DNA of 41,240 nt from Polyangiaceae bacterium. Lineage in GTDB: Bacteria > Myxococcota_A > Polyangia > Polyangiales > Polyangiaceae. A program made the translations under genes and the position numbers. Location: positions 1 to 41,240 of the forward strand of contig JABSRN010000102.1 of NCBI GenBank assembly GCA_013214025.1. The letters run 5' to 3'. The notes beneath the pieces were generated by a model. That model was given only the letters and a program-made list of their open reading frames with translations. It was not told where the DNA came from and ran no database searches. Positions 1 to 41,240 of the stretch are shown here, piece by piece (the first letter of the stretch is position 1; every line of letters starts with the position of its first letter).

Positions 1-234
1 ACAGTCACGAATAAGAAGTAAGGCGCGCAATCGTAGTTCTGCACGCACTCCGGCCTCATCGCAAGGCCGCTAGGTCGGGGACGGGAGGGTTCCTGAACCC
101 CGGGTCAAGCAAATATACCGTGACTGGCAATTTGCGGCGTTGCTGTAGACGGATCCCAGGAACATCGGGGGCAGTCGCCTCTACTGGGGGCAGCACCCTG
201 CGGACATTCTTGAGCAAACGAGCAATAATGCGAG
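1..234. other. Intergenic left edge, no gene seen
   Basis: This stretch lies downstream of the minus-strand GAPDH gene. Short reading frames on both strands have no recognisable family, signal peptide or ribosome-binding site, so none is called. No strong hairpin followed by a T tract is visible, so the GAPDH terminator is not identified. Confidence 0.5.
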
Positions 235-1683
235 CTAGTCGATCGCTGGGAAATTCGGCGGCGCGACCTTCGAGATGTGCTGTAGCAGCCGCACGACCTG
301 GGCGCTGTAGCCGTACTCGTTGTCGTACCAGACGTAGAGCACACAGCGTTTGCCGTGAGTGATGGTGGCGTAGCTGTCGACGATGCCGGCGTGACTGTTG
401 CCGACGAAATCGCTGGAGACCACTTCCGTTGACTGGGTGTAATCCACCTGCGCTTGCAGGGCTGAGTCCAGCGCTGTGGCGCGCAAAAATGCGTTTACGG
501 TTTCTTTGTCGGTTTCGTTTTCGAGGTTGAGGTTGAGCACGGCCAAGCTCACGTTAGGCGTCGGCACACGAATGGCGTTGCCGGTGAGTTTACCTGCCAA
601 CTCCGGGATGGCTTTGGAGACCGCCTTGGCCGCTCCCGTTTCGGTGAGCACCATATTGAGCGGCGCACCCCGACCTCGGCGTTCTTTCGGGTGATAGTTG
701 TCGATCAGGTTCTGATCGTTCGTGTACGAGTGGCACGTTTCCATGTGGCCGTTCTCGATGCCGAACTTGTCGCTGATGACCTTCAGTACCGGAACGATTG
801 CGTTGGTGGTGCAGCTGGCAGCAGACAGCAAACGCTCGTCGGAATCTACGGTGTTGTGGTTAACGCCGAAGACGATGTTGGGGATGTCGCCCTTGCCAGG
901 TGCCGTCAGAATCACGTGGGAGACGCCACCACTCTTCAGATGCCGTCCCATGCCTTCGCGATCGCGCCAAATGCCAGTGTTGTCCAGCACGACCGCGTCT
1001 TTGATGCCGTACTTGGCATAATCAGTTTCCTCGGGAGCGGCTGAATAGATCACTCGAACCAGATTGCCGTTGATGACGAGGGCGTTTTCTTCTTCGTCGA
1101 TCTCGATGGTGCCTTTGAAGCTGCCGTGCACCGAGTCGTAACGCAAGAGGCTGGCGCGTTTCTTGAGATCCCCGGGAGCGCCCTTGCGAACCACGATAGC
1201 GCGCAGTCGGAACTTGTCGCCGCCACCGGTCTTCTCGATCAAGATACGGGCGAGCAATCGACCGATGCGACCGAAGCCGTACAGCACGATGTCTTTAGGT
1301 TCCTCACGCAGGGGTTTGCCGCCGGGTCCGATCTTAGCGAACTGACCGTCGAGGAATTTTTCGAGATCGGCGTCCTTGCCGAGCTGAGAGAACTCGTGAC
1401 TGAAGTGGCCCACGTCGATGCGGGTGGGGGCCAAACCTCGTCGGGCGATGGACTGCACAATCTTTAGGCTGTCGCTGACGCCGATGTCCTTCTCGAGTCG
1501 ACGAGCTTTGCGATGGGTTTTGATGACCTGAATTGGGGTTTGACCAACCAGCGAGATGCCATAAACGATGATGACAATGCCGTGATCGCGGTACAGCCCA
1601 CCAATGATGGGCCCCATGGTTTCGGCGGCCTCCTCAGCGGCTTTCCAGGCGGCGAGGTAGGCTTCGGTCTTGGCATCGCTCAT
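235..1683 (-). CDS. gap: Glyceraldehyde-3-phosphate dehydrogenase, long (about 480 aa) form
   Basis: NAD(P)-dependent GAPDH, interconverting glyceraldehyde-3-phosphate and 1,3-bisphosphoglycerate in the cytoplasm. The 482-residue product has the Rossmann motif GFGRIG at about 136-141 and the catalytic ASCTTNA segment with Cys at about 291. The C-terminal part has the WYDNEYGYS motif typical of the family. Residues 1 to about 130 form an N-terminal extension absent from the usual 330-residue enzyme. From memory it resembles the long GAPDH clade of Pseudomonas and Vibrio, including the LYGFGRIGRLLARILIEKTG region. The ATG at 1683 lacks a clear Shine-Dalgarno sequence but gives the expected full length. 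The gene stands alone, divergent from the Nif3-like gene, with no other glycolytic gene nearby. Whether it works in glycolysis or gluconeogenesis cannot be told from sequence. Confidence 0.95.
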   Translation of the reverse strand: MSDAKTEAYLAAWKAAEEAAETMGPIIGGLYRDHGIVIIVYGISLVGQTPIQVIKTHRKARRLEKDIGVSDSLKIVQSIARRGLAPTRIDVGHFSHEFSQLGKDADLEKFLDGQFAKIGPGGKPLREEPKDIVLYGFGRIGRLLARILIEKTGGGDKFRLRAIVVRKGAPGDLKKRASLLRYDSVHGSFKGTIEIDEEENALVINGNLVRVIYSAAPEETDYAKYGIKDAVVLDNTGIWRDREGMGRHLKSGGVSHVILTAPGKGDIPNIVFGVNHNTVDSDERLLSAASCTTNAIVPVLKVISDKFGIENGHMETCHSYTNDQNLIDNYHPKERRGRGAPLNMVLTETGAAKAVSKAIPELAGKLTGNAIRVPTPNVSLAVLNLNLENETDKETVNAFLRATALDSALQAQVDYTQSTEVVSSDFVGNSHAGIVDSYATITHGKRCVLYVWYDNEYGYSAQVVRLLQHISKVAPPNFPAID

Positions 1684-1943
1684 AGGAGCGGGGTGTAGTG
1701 CTGGCTTTCCGGAATGGCAACGACGGCTTGTCCCGGCGAAGAGGACACGGAGAATCCGGCGGCGTCCCGGGTCAGTAGCGGCTGTAAGCGGAGCCCAGAG
1801 CTGCTCTCATGGCCCCGGCGGGTATCGGCCGGAGGGCTTCTTTTTCCGTGATGTTTGGTCTGGGACGGCGTCCGGCCCTCACTCTGCGCGGTCGATCGGG
1901 GGCGTATTGCCCGGGATCCACAGACCCGGTAGCGTCGATTTCA

Positions 1944-2744
1944 ATGAGCTTTCAACTCCCGACCCTCCTGTCCGCCCTCGAAATTATCGCTCCGCTCCGA
2001 CTGGCGGAAGACTGGGACAACGTGGGGTTGCTTCTGGAGCCGGATCCCGAGGCGGAGATCTCGCGGGTCCTGCTCACCATCGATTTGACCGACACCGTCG
2101 TCGATGAAGCGATCGAGTTCGGCGCGGAGTTGATCGTCAGCTACCACCCGCCCATTTTCGGCGGGCTCAAACGTCTGACCCAAGCTCGCCCGGATGAGCG
2201 CGCGCTGCTGCGATTGGTGAACGATGGCATTGCGGTGTACTCGCCCCACACTGCGCTGGATGCCGCTGCGGGTGGCGTTAACGACTGGCTAGCGAAGGGC
2301 ATCGGCAAGGGCGAGACCCAACCGGTGGCGCCGCACAGCACTGACGCAGCTCTTGGGGCCGGGCGGCAAATCTCCCTGGCTACACCGACGCGGCTGGACA
2401 GCATCATCAAGCGCGTAAAACGTCACCTCAAGTTGGATCACGTTCGCGTCGCCACGGCTCCCGAACACGCGGCGAACATTCCGATTCAATCGGCCATGGT
2501 CTGCGCCGGAGCCGGGGGCAGCTTGTTGAGCGGCAAGCGCACGGATCTGTTGCTCACCGGGGAGATGCGTCATCACGACGTGTTGTGGGCGACGCGAACA
2601 GGAACCTCGGTGATTTTGACGGACCACACGAACTGCGAGCGCGGCTACCTGCCGACGCTGTCGCGCGCTATGCGAGCGTCCTTGGGCACAAAACTAAAGG
2701 TCCGCATCGCACTGAGCGACGCGGACCCTCTCGTTATTTGCTGA
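1944..2744 (+). CDS. Nif3-like dinuclear metal centre protein (GTP cyclohydrolase I type 2/YbgI family)
   Basis: Nif3/YbgI family protein, a toroidal hexamer with a two-metal site. Its cellular role is poorly defined, and GTP cyclohydrolase I activity has been proposed for some members. The ATG at 1944 gives 266 residues, the usual size, beginning MSFQLPTLLSALEIIAPLRL. Earlier in-frame starts would add a 45-residue stretch unlike the family. Metal-ligand motifs are visible in order: SYHPPIFGG, HTALDAA, LLTGEMRHHD and the C-terminal LTDHTNCERG. It is a single gene, divergent from GAPDH and convergent with the Cys-rich lipoprotein gene, with a hairpin at 2751-2771 just after its stop. Confidence 0.9.
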   Translation: MSFQLPTLLSALEIIAPLRLAEDWDNVGLLLEPDPEAEISRVLLTIDLTDTVVDEAIEFGAELIVSYHPPIFGGLKRLTQARPDERALLRLVNDGIAVYSPHTALDAAAGGVNDWLAKGIGKGETQPVAPHSTDAALGAGRQISLATPTRLDSIIKRVKRHLKLDHVRVATAPEHAANIPIQSAMVCAGAGGSLLSGKRTDLLLTGEMRHHDVLWATRTGTSVILTDHTNCERGYLPTLSRAMRASLGTKLKVRIALSDADPLVIC

Positions 2745-2750
2745 AACAGG

Positions 2751-2771
2751 CTAGCTTCTGAGTCAAGCTAG
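2751..2771. terminator. Hairpin between convergent genes
   Basis: A perfect 7-bp inverted repeat (CTAGCTT, 7-nt loop, AAGCTAG) begins 7 bases after the Nif3-like stop codon and lies before the end of the opposing lipoprotein gene. No T tract follows on either strand, so it is only a possible terminator. Confidence 0.35.
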
Positions 2772-2818
2772 ACGCTGAGCGCATTGATGGCTTTTGATAC
2801 GGCCATCTGGCGTGGCTC

Positions 2819-3394
2819 TCAGCTCGGCGTACAAGTGCCGGAGCTGCCGAACGGAAGGCAGTTGCCGCCCATCAGGCTTCCGCACTCCCCGCTGCTCAGA
2901 CAGCATCCAGTGCCCATTTGAGACACACAAGCGACGTCTTCGACACCCGGCTCGATGCCGAAGCCGCCGGCGTCGAAGTCCATTCCGCCGCCGTCGAGGC
3001 CCGCTCCGCCGCCAGTCAAGTCTGTGCAGTTGCCGTCATCGGTGAAGGTAACCCCGCAGGTTCCATCGGGGGAACAGCATGCGGTGCCGACCTGGGTCTC
3101 GCCGCAATCGGTGGCGGTGGTGCACTCCGAGCCCATGCCGTTGCCTCCGGTGCCCAAGCTGACGGTACCGCCGGTGCCTGAGCCGGTCGTCCCTCCAGTG
3201 CTAGAGCCGGTCGTGCCAGCGGTGCTAGCGCCGGTCGTTCCGCCAGTTGAAGCAGCATCACTGGTGCCGCTGCCGCCTCCGTCAACGGTCCCTGCGGTGG
3301 TGCTATCGCCATCGCCGCACGCAACTGCCGTCGCGAGCAATAGTCCCGCCGTGGCTGTGATGGATGAGATTGAAATTTTACGAATTGCGGCCAT
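2819..3394 (-). CDS. Cys-rich Gly/Thr-repeat secreted lipoprotein
   Basis: Hypothetical lipoprotein of 191 residues. The N-terminus is a signal peptide ending in the lipobox-like TAVAC, so it is probably lipidated and anchored in the envelope. A flexible Gly/Ser/Thr linker follows (about residues 30-80), encoded partly by three 24-bp repeats at 3180-3251. Two Cys-rich blocks follow (CTTATDCG...CCSPDGTCG and CVSQMGTGCCLSSGECG...C) with similar spacing, probably disulfide-bonded modules that arose by duplication. The start is supported by an AAGGAG sequence nine bases upstream. Similar Cys-rich lipoproteins with Ser/Thr/Gly linkers are common in myxobacteria. The function is unknown. Confidence 0.8.
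   Translation of the reverse strand: MAAIRKISISSITATAGLLLATAVACGDGDSTTAGTVDGGGSGTSDAASTGGTTGASTAGTTGSSTGGTTGSGTGGTVSLGTGGNGMGSECTTATDCGETQVGTACCSPDGTCGVTFTDDGNCTDLTGGGAGLDGGGMDFDAGGFGIEPGVEDVACVSQMGTGCCLSSGECGSLMGGNCLPFGSSGTCTPS
3180..3251. repeat. Three tandem 24-bp repeats in a lipoprotein linker
   Basis: Three imperfect copies of a 24-bp unit (3180-3203, 3204-3227, 3228-3251) encode an eight-residue Ser-Thr-Gly-Gly-Thr-Thr-Gly-rich unit on the minus strand. The unit is a multiple of three, so copy-number changes would lengthen or shorten the linker without breaking the frame. Confidence 0.8.
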
Positions 3395-3604
3395 TGTCTA
3401 GGCTCCTTAAGGATTGGAATACGGAATGCGCCTGGTGGGATATGGTGGGATAGTATCACGCGGACCGAGGCGACAGAGGCGAGGAGAAGAGAATTCTCGC
3501 GGTTTCGGACGGGTCGAAGCGCGTCTTGTTTCAGACGGCTGGAAGCTTGTAGTGGCAGCGCTCGGGGCCTTGTGTTGCTGCGGGCTTTGACGTAGTCGGG
3601 CGCG

Positions 3605-4234
3605 ATGCCGTCGCAACGACTCGGGAAAATTCTGTTCGCTACGTCCAACCCCCACAAGATCCGGGAGGTCGGAGAAGTGCTCGGAGCGAGCGGTTGCTCG
3701 ATTGCTGGACTGGACAGCTTGAACGAAAGCTTCCCTGAACCCTTAGAAGACGGCGATAGCTTCGAGGACAACGCGCGGATCAAGGCGCTGGGTTATGCCC
3801 AATCTACGGGCATGAGTTGCCTTGCGGAGGACTCGGGTCTCGAGGTGGACGCTCTTGGGGGCGCGCCGGGAGTGCACTCGGCCCGCTACTCCGGAATCAG
3901 TGGCGACAGGGCTTCGGTTGATCGCGCCAACAACGAAAAGCTCATCGACGCTGTCGCGGGTATGAGCCCTTCGGAACTGAGCGCGCGCTTCGTCTGTGCC
4001 ATGTGCTGGGTGTCGGCCACAGGAGAGGTGCTGGGGGAGACTCGCGGTGTCTACGAGGGGCTCATCACCACCGAGCCCCGAGGGGAAAACGGTTTCGGTT
4101 ACGATCCGCTCTTGTGGTTGCCGGACGTCGGCAAGACCAGTGCCGAGCTCGCGCCTGAAGAGAAGAATGCGCGGTCCCATCGGGGGGCGGCTACTCGAGC
4201 TATGTTGCAACTCATGCTCGCCCAAAACGGCTGA
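3605..4234 (+). CDS. rdgB: RdgB/HAM1 non-canonical purine NTP pyrophosphatase
   Basis: Hydrolyses dITP, XTP and ITP to the monophosphates and pyrophosphate, keeping deaminated purines out of DNA and RNA. The 209-residue length fits the family. The N-terminal substrate-binding segment FATSNPHKIREV is followed by the hallmark AEDSGLEVDALGGAPGVHSARY. The C-terminal part has ENGFGYDPLL and the final SHRGAA motif. The ATG at 3605 puts the first strand at the normal distance from the start, although the Shine-Dalgarno sequence is weak. It is divergent from the Cys-rich lipoprotein gene and lies 271 bp upstream of trkA, so it is probably its own transcript. Confidence 0.95.
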   Translation: MPSQRLGKILFATSNPHKIREVGEVLGASGCSIAGLDSLNESFPEPLEDGDSFEDNARIKALGYAQSTGMSCLAEDSGLEVDALGGAPGVHSARYSGISGDRASVDRANNEKLIDAVAGMSPSELSARFVCAMCWVSATGEVLGETRGVYEGLITTEPRGENGFGYDPLLWLPDVGKTSAELAPEEKNARSHRGAATRAMLQLMLAQNG

Positions 4235-4505
4235 GGCATCGGACAGATTTGGACAGAGCTGTGAGCGACCCAAATAATTCGATGGCGAGCCGGTGCGGGC
4301 CTCGCGTGCGACGCCCAAAGACCCCGCCGGGGAGCGGCGGGCGCCAGGTTGCGGGTGGCTCGTATCAATGTCTGCTTATGCACGACTTATGCCCCTCGTT
4401 CCTCCTCGGAGGAGGCCATGCGATGGGCCGGGGCGGAGGCCGGCAATTTCCTACGCACAGCTCTCGCGCATATGGGACTACACTCGCGATTCGAGGTAGT
4501 GGACT
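4235..4505. other. Gap between rdgB and trkA, no supported gene
   Basis: This 271-bp gap has short overlapping frames with no recognisable protein. It probably carries the trk promoter, but no convincing -35/-10 pair can be pointed to. Confidence 0.4.
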
Positions 4506-5870
4506 GTGAACATCGTCATTGCTGGCGCTGATGTTGTCGCCTACCGATTGGCAGAGCAGCTGATGGGCAACCATCAGGTGATCTGTGCGGTCCCGACCGA
4601 AGCCGCGGTCGAGTCGTTTCATCGGCTGGACGTGCAGATCGTGCGGGGGCCTGTGACTTCCCGCAGTGTGCTTGAGGAGGCTCGAACCGCTGAGGCCGGC
4701 GCTTTCGTCGCGAGCACCGACAATGACGAGCAGAACATCGTCGCCTGTTTAGCGGCCCAGAGCATGGGTGCAGCGCGGACGATATGTGTTCTCCAGCGCC
4801 CGGGATTCTTCAGTACCGAGGACGCGGACGCGCTGGACATGTCTCTCGGCATTGATCAAGTGGTGCGCCCTGCCGAGCATCTCGCGGACGAGATCATTCG
4901 AATCGTTACGGTGCCAGGTGCCCTGGACGTCGAGCTGTTTTTGGATGGCCGAGTGGAGCTACTGCGTTACGCGGTGGAAGAGGGCGCTGAAATTACCCAG
5001 GCCCCACTGAAGAGCTTGAAGCTGCCCCGGCAAGTGGTGCTCATTTCTATTCGTCGGGGGGACGCTCTCATCGTCCCTACCGGAGAAACTCACATTCGCC
5101 CGGGCGATAAGATCACCGCCATGGGCAGGCGCCGATCGATTCAACGCCTGAGTCGCACGCTGCGACGCGAAAGCAGCGAGGCCAGCGCGCGTACCGCTGC
5201 GATTGTAGGGGCAGGTACCGTGGGCGTCGCTGTGGCGAAAGGTCTGCGGGAGGCTGGCTGGCAGGTGAAATTGCTCGAGTCGGACCGCGACCGATGTGAG
5301 CGAGTCGCAGCCGAAGTCGACGCTCTTGTGTTGCACGGAGATGGTGCTGATCTCGAGCTGCTTCAGCAAGAACGCTTCGGGGAGAGCGCCGTCGCGATCG
5401 CTGTTACCAACAACGACGAGAAAAATCTGCTGGTATCCTTACTGGCGAAACATCTCGGCGTGCGGCGCATCGTGACCCGCGCGGACCGCTTGAGCAATGA
5501 ACGAATGTTCGAAAAGGTGGGGGTGGACGTTGTGCGTTCCGCTCACGGCGCTGCCATCCGCACGATCGTTCGCAGCATCGACGAGTCTAACTCGGAGATA
5601 CGCGCGGAATTGGAGCACGGCGAAGCCTGTGTGATTGAGCTCACCCTACCGAAGGGCTTCCCCGCTATTCAGCTGCGGGATTTGCGACCCCCCAGTCTGG
5701 CTGTGGTGGGCGCCATCGTTCGGGCACGGCGACTGATGGTGCCCGCAGGTACCGACGTGATTCGGGCGGGGGACCACGTTTTGATATTTTGCGACCGCGC
5801 CAATGAAGAAAAAACCCGAGACTTTTTCATGGACGCCGACGCTGTGTGGCGGCAGCTGGAAGGCAAGTAG
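4506..5870 (+). CDS. trkA: TrkA, cytoplasmic regulatory subunit of the Trk potassium transporter
   Basis: Peripheral NAD-binding subunit that gates the TrkH potassium channel. The 454 residues hold two RCK (TrkA-N plus TrkA-C) units. The second Rossmann domain is canonical (IVGAGTVGVAVAKGL at about 232-246, then an acidic residue in LLESD). The first is atypical: the N-terminus reads MNIVIAGADVVAYRLAEQL, so the expected Gly-X-Gly-X-X-Gly loop is lost. Downstream parts of that domain (ASTDNDEQNIVA) are conserved. The start is GTG. trkH begins six bases after the stop, so the two form an operon. Loss of the first nucleotide loop suggests that only one of the two sites binds NAD or ATP normally, which is an inference. 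Confidence 0.93.
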   Translation: MNIVIAGADVVAYRLAEQLMGNHQVICAVPTEAAVESFHRLDVQIVRGPVTSRSVLEEARTAEAGAFVASTDNDEQNIVACLAAQSMGAARTICVLQRPGFFSTEDADALDMSLGIDQVVRPAEHLADEIIRIVTVPGALDVELFLDGRVELLRYAVEEGAEITQAPLKSLKLPRQVVLISIRRGDALIVPTGETHIRPGDKITAMGRRRSIQRLSRTLRRESSEASARTAAIVGAGTVGVAVAKGLREAGWQVKLLESDRDRCERVAAEVDALVLHGDGADLELLQQERFGESAVAIAVTNNDEKNLLVSLLAKHLGVRRIVTRADRLSNERMFEKVGVDVVRSAHGAAIRTIVRSIDESNSEIRAELEHGEACVIELTLPKGFPAIQLRDLRPPSLAVVGAIVRARRLMVPAGTDVIRAGDHVLIFCDRANEEKTRDFFMDADAVWRQLEGK

Positions 5871-5876
5871 ACCGTC

Positions 5877-7334
5877 GTGCGCATCCGGTTGGTGCTTGGG
5901 GTCGTTGGGCAGTTGCTCCGCAGTTTCTGTTTCGCCTTCGTTCCGCCGCTGCTGCTCGCGTTGTACGACCGGCACTGGGAGACGGCTGCCTACTTTATGG
6001 GCGTTGGCCTTCTGAGTTACTTGCTCGGTGTACTGTACGGTCAAGGGTTGTCCAAGAGCCAAAACTTTCATCGCTCTGAGGCTCTGGCGGTGGTCGCTAT
6101 GACCTGGTTGAGCGTCGGTGTCCTGGGGGCATTCCCTTATTTTTGCGAAGGTCTGTCACCGGTGGACTCGCTGTTCGAGTCTATCTCGGGATTTACCACC
6201 ACCGGCGCCACCGTATTTCAGGACTTCTCGCACTACGACCGACCGATTTTCCTTTGGCGGGCGATGTCCCAATGGTTCGGTGGGCTCGGGGTCATCGCGT
6301 TGTTCGTGGTTGTCCTGCCGAGGCTCGGCATTGCAGGTCGGCAGTTGTTTTTCGCTGAGGCGTCAGGCGCTCCGGCAGAGGCGGTGAGCCCGCAAGTCCG
6401 CAACAGCGCCGAGAAGCTTTGGATGCTGTACGTCGCTTTAACCACCGTGCTCGGTGGTCTGTTGTTCGCGGCGGGCATGAGCGGATACGACGCGATACTA
6501 CACGCGCTCACCACGATGTCGGCAGGCGGATTCTCCACCAACGCCGAGAGCATCGCCGGCTTTCACAACCCGGCGGTCGAGTGGGTCCTCGTTGTCTTCA
6601 TGCTGATTGCCGGAACCAGCTTTCCGTTGCTGTACCGTTTTGTGAGTGGCCGTGACTTTCACATCTATCGCGACGGCGAGTTCGCGTTTTATCTACTGGC
6701 GGCCGGCACGTCCGCCCTCGCGATCGCGGGGTTGTTGGGGAAGGGCTGGCCAGGGGAGCCCGAAATCCGTGCGGCCCTGTTTCAGGCGGCGAGTTTGATC
6801 TCGAGCACGGGTTACGCCAGTGAGGATTACAACGCCTGGGGCGACGGGGCCCGAGCGATGCTGATTGTGTTGATGGTGGTGGGGGGATGTGCGGGATCTG
6901 CGGCGGGCGGACCGAAAGCGGTGCGCCTGTTGCTGGCACTCAAACACCTGGTGCGCGAAATCAAGCGGGTGCTGCACCCGCGCGCCGTGATGGTGATCCG
7001 TCATCGGGGTCGCTTGGTGTCCGATGAAATCATGCGCGGCGTGTTCACGCTGGTGTTGCTCTATCTGGGGGGGTACTTCGCCGTAGGGATCGTATTGGCC
7101 TTACTTGGCTCGGATCTCGTCGAGGCATTTTCAGCCTCTATCGCCTGCCTGGGCAACGTAGGCCCGGCCTTTGGCAACGCGGGTCCCATGGGAAACTTTT
7201 CCCACTTCTCGACGGCGGGCAAACTGGTGCTGACCTGCGCCATGTGGGTCGGGCGTCTAGAAATCGTAACGGTGTTGGCGCTGCTACACCCTGATGTGTT
7301 GCGTCACTTGAGCTGGGGCGGGAAGCGTCGCTGA
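5877..7334 (+). CDS. trkH: TrkH, potassium-translocating membrane subunit
   Basis: Inner-membrane potassium uptake channel of the TrkH/KtrB superfamily, 485 residues with many hydrophobic helices. All four pore-loop regions can be recognised: SGFTTTGATVF, TMSAGGFSTNAES, LISSTGYASEDYNAWG and CLGNVGPAFG. The TTG, GGF, TGY and NVG triplets mark the selectivity filters. A basic segment (KHLVREIKRVLHPRA) and the C-terminal GRLEIVTVLALL are typical of the family. The start is GTG, six bases after trkA, so translation is probably coupled. The stop lies only four bases from the end of the opposing TPR gene, leaving almost no room for a terminator. Confidence 0.95.
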   Translation: MRIRLVLGVVGQLLRSFCFAFVPPLLLALYDRHWETAAYFMGVGLLSYLLGVLYGQGLSKSQNFHRSEALAVVAMTWLSVGVLGAFPYFCEGLSPVDSLFESISGFTTTGATVFQDFSHYDRPIFLWRAMSQWFGGLGVIALFVVVLPRLGIAGRQLFFAEASGAPAEAVSPQVRNSAEKLWMLYVALTTVLGGLLFAAGMSGYDAILHALTTMSAGGFSTNAESIAGFHNPAVEWVLVVFMLIAGTSFPLLYRFVSGRDFHIYRDGEFAFYLLAAGTSALAIAGLLGKGWPGEPEIRAALFQAASLISSTGYASEDYNAWGDGARAMLIVLMVVGGCAGSAAGGPKAVRLLLALKHLVREIKRVLHPRAVMVIRHRGRLVSDEIMRGVFTLVLLYLGGYFAVGIVLALLGSDLVEAFSASIACLGNVGPAFGNAGPMGNFSHFSTAGKLVLTCAMWVGRLEIVTVLALLHPDVLRHLSWGGKRR

Positions 7335-7338
7335 GCGT

Positions 7339-8490
7339 TTAGAAGCTACGCGTCGGGGGAGCAGTTCGCCTCGGGACGGCGCGCATGGGGGGGCCGGGCC
7401 TGCTGGTGTTGAACTGGGCGATACGAATGGCGGCGTGATTGCCGTGAGCCGTGCCTGGGGCGTTGCTGACGATCCGGCGGTACAGCGGGACGGCCCCGGC
7501 GTGATCCCCGGCGTTCCAGCGAGCGTCGGCTTGTTGTCCCAGCTCGGACCAATACTCTGGGTACTTGCCGAGGGCGTTGTCGTAGAAACTGCCGCGCGAT
7601 TGTGGGGCGTGCTCGGTGGGAAGCTGGGAGAGGGCGGTGGTGGCTTGCCGGTTGCCTGGGTCCCCCGCCAGTATTTGTCGGTACAGGGTAGCGGCGCGCT
7701 TGACCGCGCCTGCACGGAGCGCGATCTGTGCGCGCTCCAGCAGCAGCGCGGTATCGCCTGCAGGAGCGCGTTGCTTCGACGCTCGAGCTGCGCGGGGGCG
7801 TGCGGAGCCGCTCGGGGATGTCTTCTTCGTTGCTGTTTCGTCCGGCGTCGGGCTGTCCTCTGAGAGTGAGTCCTCGGAGGCTGCCGGATCGTCGGCGGTT
7901 GGCGCTTCAGGATCCGGATCGGAGCGAAGCGGAGAGCGGCGCACCACGGCTGTCGCGCTGGACTCGGGGGCTGTAGTCGCTTGCGACACGGAGGCCGTAG
8001 GCTCCGTAGTCGTGCCCAGTCCGAAGACTTGGCTTCCCACGGCGATGGCGATGCCTGCGGCGCCGAGTCCTAGCCAGAGCCCCTGGCGTGAGTTTCCCCT
8101 AGCTAGGGGGAGCGCCAGCGAGTCGTCTTCCTGCTCGTCGTCGCTGTCGTCGAGCTTGGGACCTTCGGTGGCGGAGTTGGACTCGGAGTCTGGCCGGACG
8201 CTTGGGGGAGCCGGGCTGGGGTCCTCGTAGCCGGCGTCGGTCCAGACAGACTTAATTTCGTCCGCGAAGCAGTCGAGCTGAGCGGGCGTGGCCTCCATTT
8301 GCTCACGAGGCACGTCATCGAGCTGCGATGTGGGAGTTTTTTCGGCTGCCAGTGCAGACACGGGTGTGACCGCCATGCTGTCAGCGGGGGGCGTAGCGCC
8401 CCCGCTGGAATCACGGGATTGGGCCTTGTTCGCCTGTATCCGACGAGTATTAGCCTGTTTTCGTGCGCGCTTGCGCTTACCCTTCGCCAT
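7339..8490 (-). CDS. Single-pass membrane protein with periplasmic TPR-like C-terminus
   Basis: Hypothetical protein. The chosen ATG at 8490 gives about 383 residues beginning MAKGKRKRARKQ; an in-frame ATG at 8514 would add eight residues and cannot be excluded. The order is a very basic N-terminus, an acidic Ser/Pro-rich cytoplasmic linker, one membrane helix (GLWLGLGAAGIAIAVGSQVF), a Ser/Thr/Pro/Ala-rich linker, and a C-terminal region with two TPR-like helical pairs (ALLLERAQIALRAGAVKRAATLYRQIL and a later WNAGDHAGAVPLYRRIV segment). It probably acts as an envelope scaffold, but no partner is evident. It follows the lipoprotein gene at 8647-8931 on the same strand after a gap of about 156 bp. 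Convergent with trkH. Confidence 0.75.
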   Translation of the reverse strand: MAKGKRKRARKQANTRRIQANKAQSRDSSGGATPPADSMAVTPVSALAAEKTPTSQLDDVPREQMEATPAQLDCFADEIKSVWTDAGYEDPSPAPPSVRPDSESNSATEGPKLDDSDDEQEDDSLALPLARGNSRQGLWLGLGAAGIAIAVGSQVFGLGTTTEPTASVSQATTAPESSATAVVRRSPLRSDPDPEAPTADDPAASEDSLSEDSPTPDETATKKTSPSGSARPRAARASKQRAPAGDTALLLERAQIALRAGAVKRAATLYRQILAGDPGNRQATTALSQLPTEHAPQSRGSFYDNALGKYPEYWSELGQQADARWNAGDHAGAVPLYRRIVSNAPGTAHGNHAAIRIAQFNTSRPGPPMRAVPRRTAPPTRSF

Positions 8491-8646
8491 TGAATTCGCG
8501 AAGGTCTCGCACATCAGCGGCCTCGAGACCAGCTCGAAGCCGCTGCTCCAGATCCGTAATGGCAGCGTGCGAAGTAGGGGATGCGCCTACCTGGAAGCCC
8601 GGAACTGATCCAAGTGACCGAATCCGGAGGAACTATCCCACGGGAA

Positions 8647-8931
8647 CTATTCTTCGAGTTCCTTCTCCACGTCGTCCATAGACTGTTCCAGATTCTCCGG
8701 CGTGATGGTGTCCAGCGCTTCCTCCTCGAAATCTTCCGGGGTGGGCACGTCCGGTGGCTCTTCCTCGGCAGCTGGTTCGACTTGGGCCGGGGCTGCCGCA
8801 GCCGGTACGACCGCAGGCACCTTGGCGGTGTTCGTGCTCTCTTCTTTGGCCTGGCAGCCGCCGAGGGCGAGGCAGGACACAAGAGTCAGGGCCAGGGTGT
8901 TTCGATAAATCATCACTGTGTTCGAGATCAT
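8647..8931 (-). CDS. Small acidic lipoprotein
   Basis: A 94-residue lipoprotein. The signal peptide (TLALTLVSCLALGGC) has a good lipobox, LALGGC, followed by an Ala/Pro/Val linker and a strongly acidic C-terminus rich in Glu and Asp. The start ATG at 8931 overlaps the TGA of the preceding gene by one base (TGATG), so translation is probably coupled to the helical secreted protein upstream. A second in-frame ATG at 8913 is possible. The acidic tail could pair with the very basic upstream protein; that is an inference from charge and coupling only. No family is recognised. Confidence 0.75.
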   Translation of the reverse strand: MISNTVMIYRNTLALTLVSCLALGGCQAKEESTNTAKVPAVVPAAAAPAQVEPAAEEEPPDVPTPEDFEEEALDTITPENLEQSMDDVEKELEE

Positions 8932-9665
8932 CAGTGCGCTCCCTTGGCGGGCTTCGCCGCGTTCTTGTGGCCGCCAGCGGCACTTACGCCCTTGAATGCC
9001 CCGGTGATTTTGGTCATGCGCCGGTGGTGTCGAGCGCTTTCTTTGCCGATGGCTGCTTTGGCGCGTTCGACCAGCTTTTGATTGTTGATATCTCCGGCGA
9101 GCTCGTAAATGCGATTGAGCTTGGCCATACGTGCGCCGTGAATACGAAGTTCGGCTACCGCCGGGGCGTCCTTGATAGACCGACCCCAACGTTTGTGAAG
9201 CCGCGCCAGCCGTGCGCGTTTACGCGCCTTCCGACTTTCTCGGCGGCGCTCCCGCAGCAACTTGCGGCGCTCTTTGAAACCTAGCTTTTCGTCTTTGGCT
9301 TCTTCCTTCGCCTCTTTGCGATCAGCTTTCGCTTCCGCCCGCTCGGCCTTTCGCTCGGCCTTGGCTTCTTTGCGCTCGGCCTTGGCTTCCTTGCGGTCGC
9401 TCTTCTTCTGACCCTTGGCGTCCTTACGAGCCTGTTTCAGCTTCTTGTGAGCATCCTTTAGATTTTTTTTCGCGCTTTTGACGGCGGCTCTTCGTTCGGA
9501 CTTTTTCGTTTGGTCAGGGACGTTGTCGTGCAGACCCGCAGACTTGGCTTTTTTCGCGGGAGCGCTGATGGGTCCGGGAGTCTTCTTATTGCCTGCCGAA
9601 GCGTCGACGGCGACGGAGCCGACCAGTACGGCTGCGCAGACTATGGCTGTGATTCGTTTTTGCAT
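8931..9665 (-). CDS. Secreted Lys/Arg/Glu-rich helical protein
   Basis: A 244-residue exported protein of unknown function. The ATG at 9665 has a strong GGAGGG ribosome-binding site and gives a clear Sec signal peptide (QKRITAIVCAAVLVGSVAVDASA). The mature protein is dominated by charged Lys, Glu, Arg and Ala without hydrophobic heptads (about residues 60-150), with segments such as DRKEAKAERKEAKAERK. This is the pattern of a stable single alpha-helix (ER/K helix) rather than a packed coiled coil. The C-terminal part (VAELRIHGARMAKLNRIYEL...) looks like ordinary helices. DNA repeats of 21 bp at 9352-9393 encode part of the helix. It is coupled by TGATG to the next lipoprotein gene. Confidence 0.78.
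   Translation of the reverse strand: MQKRITAIVCAAVLVGSVAVDASAGNKKTPGPISAPAKKAKSAGLHDNVPDQTKKSERRAAVKSAKKNLKDAHKKLKQARKDAKGQKKSDRKEAKAERKEAKAERKAERAEAKADRKEAKEEAKDEKLGFKERRKLLRERRRESRKARKRARLARLHKRWGRSIKDAPAVAELRIHGARMAKLNRIYELAGDINNQKLVERAKAAIGKESARHHRRMTKITGAFKGVSAAGGHKNAAKPAKGAH
9352..9393. repeat. Two 21-bp tandem repeats in the charged-helix gene
   Basis: Two near-identical 21-bp units (9352-9372 and 9373-9393, differing at one base) encode a seven-residue Lys-Glu-Ala-Lys-Ala-Glu-Arg unit on the minus strand. The helix appears to have grown by in-frame unit duplication. Confidence 0.8.
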
Positions 9666-9801
9666 TGGGATGCCCTCCAGCGCTGAAGCTAACCGAAGCG
9701 CTAAGGTGTGGCCACTGCCGATCCGGGCGGATCGCGTCGAAGGGGGTCGTTGCGGATTGATCTTTCTCAGCGCGTCGGATTCTTCCAATCGCGTCATCGC
9801 G

Positions 9802-9822
9802 CGAGCCCGCAGCGCGGGCTCG
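9802..9822 (-). terminator. Strong GC hairpin after the cytochrome lipoprotein gene
   Basis: A perfect 9-bp GC-rich inverted repeat (CGAGCCCGC, loop AGC, GCGGGCTCG) begins three bases beyond the stop of the minus-strand cytochrome gene. No T tract follows, so it may be a weak terminator or an mRNA 3'-end stabiliser between this gene and the downstream secreted-protein gene. Confidence 0.45.
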
Positions 9823-9824
9823 AT

Positions 9825-10889
9825 TCACGGCTGCAGAGATTCGACCCAGGCGGTGACGGCGGCGAGGCCCGCAGTGTCCACTACTTCGGTCCCCAGTTGC
9901 GGCATCTGTAGATCCGGGTCCCGCGTTGCCATTCTGTACACCACGCTGCTGTCGTCGGCGTTGCCTGCCGCGATTCGCCAGGGGGGCAAACCGGCAGTTG
10001 CCGTTTGAGTCCGGAAGCCGACCGACTGAAATGTCGAGGTCTCCGTCACGGTGCTGATTGATGCCGTCTCCAACCAAAAAGAAAGTTGGTCTGTTACGGT
10101 GTCCCAAGAAAAAGGTGACAAGGGGTTGTGACAATGGCCGCAGTTGGCATGGAGATAACCGAGGGCTAGTTGCGCCGTCGGGTCGCCGGGTAATGAGAAC
10201 CCTTGCGTCGGTGGAGGGCTGAGCCTGCCTTCGTCGATCAGTTGCTGAAGATCGACGCCGCCGTAGTCGTGGGAGAGCTGGATGGCGGTGAAGCCCAAAA
10301 CATTGTCTGGTATCGCGCGATGGCAGCTTCGGCAATCGGTCTCGCTCGGCACCTCATGTTGTGTCCCACGGGCATCGGAGAGCCCGTTGGGAGCGGCGTC
10401 CGCGTCGCTCAAGTCATCTCGCCACACGTAAGCGATCATTTGCCAATCGCCGTCGGCTACTTTTCGCATCATGCGCGTTTCGAGCCTCACCGAAATTCCC
10501 TCGCTGTTTTCACGACTGAATTCCTTCCAGAGAGTCATGCCGATGGGGTAGCGCCAATAATCCATATCCGAGCTGTCGATGCTTTCTCCGGGGGGCAGTC
10601 GGACGAAGCGACGCTTGGTCGCCGAATCCGTCCAGAGGAAGTAGGCCGGCCGAAATTCTTGGACGCCGGCCGCCAATTTGCCGATGCTTATGTCGGCGTA
10701 TAGATCGGTCTCGCTCAGCAAGAGTTCGAGTGCACGGGGGGAACCTCCGCTCTCGGGCTGAGCATCGGCGGGTACAGCGAGCTGACCGCCGTCGCCCGAA
10801 AGTGTTGCCGGATCTGCGTCGGTGGAGCAGGACGTGATGCAGAGTGCTGCCAGAATCAGGTTCCAACGGCGCGCTCGATTCGACATCAT
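9825..10889 (-). CDS. Dihaem c-type cytochrome-like lipoprotein
   Basis: Exported 354-residue protein with a signal peptide and lipobox CITSC (Cys21). Two CXXCH haem-attachment sites are present: CRSCH at about 186-190 and CGHCH at about 250-254. A C-terminal MPQLGTEVVD segment resembles the methionine-ligand region of class I cytochromes. The region before the first haem site is large and is not itself cytochrome. Its architecture resembles the conserved dihaem proteins of the SO2930 type, but I cannot confirm that. It probably sits in the outer membrane or on its periplasmic face. It shares an intergenic region with the divergent lipoprotein gene at 10970. The redox partner is unknown; no oxidase or reductase lies nearby. 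Confidence 0.82.
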   Translation of the reverse strand: MMSNRARRWNLILAALCITSCSTDADPATLSGDGGQLAVPADAQPESGGSPRALELLLSETDLYADISIGKLAAGVQEFRPAYFLWTDSATKRRFVRLPPGESIDSSDMDYWRYPIGMTLWKEFSRENSEGISVRLETRMMRKVADGDWQMIAYVWRDDLSDADAAPNGLSDARGTQHEVPSETDCRSCHRAIPDNVLGFTAIQLSHDYGGVDLQQLIDEGRLSPPPTQGFSLPGDPTAQLALGYLHANCGHCHNPLSPFSWDTVTDQLSFWLETASISTVTETSTFQSVGFRTQTATAGLPPWRIAAGNADDSSVVYRMATRDPDLQMPQLGTEVVDTAGLAAVTAWVESLQP

Positions 10890-10969
10890 GTCCCCATGTT
10901 AGTGGAATGCGGGGCGTACCGGTAGTGCCGGCCAATATCGAGGTGACCGATCGCGGTCGAGGAGCGAGG

Positions 10970-11653
10970 ATGATTCGACTGTCGGTAATCGCTGTCATTG
11001 CGGTGGGTTGCGGCGGGTCGGTTGCCGTCTCCGCGCCGGAAAATCCAAGACCATCGCCAGGGCAGCCCGTTCATTCAGGCGATGAAGCGTTGTCGGGTTC
11101 CGAGCAGGGGGAAGCCGGCTCTGACAACACAGCAGCTCCCGGACAGGACGCCCGCGTCGAGGCGCGCAAGGAGCGGACTCGTTTGTACAGGAACACGGAC
11201 TCGGGTCTCGAAGTCACCGTCGACGGCGTCACCTTTCGACCGAGGGTGACCGCCATTCGGATCCGCCAGGGCTGGGGCCTTCGTTTAGAAGTCAGTGCTG
11301 TGGCGAGCGATGGCGACGTACATTACCTCAAGGCGGCGAAAGCAGGCTCCCTAACGTTCGGTGGCAGCGTGGCTCGAGCAGAAAGCGACGAAGCCGAGCA
11401 TTTCCAGGATGAGCGCGGAGAGCTGGAAGATGTGATCTTGTTGCCGGACACCCCGCAGCAACTGGCTCGGCTCTGGCCAGGCCGCTCGGACACTCCGCCG
11501 TTGGTCGAGGGGGAGTCCTTGGAATTGCACGTCGGGCTCTGGGGCTTGGGTCCAAGCGGCGAAGAGACTCGTCTTGTGGGGCGGTTTCTTCGCGTCACTC
11601 TGAGCGTCCCTGAAGGTGGCAAGCCGCGCGCCCTAGTCACGTCCCCGGAGTAG
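10970..11653 (+). CDS. Hypothetical lipoprotein
   Basis: The ATG at 10970 follows GGAGCGAGG, a good ribosome-binding site, and gives 227 residues. The short signal peptide MIRLSVIAVIAVGC ends in the lipobox-like IAVGC, followed by a disordered Ser/Pro/Gly/Glu stretch (about residues 17-65) and a beta-rich globular region with no recognised family. An earlier in-frame start at 10844 would overlap the divergent cytochrome gene and is less likely. Envelope location is inferred; the function is unknown. Confidence 0.75.
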   Translation: MIRLSVIAVIAVGCGGSVAVSAPENPRPSPGQPVHSGDEALSGSEQGEAGSDNTAAPGQDARVEARKERTRLYRNTDSGLEVTVDGVTFRPRVTAIRIRQGWGLRLEVSAVASDGDVHYLKAAKAGSLTFGGSVARAESDEAEHFQDERGELEDVILLPDTPQQLARLWPGRSDTPPLVEGESLELHVGLWGLGPSGEETRLVGRFLRVTLSVPEGGKPRALVTSPE

Positions 11654-11677
11654 CGCTCGCGTTTGGCGTCGGCGGCT

Positions 11678-12619
11678 CTACTTCCACTCGACGTCTACGT
11701 AAAACGCGACATCTTTGCCGTCCTCTTTGCCGATCAGTACGCCCTCGACGTTGGCAGGGTGCGACTGGGGCGTTTCGAAATTCACTTGGTAGGTGCCGCC
11801 TCGGGGGCCCTGATCCAGGATTTTCGGCCCGTCGTGGTTGGCGTAGAAGAACTCGGACCAGAAGACTCCCTGGAGCGCGAAGTTCAGTTTGGAGCGGGTC
11901 CACTTGGCGTAGGCCCCTTTGCGGTCGGCGAAAGATTTCGGGAGGCGGTCCAACCATTCGGCGAGGTCAGGATCCGTCTCTTGGAGGACAGAAGCGTTCG
12001 CAGTGAGCTCGAAGTACGCTTGGGCATCTTCACTCACGCACTCCTTCTTGCACGCGAGCCAATGAGCTTTCACGTCGAAGCGAAAGGTGTCTTGGTTCGA
12101 CAGACGTCCGGGTGGCATGACGCGAGCAAAGATAACGACTTCCTTTTCGTAGCCGTAGGCCTCGTACTTCCCGCCGACCTGAAACTTAGTCGGCACCGGG
12201 AACAGCGCCTCGCTGATTTCGAAGCCTTCGGGCCCCCTAAATTTCACTTTGGTCTTGCCCCCGACCTCCCCGGGATTCGTCCAAGACAGCCGGTAGCCGT
12301 CGGCAAGCTGAAACTGCATCGCCAGGTAGAAAGGCTTGCCGGGATGAATCACGGGCGACAGCGGCAGGAAGCTGGCTCGTGCCACCACGTCCGGCGTATT
12401 CTCCGGGGCTTCTGCCATGGGATCCGGCGCGATGAGCGTGCTGAGATCTTGTTGCACGACCCTGTCCGGTGAGTTCGCTTCCGAGGATTCAGAGCTGCTC
12501 GAACCGCACGCTGAGCTGAAGACAGCGGTGGCGCAGAGGCTGAGCGCGAAGGCGGTGCGGCGCTGTCTGATTCTAACAGACTGCGGATTTCGAAGAGACG
12601 AATCAGACGGGTGGGGCAT
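11678..12619 (-). CDS. DsbD-alpha-like (ScsB N-terminal-type) lipoprotein
   Basis: A 313-residue lipoprotein from the ATG at 12619. Its signal peptide ends in FSSAC (Cys38) and a Ser/Glu linker follows. The globular part resembles the immunoglobulin-like periplasmic alpha domain of DsbD/ScsB thiol-disulfide reductases: LPLSPVIHPGKPFYLAMQF, then DGYRLSWTNPGEVGGKT, then the diagnostic HWLACKKECV with a C-X3-C pair at about 190 and 194. The eight-helix membrane domain and C-terminal thioredoxin domain of DsbD are absent here and not encoded next to it. It may accept electrons from a DsbD encoded elsewhere, which is an inference. No good Shine-Dalgarno sequence was seen, so the start is less certain than the domain. 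Confidence 0.78.
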   Translation of the reverse strand: MPHPSDSSLRNPQSVRIRQRRTAFALSLCATAVFSSACGSSSSESSEANSPDRVVQQDLSTLIAPDPMAEAPENTPDVVARASFLPLSPVIHPGKPFYLAMQFQLADGYRLSWTNPGEVGGKTKVKFRGPEGFEISEALFPVPTKFQVGGKYEAYGYEKEVVIFARVMPPGRLSNQDTFRFDVKAHWLACKKECVSEDAQAYFELTANASVLQETDPDLAEWLDRLPKSFADRKGAYAKWTRSKLNFALQGVFWSEFFYANHDGPKILDQGPRGGTYQVNFETPQSHPANVEGVLIGKEDGKDVAFYVDVEWK

Positions 12620-12804
12620 AGGGGCGGGAAGATATCGACTTGCACAACTCTTGGAAAGCGACTTTGGTGGGTTGCCCTGTCCCGTAGCGGTTGTTCCCAG
12701 CTTCAGGGGGGAGCGGACGCGGGATTGCGGAGCCCCAAGGGCAATTTGTGGGATCCGCTCGCAATGTTCTGGCGACGCTTGCCGGGGCGGGGCATGGTCC
12801 CCCC

Positions 12805-13434
12805 ATGTTTGATGCCTTGGGCATGTCCCCGATGGGCGCGTTACCTTTCGGAATGCTGTTCCTTTTGGGGGCCTTCCTGAACTTTCGTCGCCGGCGAATG
12901 GGGCTAAACCGATCGCGCCGTGACATGCCACGTTTCGCCAACGAACTCGGCCTTCAGCACCGTTCTACCGGTTCTGATTTGGTGGGGCAGGTGAGCGGAC
13001 AGCTGGCTGGCTTCGACGTGTTTGTCGATCCTGACGTGGGGCCGCGGATCAAGTTGCTCTTCCGTCGTCCAGTAGGCATCGAGCTACGCACCTTTTCCCG
13101 AACAGGACGGGTGCCTGATGGCATGACGCTGGCCTATTTTGACAAGTCACTGAACCGATTTTTTAAAGACCGCCACGTCTCCCACGCATTGGCGGCGGAT
13201 CTTGACGAGGTAGCGGGCAGTGCCCATTGGACTCACCGTTTGAACGAATTTCGCGAGGGCCATGAACGGCGCTTGCAGAGTTTTCGAATTGATACGGACG
13301 GCATGGAGGCGGTGTTTGACTTCGGCAAACCGGCGTACCTCCCTGGAACAAAAATGACCGAGATCCTCAAGCTGTGGGTAAAAATTGCCGAAAGCCTTGA
13401 AGCTGCGGATTTCGAGGACGATCTCGCCGATTGA
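12805..13434 (+). CDS. Hypothetical protein with N-terminal membrane helix
   Basis: A 209-residue protein of no recognised family. The ATG at 12805 is chosen because it places a short hydrophobic helix (MGALPFGMLFLLGAFLNF) near the N-terminus, followed by an RRRR stop-transfer segment. The soluble region that follows is probably cytoplasmic. An earlier in-frame start at 12691 would overlap the region upstream of the divergent DsbD-like gene. It ends 85 bp before recQ and may share its transcript. Confidence 0.65.
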   Translation: MFDALGMSPMGALPFGMLFLLGAFLNFRRRRMGLNRSRRDMPRFANELGLQHRSTGSDLVGQVSGQLAGFDVFVDPDVGPRIKLLFRRPVGIELRTFSRTGRVPDGMTLAYFDKSLNRFFKDRHVSHALAADLDEVAGSAHWTHRLNEFREGHERRLQSFRIDTDGMEAVFDFGKPAYLPGTKMTEILKLWVKIAESLEAADFEDDLAD

Positions 13435-13519
13435 TAGTTTTTGGCTGATATCGGCGTCCGCACGACGAAATCGCGCAACTGTCGGGGCGGGCTGGGCCGA
13501 ATGAGGATCGGAGGTCCCC

Positions 13520-15550
13520 ATGACGACGTCAGCTACAGCGTATTTTTATTCCTTTTCGGGCACTGAGCCCAGCCGCGAGCCGGATACGGCGGCGATCGTT
13601 CCCCTTGCGAAACGACTCGATATTGCAAATAGTGCGCTCCCCATGAGCGAATTGCCAGACGCCGGAACTAGCGATCTCAGCGCTCACCTTGAGCGAGGGC
13701 TGGGGGCGTTCGGTTTTGAGAGTTTTCGTCCCGCTCAGCGAGAGGCGATTGAGGCCCTGGTCGAGCACCGGCGCTTGTTGTTGGTGGCCCCTACCGGCGG
13801 CGGCAAGAGCCTGACCTACCAACTACCGGCTTCCTTGCTGGAGGGCACGAGCCTGGTGATATCGCCACTGATTGCGCTGATGCAGGATCAAGTGAACGCG
13901 TTGGAGAAGGTGGGCGTGCCGGCCACCTACTTGGCGTCCACGATGGATCGCGCCGAGGTGAATCGCCGTAGCGATGAAATCGAACGCGGCCTTTACAAGA
14001 TTGTGTACGTCGCTCCCGAGCGTCTTGTGACCCACAGCTTTCGGGCCTTGCTCTCGCGAATAAAGTGCCCGCTCATCGCGGTGGACGAAGCCCATTGCAT
14101 CAGCGAATGGGGGCATGACTTTCGTCCCGAGTACCTTCAAATCGCGGACGTGTTGCGATCGATGCCGGAGGCTCGCATCCTGGCATGCACCGCGACGGCC
14201 ACCCCCATCGTTCGAGACGAAATTGTCAGCCGCTTGGGTTTCTCTCCGGAGACGCCGCAGATCGTCAACGGCTTCGCTCGGGCGAACCTTCGCTTGCGCG
14301 CGCTTGAGATCCAGACTGCTAAGGAGCGTCGCGGAGCGGTCGACGCGCTGTTGGCGGAGGCCTTGGGGAGCCCCGGTGACGGGATCGGGACGGCGATCAT
14401 CTACTCTCCCACTCGGAAGAAGGCCGAAGCAGAAGGGGAGCGCCTCAAGGGCCGGGGCTGGCGCGTCGGCGTTTATCACGCGGGGTTGGATCCATCGGTA
14501 CGGGAGACCTCCCACTACGGATTTCAGCGCGGCGACCTCGATGTAGTCGTGGCGACCAATGCCTTTGGCATGGGCATCGACCGGGGTGACGTGCGAGCGG
14601 TGGTGCACCTGGCGCCTCCCAGCTCAGTGGAAGCCTACTATCAAGAGGTGGGGCGCGCCGGCCGCGATGGCGAGCCCGCCTACGGTCTGTTACTCAGCTC
14701 GCCTCAGGACCTTCCTCTCCGAAGGCGATTGATCGAATCGGACATCGACGGGCGGGCGCCGGACCGGGCGGTGGTTGAGCACAAATGGAACTTGTTCCTG
14801 GAGCTCATGCGCTGGGTGGAGGGCGGGAGTTGTCGTCACGATGCGATACTCCGGTACTTTGGTGACGAAGCGGAGGAGCTCGGGGGCTGTGGTCATTGCG
14901 ATATGTGTCTGCGCATTGACACCGACGATGAAACTAGCGTCGAAGAGGTCAGCATGATCGCCCGCAAGGCGCTAAGCGGCATCGCGCGTGTGCATGGTCG
15001 CTACGGTCTGACTCTGGCGGTCAAGCTGCTCCGTGGAGCCGCAGATGAACGACTCGATCGTGACGGGCTATCCGGCTTGGCAACCTTCGGTGTGTTGAAG
15101 GAGCACAGCGAGGAGTGGTTGGTACGACTGTTGAGGCGCTGCGTGACGGCAGGCTGGGTGAATTTTAGCCCCACAGAACGCCCGGTGGTGTTGATCACCG
15201 CGGCGGGGGTTGACGTCATGAAGGGGCTCTCTCCCGCTCGGCTGATCCTGCCTCCCCTTCGATCGGCAGCGGTTCCGCGTTCGCCATCCACGGGCAAGCG
15301 ACGCCCGGTGGTAGCGGATCTTGCCGATGACGCCCGTGAGTTATTCGAAGCATTGCGAACCTATCGCCTCGAGCAGTCCCATGAACTGGGTGTGCCCCCC
15401 TACGTGGTCGCCAGCGATCGCACGCTTCGGGATCTCGCCGAACAGCGTCCGAGCAATGAGTCGGAACTTCTGCTGGTGCACGGCATCGGTCCGAACAAGG
15501 CCGAGCGATTTGGCGAGGGACTGCTCGACGTGGTCCGCGCCTACAATTGA
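13520..15550 (+). CDS. recQ: RecQ-family ATP-dependent DNA helicase
   Basis: 3'-5' DNA helicase for replication-fork and recombination repair, 676 residues. The order is: a 50-residue N-terminal tail; motif 0 and Walker A (APTGGGKS, about 90-97); DEAH box (about 189-192) followed by CISEWGHDFRPEY; motifs V-VI (ATNAFGMGID and QEVGRAGRDG); the RecQ zinc site (Cys at about 438, 457, 460 and 463); a winged-helix region; and a C-terminal HRDC-like domain ending GIGPNKAERFGEGLL. The ATG at 13520 has a good GGAGG site, so the tail is probably real, although an ATG at 13643 would give a more usual N-terminus. All catalytic motifs are intact. Confidence 0.95.
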   Translation: MTTSATAYFYSFSGTEPSREPDTAAIVPLAKRLDIANSALPMSELPDAGTSDLSAHLERGLGAFGFESFRPAQREAIEALVEHRRLLLVAPTGGGKSLTYQLPASLLEGTSLVISPLIALMQDQVNALEKVGVPATYLASTMDRAEVNRRSDEIERGLYKIVYVAPERLVTHSFRALLSRIKCPLIAVDEAHCISEWGHDFRPEYLQIADVLRSMPEARILACTATATPIVRDEIVSRLGFSPETPQIVNGFARANLRLRALEIQTAKERRGAVDALLAEALGSPGDGIGTAIIYSPTRKKAEAEGERLKGRGWRVGVYHAGLDPSVRETSHYGFQRGDLDVVVATNAFGMGIDRGDVRAVVHLAPPSSVEAYYQEVGRAGRDGEPAYGLLLSSPQDLPLRRRLIESDIDGRAPDRAVVEHKWNLFLELMRWVEGGSCRHDAILRYFGDEAEELGGCGHCDMCLRIDTDDETSVEEVSMIARKALSGIARVHGRYGLTLAVKLLRGAADERLDRDGLSGLATFGVLKEHSEEWLVRLLRRCVTAGWVNFSPTERPVVLITAAGVDVMKGLSPARLILPPLRSAAVPRSPSTGKRRPVVADLADDARELFEALRTYRLEQSHELGVPPYVVASDRTLRDLAEQRPSNESELLLVHGIGPNKAERFGEGLLDVVRAYN

Positions 15551-15654
15551 ACGCACAGTCGAGGAAGAACGGCTGCCCCCCGGAGTGCCGAGCGTAGGGC
15601 GTGGGGGCTCGCCATCACCCTTTCTGGTACGGTGGGTTGGCGTAAGTGTCGGAA

Positions 15655-15675
15655 TTGTATCGTTATATTATCTTT
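15655..15675 (+). promoter_or_regulatory. AT-rich element upstream of L31, possible promoter or Zur-like site
   Basis: In an otherwise GC-rich stretch, 15655-15675 reads TTGTATCGTTATATTATC. It holds -10-like hexamers (TATATT, TATTAT) and a GTTATATTAT core matching much of the left part of the proteobacterial Zur operator. The right half is not conserved. It lies about 100 bp before the L31 start. The assignment is tentative. Confidence 0.3.
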
Positions 15676-15773
15676 GATCGCGCGCTGGGGACTGCTCCGG
15701 ACGCTGAAAAGGCGCGATGCACGCTTTTTCCCTTGCCCTGACGCCAACTAGCGAGCGAATATCCGCCGCCGCC

Positions 15774-16010
15774 ATGAAGCAGGAAATTCACCCCACGCTC
15801 AATCCCGTAATCTTTGTCGATGGTCAGCACGAGATCGTCACGCGTTCGACCATGAAGTCCGGAGAGACTCGCGCAGTCAACGGCGTCGATCACTTCGTGG
15901 TCCACATCGACATCAGCTCGTACACGCACCCGTTCTACACGGGCAAGCAGCGGCTGGTGGATACCGCCGGCCGTATCGAGCGCTTCAAAGCGCGTTACGC
16001 CAAAAAGTAG
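15774..16010 (+). CDS. rpmE2: Ribosomal protein bL31, zinc-free type B
   Basis: Large-subunit ribosomal protein L31 of 78 residues, from the ATG at 15774. It begins MKQEIHP and has the family core [20 protein letters not shown]. The four zinc-ligand cysteines of type A L31 are absent: the usual CXXCHPFYTG reads [10 protein letters not shown]. An insertion ([13 protein letters not shown]) matches the type B (YkgM-like) layout. Type B paralogues elsewhere replace the zinc form during zinc shortage and are often Zur-regulated. Whether this genome also has type A cannot be seen. A longer frame from 15717 adds residues unlike L31 and is rejected. A strong terminator follows. Confidence 0.93.
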
Positions 16011-16019
16011 CGAATGCGA

Positions 16020-16056
16020 GCAAAACGGCCCCCGCTCGGTGGCCGTTTTGCGTTTG
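16020..16056 (+). terminator. Rho-independent terminator after L31
   Basis: A perfect 11-bp stem (GCAAAACGGCC at 16020-16030, 10-nt loop, GGCCGTTTTGC at 16041-16051) starts ten bases after the L31 stop and is followed by GTTTGTG. The A/T ends of the stem would let it act in both directions, although the opposing gene ends about 88 bp away. Confidence 0.85.
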
Positions 16057-16138
16057 TGCAGCGTCGCCTGCGGGCTGGCCCGCGCGTCGGAGTGAGCCGG
16101 GCAGTACTCCTCGTGGTTAAGGGTTGGTGCGGAACGGC

Positions 16139-16711
16139 TTAGATCTTCTGTGCATCGCGCATTAGTTGCTTCAACAGCTCGACCTGGCTGGAGCCGTAGA
16201 AATACGGGTACCTCGGATGTCCGCTGTTCAGATCTCTGCGCAGCTTGCCTGCTGAATCGAAGAAGAAGACTTTCGGCACATAGCCTCGAAACTCTGCATT
16301 GTAGGGCTGGAGCCACGCGGGCTCGTCGTCGTGGTTTTGTCCGACCATTACCAGGCCTTTGGATGCCGCCGCGAACTCGGGATTGTCCAGCTTAGCGGCC
16401 AGAGACCGGCACTTAGAACACCAGTGGGCGTATACTAGCACCATCATCGGCACTCCTCGACGCTTGGCTTCGGCTAGTCCCGATTCCCAGCTTCGCCAGG
16501 CAACGCTCGCGGGCAGGTGAACCTCGTTTGTCGCTTTCCGAGCCGTTGGGACGCCTCCGGTTGGCGTTGGGGGGGCTGCAGGCGGGGGGCGGGCGACCGA
16601 CGATTGGGGGGCGGGCTGCGCTGCCGGGAGCTTCTTCCGAGTCCCTCGGGGGTCGCCAGCCTGGCAGCTCGCGAGGACCAGGATGATCAGAACGAGCGCC
16701 GAACTCTGCAC
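16139..16711 (-). CDS. Thioredoxin-fold lipoprotein resembling TXNDC12/AGR proteins
   Basis: A 190-residue lipoprotein. The signal peptide ends in LVLASC (Cys16), followed by a Pro/Ala linker (about 25-60) and a thioredoxin fold. The active site is WCSKC (Cys98, Cys101) after the strand MMVLVYAH; cis-proline is at about 146 in YVPKVFFFD. The segment FFFDSAGKLRRDLNSGHPRY and the following PYFYGSSQVE closely resemble, from memory, the end of the human ER protein TXNDC12/ERp18. Both active-site cysteines are present, so disulfide exchange is likely, in the periplasm. The start is GTG with a poor ribosome-binding site. Divergent from the DoxX-like gene. Confidence 0.82.
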   Translation of the reverse strand: MQSSALVLIILVLASCQAGDPRGTRKKLPAAQPAPQSSVARPPPAAPPTPTGGVPTARKATNEVHLPASVAWRSWESGLAEAKRRGVPMMVLVYAHWCSKCRSLAAKLDNPEFAAASKGLVMVGQNHDDEPAWLQPYNAEFRGYVPKVFFFDSAGKLRRDLNSGHPRYPYFYGSSQVELLKQLMRDAQKI

Positions 16712-16830
16712 CCCTGGGGTTTATCAGGCGGCAGATCCTCCGGCAACCGGCTTGCGGGGCGTCGCCTCTTTTGACGGCGGAGCGCGGCGCTTGGCTAGCC
16801 GGCGGATCTCAAGGAGCCGGTTTGGCAGCC

Positions 16831-16841
16831 GGGGGGGGGGG
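16831..16841. repeat. Poly-G tract of 11 in an intergenic region
   Basis: An uninterrupted run of 11 G lies about 50 bp upstream of the DoxX-like start, between two divergent genes. Such tracts slip during replication and could alter promoter spacing. A longer in-frame start for the DoxX-like gene at 16771 would place the run inside coding sequence. Confidence 0.7.
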
Positions 16842-16890
16842 CTTGGTAAGCGGGGAATGGTCTGTTAACAAGGCGTCCGAAGGAACCTTG

Positions 16891-17325
16891 ATGAACGATC
16901 TATTTTGTACGCCTGGTAACAGCGACGGCTGTCTCTCTCTCTTGATGATCAGCCAAGTATTGGTTTGCGCATTCCTTTCCGTGCTTTTTCTGCAGTCCGG
17001 TATCGACAAGGTGGCCGATCGAAAAGGCAATCTCGAATGGCTGACAGGCCACTTCGCAAACTCGCCGTTCAAGAACGTGGTGGGCCTCCTCCTGACCCAA
17101 ATCACCATTCAGGAAATCGCGGCGGGCATTCTGTGTGCCGTTGGCGCTGGCGTGCTGGCATTTACTGGGGCCAAGCTGGTGGCCATATTCGGCCTGATTC
17201 TCGCCTCCGCTTCGGTACTGTGTTTGTTCATTGGGCAGCGCCTCGCCAAGGACTACGAGGGCGCTGCGGTCTTGGTGAATTACTTCGTGCTGACCATCCT
17301 CGGCCTCTACTTGTTTGCGATCTAG
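16891..17325 (+). CDS. DoxX-like four-helix membrane protein
   Basis: A 144-residue membrane protein from the ATG at 16891, which has AAGGA seven bases upstream. Four hydrophobic helices are visible: LLMISQVLVCAFLSVLFL; VVGLLLTQITIQEIAAGILC; VGAGVLAF...VAIFGLILA; and AAVLVNYFVLTILGLYLFAI. The sequence LFLQSGIDKVADRKGNLEW after helix 1 resembles the DoxX family. The family's substrate is not established. It is followed after 63 bp by the CDF transporter on the same strand, probably cotranscribed. A longer in-frame start at 16771 would add a Gly-rich leader across the poly-G tract and is considered unlikely. Confidence 0.75.
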   Translation: MNDLFCTPGNSDGCLSLLMISQVLVCAFLSVLFLQSGIDKVADRKGNLEWLTGHFANSPFKNVVGLLLTQITIQEIAAGILCAVGAGVLAFTGAKLVAIFGLILASASVLCLFIGQRLAKDYEGAAVLVNYFVLTILGLYLFAI

Positions 17326-17388
17326 TCTCGCCAATCGGTCGCCATCCGGGTTGTCGCGCGGCTGCTAAGAACCGAGAGGAGAGCCGTC

Positions 17389-18300
17389 GTGCACGAAGGG
17401 GGTAAAAAGGCCATCGTTGTTGCCCTACTGGCGAACTCGGGCATTTTCATAGCCAAGGTCGTTGGCTTCTTGATCACGGGCGCCGCATCGATGCTGGCCG
17501 AAGCCGTGCATTCGCTGGCGGACACCGGAAACCAGGCTCTGCTTCTGCTCGGCGGGCGGCGCGCGGAGCGTGCGGCGAGCGCTGAGCATCCCTTCGGCTA
17601 CGGTGCTGAGCGCTATTTTTGGGCGTTCATCGTTGCGATGGTGATCTTCCTCCTCGGCTCTCTGTTTGCGCTCTACGAAGGGGTTCACAAGTTTTTGGAT
17701 CCGCATCCCTTGGAGCAACCGGCCGTGGCTATCGGGATTCTCGGGGTGGCAATCCTCCTCGAATGTTGGTCGTTCAAGACCGCGATTACCGAAGCCAACC
17801 GCCTACGGGGCGATCTGGGCTGGAGTCAGTTTATCAAGGGAACGAAGGAGGCTGAGCTCCCGGTCGTCTTGCTTGAAGACTTGGGTGCGTTGGTGGGTTT
17901 GGCGGTGGCGCTGATAGCTGTTGTTTTGAGCGTGGTGCTGAACGATCCACGTTGGGATGCAATTGGGAGCATTGTAATCGGGCTGCTGCTAGCGGCGATC
18001 GCCGTCGTGCTAGCGGGTGAAATGAAGAGCCTGCTCATCGGCGAAGCTGCCAGCGAACAGAATATTTCAATTATCCAGGAGGCTATCGTCGACAGTCCTC
18101 AAGTGTCGGGCTTGATTCACATGCGCACGATGCATCTCGGTCCCGGTGAAATATTGCTCGCCGCCAAGATCGAATTCCGTGCGGGGCTGAGTGTGGAAAT
18201 CGTCAGCGATGAAATCAACGCCGCCGAGGGCCGCATCCGGGGGGCCCTGAATCTCAAGGTCGTCAGCTATCTTGAGCCAGATCTGTTTCGCCGGAGCTAG
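17389..18300 (+). CDS. Cation diffusion facilitator (CDF) metal transporter, ZnT9-like
   Basis: Inner-membrane divalent-metal/proton antiporter of 303 residues. Helix 2 carries the metal-site residues in AEAVHSLADTGNQ (His41, Asp45), followed by HPFGYGAERYFW. The second half of the site, usually HXXXD in helix 5, reads LLEDLGALVG, an Glu-Asp arrangement that I associate with the ZnT9 (SLC30A9)-like branch. The C-terminal region has the soluble CDF domain. GTG start with GAGAGGAG upstream. Cation specificity (Zn, Mn or Co) cannot be deduced safely. It follows the DoxX-like gene in the same direction. Confidence 0.9.
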   Translation: MHEGGKKAIVVALLANSGIFIAKVVGFLITGAASMLAEAVHSLADTGNQALLLLGGRRAERAASAEHPFGYGAERYFWAFIVAMVIFLLGSLFALYEGVHKFLDPHPLEQPAVAIGILGVAILLECWSFKTAITEANRLRGDLGWSQFIKGTKEAELPVVLLEDLGALVGLAVALIAVVLSVVLNDPRWDAIGSIVIGLLLAAIAVVLAGEMKSLLIGEAASEQNISIIQEAIVDSPQVSGLIHMRTMHLGPGEILLAAKIEFRAGLSVEIVSDEINAAEGRIRGALNLKVVSYLEPDLFRRS

Positions 18301-18341
18301 CCGGTATCTGCCGCTTGGCTCGCACGCCGAGTTGCGCAGGG

Positions 18342-19220
18342 CTACCGGAAGTTGGGAAGCACACCCTCCGCAAAGGCTTGCAAGCTTTCGGGCGTGCCGA
18401 AGTCGTGGAACTGGATAATGAACATTTCCACTCCCCAGTCTGCCTCCCGCCTAAATTGCTCGCTCAGTTCATCAGCGTTGCCGATTAGCAAGCCCCCCCA
18501 GGCACCAAAGCGTTTCTCTGCCAAGGCCGTTACTTTTTCGCGGTCTTCTTCTCGCCTGATAAGAGCGACAGGGTGCTGCACGCTGATCTTTGCTGGGCGG
18601 GCCAGCGGAATCAGTTCCTCAAGATCTTTGACGCCATAGGATGGGCAGTTCCACCAACTGCCGAGCTGAGACGCCCAAGGCAGAGTGAACTTCTTACCGG
18701 CGCCTCCCACGTGGATCGGTAACGGTGACTGAATTGGAGGCGGTCGGGCGATCGCGCCCTTCAACTGGTAGTACTTTCCCTGATAGCTGACCTCTTCGCC
18801 GCCGAGCAGCCGGGTTATCACCTCGAGGGCCTCGCCGAGGCGTTCCGAGCGTTGCGTGGCGTTTTCGCCGCCGAAACCGAATTCAATCAGCTCGCGTTCT
18901 ACAGAGCCCGAGCCGATGCCCAGTTCGAGGCGCCCGCCGCTGATCCGATCCAGACTGGCCACCATTTTCGCTAGCACCGCCGGGTGGCGAAAGGCGTTGC
19001 ACAGCACAAGATGCCCCACTCGCAGAGTCTCTGTCCGCGCTAGCAATGCCGTGGCGACGGTCCAGGCTTCCAAGCAGTCGGCTGTTCGAAGGGCTGGGGC
19101 CGCGAGATGGTCCATCAGCCAAATGGAATCGTAGCCGAGGCGCTCCGCGAGCCGGGCGCGTTCGAGGAGCTGTTCAAAATCCTGGCGGACTTGGGGGGTG
19201 AAGAGACCGAAACGAGGCAT
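18342..19220 (-). CDS. Luciferase-like monooxygenase (LLM) class flavin/F420 oxidoreductase
   Basis: A 292-residue TIM-barrel oxidoreductase. The N-terminus has PRFGLFTPQV, then LGYDSIWLMDHL and VGHLVLCNAFRHPAVLAKMVASLD, the cofactor-binding pattern of the luciferase-like family. GRLELGIGSGSVERE follows and GKYYQLKGA lies in the middle. Either FMN or F420 is possible; F420 is known in some actinobacteria and scattered others, so cofactor identity stays open. Substrate unknown. It starts inside the 3' end of the broken sensor frame on the same strand (19115-20395), so that gene has lost its original end here. Confidence 0.88.
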   Translation of the reverse strand: MPRFGLFTPQVRQDFEQLLERARLAERLGYDSIWLMDHLAAPALRTADCLEAWTVATALLARTETLRVGHLVLCNAFRHPAVLAKMVASLDRISGGRLELGIGSGSVERELIEFGFGGENATQRSERLGEALEVITRLLGGEEVSYQGKYYQLKGAIARPPPIQSPLPIHVGGAGKKFTLPWASQLGSWWNCPSYGVKDLEELIPLARPAKISVQHPVALIRREEDREKVTALAEKRFGAWGGLLIGNADELSEQFRREADWGVEMFIIQFHDFGTPESLQAFAEGVLPNFR

Positions 19221-20395
19221 GGGCGAACCGTAGCGGGTTCAGCCCTCGTGGCAACTGACGGGAGGCGATTCGGGCAGCTAGATTTCGCTCGCTGTAGAAT
19301 TTCTCGCGCCCACCGGTGCCGCGCTTGGCCGCCGGCTAGATCGCCGCAGCGCAGTGGCCAGGATTTGTCGATCCAGTCGGCGACTGGCACCGGAATACCA
19401 GGCATCACGGACGCGATGGGCGGCGCGGGTTCTTGCATTGCCCGGGCCAAGGTCTGCACTGCCGAGTTCATGTCGTGCAGTGTTGCGTTTTGCTCACTGA
19501 CCGCTCGCTCAAGGGTACCCGTGTCGTGACGGAGCGTACCCAACACGCCATTGACGGCCTGCAATAAGGCTCGCACTTCCCGGGGAGCTTGCAGAGTCGG
19601 TAGGGCGATATCTTGACGGAACTGCCCCCCATCGACCGCCTTCGCAGCCTCCGCGATGAATCGTAGCGGTCGCCCAAGCCAGTTGGCGACCGCGGCTGCC
19701 AGTAAGAGCCCGAAGAGCAGCGAAAATTACGCTGCGATACCGATTCGCCGGGTAGCAGCCGCGGCCCAGGCATTGACGACGGGTTGGGGATAGAACGCGA
19801 CGGCGTTCCACGTGCGAGCGCCCAATTTGACCGGGACGGCCCCTCCCCGCATCCGATGCCCGTCTTCATCGTATTCTATCCGGGACAAGATATCGTGCGG
19901 TGGACGAAACAGTGGGGAGGAGGAATGGTCTTCGATGGTCGTGATGGCGTTCGGCACGGCGGTATCGGCGAGTACCCGACTGTTGGCATCCGTCAAGAGG
20001 ATCCGGTGAGAGCGATGCACGTCTTGAATTCGGACCGCTAATACTGGCGTCGGGTCTCCAATCCGCGGGGGAGGAGGCGAGGGTGGCGCCATGTGTCGCG
20101 CGAGGCTGCGAGTTTTCGCGTCGACCGCACGCTCCTCATGGCCCGCCCATCTCTCTGCCTCCGCTAGGGCTAACCAGAACGTCGGGATCGCCGAGACCGC
20201 TGCTAGAACCAGCAGAAGAAGCGTAGGAGTCCAAACTGTTTCATTCGCGCGCACCGGGGCCTGTCGTGCCTCAGCCGCGACGCCCTCAGTCCCTTCACTA
20301 TGACAGCGGAAAGCTGAGGACGACAGCGCTGGTAGCGACAACGTGCGCACTGATGCGGCCGTCTGAATAGAGTGAGGCGTAGGAGACGCTCTCAC
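19115..20395 (-). pseudogene. HAMP-domain membrane sensor, broken by in-frame TAA and lacking an output domain
   Basis: Remnant of a membrane sensor. From about 20395 downward one frame encodes a first membrane helix (TPTLLLLVLAAVSAIPTFWLAL), a periplasmic sensor region (VHRSHRILLTDANSRVLADT), then a second helix. A TAA at 19727-19729 interrupts that helix: ...RRIGIAA, stop, FSLLFGLLLAAAVANWLG. After the stop the same frame continues with a HAMP-like segment (GRPLRFIAEAAKAVDGG) and a helical linker (RALLQAVNGVLGTLRHD). No kinase, GGDEF or methyl-accepting domain follows; the frame runs into the 5' end of the LLM gene. The GTG at 20395 is uncertain. The lesion is a substitution, not a frameshift. 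It may belong with the neighbouring c-di-GMP genes. Confidence 0.75.
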
Positions 20396-20528
20396 TCGAC
20401 GGACAAGCGTCGGAACTTTGACGCCGAATAGAATTTGAACAACGGCCTGGAGCAGGGCCTAAAGATTCAACGTAAACCTACCGTTGGACCGAGTTGATGG
20501 CGGAGGAGTTTGAAATTGACCCGTTTTC

Positions 20529-21446
20529 GTGGACGGTTGGGTATCCTCACACAATTCGCGGGGGAGGGGGGGCATCAGTGCCGAGTCGCTCGCGGCCTCC
20601 TTGCGCGGAGTATTGGCGTCGCCGAAGTATGTGCCCCCGCCCTTTCCGTCCACAGCATTGGAGCTGGCGACTTTAGCAAGGAATCCAGGAACAACGACTC
20701 GCACTGTTTGCGAGCTATTGGAAACGGAACCGTTGCTCGCCAGCACGGTTTTGAACGCTGCCCAAAGCACTTACTACGGTCGAGGCGTTCAAGTTGAAAC
20801 GATCGAGCAGGCGGTGGTTCGACTCGGCGCGACGAAGTTGAGCGACGTGTTCATGGAAGCCACAGTCAAGACGAAATTATTTCAGAGCAAAGGCTTCGAA
20901 TCCGAAATGATGGCGCTCCGTCACCACAGCATCGCTACGGCGCACATCGCGCGACTGTTCTGCGAGTACTTGGGTATTCCGAGCCAGAGAGCCTTTCTGG
21001 CTGGTTTGCTTCACGATGTAGGAACGGCAGCTTGTTTCGTTGCCATCCAGGAACATTAAGATCCCAATGGGCAGTTGGCAGTTAAGATCTCCCACGCCGC
21101 GGTTCAACAATTTCACGAGGAGGTGACCGAGCTAGTCGGCCGTTTGTGGTCCCTGCGTCAGGGAATTCACTGGGTGATTTCCCGTCATCATTGGCCGAGG
21201 ACCGATGAACACATCAATCTGCTCGCGGCTATGGTCTGTCTGGCGGAGCCGGTAGCGACGCAGATCGGTGTCGGCATGCTCGCTGAAGTAGACGAAACCT
21301 TGAAAGTGATGGCGACTGAGTAGTTTTTTTCGCTCGATCTGGCGTCGCTGGACTCGCTGCAGTTGCCATCCACTGAGCTCGTCGCGAGTCTGCGCGAGGC
21401 CGACATTCTGTCACGGAGACGTTCGATTGCGGAACAGAAGCCATAG
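20529..21446 (+). pseudogene. HDOD-domain protein gene with in-frame TAA and TAG
   Basis: HDOD (HD-related output domain) protein of about 305 residues if read through. The single frame has SLAASLRGVLASPKYVPPPF, then TRTVCELLETEPLLASTVLN, EQAVVRLGATKLSDVFMEAT and LAGLLHDVGTAACFVAIQEH. It then meets TAA at 21057-21059, continues DPNGQLAV...FHEEVTELVGRLW to a TAG at 21321-21323, and runs through a helical tail to a final TAG at 21444-21446. All parts are in the same frame, so two nonsense substitutions rather than indels broke it. The GTG at 20529 is the most upstream in-frame start; TGA lies before it. A G-rich run near 20572 could hide a further frame change. HDOD proteins act in signalling and often sit next to GGDEF genes. 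Confidence 0.8.
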
Positions 21447-21570
21447 GCATTTGGCTGAGCTGTGGTTACCTGTGCCTGGATCGGGACAGGGTTGTGTCAA
21501 TTGGGAGCGAATGGAGGGCGGAACTCATCTTCGAGTTCAAGGGACGCGGGCTACTGCCGAGCCCCAGGGA

Positions 21571-22547
21571 ATGGACGACTTCCCCGTCTCGGCCACACAT
21601 GGGGTCCCGTGCGCGCGCATTCGGGCGAGGGCTCCCCGCGCCTTGCTAATTGCCGCGCCGGGCTGGCGTTTGGCGGGGCGGCTGCGAGAGTGCCTCTCTG
21701 GTCTCGACGTTCAGCGTTGCGGCGATCTGGACGTCGCTTGCGCCCAACTCCGCGAAGCGTCCTGGGATGTCGCTATCGTTGATTTCCCCGACCGGCCCGC
21801 CAAGTCGGTAATTGCATGCTTGCATGCTTGCATGACGCCATGCCGTCGCTGCCGGTTATCGCGCTATCGGACTCGGACGATGCGGAGGCAGCGCGGAAGC
21901 TGTTGCGCGCTGGGGCCGACGATTGTGTGTTGCCCGAAGAAACGACTCGGAACACTTTCGTTCGTATTGTGCGGGTGGCGATAGAGCGCAGCCGACGCTC
22001 TGCCCGGGTGGCCGCCGAGGCCCATTCCGATCCGCTGACAGGTTTAGCGAATCGAGGCTGTTTCGTCGCGCGATTGCATCGGGAAATCGGTGGCGCCCGA
22101 GCGGAGACCGACCTTGCGGTCCTGTACCTCGACCTGGACCGCTTCAAGTGGGTGAACGACGAACTGGGTCACGATATGGGGGATCAACTGCTGCAAGCAT
22201 TGTCGATGAAGCTCCTTCGGGAAAGCCGGTCCGGTGACCTCGTCGCTCGGCTCGGTGGTGACAAGTTCGTGCTGCTCGCTGCGGCACGGGACCCAGCCCA
22301 ACTTCGCCGCTTGGCGGCGAGACTGCCGGGAGCTGCGCGGGAAACGATGCGCCTCGGTGGCGTCAGCGTCAACGCGACAATCAGTGTGGGGGTGGCTTGC
22401 CATCCCCGGGATGGCAAATCGGTTGCCGAACTTTTGGCGAGTGCGGACCAAGCCATGGACCGGGCCAAAGTGGAGGGGCGCAACCAATACCGATTCGCCG
22501 GGCGTGAAGTGGGGGAGCTGTGGCTCCAATTCCTTCCAACGCCGTAG
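21571..22547 (+). pseudogene. REC-GGDEF regulator, frameshifted at an 8-bp repeat
   Basis: The first frame (ATG at 21571; an earlier TTG at 21427 is possible) encodes a receiver-like domain with RALLIAAPGWRLAGRL and VAIVDFPD. It goes out of frame at the repeat 21812-21834. A second frame (from 21816) carries SLPVIALSDSDDAEAARKLL, then a GGDEF domain: HSDPLTGLANR, LAVLYLDLDRFKWVND, and RLGGDKFVLL where GGDEF would stand. The inhibitory I-site RXXD is intact (RSGD, five residues before GGDKF). The Glu-to-Lys change argues against cyclase activity, but c-di-GMP binding could survive. Deleting one 8-bp unit joins the two frames smoothly. The frame stops at 22545-22547. Confidence 0.82.
21812..21834. 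repeat. 8-bp tandem repeat (TTGCATGC), 2.9 copies
   Basis: Units at 21812-21819 and 21820-21827 are identical; a third copy is complete except for its last base (21828-21834). The unit length is not a multiple of three. With one unit removed the upstream and downstream halves of the receiver domain fall into one frame, giving KSVIACLHDAMPSLPVIALS. A slippage-generated duplication is the simplest explanation. Confidence 0.92.
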
Positions 22548-23311
22548 AGTGGGCCCGTGGTGCCGAGGGGCAAATCGTTGCCCAGCCGAGAATTCACGCT
22601 CTTACTGGGAGTGCTACCGCTGCTTGTCTGGGCTGGCGCGCTAATCAGGTGGTGATTTCGCCGCCGGATTTGGTAGCGATGTCGCCAGCGGGCGACGCGC
22701 GTGACCGGACGCTGTGTTGGGTGATGACGCAGGCTGTGGCGTTGCGACAGCAGGCGTCTTCCTGCACTCGCGTCAGTGTGGAACTCAACGCGGAGATGCT
22801 GGAGGCGGATAGCTTTGAAACCGCCGTGCAGTCGGCGATAGTGGAGCTCAGAGCCGGCGGGGTGGAGCTTGAACTCGAGAGTGCTCGGGGCCCAGGAGGG
22901 GGGGGGACGGCAAGTCTACGGCGGCTGGCAAAGCACGGCGCACGTCTTGTTTTTGCGTCCCTCGGCAGTACCGCGATCAGCGTTTCGCGGATACGCGAGT
23001 TGCCCCTATCGGCCATCGTGCTCGATTCCAGTGTGCATGCTGGGTTGGCTCAGAACCTGGATGTGCAAGCATCGGTGCGGGCCTGGGTCGCTGTGGGCCA
23101 TCACTTGAGTCTGGAAGTAGTGGCGACTGAGATTACGCGGCGTGATCAACTCCGATGGCTGCTTCGTAACTTGGGCACTGAAGTCCAGGGAGACGCGGTG
23201 ATCGAAGCGATGACTCTCGTCGATTACGACCGTTGGACGCAGAGTTCTCCCCGGCTGGTGCTTTCTGATCTAGCTGATGTGTTGGAAGGCAAGCCTCGCC
23301 TCTTGATGTAG
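22520..23311 (+). CDS. Degenerate EAL-like domain protein
   Basis: An open frame of 263 residues that resembles an EAL domain in fold but lacks the catalytic set. GQIVAQPRIHALTGSATAACLGWR aligns with the EAL start where the Glu-Ala-Leu triplet should be, but reads ATA. The usual DDFG region is FASLG, and the VVAEGVE region reads VVATEITRR. Phosphodiesterase activity is therefore unlikely. It starts at GTG 22520 in a different frame, overlapping the end of the GGDEF frame by 28 bases. It could be a real overlapping gene or a part split by a frameshift from an original GGDEF-EAL fusion. A run of nine G at 22898-22906 lies inside it. No good ribosome-binding spacing is visible. Confidence 0.6.
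   Translation: MAPIPSNAVEWARGAEGQIVAQPRIHALTGSATAACLGWRANQVVISPPDLVAMSPAGDARDRTLCWVMTQAVALRQQASSCTRVSVELNAEMLEADSFETAVQSAIVELRAGGVELELESARGPGGGGTASLRRLAKHGARLVFASLGSTAISVSRIRELPLSAIVLDSSVHAGLAQNLDVQASVRAWVAVGHHLSLEVVATEITRRDQLRWLLRNLGTEVQGDAVIEAMTLVDYDRWTQSSPRLVLSDLADVLEGKPRLLM
22898..22906. repeat. Poly-G run of nine in the EAL-like frame
   Basis: A homopolymeric run of nine G within the EAL-like reading frame encodes part of a Gly-rich stretch. A change of one base would truncate the protein. Confidence 0.75.
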
Positions 23312-23327
23312 ACCCGTGCAGGCGGTG

Positions 23328-24017
23328 CTATTCGCACAATAAATCGGTCCGAAGAACATATTTGTACCGATCGCCGGTGACCATCGAGCCCTCGTGCAGC
23401 GGGCTCAACGGGTGAGAACCGTGCATGAAAAGGAGCGCGCTGCCCGAGGCAGGCTTTACCGATACGGCCCGTTGAGGCCGGTCACGACGTCCGCCGGGAG
23501 CCGGCAGGAAGAAGGTCGTGGCTCCGCCTTCAAAGTCGGAGGTCAGGTAGAGCAGGAACGTCATCTTTGACCAGTGCCCTTCTTCTCCCATCCAAGAGCC
23601 GTCGACGTGCGGTCGAAAAACGCATTGGTCTCCGTATCGGTAAAACCGGAGTCGCGTATTGAGACCTACGGGGCGTTGCCCTTCAATTTCGACGGGAAGC
23701 GCAGGCTGGGCTCTTCGGAAGATGGCGCTCGCAACTGAGGAATCGGCCAGCCAGGTCACTGTCTGATTTTGCCGGATCCCGCTCCCCAAGCTGATAGCGG
23801 CAGTACTTCCGTAGCCCATCGCTTCGGTGAGGGTCACGAACTGCTGGCATTCGGCTGGCGTCAGCAACTGAGGGATCACCAGCGCGCCAGGGACCCCGGC
23901 CACCTCGCTGGCCGCTTGGCAGCGGTTGGTCTCCTCGAATACAATTGGGTTCGGAGCGGTGCCGTAGATCGGGACGTTGTCACCTTCGTAAGCGCGGATT
24001 TGGATGGACGGAAGCAT
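23328..24017 (-). CDS. 2-oxoglutarate/Fe(II)-dependent dioxygenase, prolyl-4-hydroxylase type
   Basis: A 229-residue dioxygenase. The double-stranded beta-helix carries the iron triad: His137 and Asp139 in RPHVDGSW and His208 in LHEGSMVTG. Arg217 in GDRYKYVLRTD is the likely 2-oxoglutarate contact. FLLYLTSDFEGGATTFF is typical of the prolyl-4-hydroxylase-like branch. Substrate unknown: protein or free amino acid hydroxylation are both possible. It is divergent from the SirB1-like gene with 141 bp between. A function linked to the broken signalling genes downstream is not suggested. Confidence 0.88.
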   Translation of the reverse strand: MLPSIQIRAYEGDNVPIYGTAPNPIVFEETNRCQAASEVAGVPGALVIPQLLTPAECQQFVTLTEAMGYGSTAAISLGSGIRQNQTVTWLADSSVASAIFRRAQPALPVEIEGQRPVGLNTRLRFYRYGDQCVFRPHVDGSWMGEEGHWSKMTFLLYLTSDFEGGATTFFLPAPGGRRDRPQRAVSVKPASGSALLFMHGSHPLSPLHEGSMVTGDRYKYVLRTDLLCE

Positions 24018-24158
24018 GAGTCAAGCCGGCGGGAACGCTCGCATCACGCCTACCACGTTGCCCGCGGGTCGCGCTAGGGAGAAGCCACGTCGAGCCATTC
24101 GCTGGTTTGCGTTGCCCTAGGCCGAAATTCATGTCCCAATTCGCGACGCGTAGCGGCG

Positions 24159-24971
24159 ATGCAAAGCATATTCCAGCAGCCCCTCAATTGGTGGCAAGGG
24201 GCGGTTGCGATCGCTCGGGATCGATACCCTAGCCTTCAGGAGGCGGGCTTACGTTCGGAGTTGGAAGGGTTGTCTCGTTCCGGCTCCCACGAGCGTCTCG
24301 ACGGCTATTCCGTTCGACAGCAAGTCGACATCATGGCGAGGTTGTTTGGAGACGAGCTCGGGTTTCGGGGCGACAGGGATAGCTACTACGATCCCCGAAA
24401 CTCCTACATCAACGATGTCTTGTCGCGCCGAGTCGGAATTCCCATATCGCTCAGTTTGGTTTATTGCGAACTAGCGCGCTCCCTCGGGGTGCGTGCGCAG
24501 GGAGTTTCCTTTCCTGGACACTTTCTGGTGAGGGTCTCGGACGCTGGAGGCAGGGACGTTCGCATTGTCGATCCCTTCTACGGCGGGATGCTGTTGGACG
24601 ACGCAGCTCTTGGTGTTCGAGTGGCGGAAGCTAGCGGTGGTGAGCCCGTGCCACTGGATGCATCGACTCTGGAGCCTGCGTCCATTCACTCCATCCTATT
24701 GCGCATGCTTGGAAACTTGACGGAGATCCACCGGTCCCGTGGAGATCATTCGGGCTTGTTGTTGGTGCTCGATCGGACGCTGGAATTGGACAGCGCGCGC
24801 CCCGCGATCCGGCGAGAGCGTGGCCTGGCGGCCATGCGGCTCGGTGCAAACGAAGTGGCGATCGCCGATCTTGCGTACTACGTTCAGTCGGTCCCGGAAG
24901 CGGGCGACGTTCTCCAAGTTCGGGCGGTGCTGGAGCAACTACGGGGTCGACGCCATCCCGGTCTGAACTAG
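24159..24971 (+). CDS. SirB1/YchA-family transglutaminase-like protein with TPR
   Basis: A 270-residue protein. The central part (SRRVGIPISLSLVYCELARSLGVRAQGVSFPGHFLVRV, then RIVDPFYGGMLL) matches the SirB1 (Transglut_core2) family, with His in PGHF and Asp in VDPF; a Cys is present in VYCE. The C-terminal part (LLLVLDRTLELDSARPAIRRERGLAAMRLG) is TPR-like, as usual in this family. The ATG at 24159 is the first in-frame start after the divergent region. Its function is unknown and enzyme activity is doubtful for the family. Confidence 0.85.
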   Translation: MQSIFQQPLNWWQGAVAIARDRYPSLQEAGLRSELEGLSRSGSHERLDGYSVRQQVDIMARLFGDELGFRGDRDSYYDPRNSYINDVLSRRVGIPISLSLVYCELARSLGVRAQGVSFPGHFLVRVSDAGGRDVRIVDPFYGGMLLDDAALGVRVAEASGGEPVPLDASTLEPASIHSILLRMLGNLTEIHRSRGDHSGLLLVLDRTLELDSARPAIRRERGLAAMRLGANEVAIADLAYYVQSVPEAGDVLQVRAVLEQLRGRRHPGLN

Positions 24972-25003
24972 CTGCTCGGCTGATCTGTTCAGAGAACGCT
25001 GAT

Positions 25004-25288
25004 CTACTCAGGGACGCACGTGTAGTCGCCAAGCAAGATCGCAGCTCTTTCGCAAACGAAGGACTCTGTGGTGATCGGTTTCATGCTCGTTTGAAACTCA
25101 AATTTCTGAGAAAACGCCGAGCGCTCCTCCCGAATGAGTCGGACTGCGCAGCCGACTTTGCCACATGCCTGGGCCTCGACGCTGGCCTTGAGCTTCGAGT
25201 TGTCGGAGTAGACATTGGTCGCCCCCAGTACGGTGAGGCTGACCAATGTCAGGCTGATAGCCGGGCGGATAAAAGTTGAAGCTGCCAT
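25004..25288 (-). CDS. Small exported hypothetical protein
   Basis: A 94-residue protein from the ATG at 25288, which follows AAGGA at five bases. A signal peptide or N-terminal anchor (STFIRPAISLTLVSLTVLGATNVYS) is followed by about 65 residues with four cysteines (QACGKVGCAVRL, FVCERA, YTCVPE). No family is recognised. It lies 28 bp from the methyltransferase start-side gene and on the same strand, so the two may be cotranscribed. A longer frame from 25444 is rejected because it overlaps the methyltransferase and lacks the signal peptide at its front. Confidence 0.7.
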   Translation of the reverse strand: MAASTFIRPAISLTLVSLTVLGATNVYSDNSKLKASVEAQACGKVGCAVRLIREERSAFSQKFEFQTSMKPITTESFVCERAAILLGDYTCVPE

Positions 25289-25316
25289 AATAATCCTTAT
25301 CAATTCGAAGTGATGC

Positions 25317-25916
25317 CTAGCGCATTCCAGCGACGTCCAGTTCCCAGAACGGCAGGGGGATGCTTCGCGGCCAATGCAGGCCCGCTCCGACCGCGATGAA
25401 GTGTTTGTTGAAAGCCTTGCGATAGTACGAGCCGTTTCGGACAACGACGTTGGTGTCGCTCCGTGACAAGTCGCAGCGCTCTCGAAGATCTGAGCGGGTC
25501 ATCGCCTCGATGTAGACTAGGCCGCTGGCCATTTGTGCCAAGTTGTCGAGAGCGGGCGCTAGATCGGCATCGGAGATATATTGGAGCACGCCCTGGCAAA
25601 CGACCAGATCGTAGGTGTTACGGGAGCGCCAGCGGGAAATATCCCGCTGCTCGTAGCCATGCTCGCGGCACATGGTCGAGCTGACCTCCGTCCCTGTATA
25701 TTTTACCTTGGGAGCGTTTTCCGTCAGCCAGCGCCGCCACAGTCCGATGCCGGCGCCGACGTCCAACACCGAGCGAATTCGAAGGTCGTTGTACTCCGCG
25801 AATGAGAATACGTAGCTGACCAGTCGGCTGTGTTCCTCGTAGCTGATGACCTGGGTCTTCGGGTCATCGTAGAAGCGCTGATAATACGCGCGATCAAACC
25901 GTTCTTCCGCATCCAT
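25317..25916 (-). CDS. Class I SAM-dependent methyltransferase
   Basis: A 199-residue methyltransferase-fold protein. Motif I is SVLDVGAGIGLWRRWL, with the acidic end of strand 2 in TGTEVSS. LVVCQGVLQYI corresponds to motif IV. The N-terminus (DRAYYQRFYDDPKTQ) resembles small-molecule methyltransferases. Substrate unknown. ahcY, which removes the SAH by-product, starts 303 bp away on the other strand; the neighbourhood may be coincidental. Confidence 0.85.
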   Translation of the reverse strand: MDAEERFDRAYYQRFYDDPKTQVISYEEHSRLVSYVFSFAEYNDLRIRSVLDVGAGIGLWRRWLTENAPKVKYTGTEVSSTMCREHGYEQRDISRWRSRNTYDLVVCQGVLQYISDADLAPALDNLAQMASGLVYIEAMTRSDLRERCDLSRSDTNVVVRNGSYYRKAFNKHFIAVGAGLHWPRSIPLPFWELDVAGMR

Positions 25917-26219
25917 CGGGGGGCAGTATCATGACTCTCTGCGCCCTTTACAATCCATCAGCAGTGGAGCGTCGGTCCTGCCCTGCGTCCAGGGCCGTCT
26001 GGTCGGGTGTCCCGACGCGGACCGGGGAGGGACGCGACTGCGTCGGCCGCGCGCCACGCAGAGCGAGAAACGCACGGCCGCACGGCCGACATGGGACAAG
26101 CGTGCGATTTCCTAGTAGACCTCCCGCACGCAAGCCACCGGCCGCCTACTGGCTATTGGTGGCTCACACTCGACAGATATCCCCTGGGACAGAACAGTCC
26201 TTCGACAACGGAATCCGAC
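25917..26219 (+). other. 303-bp leader between methyltransferase gene and ahcY
   Basis: This divergent region holds several short structures: a GTCGGG-TGT-CCCGAC hairpin at 26002-26016, a CTGCGT/ACGCAG stem at 26038-26061, and a direct repeat of GCACGGCC at 26072-26087. I looked for the conserved SAH riboswitch pattern and did not find it. An open frame upstream of ahcY is in phase with it from 26007 but its residues are not part of the family. Any structured-RNA role is unproven. Confidence 0.4.
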
Positions 26220-27548
26220 ATGAAAACACAAATCCCGACCCAGCAAACCGACACGTATTGGATCCACGACATCGAGCTGGCCGACTGGGGCCGCAAGGAA
26301 CTCGATATCGCCGAGCACGAGATGCCGGGCCTGATGGCTCTACGCACCGAGTACGGAAAATCTCAGCCGCTCAAGGGGGCTCGAATCGCTGGCTGTTTGC
26401 ATATGACGGTTCAGACCGCGATCTTGATCGAGACGCTCACCGCGCTCGGTGCCGAGGTGACTTGGACCTCCTGCAACATTTTTTCGACTCAGGACCATGC
26501 GGCAGCGGCAATTGCCAAGACCGGCGTACCGGTGTTCGCCTGGAAGGGCGAGACAGACGAAGAGTATGAGGTCTGCATCGAGAAGCAGCTCGCCTCGTTC
26601 AAAGGCGGCAAGGCGCCCAACATGATTCTGGATGACGGTGGGGATCTGACGGCGATCATCCATGAGCGTTTCCCCCAGTACTTCGAAGGTGACGACCCCA
26701 TCCGCGGTCTCAGCGAAGAGACGACGACCGGCGTCCACCGCCTGGTGGACATGTTTGCGAAAGGCACCCTGAAGTGCCCGGCGATGAACGTGAACGACTC
26801 GGTAACCAAGAGCAAGTTCGACAACCTATACGGTTGCCGCGAATCCCTCGGGGACGGCATCAAACGAGCCACCGATGTGATGTTCGCCGGCAAGGTCGCG
26901 GTCATCGCTGGTTACGGCGATGTGGGTAAGGGCTGCGCCCAAGCGATGCGTGGTCTTGGCAGTCGAGTATTGGTGACAGAAATCGATCCCATCTGTGCCC
27001 TGCAGGCCGCGATGGAGGGCTACGAAGTCACAACGATGGACGAGGCCGCTAAACAGGGTGACATTTTTGTTACCTGCACCGGCTGCTGCGACGTCATTCA
27101 GGGCAAGCACTTGTCTGTGATGAAGAACGAAGCGATTGTTTGCAACATTGGCCACTTCGATTCTGAAATCGAAGTCGCTTGGCTTGAGAACAACAAAGAG
27201 GTCAAGGAGCTCAACGTGAAGCCCCAGGTGGATCAGTTCATCTTCCCGGACGGCCGTCGCATAACGCTTCTCGCGCGGGGCCGGCTCGTAAATTTGGGTT
27301 GCGCTACAGGGCACCCGAGCTTCGTCATGAGCAATAGCTTCACGAATCAGGTTCTGGCGCAGCTCGCGCTGTTCGACCAAAAGCTTCCGATCGGTGTGCA
27401 CCTGCTTCCCAAGAAGCTAGATGAGAAGGTAGCGCAGCTGCATTTGGGCAAGTTGGGTGTCAAGCTCGATACCCTGAGCACGAAGCAGTCGGAATACCTC
27501 GGCATTCCCGTGGAAGGTCCCTTCAAGCCGGAGCTGTACCGCTACTGA
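26220..27548 (+). CDS. ahcY: S-adenosylhomocysteine hydrolase
   Basis: Cleaves SAH to adenosine and homocysteine in the methyl cycle, in the cytoplasm. The ATG at 26220 gives 442 residues; translation from 26007 would add 71 residues with no family resemblance. The NAD site is [56 protein letters not shown] and [19 protein letters not shown] are intact, and the C-terminus ends in LYRY. Shine-Dalgarno is weak (ACGGAA). It is monocistronic: a strong terminator follows, and menB has its own ribosome-binding site beyond it. Confidence 0.97.
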
Positions 27549-27565
27549 GTATTTGACTCGGCAAG

Positions 27566-27626
27566 ACCCGCGCTCAGTCCCCGCGCCCCACGACCGGGGG
27601 CGATGACTGGTGCGCGGGTTTTTTTT
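27566..27626 (+). terminator. Rho-independent terminator after ahcY
   Basis: A long imperfect stem (ACCCGCGCTCAGTCCCC against GGGGGCGATGACTGGTGCGCGGGT) is followed by eight T at 27619-27626. It starts 18 bases after the ahcY stop. Confidence 0.92.
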
Positions 27627-27678
27627 GTCTTGGCACCGTCCCATTCCCTGGGGCATGTATCGGCTGGAGGCGATCAAT

Positions 27679-28569
<891 letters not shown>

Positions 28570-28623
28570 TCTCACTTCGATGACAGCGATCTGGTGATAG
28601 AGGTCCGGCTGCTTGAGTGACGC

Positions 28624-29619
28624 TCAGAAGCGGCGGCGGAGCTGAAGTCCCGCGCCGGTGGTGGTGAACTGCGCGCCCAGCGCCGTCTCCTCCGATTCGT
28701 CCGTTATTAGCAGGTAGGTGCCGAGGCCCACTCCCACGCCACCTAGAATCCAGCCGACGTTGCTCATGATGGAGAGCCGCGTAGCGGACTCCGCCGCGTC
28801 CTGGCCCGCGGTGGTACAGGTTCTCGTCTGATCGTTGCACTCGTCGTGGTGTTCAGTCTCCGCGCTGCGGGCGAAGACACCGGTGATGGCTCCGGCGACA
28901 ACAAACACTGAGCCGAATGCCAATACCGGCCATCCGGCGCTGTTTCCCCCCTCGGACGCGGCGGGGCTTGCCTTGTCCGACGGTTTTTGTGTGGCAGCTG
29001 GCTTCTTGACGCGTGCGGGGGCGCTAGCCGCTGCGGGGGCACCTGCCTGTAGTTTTTCTCCGGGATTGACCTGTACCCGTTTGGTCTCGCCTTCGACAAT
29101 AGTGACGGAGTATTTGAGTCCCTGGTAGCCAGGTGCCGTCACGATGATTTCCAGGGCGCCAGGATTGACGGGGATCGCTGCCCCGAACATGCCTTCGCCG
29201 ATATCCAGCTCTCCCCGTTTGGCTTTCATCCCTGCAGGCGCATCGGCGTCTTTTTCGATCACTAGCTTGGGCACGCGTGTCTTCAGATCGCTGATGTATT
29301 TGATGACGGTGGCTCGTCGCCAATCATCTGACTTGAGTTGTTCCTTGGCCGTTTGGAAAGACTCGAGGGCACTGGCGAGCTCGCCCTTCTTGGTCTGACA
29401 GTTGCCCAGGTTCATGATGGTGCCGCCGGCGGGATCGAGTCGGTAGCTTTCCAGGAATCGGGCACAGGCCGTCTCGAAGTCACCCTTTCCCATGGCGTCT
29501 CGCCCCGCTTGGAACAATGCTTGGGCTGCGCCTCGCGCAGAGGCGTGACTGTCCGGCGCGAGGCCCCAGGTGACGAGAATTAGGAGAGCGGCAAGAGTGC
29601 GTGAGAAGGCACGGGTCAT
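28624..29619 (-). CDS. Secreted TPR/PEGA-like protein with C-terminal membrane helices
   Basis: A 331-residue envelope protein from the ATG at 29619. It has a signal peptide (TRAFSRTLAALLILVTWGL...SHASA), a TPR-like segment (ALFQAGRDAMGKGDFETACARFLESY, then GNCQTKKGELASALESFQTA), a beta-rich PEGA-like domain (KLVIEKDADAPAGM...GYQGLKYSVTIVEGETKRVQV), an Ala/Pro/Lys linker and two C-terminal hydrophobic helices (GWPVLAFGSVFVVAGAITG; VGWILGGVGVGLGTYLL). This architecture is common in myxobacterial proteins next to kinases. The kinase stop is 88 bp upstream on the same strand, so they probably form an operon. No exact function is assigned; the start could also be ATG 29655. Confidence 0.8.
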   Translation of the reverse strand: MTRAFSRTLAALLILVTWGLAPDSHASARGAAQALFQAGRDAMGKGDFETACARFLESYRLDPAGGTIMNLGNCQTKKGELASALESFQTAKEQLKSDDWRRATVIKYISDLKTRVPKLVIEKDADAPAGMKAKRGELDIGEGMFGAAIPVNPGALEIIVTAPGYQGLKYSVTIVEGETKRVQVNPGEKLQAGAPAAASAPARVKKPAATQKPSDKASPAASEGGNSAGWPVLAFGSVFVVAGAITGVFARSAETEHHDECNDQTRTCTTAGQDAAESATRLSIMSNVGWILGGVGVGLGTYLLITDESEETALGAQFTTTGAGLQLRRRF

Positions 29620-29707
29620 GTACACGGTTTTATCAGAGCTGGTCGGCCTTGGCATCGCTTCGATGCTCGCCGCTGCAAGGCCAGCATGAGCTGATCTGCC
29701 GGGACCG

Positions 29708-31156
29708 CTACTGCCTGGTGGCGAAGGGGTCTCGGGGGGCGGTTGCCGGTTTGGCCTGAGGGATCGGTGTGTTGGTTGCGGGGGGGCTCGGGGCCGGGGC
29801 GGTCGCCACAGCCCGGGGCTGGCGGCGTGTAGAGGTCGGTGCCTTGCGCTCGATAGGCCGAACTTTGGGTGGGGCCCGTCGGGCGGGCTTGGATTGAGCC
29901 CGAACGGCCGGGGGCACACCGGCTTTCGCGGCGGGTTGCGGCGCGGCACTAGCGGAGCTCATGGGAATTGTATCGGGCGTGAGGTGAATGGAGCGTTCGG
30001 TAACAGGGGGGGGCGGCGACTGTGTGGCGGGGACGGGCAGCGGAGGGGGGAACAACGCGTTTCGTAGGGATAGTGCTCCTAGGACTCCGACAATCGCCAC
30101 CGCGGCTAGCAACAAGGCCTGTCTCGGCATGCTCCGCTTCGTCAGGCCGGGAATGTCATCCGCGCTGACGCCCGCATTCGTCGAGGTGGGAGCCGATAGT
30201 GTCGGGTTCAGCTGGTGTAACTCTGACTGTGTGTCGGGAATGGTGAGAAGGGGAGCCCGCGCTGGCGTTCCCTCGGAATCCACAAAGGCTTGCTTCGCGG
30301 CGTCGGCCATGGCCTTGGCGTCAGACCATCGTTCCTGGATCGGGTAGGCCAGAGATTTGTCGATGACATCCGCGATGCGGGAGTCGAGCTCCGGGAACAA
30401 ATTGCGAATCGGCATCACAGGCTGAATCATCGCCTTGGATAGCACTTCGTTGGCCGTCTCTGCTTCGTGCACGAAGCGCCCGGTTAGCAGCGTGAACATC
30501 GTCGCGCCCACCGCCCATAAATCGGTGCGCTGGTCGACCTCTTTCCAACGTCCCTTCGCTTGCTCGGGTGCCATGAAGGCGGGAGTGCCCATCAAGGTAC
30601 CCGTTTGAGTGGAGGAAGCGCCGGCGTCAGGGTCCGCGGGATCGCGCACTCGAGCGATTCCGAAGTCGAGGATTTTGACGATTCCTTCGTGGGTGAGAAA
30701 CAGGTTCTCCGGCTTGAGATCTCTGTGCACGATGCCGTGGGAGTGCGCGACTGCCAAAATCTCGAGCAATTGCTCCGAGATGGCCATCACCTCTTCGAGC
30801 GGCAGGCGACGCTGCTTACGCTCCCACCGGGCGTCGATGGTTTCGCCCTCCAGAAGCTGCATGACCAGGTAGGTAGAACCGTCCTCGGCGACGTCGTCGT
30901 CATCCACGCCCACCACACCGGGGTGCCCGACGGAGTTGGCGGCGTAGCCCTCGCGAAGAAATCGCGCGCGAATATCTGGATCGACCGAGAGTTCCCGATG
31001 CAGGATCTTGATCGCGGCGCGCTTCTTATTCCGGTGGGTCGCAGCGTAGACGGCCGCCATGCCCCCAACACCTAGAAGCGACGTCAGTTGCCACTTGTCG
31101 TTGAGCCGGGACCCGATACGACTATTGGCCTTATTGATGATCTCGGGATGGGCCAA
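29708..31156 (-). CDS. Transmembrane Hanks-type Ser/Thr protein kinase
   Basis: A 482-residue kinase. The cytoplasmic kinase domain covers about residues 20-295: Gly loop LGVGGMAAVY (28-37), Lys50, HRDLKPEN (Asp146), DFG (164-166) and APE (196-198). All catalytic residues are intact. After a linker, one membrane helix (RQALLLAAVAIVGVLGALSL, about 345-365) leads to a Pro/Ala/Arg-rich periplasmic tail with no folded sensor. The TPR/PEGA-like gene follows and may be a partner. No phosphatase gene lies nearby. The substrate is unknown. Confidence 0.93.
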   Translation of the reverse strand: MAHPEIINKANSRIGSRLNDKWQLTSLLGVGGMAAVYAATHRNKKRAAIKILHRELSVDPDIRARFLREGYAANSVGHPGVVGVDDDDVAEDGSTYLVMQLLEGETIDARWERKQRRLPLEEVMAISEQLLEILAVAHSHGIVHRDLKPENLFLTHEGIVKILDFGIARVRDPADPDAGASSTQTGTLMGTPAFMAPEQAKGRWKEVDQRTDLWAVGATMFTLLTGRFVHEAETANEVLSKAMIQPVMPIRNLFPELDSRIADVIDKSLAYPIQERWSDAKAMADAAKQAFVDSEGTPARAPLLTIPDTQSELHQLNPTLSAPTSTNAGVSADDIPGLTKRSMPRQALLLAAVAIVGVLGALSLRNALFPPPLPVPATQSPPPPVTERSIHLTPDTIPMSSASAAPQPAAKAGVPPAVRAQSKPARRAPPKVRPIERKAPTSTRRQPRAVATAPAPSPPATNTPIPQAKPATAPRDPFATRQ

Positions 31157-31435
31157 TGGGTATCTGATGGCAGCTGGACGCTGGCCCGCACACCACCTGA
31201 CAGCCTAGCAAAGATGAGACATCGGACAGGGATAATTACCCGCGCGCCGAACCGTGGCCTATTCGGGCTGTTTCCAGCTCAATTGGTGATTGATGCGATC
31301 CAGGGCCGTGCGAGCGCTGGCAGTTGCTCGCGGAGCTGGGCGCGCGTCGAGCTTGACCCAATTGGCGCCTGGAGCCGGAGCGGCAGTATCGATTCCTGAG
31401 TTATCCATCTGAGCTAGCTGACGGAGAGTTCCGCT
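31157..31435. other. Intergenic region upstream of the kinase
   Basis: This 279-bp gap lies between two minus-strand genes. No gene, terminator hairpin or promoter could be supported. A short tRNA-like stretch near 31405-31430 was considered and rejected. Confidence 0.4.
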
Positions 31436-32299
31436 CTACCAACACGCGTCGGCGCAGTTCGTCTGGAGGCAGCTAAAGATCGCCGTTGTTGGTTCTTCGA
31501 TGCGCGCGCTGCCCGTTCCACATTCGCCACCACAGGTACTGACGAAGCTGTCGTCGTCTTCGGGTCCGGCACAATCGAGCATACAGTTGAGCTCGCCTCG
31601 ACTGCCAGCCGGGCCACCGCTGATGCAGTTTCCGGTACATTCGTCATTCACGCGCGGTTGACAACACGCTTCGATCTCTGTCGCACACAGATTCAGACAC
31701 TGCTCGCACTTGGTCTTGATGCTGAGTTGGATGGTGCCAGCGTTGTCGGGGCTTTCCGCCGTGACGCCGAAGTAGATGACGTCGTCCTGGACAAAATCTC
31801 CGTCGAATGAACTCGTGACCATCGTGCCGGTGTCGTCATTGCATGCCAGCTCGGCCGAGCAGTCTGCGTTCAGCGCGAACAGCACAGTGTCAAAGTCGGA
31901 GTCTGCGGTATCGATCACGAAGCTATCCGTCCGTGGTACGAGCCAGCGAAACAGAACCGTGGCACCTATGCCCCCACATGTGGGCGCATAGGTGATGGGG
32001 TCGGAGGTGGAAAGCTCGGCGGTGTGGACCTGACTCTCGCTAGGAATGACCCGGGCGTTGTCGCATTGCACGATGGGTGCGGGGGAGTCCGTCCCCGAGT
32101 CGTCGGGTCGGGTGACACCAGCGTCGCCCGGTGCGGCATCGGGCAATTCATCGCGAACGGTGTAGCCGTCGTTGATATCCACCGCGCAGCCTGCAGCAAG
32201 CAGAGCGAACATGCCGAGGAGCGGGAGCCTGCCGCGCGGAAGCACGGAGTTAACATAAGTGGGCCGAACGGAATGCGGGAGCCAATTGTTAGAAGTCAT
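31436..32299 (-). CDS. Cys-rich lipoprotein, putative
   Basis: A 287-residue lipoprotein from the ATG at 32299 (start uncertain, no Shine-Dalgarno sequence; the frame opens at 32440). Signal peptide with lipobox LLAAGC, then an Asp/Pro/Gly linker. A beta-rich domain (ATVLFRWLVPRTDSFVIDTADSDFDTVLFAL) resembles the pre-peptidase C-terminal-like domains common in secreted proteins. The last third is Cys-rich (CEQCLNLCATEIEACCQP, then repeated Cys pairs to the C-terminal CADACW), probably disulfide-bonded. It shares the upstream region with the divergent TerB-like gene. Function unknown. Confidence 0.75.
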   Translation of the reverse strand: MTSNNWLPHSVRPTYVNSVLPRGRLPLLGMFALLAAGCAVDINDGYTVRDELPDAAPGDAGVTRPDDSGTDSPAPIVQCDNARVIPSESQVHTAELSTSDPITYAPTCGGIGATVLFRWLVPRTDSFVIDTADSDFDTVLFALNADCSAELACNDDTGTMVTSSFDGDFVQDDVIYFGVTAESPDNAGTIQLSIKTKCEQCLNLCATEIEACCQPRVNDECTGNCISGGPAGSRGELNCMLDCAGPEDDDSFVSTCGGECGTGSARIEEPTTAIFSCLQTNCADACW

Positions 32300-32482
32300 T
32301 ATGCATGCCGGGCGCCAGGATTCGGTCGTCGCCCGGGGCAGCATGCCATAGGCAACGGGGAGGGGACTAGCCCTCCCGAGAGCTCGTAGTAGCGGGGCCT
32401 CAGATGCTTTCGGTGCCTTCGGTCTGACGGTCCCAGACAAGTCGCGCTATGATAATCGCGCTTTCATCCCCGCGAGGCTCCC

Positions 32483-32887
32483 GTGACACCAAACGAAATG
32501 AATCTGCTCAAATCCCTGGTGGTGGTCGCGTGGGCCGACGGCAAGCTCGAAGACGGCGAGTTTGGCGTGATCGACGGTCTGCTGTGCAGCTTCGGTGCGA
32601 ACGACCAAGAAGAAGAAGAAATTCTTAGCTACGCAAAGACTCCAAGGCGGCTGGAGGACGATTTGGAGGTCTCCGGCCTGTCTCCGGGGGATCGGGAACT
32701 GTTAATGACCAATGCCACCCTGCTGACTTTGGCTGACGGTGACTTGAGCCAGTCCGAATTGTCGTTCTTGAATCGACTCGCTGGCATGTTGGAGGTTTCC
32801 AAAGACGAGTTCGAGGCGATTCTGAGCTCCGTTAGGGAAAGTGCCGAACGCATATCGGGCCTTCCGCCGCCCGCGGGTTTTGTCTGA
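32483..32887 (+). CDS. TerB-like helical protein
   Basis: A 134-residue protein with a TerB-like all-helical fold: VVVAWADGKLEDGEFGVIDGLL near the N-terminus and TLLTLADGDLSQSELSFLNRLA in the second half, two related ADG-D/E-E repeats that may bind metal. TerB-domain proteins include tellurite-resistance relatives, but this single gene has no ter neighbours, so tellurite resistance is not claimed. The GTG start follows GAGG. Confidence 0.8.
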   Translation: MTPNEMNLLKSLVVVAWADGKLEDGEFGVIDGLLCSFGANDQEEEEILSYAKTPRRLEDDLEVSGLSPGDRELLMTNATLLTLADGDLSQSELSFLNRLAGMLEVSKDEFEAILSSVRESAERISGLPPPAGFV

Positions 32888-32930
32888 ATACCTAGCCTGG
32901 TTGCCCGCGCTCTGCTGTGTTACCCGCGCT

Positions 32931-34034
32931 CTACTTGGATAATTTTAGCAGCTTGGCGGCGTTGCCAAAGTAGAGCTTTTCCAGGATCTCCGGGGGCAAG
33001 TCGATGCCGCTGATGGCCCAATCGCCCTGGATGGGGGTCGGGTGTTCGAACGCTTTGTCTGCGGTTTCAAAATATCTGTAGGACGATCGAAAGAAACGTT
33101 CCCGCTCTGCATCCGTACTCGGCTCGGCGCCGCTAGAGCCCAAGAAGAGAGGCGTGTCGCCAGGTCCGACCCCGAGATCTGAGCCGTACAGAATCCGATC
33201 TTGAAACTCCGTAAAGAAGGCCAGCATCTCCGCGGGGGGGTGGCGTCCGAACTCAGGGATACGTGCGGCGGTATCGATGTAGAGGTTCGGGTAGCTTCGC
33301 AACATGCCCGCAACTCGTTTGGGTTCCTCCGCGCAGTTCCCGAAGTGAACGCTAATGAACGTAGTATTTGGGTGGCGTTGAATCCGTCGCTCTAATTGTC
33401 CTAGCAGCTCATCGAAGCTCGGGCTGTTACGACCGAATTGCGACCAGCGTGGATGCGCACTGAGCTCGGCGTATCGTTCGTTGGTGGCGTCTATTGGGTC
33501 CCAGAATGTTTTCGGATCTCCAGTGTGAATGGCGACGGGCATACCGAGCTTGCCGGCCATGCGAAATACAGGATCTAGACCCACGTCGTCTACGGCGATC
33601 AATTTCCCATCGCGACCGTTGAGTCCGAGACCGAGGTGCTTCGGGATCTTGATGCCGCGCGCTCCCATGTGGTGTGCCAAGCGGACCATTCGGGCCATGC
33701 GTTCGCCGTAGTTCAGGTGGGTGATTTGCTCGTAAGCGAGGCCTGCAAACACGGTGATGTTTCCGTGACGTTTGGCGATATCGAGCTGCAGCTCCAGCTC
33801 GGCGGTTGGGTGACCGCCGGAAAGGTTCACGATATGCCAGAAATCGTGTTCCTTCATTAGCGAATTCAAGCGACCCAATTCGCTAGTGCTCAGGTGCACG
33901 TGGGTGTCGATCCGCTGGTAGATCCGGCGCTCCGGCGAGGGAGCAGGCAAGGCCACCTCGTTGCACTTCAGCGCGCCCAACGCGCCTGCGAATAACAGGG
34001 CAAGAACAGGCCCAACCGGCGACCGAATGTTCAT
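32931..34034 (-). CDS. Exported amidohydrolase-family (amidohydrolase 2) protein
   Basis: A 367-residue TIM-barrel metal-dependent hydrolase. The first metal site is RIDTHVHLS; AIHTGDP and SVHFGNCAEEP supply later His; YGSDLGVG holds the catalytic Asp. The N-terminus (SPVGPVLALLFAGALGALKC) is a signal peptide with a weak lipobox, so the enzyme is probably periplasmic or envelope-attached, unusual for a family mostly cytoplasmic. The family includes ACMSD-type decarboxylases and esterases; substrate unknown. Convergent with the TerB-like gene, divergent from the FKBP gene. Confidence 0.85.
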   Translation of the reverse strand: MNIRSPVGPVLALLFAGALGALKCNEVALPAPSPERRIYQRIDTHVHLSTSELGRLNSLMKEHDFWHIVNLSGGHPTAELELQLDIAKRHGNITVFAGLAYEQITHLNYGERMARMVRLAHHMGARGIKIPKHLGLGLNGRDGKLIAVDDVGLDPVFRMAGKLGMPVAIHTGDPKTFWDPIDATNERYAELSAHPRWSQFGRNSPSFDELLGQLERRIQRHPNTTFISVHFGNCAEEPKRVAGMLRSYPNLYIDTAARIPEFGRHPPAEMLAFFTEFQDRILYGSDLGVGPGDTPLFLGSSGAEPSTDAERERFFRSSYRYFETADKAFEHPTPIQGDWAISGIDLPPEILEKLYFGNAAKLLKLSK

Positions 34035-34116
34035 GGTGTCGCAGGGTAGCTCAAAAGCGTCGTGTGGTGGGAGATCTGCTCTCGACAGCTAAGCCGATGA
34101 GGGGTAAATCCGGCCC

Positions 34117-34593
34117 ATGAATACAGCTCAGCACCTTGGTTACGGTTCGGTGATTCTACTGTTTGGAGCTGCCTGTCAGAACCGGATCCCGGAGCCGGAG
34201 TCGCGCACCGCCTCCACCCTGACCTCCAGTCAAGAGCCGGCGCCGTCCGCCAGCTCAGGCGCACCGGTGGTGGCCGGACTGAAGAGTGAGGACCTGAAAG
34301 AGGGTACCGGCCCCGCGGCGAAGACCGGTGACACCGTCAGCGTGCACTACACAGGCACACTGCTCAGTGGCGAACAATTCGACAGCAGCGTCGATCGCGG
34401 CCCCTTCGACTTTACATTGGGTAGCGGTATGGTGATCAAGGGCTGGGACCAGGGCGTGGTGGGCATGAAAAAAGGTGGGAAGCGGAAGCTGACCATTCCG
34501 TCCGAACTCGGGTATGGGGAGCGAGGCTCAGGCGCGAAGATCCCACCGAATTCGACGTTGGTGTTCGAGATCGAGTTGCTTAAGATCAAGTGA
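34117..34593 (+). CDS. FKBP-type peptidyl-prolyl isomerase lipoprotein
   Basis: A 158-residue lipoprotein: signal peptide ending LFGAAC, Ser/Pro linker to about residue 50, then one FKBP domain. [34 protein letters not shown] and [13 protein letters not shown] are canonical. The final segment [16 protein letters not shown] completes it. Active-site aromatic and Asp residues are intact, so cis-trans prolyl isomerase activity in the periplasm is likely, aiding protein folding. Confidence 0.93.
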
Positions 34594-34761
34594 GCCCAGT
34601 GCCGACTGAGCCCGTGATCGGTTCTAACAGCAGAGCCTGAGAAGGAGTTGCGAGCATAAAAAAGGGCGAATTTCGATCAGAAAACGCCTGGAGGAACAGC
34701 GCCAGTGTGACCTCGCGAGCTTGAGTCGCTCTGGTACTGCGGGGCGTTAGGCTCGATCGTT

Positions 34762-35583
34762 CTAAGCCGGATCCGGAGCTCGTGGGTAGCTACCGAGTAC
34801 GTGGACCATCGTGCAGATCTTGTTGAGGGAGTCTGTCGCCATCGATACCCGAGATTCGCTTGAATGCCCCTCTAGATCGGTGAAGAATACGTAACGCCAC
34901 AATTCTGTCGGGTGGGGGCGGGATTCGATACGGGTGAGGTTGATACCTGCATCGTCCAACACCTCAAGGACCCGGCGGAGAGCGCCTTGTTCGTGTGGAG
35001 TCGAGAATATCAGCGTTGTCTTATCATCGCCCGTACGGGGGGGGCTGGTCATGCCGATCACCACGAAGCGAGTTCTGTTACGGGGTCGGTCCTGGACTCC
35101 GTGGACCAGGATTGGCACGCCCGCATGGCTGGACGCAAGCGGGCTGGCGATAGCGGCGGTGTGGTCGTCAACTTCTAACACAGCTCCGCTGGTCGAAGCC
35201 GTAGGGAGCAACTCAGCGCTAGGCAGATTCTTGGTGAGCCAATTCTTGCACTGCGCGAGGGCTTGGGGGTGGGATTTGACCACGCTGATTTCGCTCAGCT
35301 CAGACTGGGGGCCGATGAGGCACTGATCGCACTTCACCACGAGCTCACCGCTGATTTTGAGGGAGTGCTCCAGCAAGCAGTCCATGGTGAATGTGACCCC
35401 GCCTTCTGTGGAGTTTTCGATGGGGGCCACTCCTTGAACGGCGTCCCCGCCCGCGACGGCATCAAAGATGGCGGGAATGTTGGGGCAGGCTAGGACGTCG
35501 GCATCTTCACCAAAATATTGGCGTGCGCCCATATGTCCGTAGGTCCCGATAGGGCCCAGGTACGCGATGATACCGTCGTTCAT
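34762..35583 (-). CDS. pheA: Prephenate dehydratase, monofunctional with ACT domain
   Basis: Converts prephenate to phenylpyruvate for phenylalanine synthesis. The 273-residue length is that of a stand-alone enzyme without chorismate mutase. IAYLGPIGTYGHMGARQYFG starts the catalytic domain, GVAPIENSTEGGV holds the substrate-binding site and NRTRFVVIG carries the catalytic Thr-Arg-Phe. The C-terminal ACT domain (GALRRVLEVLDDAGINLTRIESRP) contains the conserved ESRP for phenylalanine feedback. It is convergent with the FKBP gene and downstream of the Ala/Pro-rich lipoprotein gene. Confidence 0.95.
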   Translation of the reverse strand: MNDGIIAYLGPIGTYGHMGARQYFGEDADVLACPNIPAIFDAVAGGDAVQGVAPIENSTEGGVTFTMDCLLEHSLKISGELVVKCDQCLIGPQSELSEISVVKSHPQALAQCKNWLTKNLPSAELLPTASTSGAVLEVDDHTAAIASPLASSHAGVPILVHGVQDRPRNRTRFVVIGMTSPPRTGDDKTTLIFSTPHEQGALRRVLEVLDDAGINLTRIESRPHPTELWRYVFFTDLEGHSSESRVSMATDSLNKICTMVHVLGSYPRAPDPA

Positions 35584-35616
35584 GTTTGAATGGGGGCAGC
35601 CGGGCGGAGGGGCTGA

Positions 35617-36078
35617 CTATTTTTTTGGTGCGGTGGGTGGTGTCGAGGATTTGCCCTGGGCCGCAGCAGCGGCCGCAGCAGCGGCGGCTTCTGCCGGTGT
35701 GCCTTTGGCAGCAGCGACAGCGGCCGCAGCAGCGGACGCTGGATCCGTTGGAGGTGCCCCGGGCGCCGCGGTGGGGGTGGGGGTGGCTGTGGCGTTGCCG
35801 GCGGGCGCGGCTGCGGGTTGGGCTTGCGGCTTGCGAGCCGTCTGTGGTCTCACCGGCCTGGGGGTTTTCTTCTTCGGCTTTGCTGTACCGGTCGCCTGGG
35901 GCTGGCCCGCAGGTTGAGCGGGCTGTGCCGCGGCAGCGGGGGCGGGTTGGGCGGCGGGAGCTGGAGCGGAATCGGCGGGACCCGTGCGAATAACGCAGCC
36001 GGAGGCCAACAGGAACGTGCCAACAGCGATCAGGGTGTGAGCTGAGGTCTGGGCGATGTTGAAGTGGCGTGTGGTCAT
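35617..36078 (-). CDS. Ala/Pro-rich lipoprotein
   Basis: A 153-residue lipoprotein. Signal peptide with lipobox LLASGC, then a mostly disordered mature chain rich in Ala, Pro, Gln and Lys, with poly-Ala segments near the C-terminus. Probably a cell-envelope spacer. It ends 33 bases before the pheA start on the same strand. No family is recognised. Confidence 0.7.
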   Translation of the reverse strand: MTTRHFNIAQTSAHTLIAVGTFLLASGCVIRTGPADSAPAPAAQPAPAAAAQPAQPAGQPQATGTAKPKKKTPRPVRPQTARKPQAQPAAAPAGNATATPTPTAAPGAPPTDPASAAAAAVAAAKGTPAEAAAAAAAAAAQGKSSTPPTAPKK

Positions 36079-36353
36079 GGTGGCTCTCCGTAAGCGATAA
36101 AAAGTCCGGAATCCGGAATGTCCCTGCAGCCTACCGCTGAATCCGGCCCTGGGCGACCCTAGAGTCTACTCAATTGCCGGACTGTAGCTTCCGAAGCTAC
36201 GATCGTTAGCTATCGGGACGAGATCGTGAATGCTGGAGTCATCGCTGCCGTCCTACTGAGTTGGCGTGAGACGAAACGAATTCGCCCCCCCCACAAAACA
36301 CAACCGCCGAGCTAGCAAACTAGCTCGGCGAGGAGTGTGGCTCTGCAGCGAGA
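36079..36353. other. Gap between gltA and the Ala/Pro-rich lipoprotein gene
   Basis: Contains the gltA terminator (listed separately) and a short hairpin GTAGCTT-CCG-AAGCTAC at 36184-36200. No gene is supported. Confidence 0.5.
36290..36330 (-). terminator. Terminator after gltA
   Basis: A perfect 11-bp inverted repeat (CGCCGAGCTAG at 36305-36315, loop CAAA, CTAGCTCGGCG at 36320-36330) lies 23 bases beyond the gltA stop; on the minus strand it is followed by a T-rich stretch (GTTGTGTTTTG). Confidence 0.85.
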
Positions 36354-37646
36354 TTATCGTTCGCTGATCGGGACGTAGCGTCTCTCGTCCTCACCGGTGT
36401 AGATCTGCCGAGGACGAGCGATCTTTTGATCCTTGTCAATGAGCAGCTCTTCCCACTGGGCGAGCCAACCGGCGGTCCGCGGAATCGCGAACAACACGGG
36501 GAACATCTCCACCGGGATTTCGAGCGCCTGATAGATGAGACCGGAGTAGAAATCGACGTTGGGGTACAGTTTGCGCTCGACGAAGTACTCGTCTTCAAGG
36601 GCGATGCGTTCCAGCTCGAGGGCGACCTTGAGCAGTGGGTTTCGCACACCGACAATGTCGAAGACCTTGTCCGCCAAGCCCTTGATGACCTTGGCGCGGG
36701 GGTCGTAGTTCTTGTAGACGCGGTGGCCGAAGCCCATCAAGCGGCCGGAGGTACCGTCCTTGATGCTCTTCATAAACTCGGGCACGCGGTCTGGTGAACC
36801 GATTTCCTGCAGCATGCGCAACACGGCTTCGTTCGCTCCGCCGTGCAGTGGGCCATAGAGAGCGGCAGCGGCGCCGGCAACGGCTGAGTAGGGATCGGCG
36901 CGGGAGCTGCCAATGCAGCGCATGGTGTTCGCCGAGCAGTTCTGCTCGTGATCCGCATGAAGGATGAATAGTACATCCAGTGCCTTGACGATCTCCGGGT
37001 GAGCTTCGTACTTCGGCTCGGCGATGCGTTTCATCATCGACAGGAAGTTCGCGCTGTAGCTGAGTTCGTTGTCCGGATACACCAGGGGCATGCCCATGCT
37101 GTGCCGGTAACTCCAGGCGGCGAGAGTCGGCATCTTCGCGATCAGGCGAATCATTTGCAGCCGACGCGACTCGGCATCCAAAACTTGTTTGGCTTCCGGG
37201 TAGAAGGTGCTCAATGCGCTGACGGTGGAGACCAGCATACCCATCGGGTGGGCGTCGTAGCGGAAGCCGTCGATAACCGTGCGGACGTTCTCGTGCACGA
37301 AAGTATGAGTGGTGACCTGCCGAGCGAACTCCGCCAGCTCATCTTTGTTAGGTAGCTCTCCGTTGATCAACAAGGATGCCACCTCGAGGAACGAGGCATT
37401 TTCTGCCAAGTCGTCTACTGGGTAGCCTCGGTACCGAAGGATGCCCTTGTCGCCGTCGATGAACGTGATAGCGGAACGGCAAGCGGCGGTGTTGGTGAAC
37501 GCCGGATCGTAGGTCATCATGCCGAAGTCGGCTTCGTTGACCTTGATCTGTCGCAGATCCATCGCGCGGATTGTCTCGTCCGTGATGGGAACTTCGTAGG
37601 ACTTGCCAGTCCTGTTGTCGGTAATTGTCAGTGTTTCCTTGGACAT
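36354..37646 (-). CDS. gltA: Citrate synthase, type II
   Basis: Condenses acetyl-CoA and oxaloacetate in the TCA cycle. The ATG at 37646 gives 430 residues starting MSKETLTITDNRTGKSYEVP, the normal type II start; the frame extends to 37748 but that part is not homologous. Active-site segments are FILHADHEQNCSANTMRCIG, YGPLHGGANEAV, MGFGHRVYKNYDPRA and the Asp in NVDFYSG. Length and N-terminal domain fit the hexameric NADH-regulated type II enzymes. It stands alone with a terminator and is divergent from the L,D-transpeptidase gene. Confidence 0.97.
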   Translation of the reverse strand: MSKETLTITDNRTGKSYEVPITDETIRAMDLRQIKVNEADFGMMTYDPAFTNTAACRSAITFIDGDKGILRYRGYPVDDLAENASFLEVASLLINGELPNKDELAEFARQVTTHTFVHENVRTVIDGFRYDAHPMGMLVSTVSALSTFYPEAKQVLDAESRRLQMIRLIAKMPTLAAWSYRHSMGMPLVYPDNELSYSANFLSMMKRIAEPKYEAHPEIVKALDVLFILHADHEQNCSANTMRCIGSSRADPYSAVAGAAAALYGPLHGGANEAVLRMLQEIGSPDRVPEFMKSIKDGTSGRLMGFGHRVYKNYDPRAKVIKGLADKVFDIVGVRNPLLKVALELERIALEDEYFVERKLYPNVDFYSGLIYQALEIPVEMFPVLFAIPRTAGWLAQWEELLIDKDQKIARPRQIYTGEDERRYVPISER

Positions 37647-37880
37647 CGATCTACGCGTTACCCTCGTGGTGAATGAGTCAGCATGATTTGCTACGTCGGC
37701 TACGTTTTCGCAAGCAAATCCCGGTCGTTCTGACACAGCGAAATCCACCCAGTGGCGCAGTGGTGTAATGTTTCCGTGCCGTTACTGACTTACGCCCGAC
37801 ATTAGCTGGCCCTTTAGGCATGCATTGACCGGATTGCGGGTTTCTTGCCCGAAATCCCAGAATTTAGCCATTCCCGGGAT

Positions 37881-39518
37881 ATGCATCTACGGGGATCCCT
37901 GGAGTTGCCGGCCAAGTGGTCGGGGATTGCGATTGGAACGCTGACACTTACCTTGGCGCTGGGCACGTCCGGCTGCGATTCCGCGAAGGCATGGGTCGAC
38001 GAGGCGCCGTCCGCGGCAGTTATGAAGTCCGCTGAGGATATCGATGATTCAGCCGACTGGGAGGGAGCGATGGTGCCGCCTGAGGACGGACCGAAGCTCG
38101 CCCCCATCGCCATGAAGAGCGCTGTGTACTCGCAGCCGAACAGTGCATCTGACAAAGTTGGATATCTGCGACTCGGCGCAAAAGTCGCACGAACTGCGGA
38201 GCCCGTGTCGGGCGGGGCAGATTGTCGCGGGGGCTGGTACGGCTTGCGGCCGGTCGGCTACGCGTGCGCGGGGGACGACAACACGCTCAAGCTTGACCAT
38301 CCGTTGGTCAAAGCCATCGCGGTGGAGCCCGACCGCTCAAAACCAATGCCTTACAAGTACGCCTTCATCCGGGCGGTAGCTCCCAACTACCTACGGGTAC
38401 CCTCTACAGAGGAACAGTTTCGCTACGAGATGCGATTGGAGCGACATCTACGAAACTGGAAGAAGCTGAGCTATCGATGGGACGCCTTGGAGGTGGGGGC
38501 GAACGATGTTCCGCTCGGCGAAGGCGGACTCGCCAATGGTCCCATCCCAGCGAACGCCATCGCCATGACCATGGGCGAGCGATTTGGTGGCGAGAGTGAA
38601 GGCTCCCCCTGGTGGTTGAGGGGAGAACGTCGCATCCCCAACGTCTCTGGTTTCCGGGCGCCTCCTTACGCCGTCATTGCCAGTCGAATTAAACGCCACG
38701 CCGGTGTGGCTCTGATCGGTAACTTTACGACCGGGGAGGAAGCGCAAGGTAGGCGGTTTGCGATCTCGACTGACGCACGATTGATCCCCGCCGATAAGCT
38801 CAAGGCGGATTCGGGGTCGCCGTTCCATGGAGAGAGCATTCGCGAACACGGCTTACCCGTTGCTTTCGCGCGTAAAGCAGGTGCCACCTGGTGGAACATC
38901 AAGAAGGGCAAGCTCAAGAAGGGCGAGCGTCTGAAGTGGCGCGAGTTCATTTCCCTCACGGGCAACGTTCGAAAAATTCAAGGCGTTCGAATGGTTGAAG
39001 CCCGCAACGGACAGTGGGTTCGCTCCAAGGACCTAAAGACAGCGCCCAAGAACAGCAAATTGCCTTGGTTTGCTAAGGGCAGCACGCGATGGATCGATAT
39101 CTCGATTCTGAGTCAAACCTTGGTGCTGTGGGAGGGAAATATACCCATCTACGCGACGTTGATATCGACCGGGCGGGACGGTGTTGGCGATCCGAAGCGG
39201 ACTCTGAGCACCCCTCAGGGTACATTCAAGATCTATCAAAAACACGTGACGACCACGATGGATTCAGACGCGGCGGACAGCGAGTTCGAGCTCCGAGACG
39301 TTCCTTGGGTGATGTATTTCAAGGGTGGCTACGCGCTGCACGCCGCGTACTGGCACGACGATTTCGGCCGCGGCCGATCTCACGGCTGCGTAAACCTGTC
39401 TCCCATTGATGCGAGATATGCTTTCCAGTGGTCGAGCCCTGACGTGCCAGAGCACTGGCATGCCGCCTATACCGGCGATACCTTCGGCAAGGGCACGCTC
39501 GTTCACATCCACCCGTAG
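37881..39518 (+). CDS. L,D-transpeptidase (YkuD) lipoprotein
   Basis: A 545-residue lipoprotein from the ATG at 37881 (a TTG at 37845 is also possible). The signal peptide ends in the lipobox LGTSGC. The N-terminal half (about residues 60-140) has an SH3-like YSQPNSASDKVGYLRLGAKV segment. The C-terminal YkuD domain contains ALHAAYWHDDFGRGRSHGC, then VNLSPIDA, with the catalytic His and Cys. It should crosslink peptidoglycan or attach proteins to it. The middle region holds more unrecognised sequence. It shares a 234-bp divergent promoter region with gltA. Confidence 0.9.
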   Translation: MHLRGSLELPAKWSGIAIGTLTLTLALGTSGCDSAKAWVDEAPSAAVMKSAEDIDDSADWEGAMVPPEDGPKLAPIAMKSAVYSQPNSASDKVGYLRLGAKVARTAEPVSGGADCRGGWYGLRPVGYACAGDDNTLKLDHPLVKAIAVEPDRSKPMPYKYAFIRAVAPNYLRVPSTEEQFRYEMRLERHLRNWKKLSYRWDALEVGANDVPLGEGGLANGPIPANAIAMTMGERFGGESEGSPWWLRGERRIPNVSGFRAPPYAVIASRIKRHAGVALIGNFTTGEEAQGRRFAISTDARLIPADKLKADSGSPFHGESIREHGLPVAFARKAGATWWNIKKGKLKKGERLKWREFISLTGNVRKIQGVRMVEARNGQWVRSKDLKTAPKNSKLPWFAKGSTRWIDISILSQTLVLWEGNIPIYATLISTGRDGVGDPKRTLSTPQGTFKIYQKHVTTTMDSDAADSEFELRDVPWVMYFKGGYALHAAYWHDDFGRGRSHGCVNLSPIDARYAFQWSSPDVPEHWHAAYTGDTFGKGTLVHIHP

Positions 39519-39596
39519 CGGCCCCCCCCGCTTATCGCGGTGAACCGACACAGCGTGGTCAACTGGCACAGCGCTGCGTGGGGTCTGGGCTGAACC

Positions 39597-39674
39597 CTAA
39601 CGACCGCTCAGCCCAATGGCGATCAGCACGCCCAGGACCAGCAGCGCCGCGACGACGAGTGCGGCGAAGCCCAT
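39597..39674 (-). CDS. Possible 25-residue single-pass membrane microprotein
   Basis: An ATG at 39674 opens a 25-codon frame ending at TAG 39597-39599. The sequence (MGFAALVVAALLVLGVLIAI, then GLSGR) is almost entirely a membrane helix with a short Arg-containing end. It lies 34 bp downstream of the GYF/TonB-like gene and on the same strand. No strong Shine-Dalgarno sequence is seen (GGATCG is 11 bases upstream). Such short helices can arise by chance in GC-rich DNA, so support is moderate. Confidence 0.4.
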   Translation of the reverse strand: MGFAALVVAALLVLGVLIAIGLSGR

Positions 39675-39708
39675 GGTTGAATTCGATCCGTGACCAGGCC
39701 CCGCGGGG

Positions 39709-41240
39709 CTACTGGATGCGGACTGTCTTCGAAACTTTCTTGGGGTTTCCGGAGAACTTAGGGATGCGGGCTCCGCGGAAGACGCGGGCGATGCAGCCGC
39801 CGGTGGAGGTGCCGGCGAAATCGCCCCCTACGATCGTCCGGGTCGCACGTCCGCTCGGCATGAAGGTAACCGATACGCGACCCTTGCCGCTCGGTCCGCC
39901 AGGTTTCTTGCAGCTGGCGCTCGCGTTCGCTGCAGCAGACGACAACGCGCGTTTCGCCGCCCCTGTATTGAAGGGGGGAGCTTCCTCGACGGGTTTTTCT
40001 TCCTCTTTCGCGGCTGCGGCCTTGTTGACGCCAGTTTTCGCGGCGGCGCCCAATCTGGGAGCTGTCCGCTTGGCTGCGCTTGGCGCGGGCGGGATGTCTT
40101 GAGAAGCGGCGGGCGCTGGCGTGTCGGTAGCTTCTGCAGAAGCTGAGGGAGTGGGCTCGGGGGTGGCCGCGGGAGTGGCGGCCACCTCCTGGGGCGCGGG
40201 TTGGACCGCTTCCACGGGAGCTGTGGGCTTGACATTGCCGCGAGTCAAGAAGTAGCCGCCGGCGCCGACTACTGCGAGCAATATGAGAGCGACCAGACCC
40301 ACGATGGTCTTCTTTTCTTTGGTCTCATCGGGTGGGGCCTGAGAGGGAGCTTGGGACGGCGAGATCCCCTTCTCCGGCGCACTGAGATCCGGCGCGGAGA
40401 GGGCGGAGTCGATGGGCGCACCGGCAGGGGCCATCAGATCCGGAGCGGCGAGCAAATTCGAACCGCCTTCCTTGGACGGCGGAGCGTCGATCAAGAAATC
40501 CATTTCTTCTTCGGGCTCGGATGCGCCGGCCGTCGTCATGGGCCCTCCCTTGAGGGCATCCAGCGAGAACAGGACGGAACTTTCGTTCCGCACTCCGGTA
40601 GCGTCTGGTGCCGCCGAGGCGCGAACGCTGGTGGCCTGGGCTTCGTCCAGTAGGGAATCTTCACTGCCCGCAGAGGCGGCTCCACCGAACAGGTCTACTG
40701 GTGGCGCGGGAGCTTCCTCCGCGGGTTCGGGTGCCGCCGAGGTGACAAGGCCCGTGTCGGACGCGCCTCCGATATCGAAACTATCGGCCGCGGGCTCGTC
40801 TGCGCCTCCGGCGGCCTTGTGGAGCAATTCATCCGTGACCTCACCGGCGACCGTCGGTTCCTCGAAGTCATCTGACGGAGGAGGCGCTTTTCCGGGTTCC
40901 TGCCAAGCTGCGCCAGCAGTAGCAGCAGCGACCGGCGCCTCGGGCGCATCATCGGCGGTGTCGGCGCCTGTGGCGGCGCTCAATCCGCGCGCTGCCAGCG
41001 CCGCTGCGATATCTGGAATTTCGAAAGGCGTGAGCCAATCGTCCATGCCGTCTTTCCAGATGAAGGTTTCCTGGTCAACGACACCTTCGGCGTAGGCCGT
41101 GGCGATTTGTTCGGTGCTCATTTCGCGCTGATCTTCTTCGGTGACAGCGACGGTCCACTCGGGTGCTTCGGAAGCGGCAGGCTCGGGGCTTACGGCAGGC
41201 TCGGGGCTTACGGCAGGCTCGGGGCTTACGGCAGGCTCGG
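39709..41240 (-). CDS. GYF-domain protein with TonB-like C-terminus (partial, 5' end outside)
   Basis: A partial gene that runs off the right edge. The frame stays open from 41240; the ATG at 41121 is internal because it lies inside the GYF-type domain (PEWTVAVTEEDQREMSTEQ, then FIWKDGMDDWLTPFEI). The order is: an 18-bp-repeat-encoded Pro/Ala/Glu/Val/Ser linker, GYF_2 domain, a long acidic Ala/Pro linker with several LFSLDAL- and LLAAPDL-type motifs, one membrane helix (TIVGLVALILLAVVGAGGYF), an Ala/Pro/Lys linker, and a C-terminal TonB-like domain (GKGRVSVTFMPSGRATRTIV...GGCIARVFRGARIPKF). This resembles the AgmX/GYF proteins of myxobacteria linked to gliding or export machinery. Function here is inferred only. 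Confidence 0.85.
   Translation of the reverse strand, partial: EPAVSPEPAVSPEPAVSPEPAASEAPEWTVAVTEEDQREMSTEQIATAYAEGVVDQETFIWKDGMDDWLTPFEIPDIAAALAARGLSAATGADTADDAPEAPVAAATAGAAWQEPGKAPPPSDDFEEPTVAGEVTDELLHKAAGGADEPAADSFDIGGASDTGLVTSAAPEPAEEAPAPPVDLFGGAASAGSEDSLLDEAQATSVRASAAPDATGVRNESSVLFSLDALKGGPMTTAGASEPEEEMDFLIDAPPSKEGGSNLLAAPDLMAPAGAPIDSALSAPDLSAPEKGISPSQAPSQAPPDETKEKKTIVGLVALILLAVVGAGGYFLTRGNVKPTAPVEAVQPAPQEVAATPAATPEPTPSASAEATDTPAPAASQDIPPAPSAAKRTAPRLGAAAKTGVNKAAAAKEEEKPVEEAPPFNTGAAKRALSSAAANASASCKKPGGPSGKGRVSVTFMPSGRATRTIVGGDFAGTSTGGCIARVFRGARIPKFSGNPKKVSKTVRIQ
41176..41240. repeat. 18-bp tandem repeat at the right edge
   Basis: Three full units (41176-41193, 41194-41211, 41212-41229) and a partial fourth (41230-41240) of GGCAGGCTCGGGGCTTAC. 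On the minus strand each unit encodes six residues (Pro-Glu-Pro-Ala-Val-Ser) of the GYF protein linker. The array continues past the window. Confidence 0.95.

Follow-up and report, generated by a model that had tools for sequence, protein, structure and literature searches.

The gene at the locus

Within the window, by which we mean the whole 41,240-nucleotide stretch of DNA analysed here, an open reading frame on the minus strand (16711..16139) starts with GTG, contains no internal stops and encodes a protein of 190 aa that, from the reading frame, Pfam, a search of PDB sequences and alignment, appears to be a TXNDC12/AGR-type thioredoxin-fold lipoprotein. A hydrophobic stretch at its N-terminus is followed by LASC, a lipobox assigned by motif alone, with Cys16 as the predicted lipidated residue (putative signal peptide with lipobox, 16664..16711, minus strand); lipoboxes recur among the relatives of the protein. 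Because the open frame extends just three codons past the GTG (193 aa) and the signal peptide carries no basic residue, and hence no basic n-region, the N-terminus is not exactly fixed. A Pro- and Ala-rich linker (residues 17-69; 16505..16663, minus strand) leads into the thioredoxin domain, which Pfam assigns to Thioredoxin_7 with 44 bits against a cut-off of 27 (residues 72-152; 16256..16498, minus strand). The domain contains the WCSKC active-site motif (residues 97-101; 16409..16423, minus strand) and the segment YVPK (16271..16282, minus strand), whose proline 146 is presumed to be cis by analogy with the fold; across our 48-row family alignment, neither cysteine varies, nor do the Y and the P of YxP. 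Beyond the Thioredoxin_7 match lies the tail HPRYPYFYGSSQ, in which the motif GHPRYPYFY (residues 164-172; 16196..16222, minus strand) matches GNPSYKYFY of TXNDC12. The protein ends in RDAQKI, that is, without a retention signal of the KDEL type. The two stretches quoted in the first-pass annotation, YVPKVFFFDSAGKLRRDLNS and HPRYPYFYGSSQ, are both present, and so is the WCSKC that it had described as kept in the bacterial protein. A Pfam scan of the 190-aa protein gave no DsbD_TM match, and an NCBIfam scan gave no match close to any cut-off.

In the source genome (5.77 Mb in 184 contigs), Thioredoxin_7 matches six places, five of them above the cut-off. Whether the query was the window protein or the family profile, the window gene alone reaches the family-level score. 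A plus-strand ORF (16771-17325), oriented divergently to the thioredoxin gene, resembles a membrane protein, possibly of the DoxX type, and has no Pfam match. Elsewhere in the window, a minus-strand ORF (11678-12931) encodes a DsbD_N domain (40 bits) together with SSAC, which resembles a lipobox, and a CKKEC pair. In a comparison of 44 loci, no neighbour of the window gene was shared by at least three, with gene picking that was crude and overlooked even the family gene at 22 of these loci. Five loci of the Nannocystales type (L047, L050, L051, L052 and L074) have a common gene downstream of the TXNDC12-like gene, which in L052 matches Peptidase_S55 (SpoIVB type); this gene yielded no partner for the window protein. 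In a Polyangium locus (L055), the family gene is preceded by a gene (1234-3633) with DUF4215, SBBP and MopE-type repeats, possibly encoding a secreted client.

Similarity to TXNDC12, AGR2 and AGR3

When the window protein was compared with 177,635 distinct PDB sequences, the best matches were the two entries for TXNDC12 (2k8v and 1sen; 69 bits, E 4e-18), in an alignment that spans residues 70-188 and includes the tail. The next sequence, and the best bacterial one, was Xylella 3fk8 at 29 bits, which bears out the first-pass suggestion that the protein is closer to TXNDC12 than to typical bacterial thioredoxins. With the window protein alone, AGR2 and AGR3 scored 21-23 bits, no higher than several thioredoxins, and their likeness therefore emerges only with a family profile. 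A profile that combined six relatives with the window protein gave 105 bits for TXNDC12, 85 for AGR2 and 71 for AGR3, as against 51 for PDI and 48 for 3fk8, and a profile of 48 bacterial domains, without any eukaryotic row, gave 120, 94 and 82.5, respectively, followed by PDI (56), 3fk8 (49) and DsbD (40). The profile matches to TXNDC12 and AGR include the stretch that lies C-terminal to the Thioredoxin_7 model. Thus, the resemblance to TXNDC12 and AGR proposed at first is evident for TXNDC12 from the window sequence itself, but for AGR2 and AGR3 by profile only. On these scores, we consider that the likeness between the window protein and TXNDC12 exceeds both chance and what ordinary thioredoxins display.

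Predicted structures agree. A model of the window domain, built with the 48-row alignment as input, has a pLDDT of 95.6, and the first six Foldseek ranks are occupied by TXNDC12, AGR2 and AGR3; the NMR entries 2k8v, 2lns and 2lnt follow at ranks 11, 14 and 20, behind some DsbD entries. In the VIA comparison, ranks 1-4 went to AGR2 (Z 18.6 and 18.4), AGR3 (18.2) and TXNDC12 (18.1; rmsd 1.7 over 123 aligned residues), and the first entry beyond these three proteins had a Z of 12.7. The structures at the top of the VIA list are crystal and cryo-EM entries, and the same three NMR entries are absent from the best 50 VIA matches. For the corresponding domain of Plesiocystis (pLDDT 89.9), the best match was TXNDC12 (Z 21.1, rmsd 1.9, 131 aligned, TM 0.88), then came AGR entries at Z 19.1-19.3 and other proteins from 13.2 downwards, with the NMR entry 2k8v of TXNDC12 at 10.6. 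The predicted fold of the window protein is accordingly closest to that of TXNDC12, AGR2 and AGR3.

Members and distribution of the bacterial family

Relatives were gathered from the source genome and 38 kin genomes, from a contig scan (45 loci, 43 kept) and from whole-genome searches; L081 and L082 were removed as not belonging to the family, and 81 loci were reduced to 48 at 75% identity for the family alignment and profile. The boundary of the family is clear in the ORFs of 112 loci, where the scores drop from 117 bits for the lowest member to 56 for the best non-member, which is of the DsbD type. The family is mainly myxobacterial (Myxococcota). At least 41 of the 282 genomes sampled from the phylum, including that of the window, contain a member (places of at least 108.9 bits, the next being 70.6), and in the Nannocystales, the order of Plesiocystis pacifica in the NCBI taxonomy, 28 of 29 genomes do. 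Elsewhere members are sparse, with at least 3 of 398 genomes in the phylum of a Pararhizobium genome (G305) and at least 2 of 198 in the phylum of G308, the centre genome being included in both counts. No place at family score was found among 294 genomes of the phylum of a Pirellulales locus (8 matched at E 1e-15, best 68.1 bits), nor among 297 of the phylum of an Aminicenantes locus (14 matched at E 1e-15, best 69.8 bits). All these counts per phylum are lower bounds, since the first step of the searches was confined to 10 to 20 candidates in each genome (11 for the 282-genome sample). Archaea were covered by a narrow pattern scan only.

Searches of viral contigs with the bacterial profile or the TXNDC12 domain gave no relative, phages gave no match to the Plesiocystis domain, and for plasmids the same query gave a single weak match, to a Leptospira thioredoxin (51 bits, 69% coverage); these collections thus provide no hint of a mobile vector. 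One member (L060) lies on a contig labelled as a Klebsiella pneumoniae MAG (3.1 Mb genome), a label that we consider doubtful. Three loci of the Thioredoxin_7 type from the phylum of the Pirellulales locus (L164, L165 and L167) each have one in-frame TGA, possibly for selenocysteine.

Among 85 distinct family sequences, simple patterns pick out at least 38 with a lipobox-like motif, 10 with a Tat-like motif and 5 with a hydrophobic segment at the C-terminus, although some of these calls are surely wrong in either direction. In one subgroup (L044/L094, L045/L093, L049/L100, L091, L092 and L102), a Tat-like RR-x-F signal takes the place of the lipobox, and here the domain may be exported folded. 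The active-site motif varies as well (CPHC 38, CPKC 10, CPRC 8, CSKC 7 and CSQC 7 among the 85), so that the redox direction may differ within the family. One member (L110) has SCPHC in place of WCPHC, resembling AGR2 in the region of its CPHS.

The closest bacterial relatives of TXNDC12

With human TXNDC12 as the query, a Nannocystales protein (L136) scores 118 bits, AGR2 and AGR3 score 72 each, and the window protein 69. A profile of the Nannocystales sequences gives TXNDC12 145 bits, more than any bacterial row from outside the order in that comparison (at most 130), and the profiles of three other bacterial clades give it 97, 86 and 82 and a DsbD-type profile 53. When rows were left out one at a time, the correct clade was recovered for 50 of 52 bacterial rows (48 of 48 without a small clade of four rows). 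The margin by which TXNDC12 prefers the Nannocystales profile, 49 bits, lies near the bottom of the range of the true Nannocystales rows (lowest 42, median 89), 2 of 22 of which have a lower one. AGR2 and AGR3 favour the same profile, by 14 and 11 bits.

The M of PxM, an H just before the active site, a K after it and the N of VMVN occur in all three human proteins and in at least 77% of the Nannocystales rows, as compared with at most 13% of two other large clades. In 19 columns that distinguish the clades, TXNDC12 sides with the Nannocystales in 14 and with other clades in 5, two of the latter being common to all three human proteins; over 120 columns, it has the majority residue of the Nannocystales in 57, compared with 43 and 42 for the other clades. 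Judging from these comparisons, the Nannocystales proteins, and not the window protein, are the closest bacterial relatives of TXNDC12 that we found, and the window protein is probably its cousin in a separate clade. The first-pass annotation had offered the window protein as a candidate relative of the source of the ER family; the family affinity holds and a bacterial source is favoured, but other members stand nearer to TXNDC12.

Phylogenetic reconstruction

Three trees were reconstructed from a short domain (133-135 columns), with human sequences as the sole representatives of eukaryotes. Tree 1 comprises 72 rows and 133 columns; trees 2 and 3 and the AU tests made with them use 30 of its 53 family rows and 10 of its 16 outgroup rows, picked by hand, and 22 Nannocystales sequences that were left of 28 after reduction at 85%. 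Tree 1 separates the family and the human proteins from an outgroup of DsbD and other Thioredoxin_7 proteins at 95/91, and the window protein and TXNDC12 remain apart from the outgroup at 95/89 in tree 2 and 92/83 in tree 3. In tree 1, TXNDC12 falls within the Nannocystales-type group (5+1 rows, 95/89), AGR2 and AGR3 lie outside, and the union of the Nannocystales with all three human proteins receives only 67/36. Tree 2 (63 rows, 22 Nannocystales, TXNDC12 as the only human sequence) unites the Nannocystales with TXNDC12 at 99/98, with TXNDC12 nested among them at 90/77, and joins this group at 87/83 to the clade of the window protein (100/97). With AGR2 and AGR3 added in tree 3, the Nannocystales and the three human proteins group at 95/79 and the clade of the window protein stands at 99/94; here TXNDC12 lies beside a 19-row Nannocystales clade, not within it. 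The three human proteins are not monophyletic in the best trees 1 and 3, and they form one clade in 82% of the bootstrap trees of tree 3. Human branches are long and most Nannocystales branches are short, which, in our view, makes long-branch attraction an unlikely cause of their union. AU tests reject none of the alternatives, i.e. the three human proteins as a clade (p 0.41, 0.21), the Nannocystales alone (0.23, 0.27), all bacterial rows to the exclusion of the human sequences (0.27, 0.28) and TXNDC12 with the outgroup (0.33). The favoured reading of the sequence data is that the human proteins and the bacterial family are monophyletic apart from other Thioredoxin_7 proteins, and that the human proteins group or nest with the Nannocystales.

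The window protein might instead be an ordinary Thioredoxin_7 lipoprotein of the DsbD-gamma kind, with its likeness to TXNDC12 due to a shared ancient fold. Pfam assigns Thioredoxin_7 both to it and to the thioredoxin end of DsbD, AGR2 and AGR3 match the window protein alone no better than thioredoxins do, and the last of the AU tests is compatible with this idea. We nevertheless consider it very improbable: score gaps part the family from DsbD and other Thioredoxin_7 proteins, with TXNDC12, AGR2 and AGR3 on the side of the family, the outgroup is split off in all three trees, and the structural gap (Z 18.1 versus 12.7) points the same way. The profile search and tree proposed at the outset return TXNDC12 and AGR at the top of a bacteria-only profile and do not place the window protein among ordinary Thioredoxin_7 proteins.

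Origin of the eukaryotic family

The presence of the closest relatives of TXNDC12 in nearly every sampled Nannocystales genome suggests that the ER family came from such bacteria, and a relative of members of this order is the most likely source of eukaryotic TXNDC12/AGR, an origin that is favoured but not proven. Transfer in the reverse direction, from a eukaryote to the Nannocystales, would also account for the closeness of the TXNDC12-Nannocystales grouping, the more so as human sequences were the only eukaryotic ones compared; with the gene so widespread in the order, and with rooted trees that place the Nannocystales-human group inside the wider bacterial family, we regard it as unlikely. 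Still less probable, and about as improbable as the DsbD-gamma reading, if not slightly more so, is an alphaproteobacterial (mitochondrial) origin of TXNDC12. Members do occur in the phylum of the Pararhizobium genome, but the small clade to which they belong yields a profile that gives TXNDC12 82 bits, compared with 145 for the Nannocystales profile; the 82-bit profile is weak, with four rows, one of which is from Myxococcota and two of which were misassigned when left out.

Returning to a bacterial source among relatives of the Nannocystales, we would give even odds to a more specific scenario, in which eukaryotes obtained the TXNDC12/AGR family of the ER, with the cancer-linked AGR2 among its members, from a Nannocystales-like myxobacterium, its ancestor was an envelope disulfide enzyme kept by nearly all of the order, and the bacterial branch preserves an ER folding factor in its ancestral form. 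The Nannocystales presumably include the myxobacterium Enhygromyxa. This organism makes cholesterol, and its authors, in the excerpted text, see no simple case of gene transfer (PMC10202945); in excerpts of another paper, a myxobacterial contribution of other genes to eukaryotes has been argued (PMC3131387). A review of the human PDI family mentions, in the sections available, an ancestral prokaryotic protein with a single thioredoxin domain and names no group there, and it reports intron positions common to TXNDC12, AGR2 and AGR3 (PMC3500226). Given these introns, we take the three human proteins to be probably a single eukaryotic family. For C. elegans, a possible TXNDC12 orthologue is named, and none for AGR2 or AGR3, in the portion available of PMC3415087. 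Among the papers listed by a search of the literature, judged by titles and abstract openings, none links TXNDC12 or AGR2 to myxobacteria or treats the bacterial branch, which is not proof that no such work exists. With the present results, one branch of the PDI family gains a specific bacterial neighbour, the origin of TXNDC12 and AGR2 becomes testable by tree, and the bacterial CxxC homologues offer material to study what AGR2 and AGR3 have lost.

Proposed function

On a thioredoxin fold, a CxxC pair that faces a cis-proline carries out thiol-disulfide exchange. Judged by its sequence, the window protein is most likely a lipid-anchored thiol-disulfide exchanger of the cell envelope. The export signal would deliver it to the envelope, the lipid anchor and linker would tether the domain at the membrane while allowing it to reach clients, and the WCxxC pair would swap disulfides with envelope client proteins. 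By analogy with TXNDC12, it may mainly donate or shuffle disulfides and be re-oxidised by the VKOR-thioredoxin fusion or the DsbA-type proteins of the cell. The source genome has two VKOR places, one of them in such a fusion (Pfam), and ten DSBA places, nine above the cut-off and several within one ORF. It has one DsbD_TM, on another contig (C152), in frame with a thioredoxin end that also matches Thioredoxin_7. DsbD may be split in this genome, between the DsbD_N ORF of the window and the DsbD_TM of C152.

The main rival accepts the same family but makes the protein a reductase, with WCSKC kept reduced by DsbD, perhaps via the stand-alone DsbD_N lipoprotein, and with wrong disulfides or oxidised cysteines as the targets of repair. 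The genome does encode DsbD_TM, the DsbD_N protein is encoded only 3.2 kb away in the window, and CSKC differs from the CPHC of DsbA. CPHC is, on the other hand, the commonest motif of the family, and the alignment has V or I before the proline. A V or I in this position is DsbA-like. The published descriptions fall on both sides: excerpts on TXNDC12/ERp18 present it as an oxidase and isomerase that also enters into mixed disulfides with ATF6alpha and might reduce the latter (PMC6670016), whereas a passage of the PDI review has TXNDC12 making disulfides and not reducing them (PMC3500226), and ERp18 is possibly preferred by VKOR, according to a passage of PMC12781119. Because of this literature and of the VKOR, DSBA and DsbD_TM content of the source genome, we favour an envelope oxidase or isomerase and hold the reductase to be the less probable alternative, at perhaps a third of the weight of our preferred reading. 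That reading, to which we assign a probability of roughly 0.7, is that the window gene encodes a lipid-anchored, single-domain envelope thiol-disulfide oxidoreductase that mainly donates or shuffles disulfides, that it belongs to a mainly myxobacterial family grouping with TXNDC12, AGR2 and AGR3, and that the eukaryotic family derives from a relative of members of the Nannocystales.

Comparison with known systems

The window protein is a bacterial homologue and not itself a member of the PDI family. Its closest counterpart among characterised proteins is human TXNDC12 (ERp18/ERp19/AGR1, PDIA16; PDB 1sen and 2k8v), and the two match almost throughout a single thioredoxin-fold domain, sharing WCxxC, a Y-I/V-P-R/K segment, a P-x-Y-x-YFY tail, a C-terminal helix and an export signal. 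TXNDC12 differs, according to passages of PMC3500226 and PMC12781119, in residing in the ER and in having CGAC and an EDEL tail, whereas the window protein has a lipobox, a linker, CSKC and no retention tail. Human AGR2 and AGR3, which are linked to cancer, have, by family profile and predicted structure, the same domain subtype, and the CPHS of AGR2 resembles the commonest bacterial motif, CPHC; the two are far more diverged, show little likeness to the window protein by itself, and retain a single Cys (CPHS in AGR2, CQYS in AGR3), as given in a passage of PMC12781119. The C-terminal domain of DsbD and other bacterial Thioredoxin_7 proteins share with the window protein the thioredoxin fold, WCxxC and the bacterial envelope, but their match to the family profile ends before the tail of the TXNDC12 type, and their scores and structural Z values are lower.
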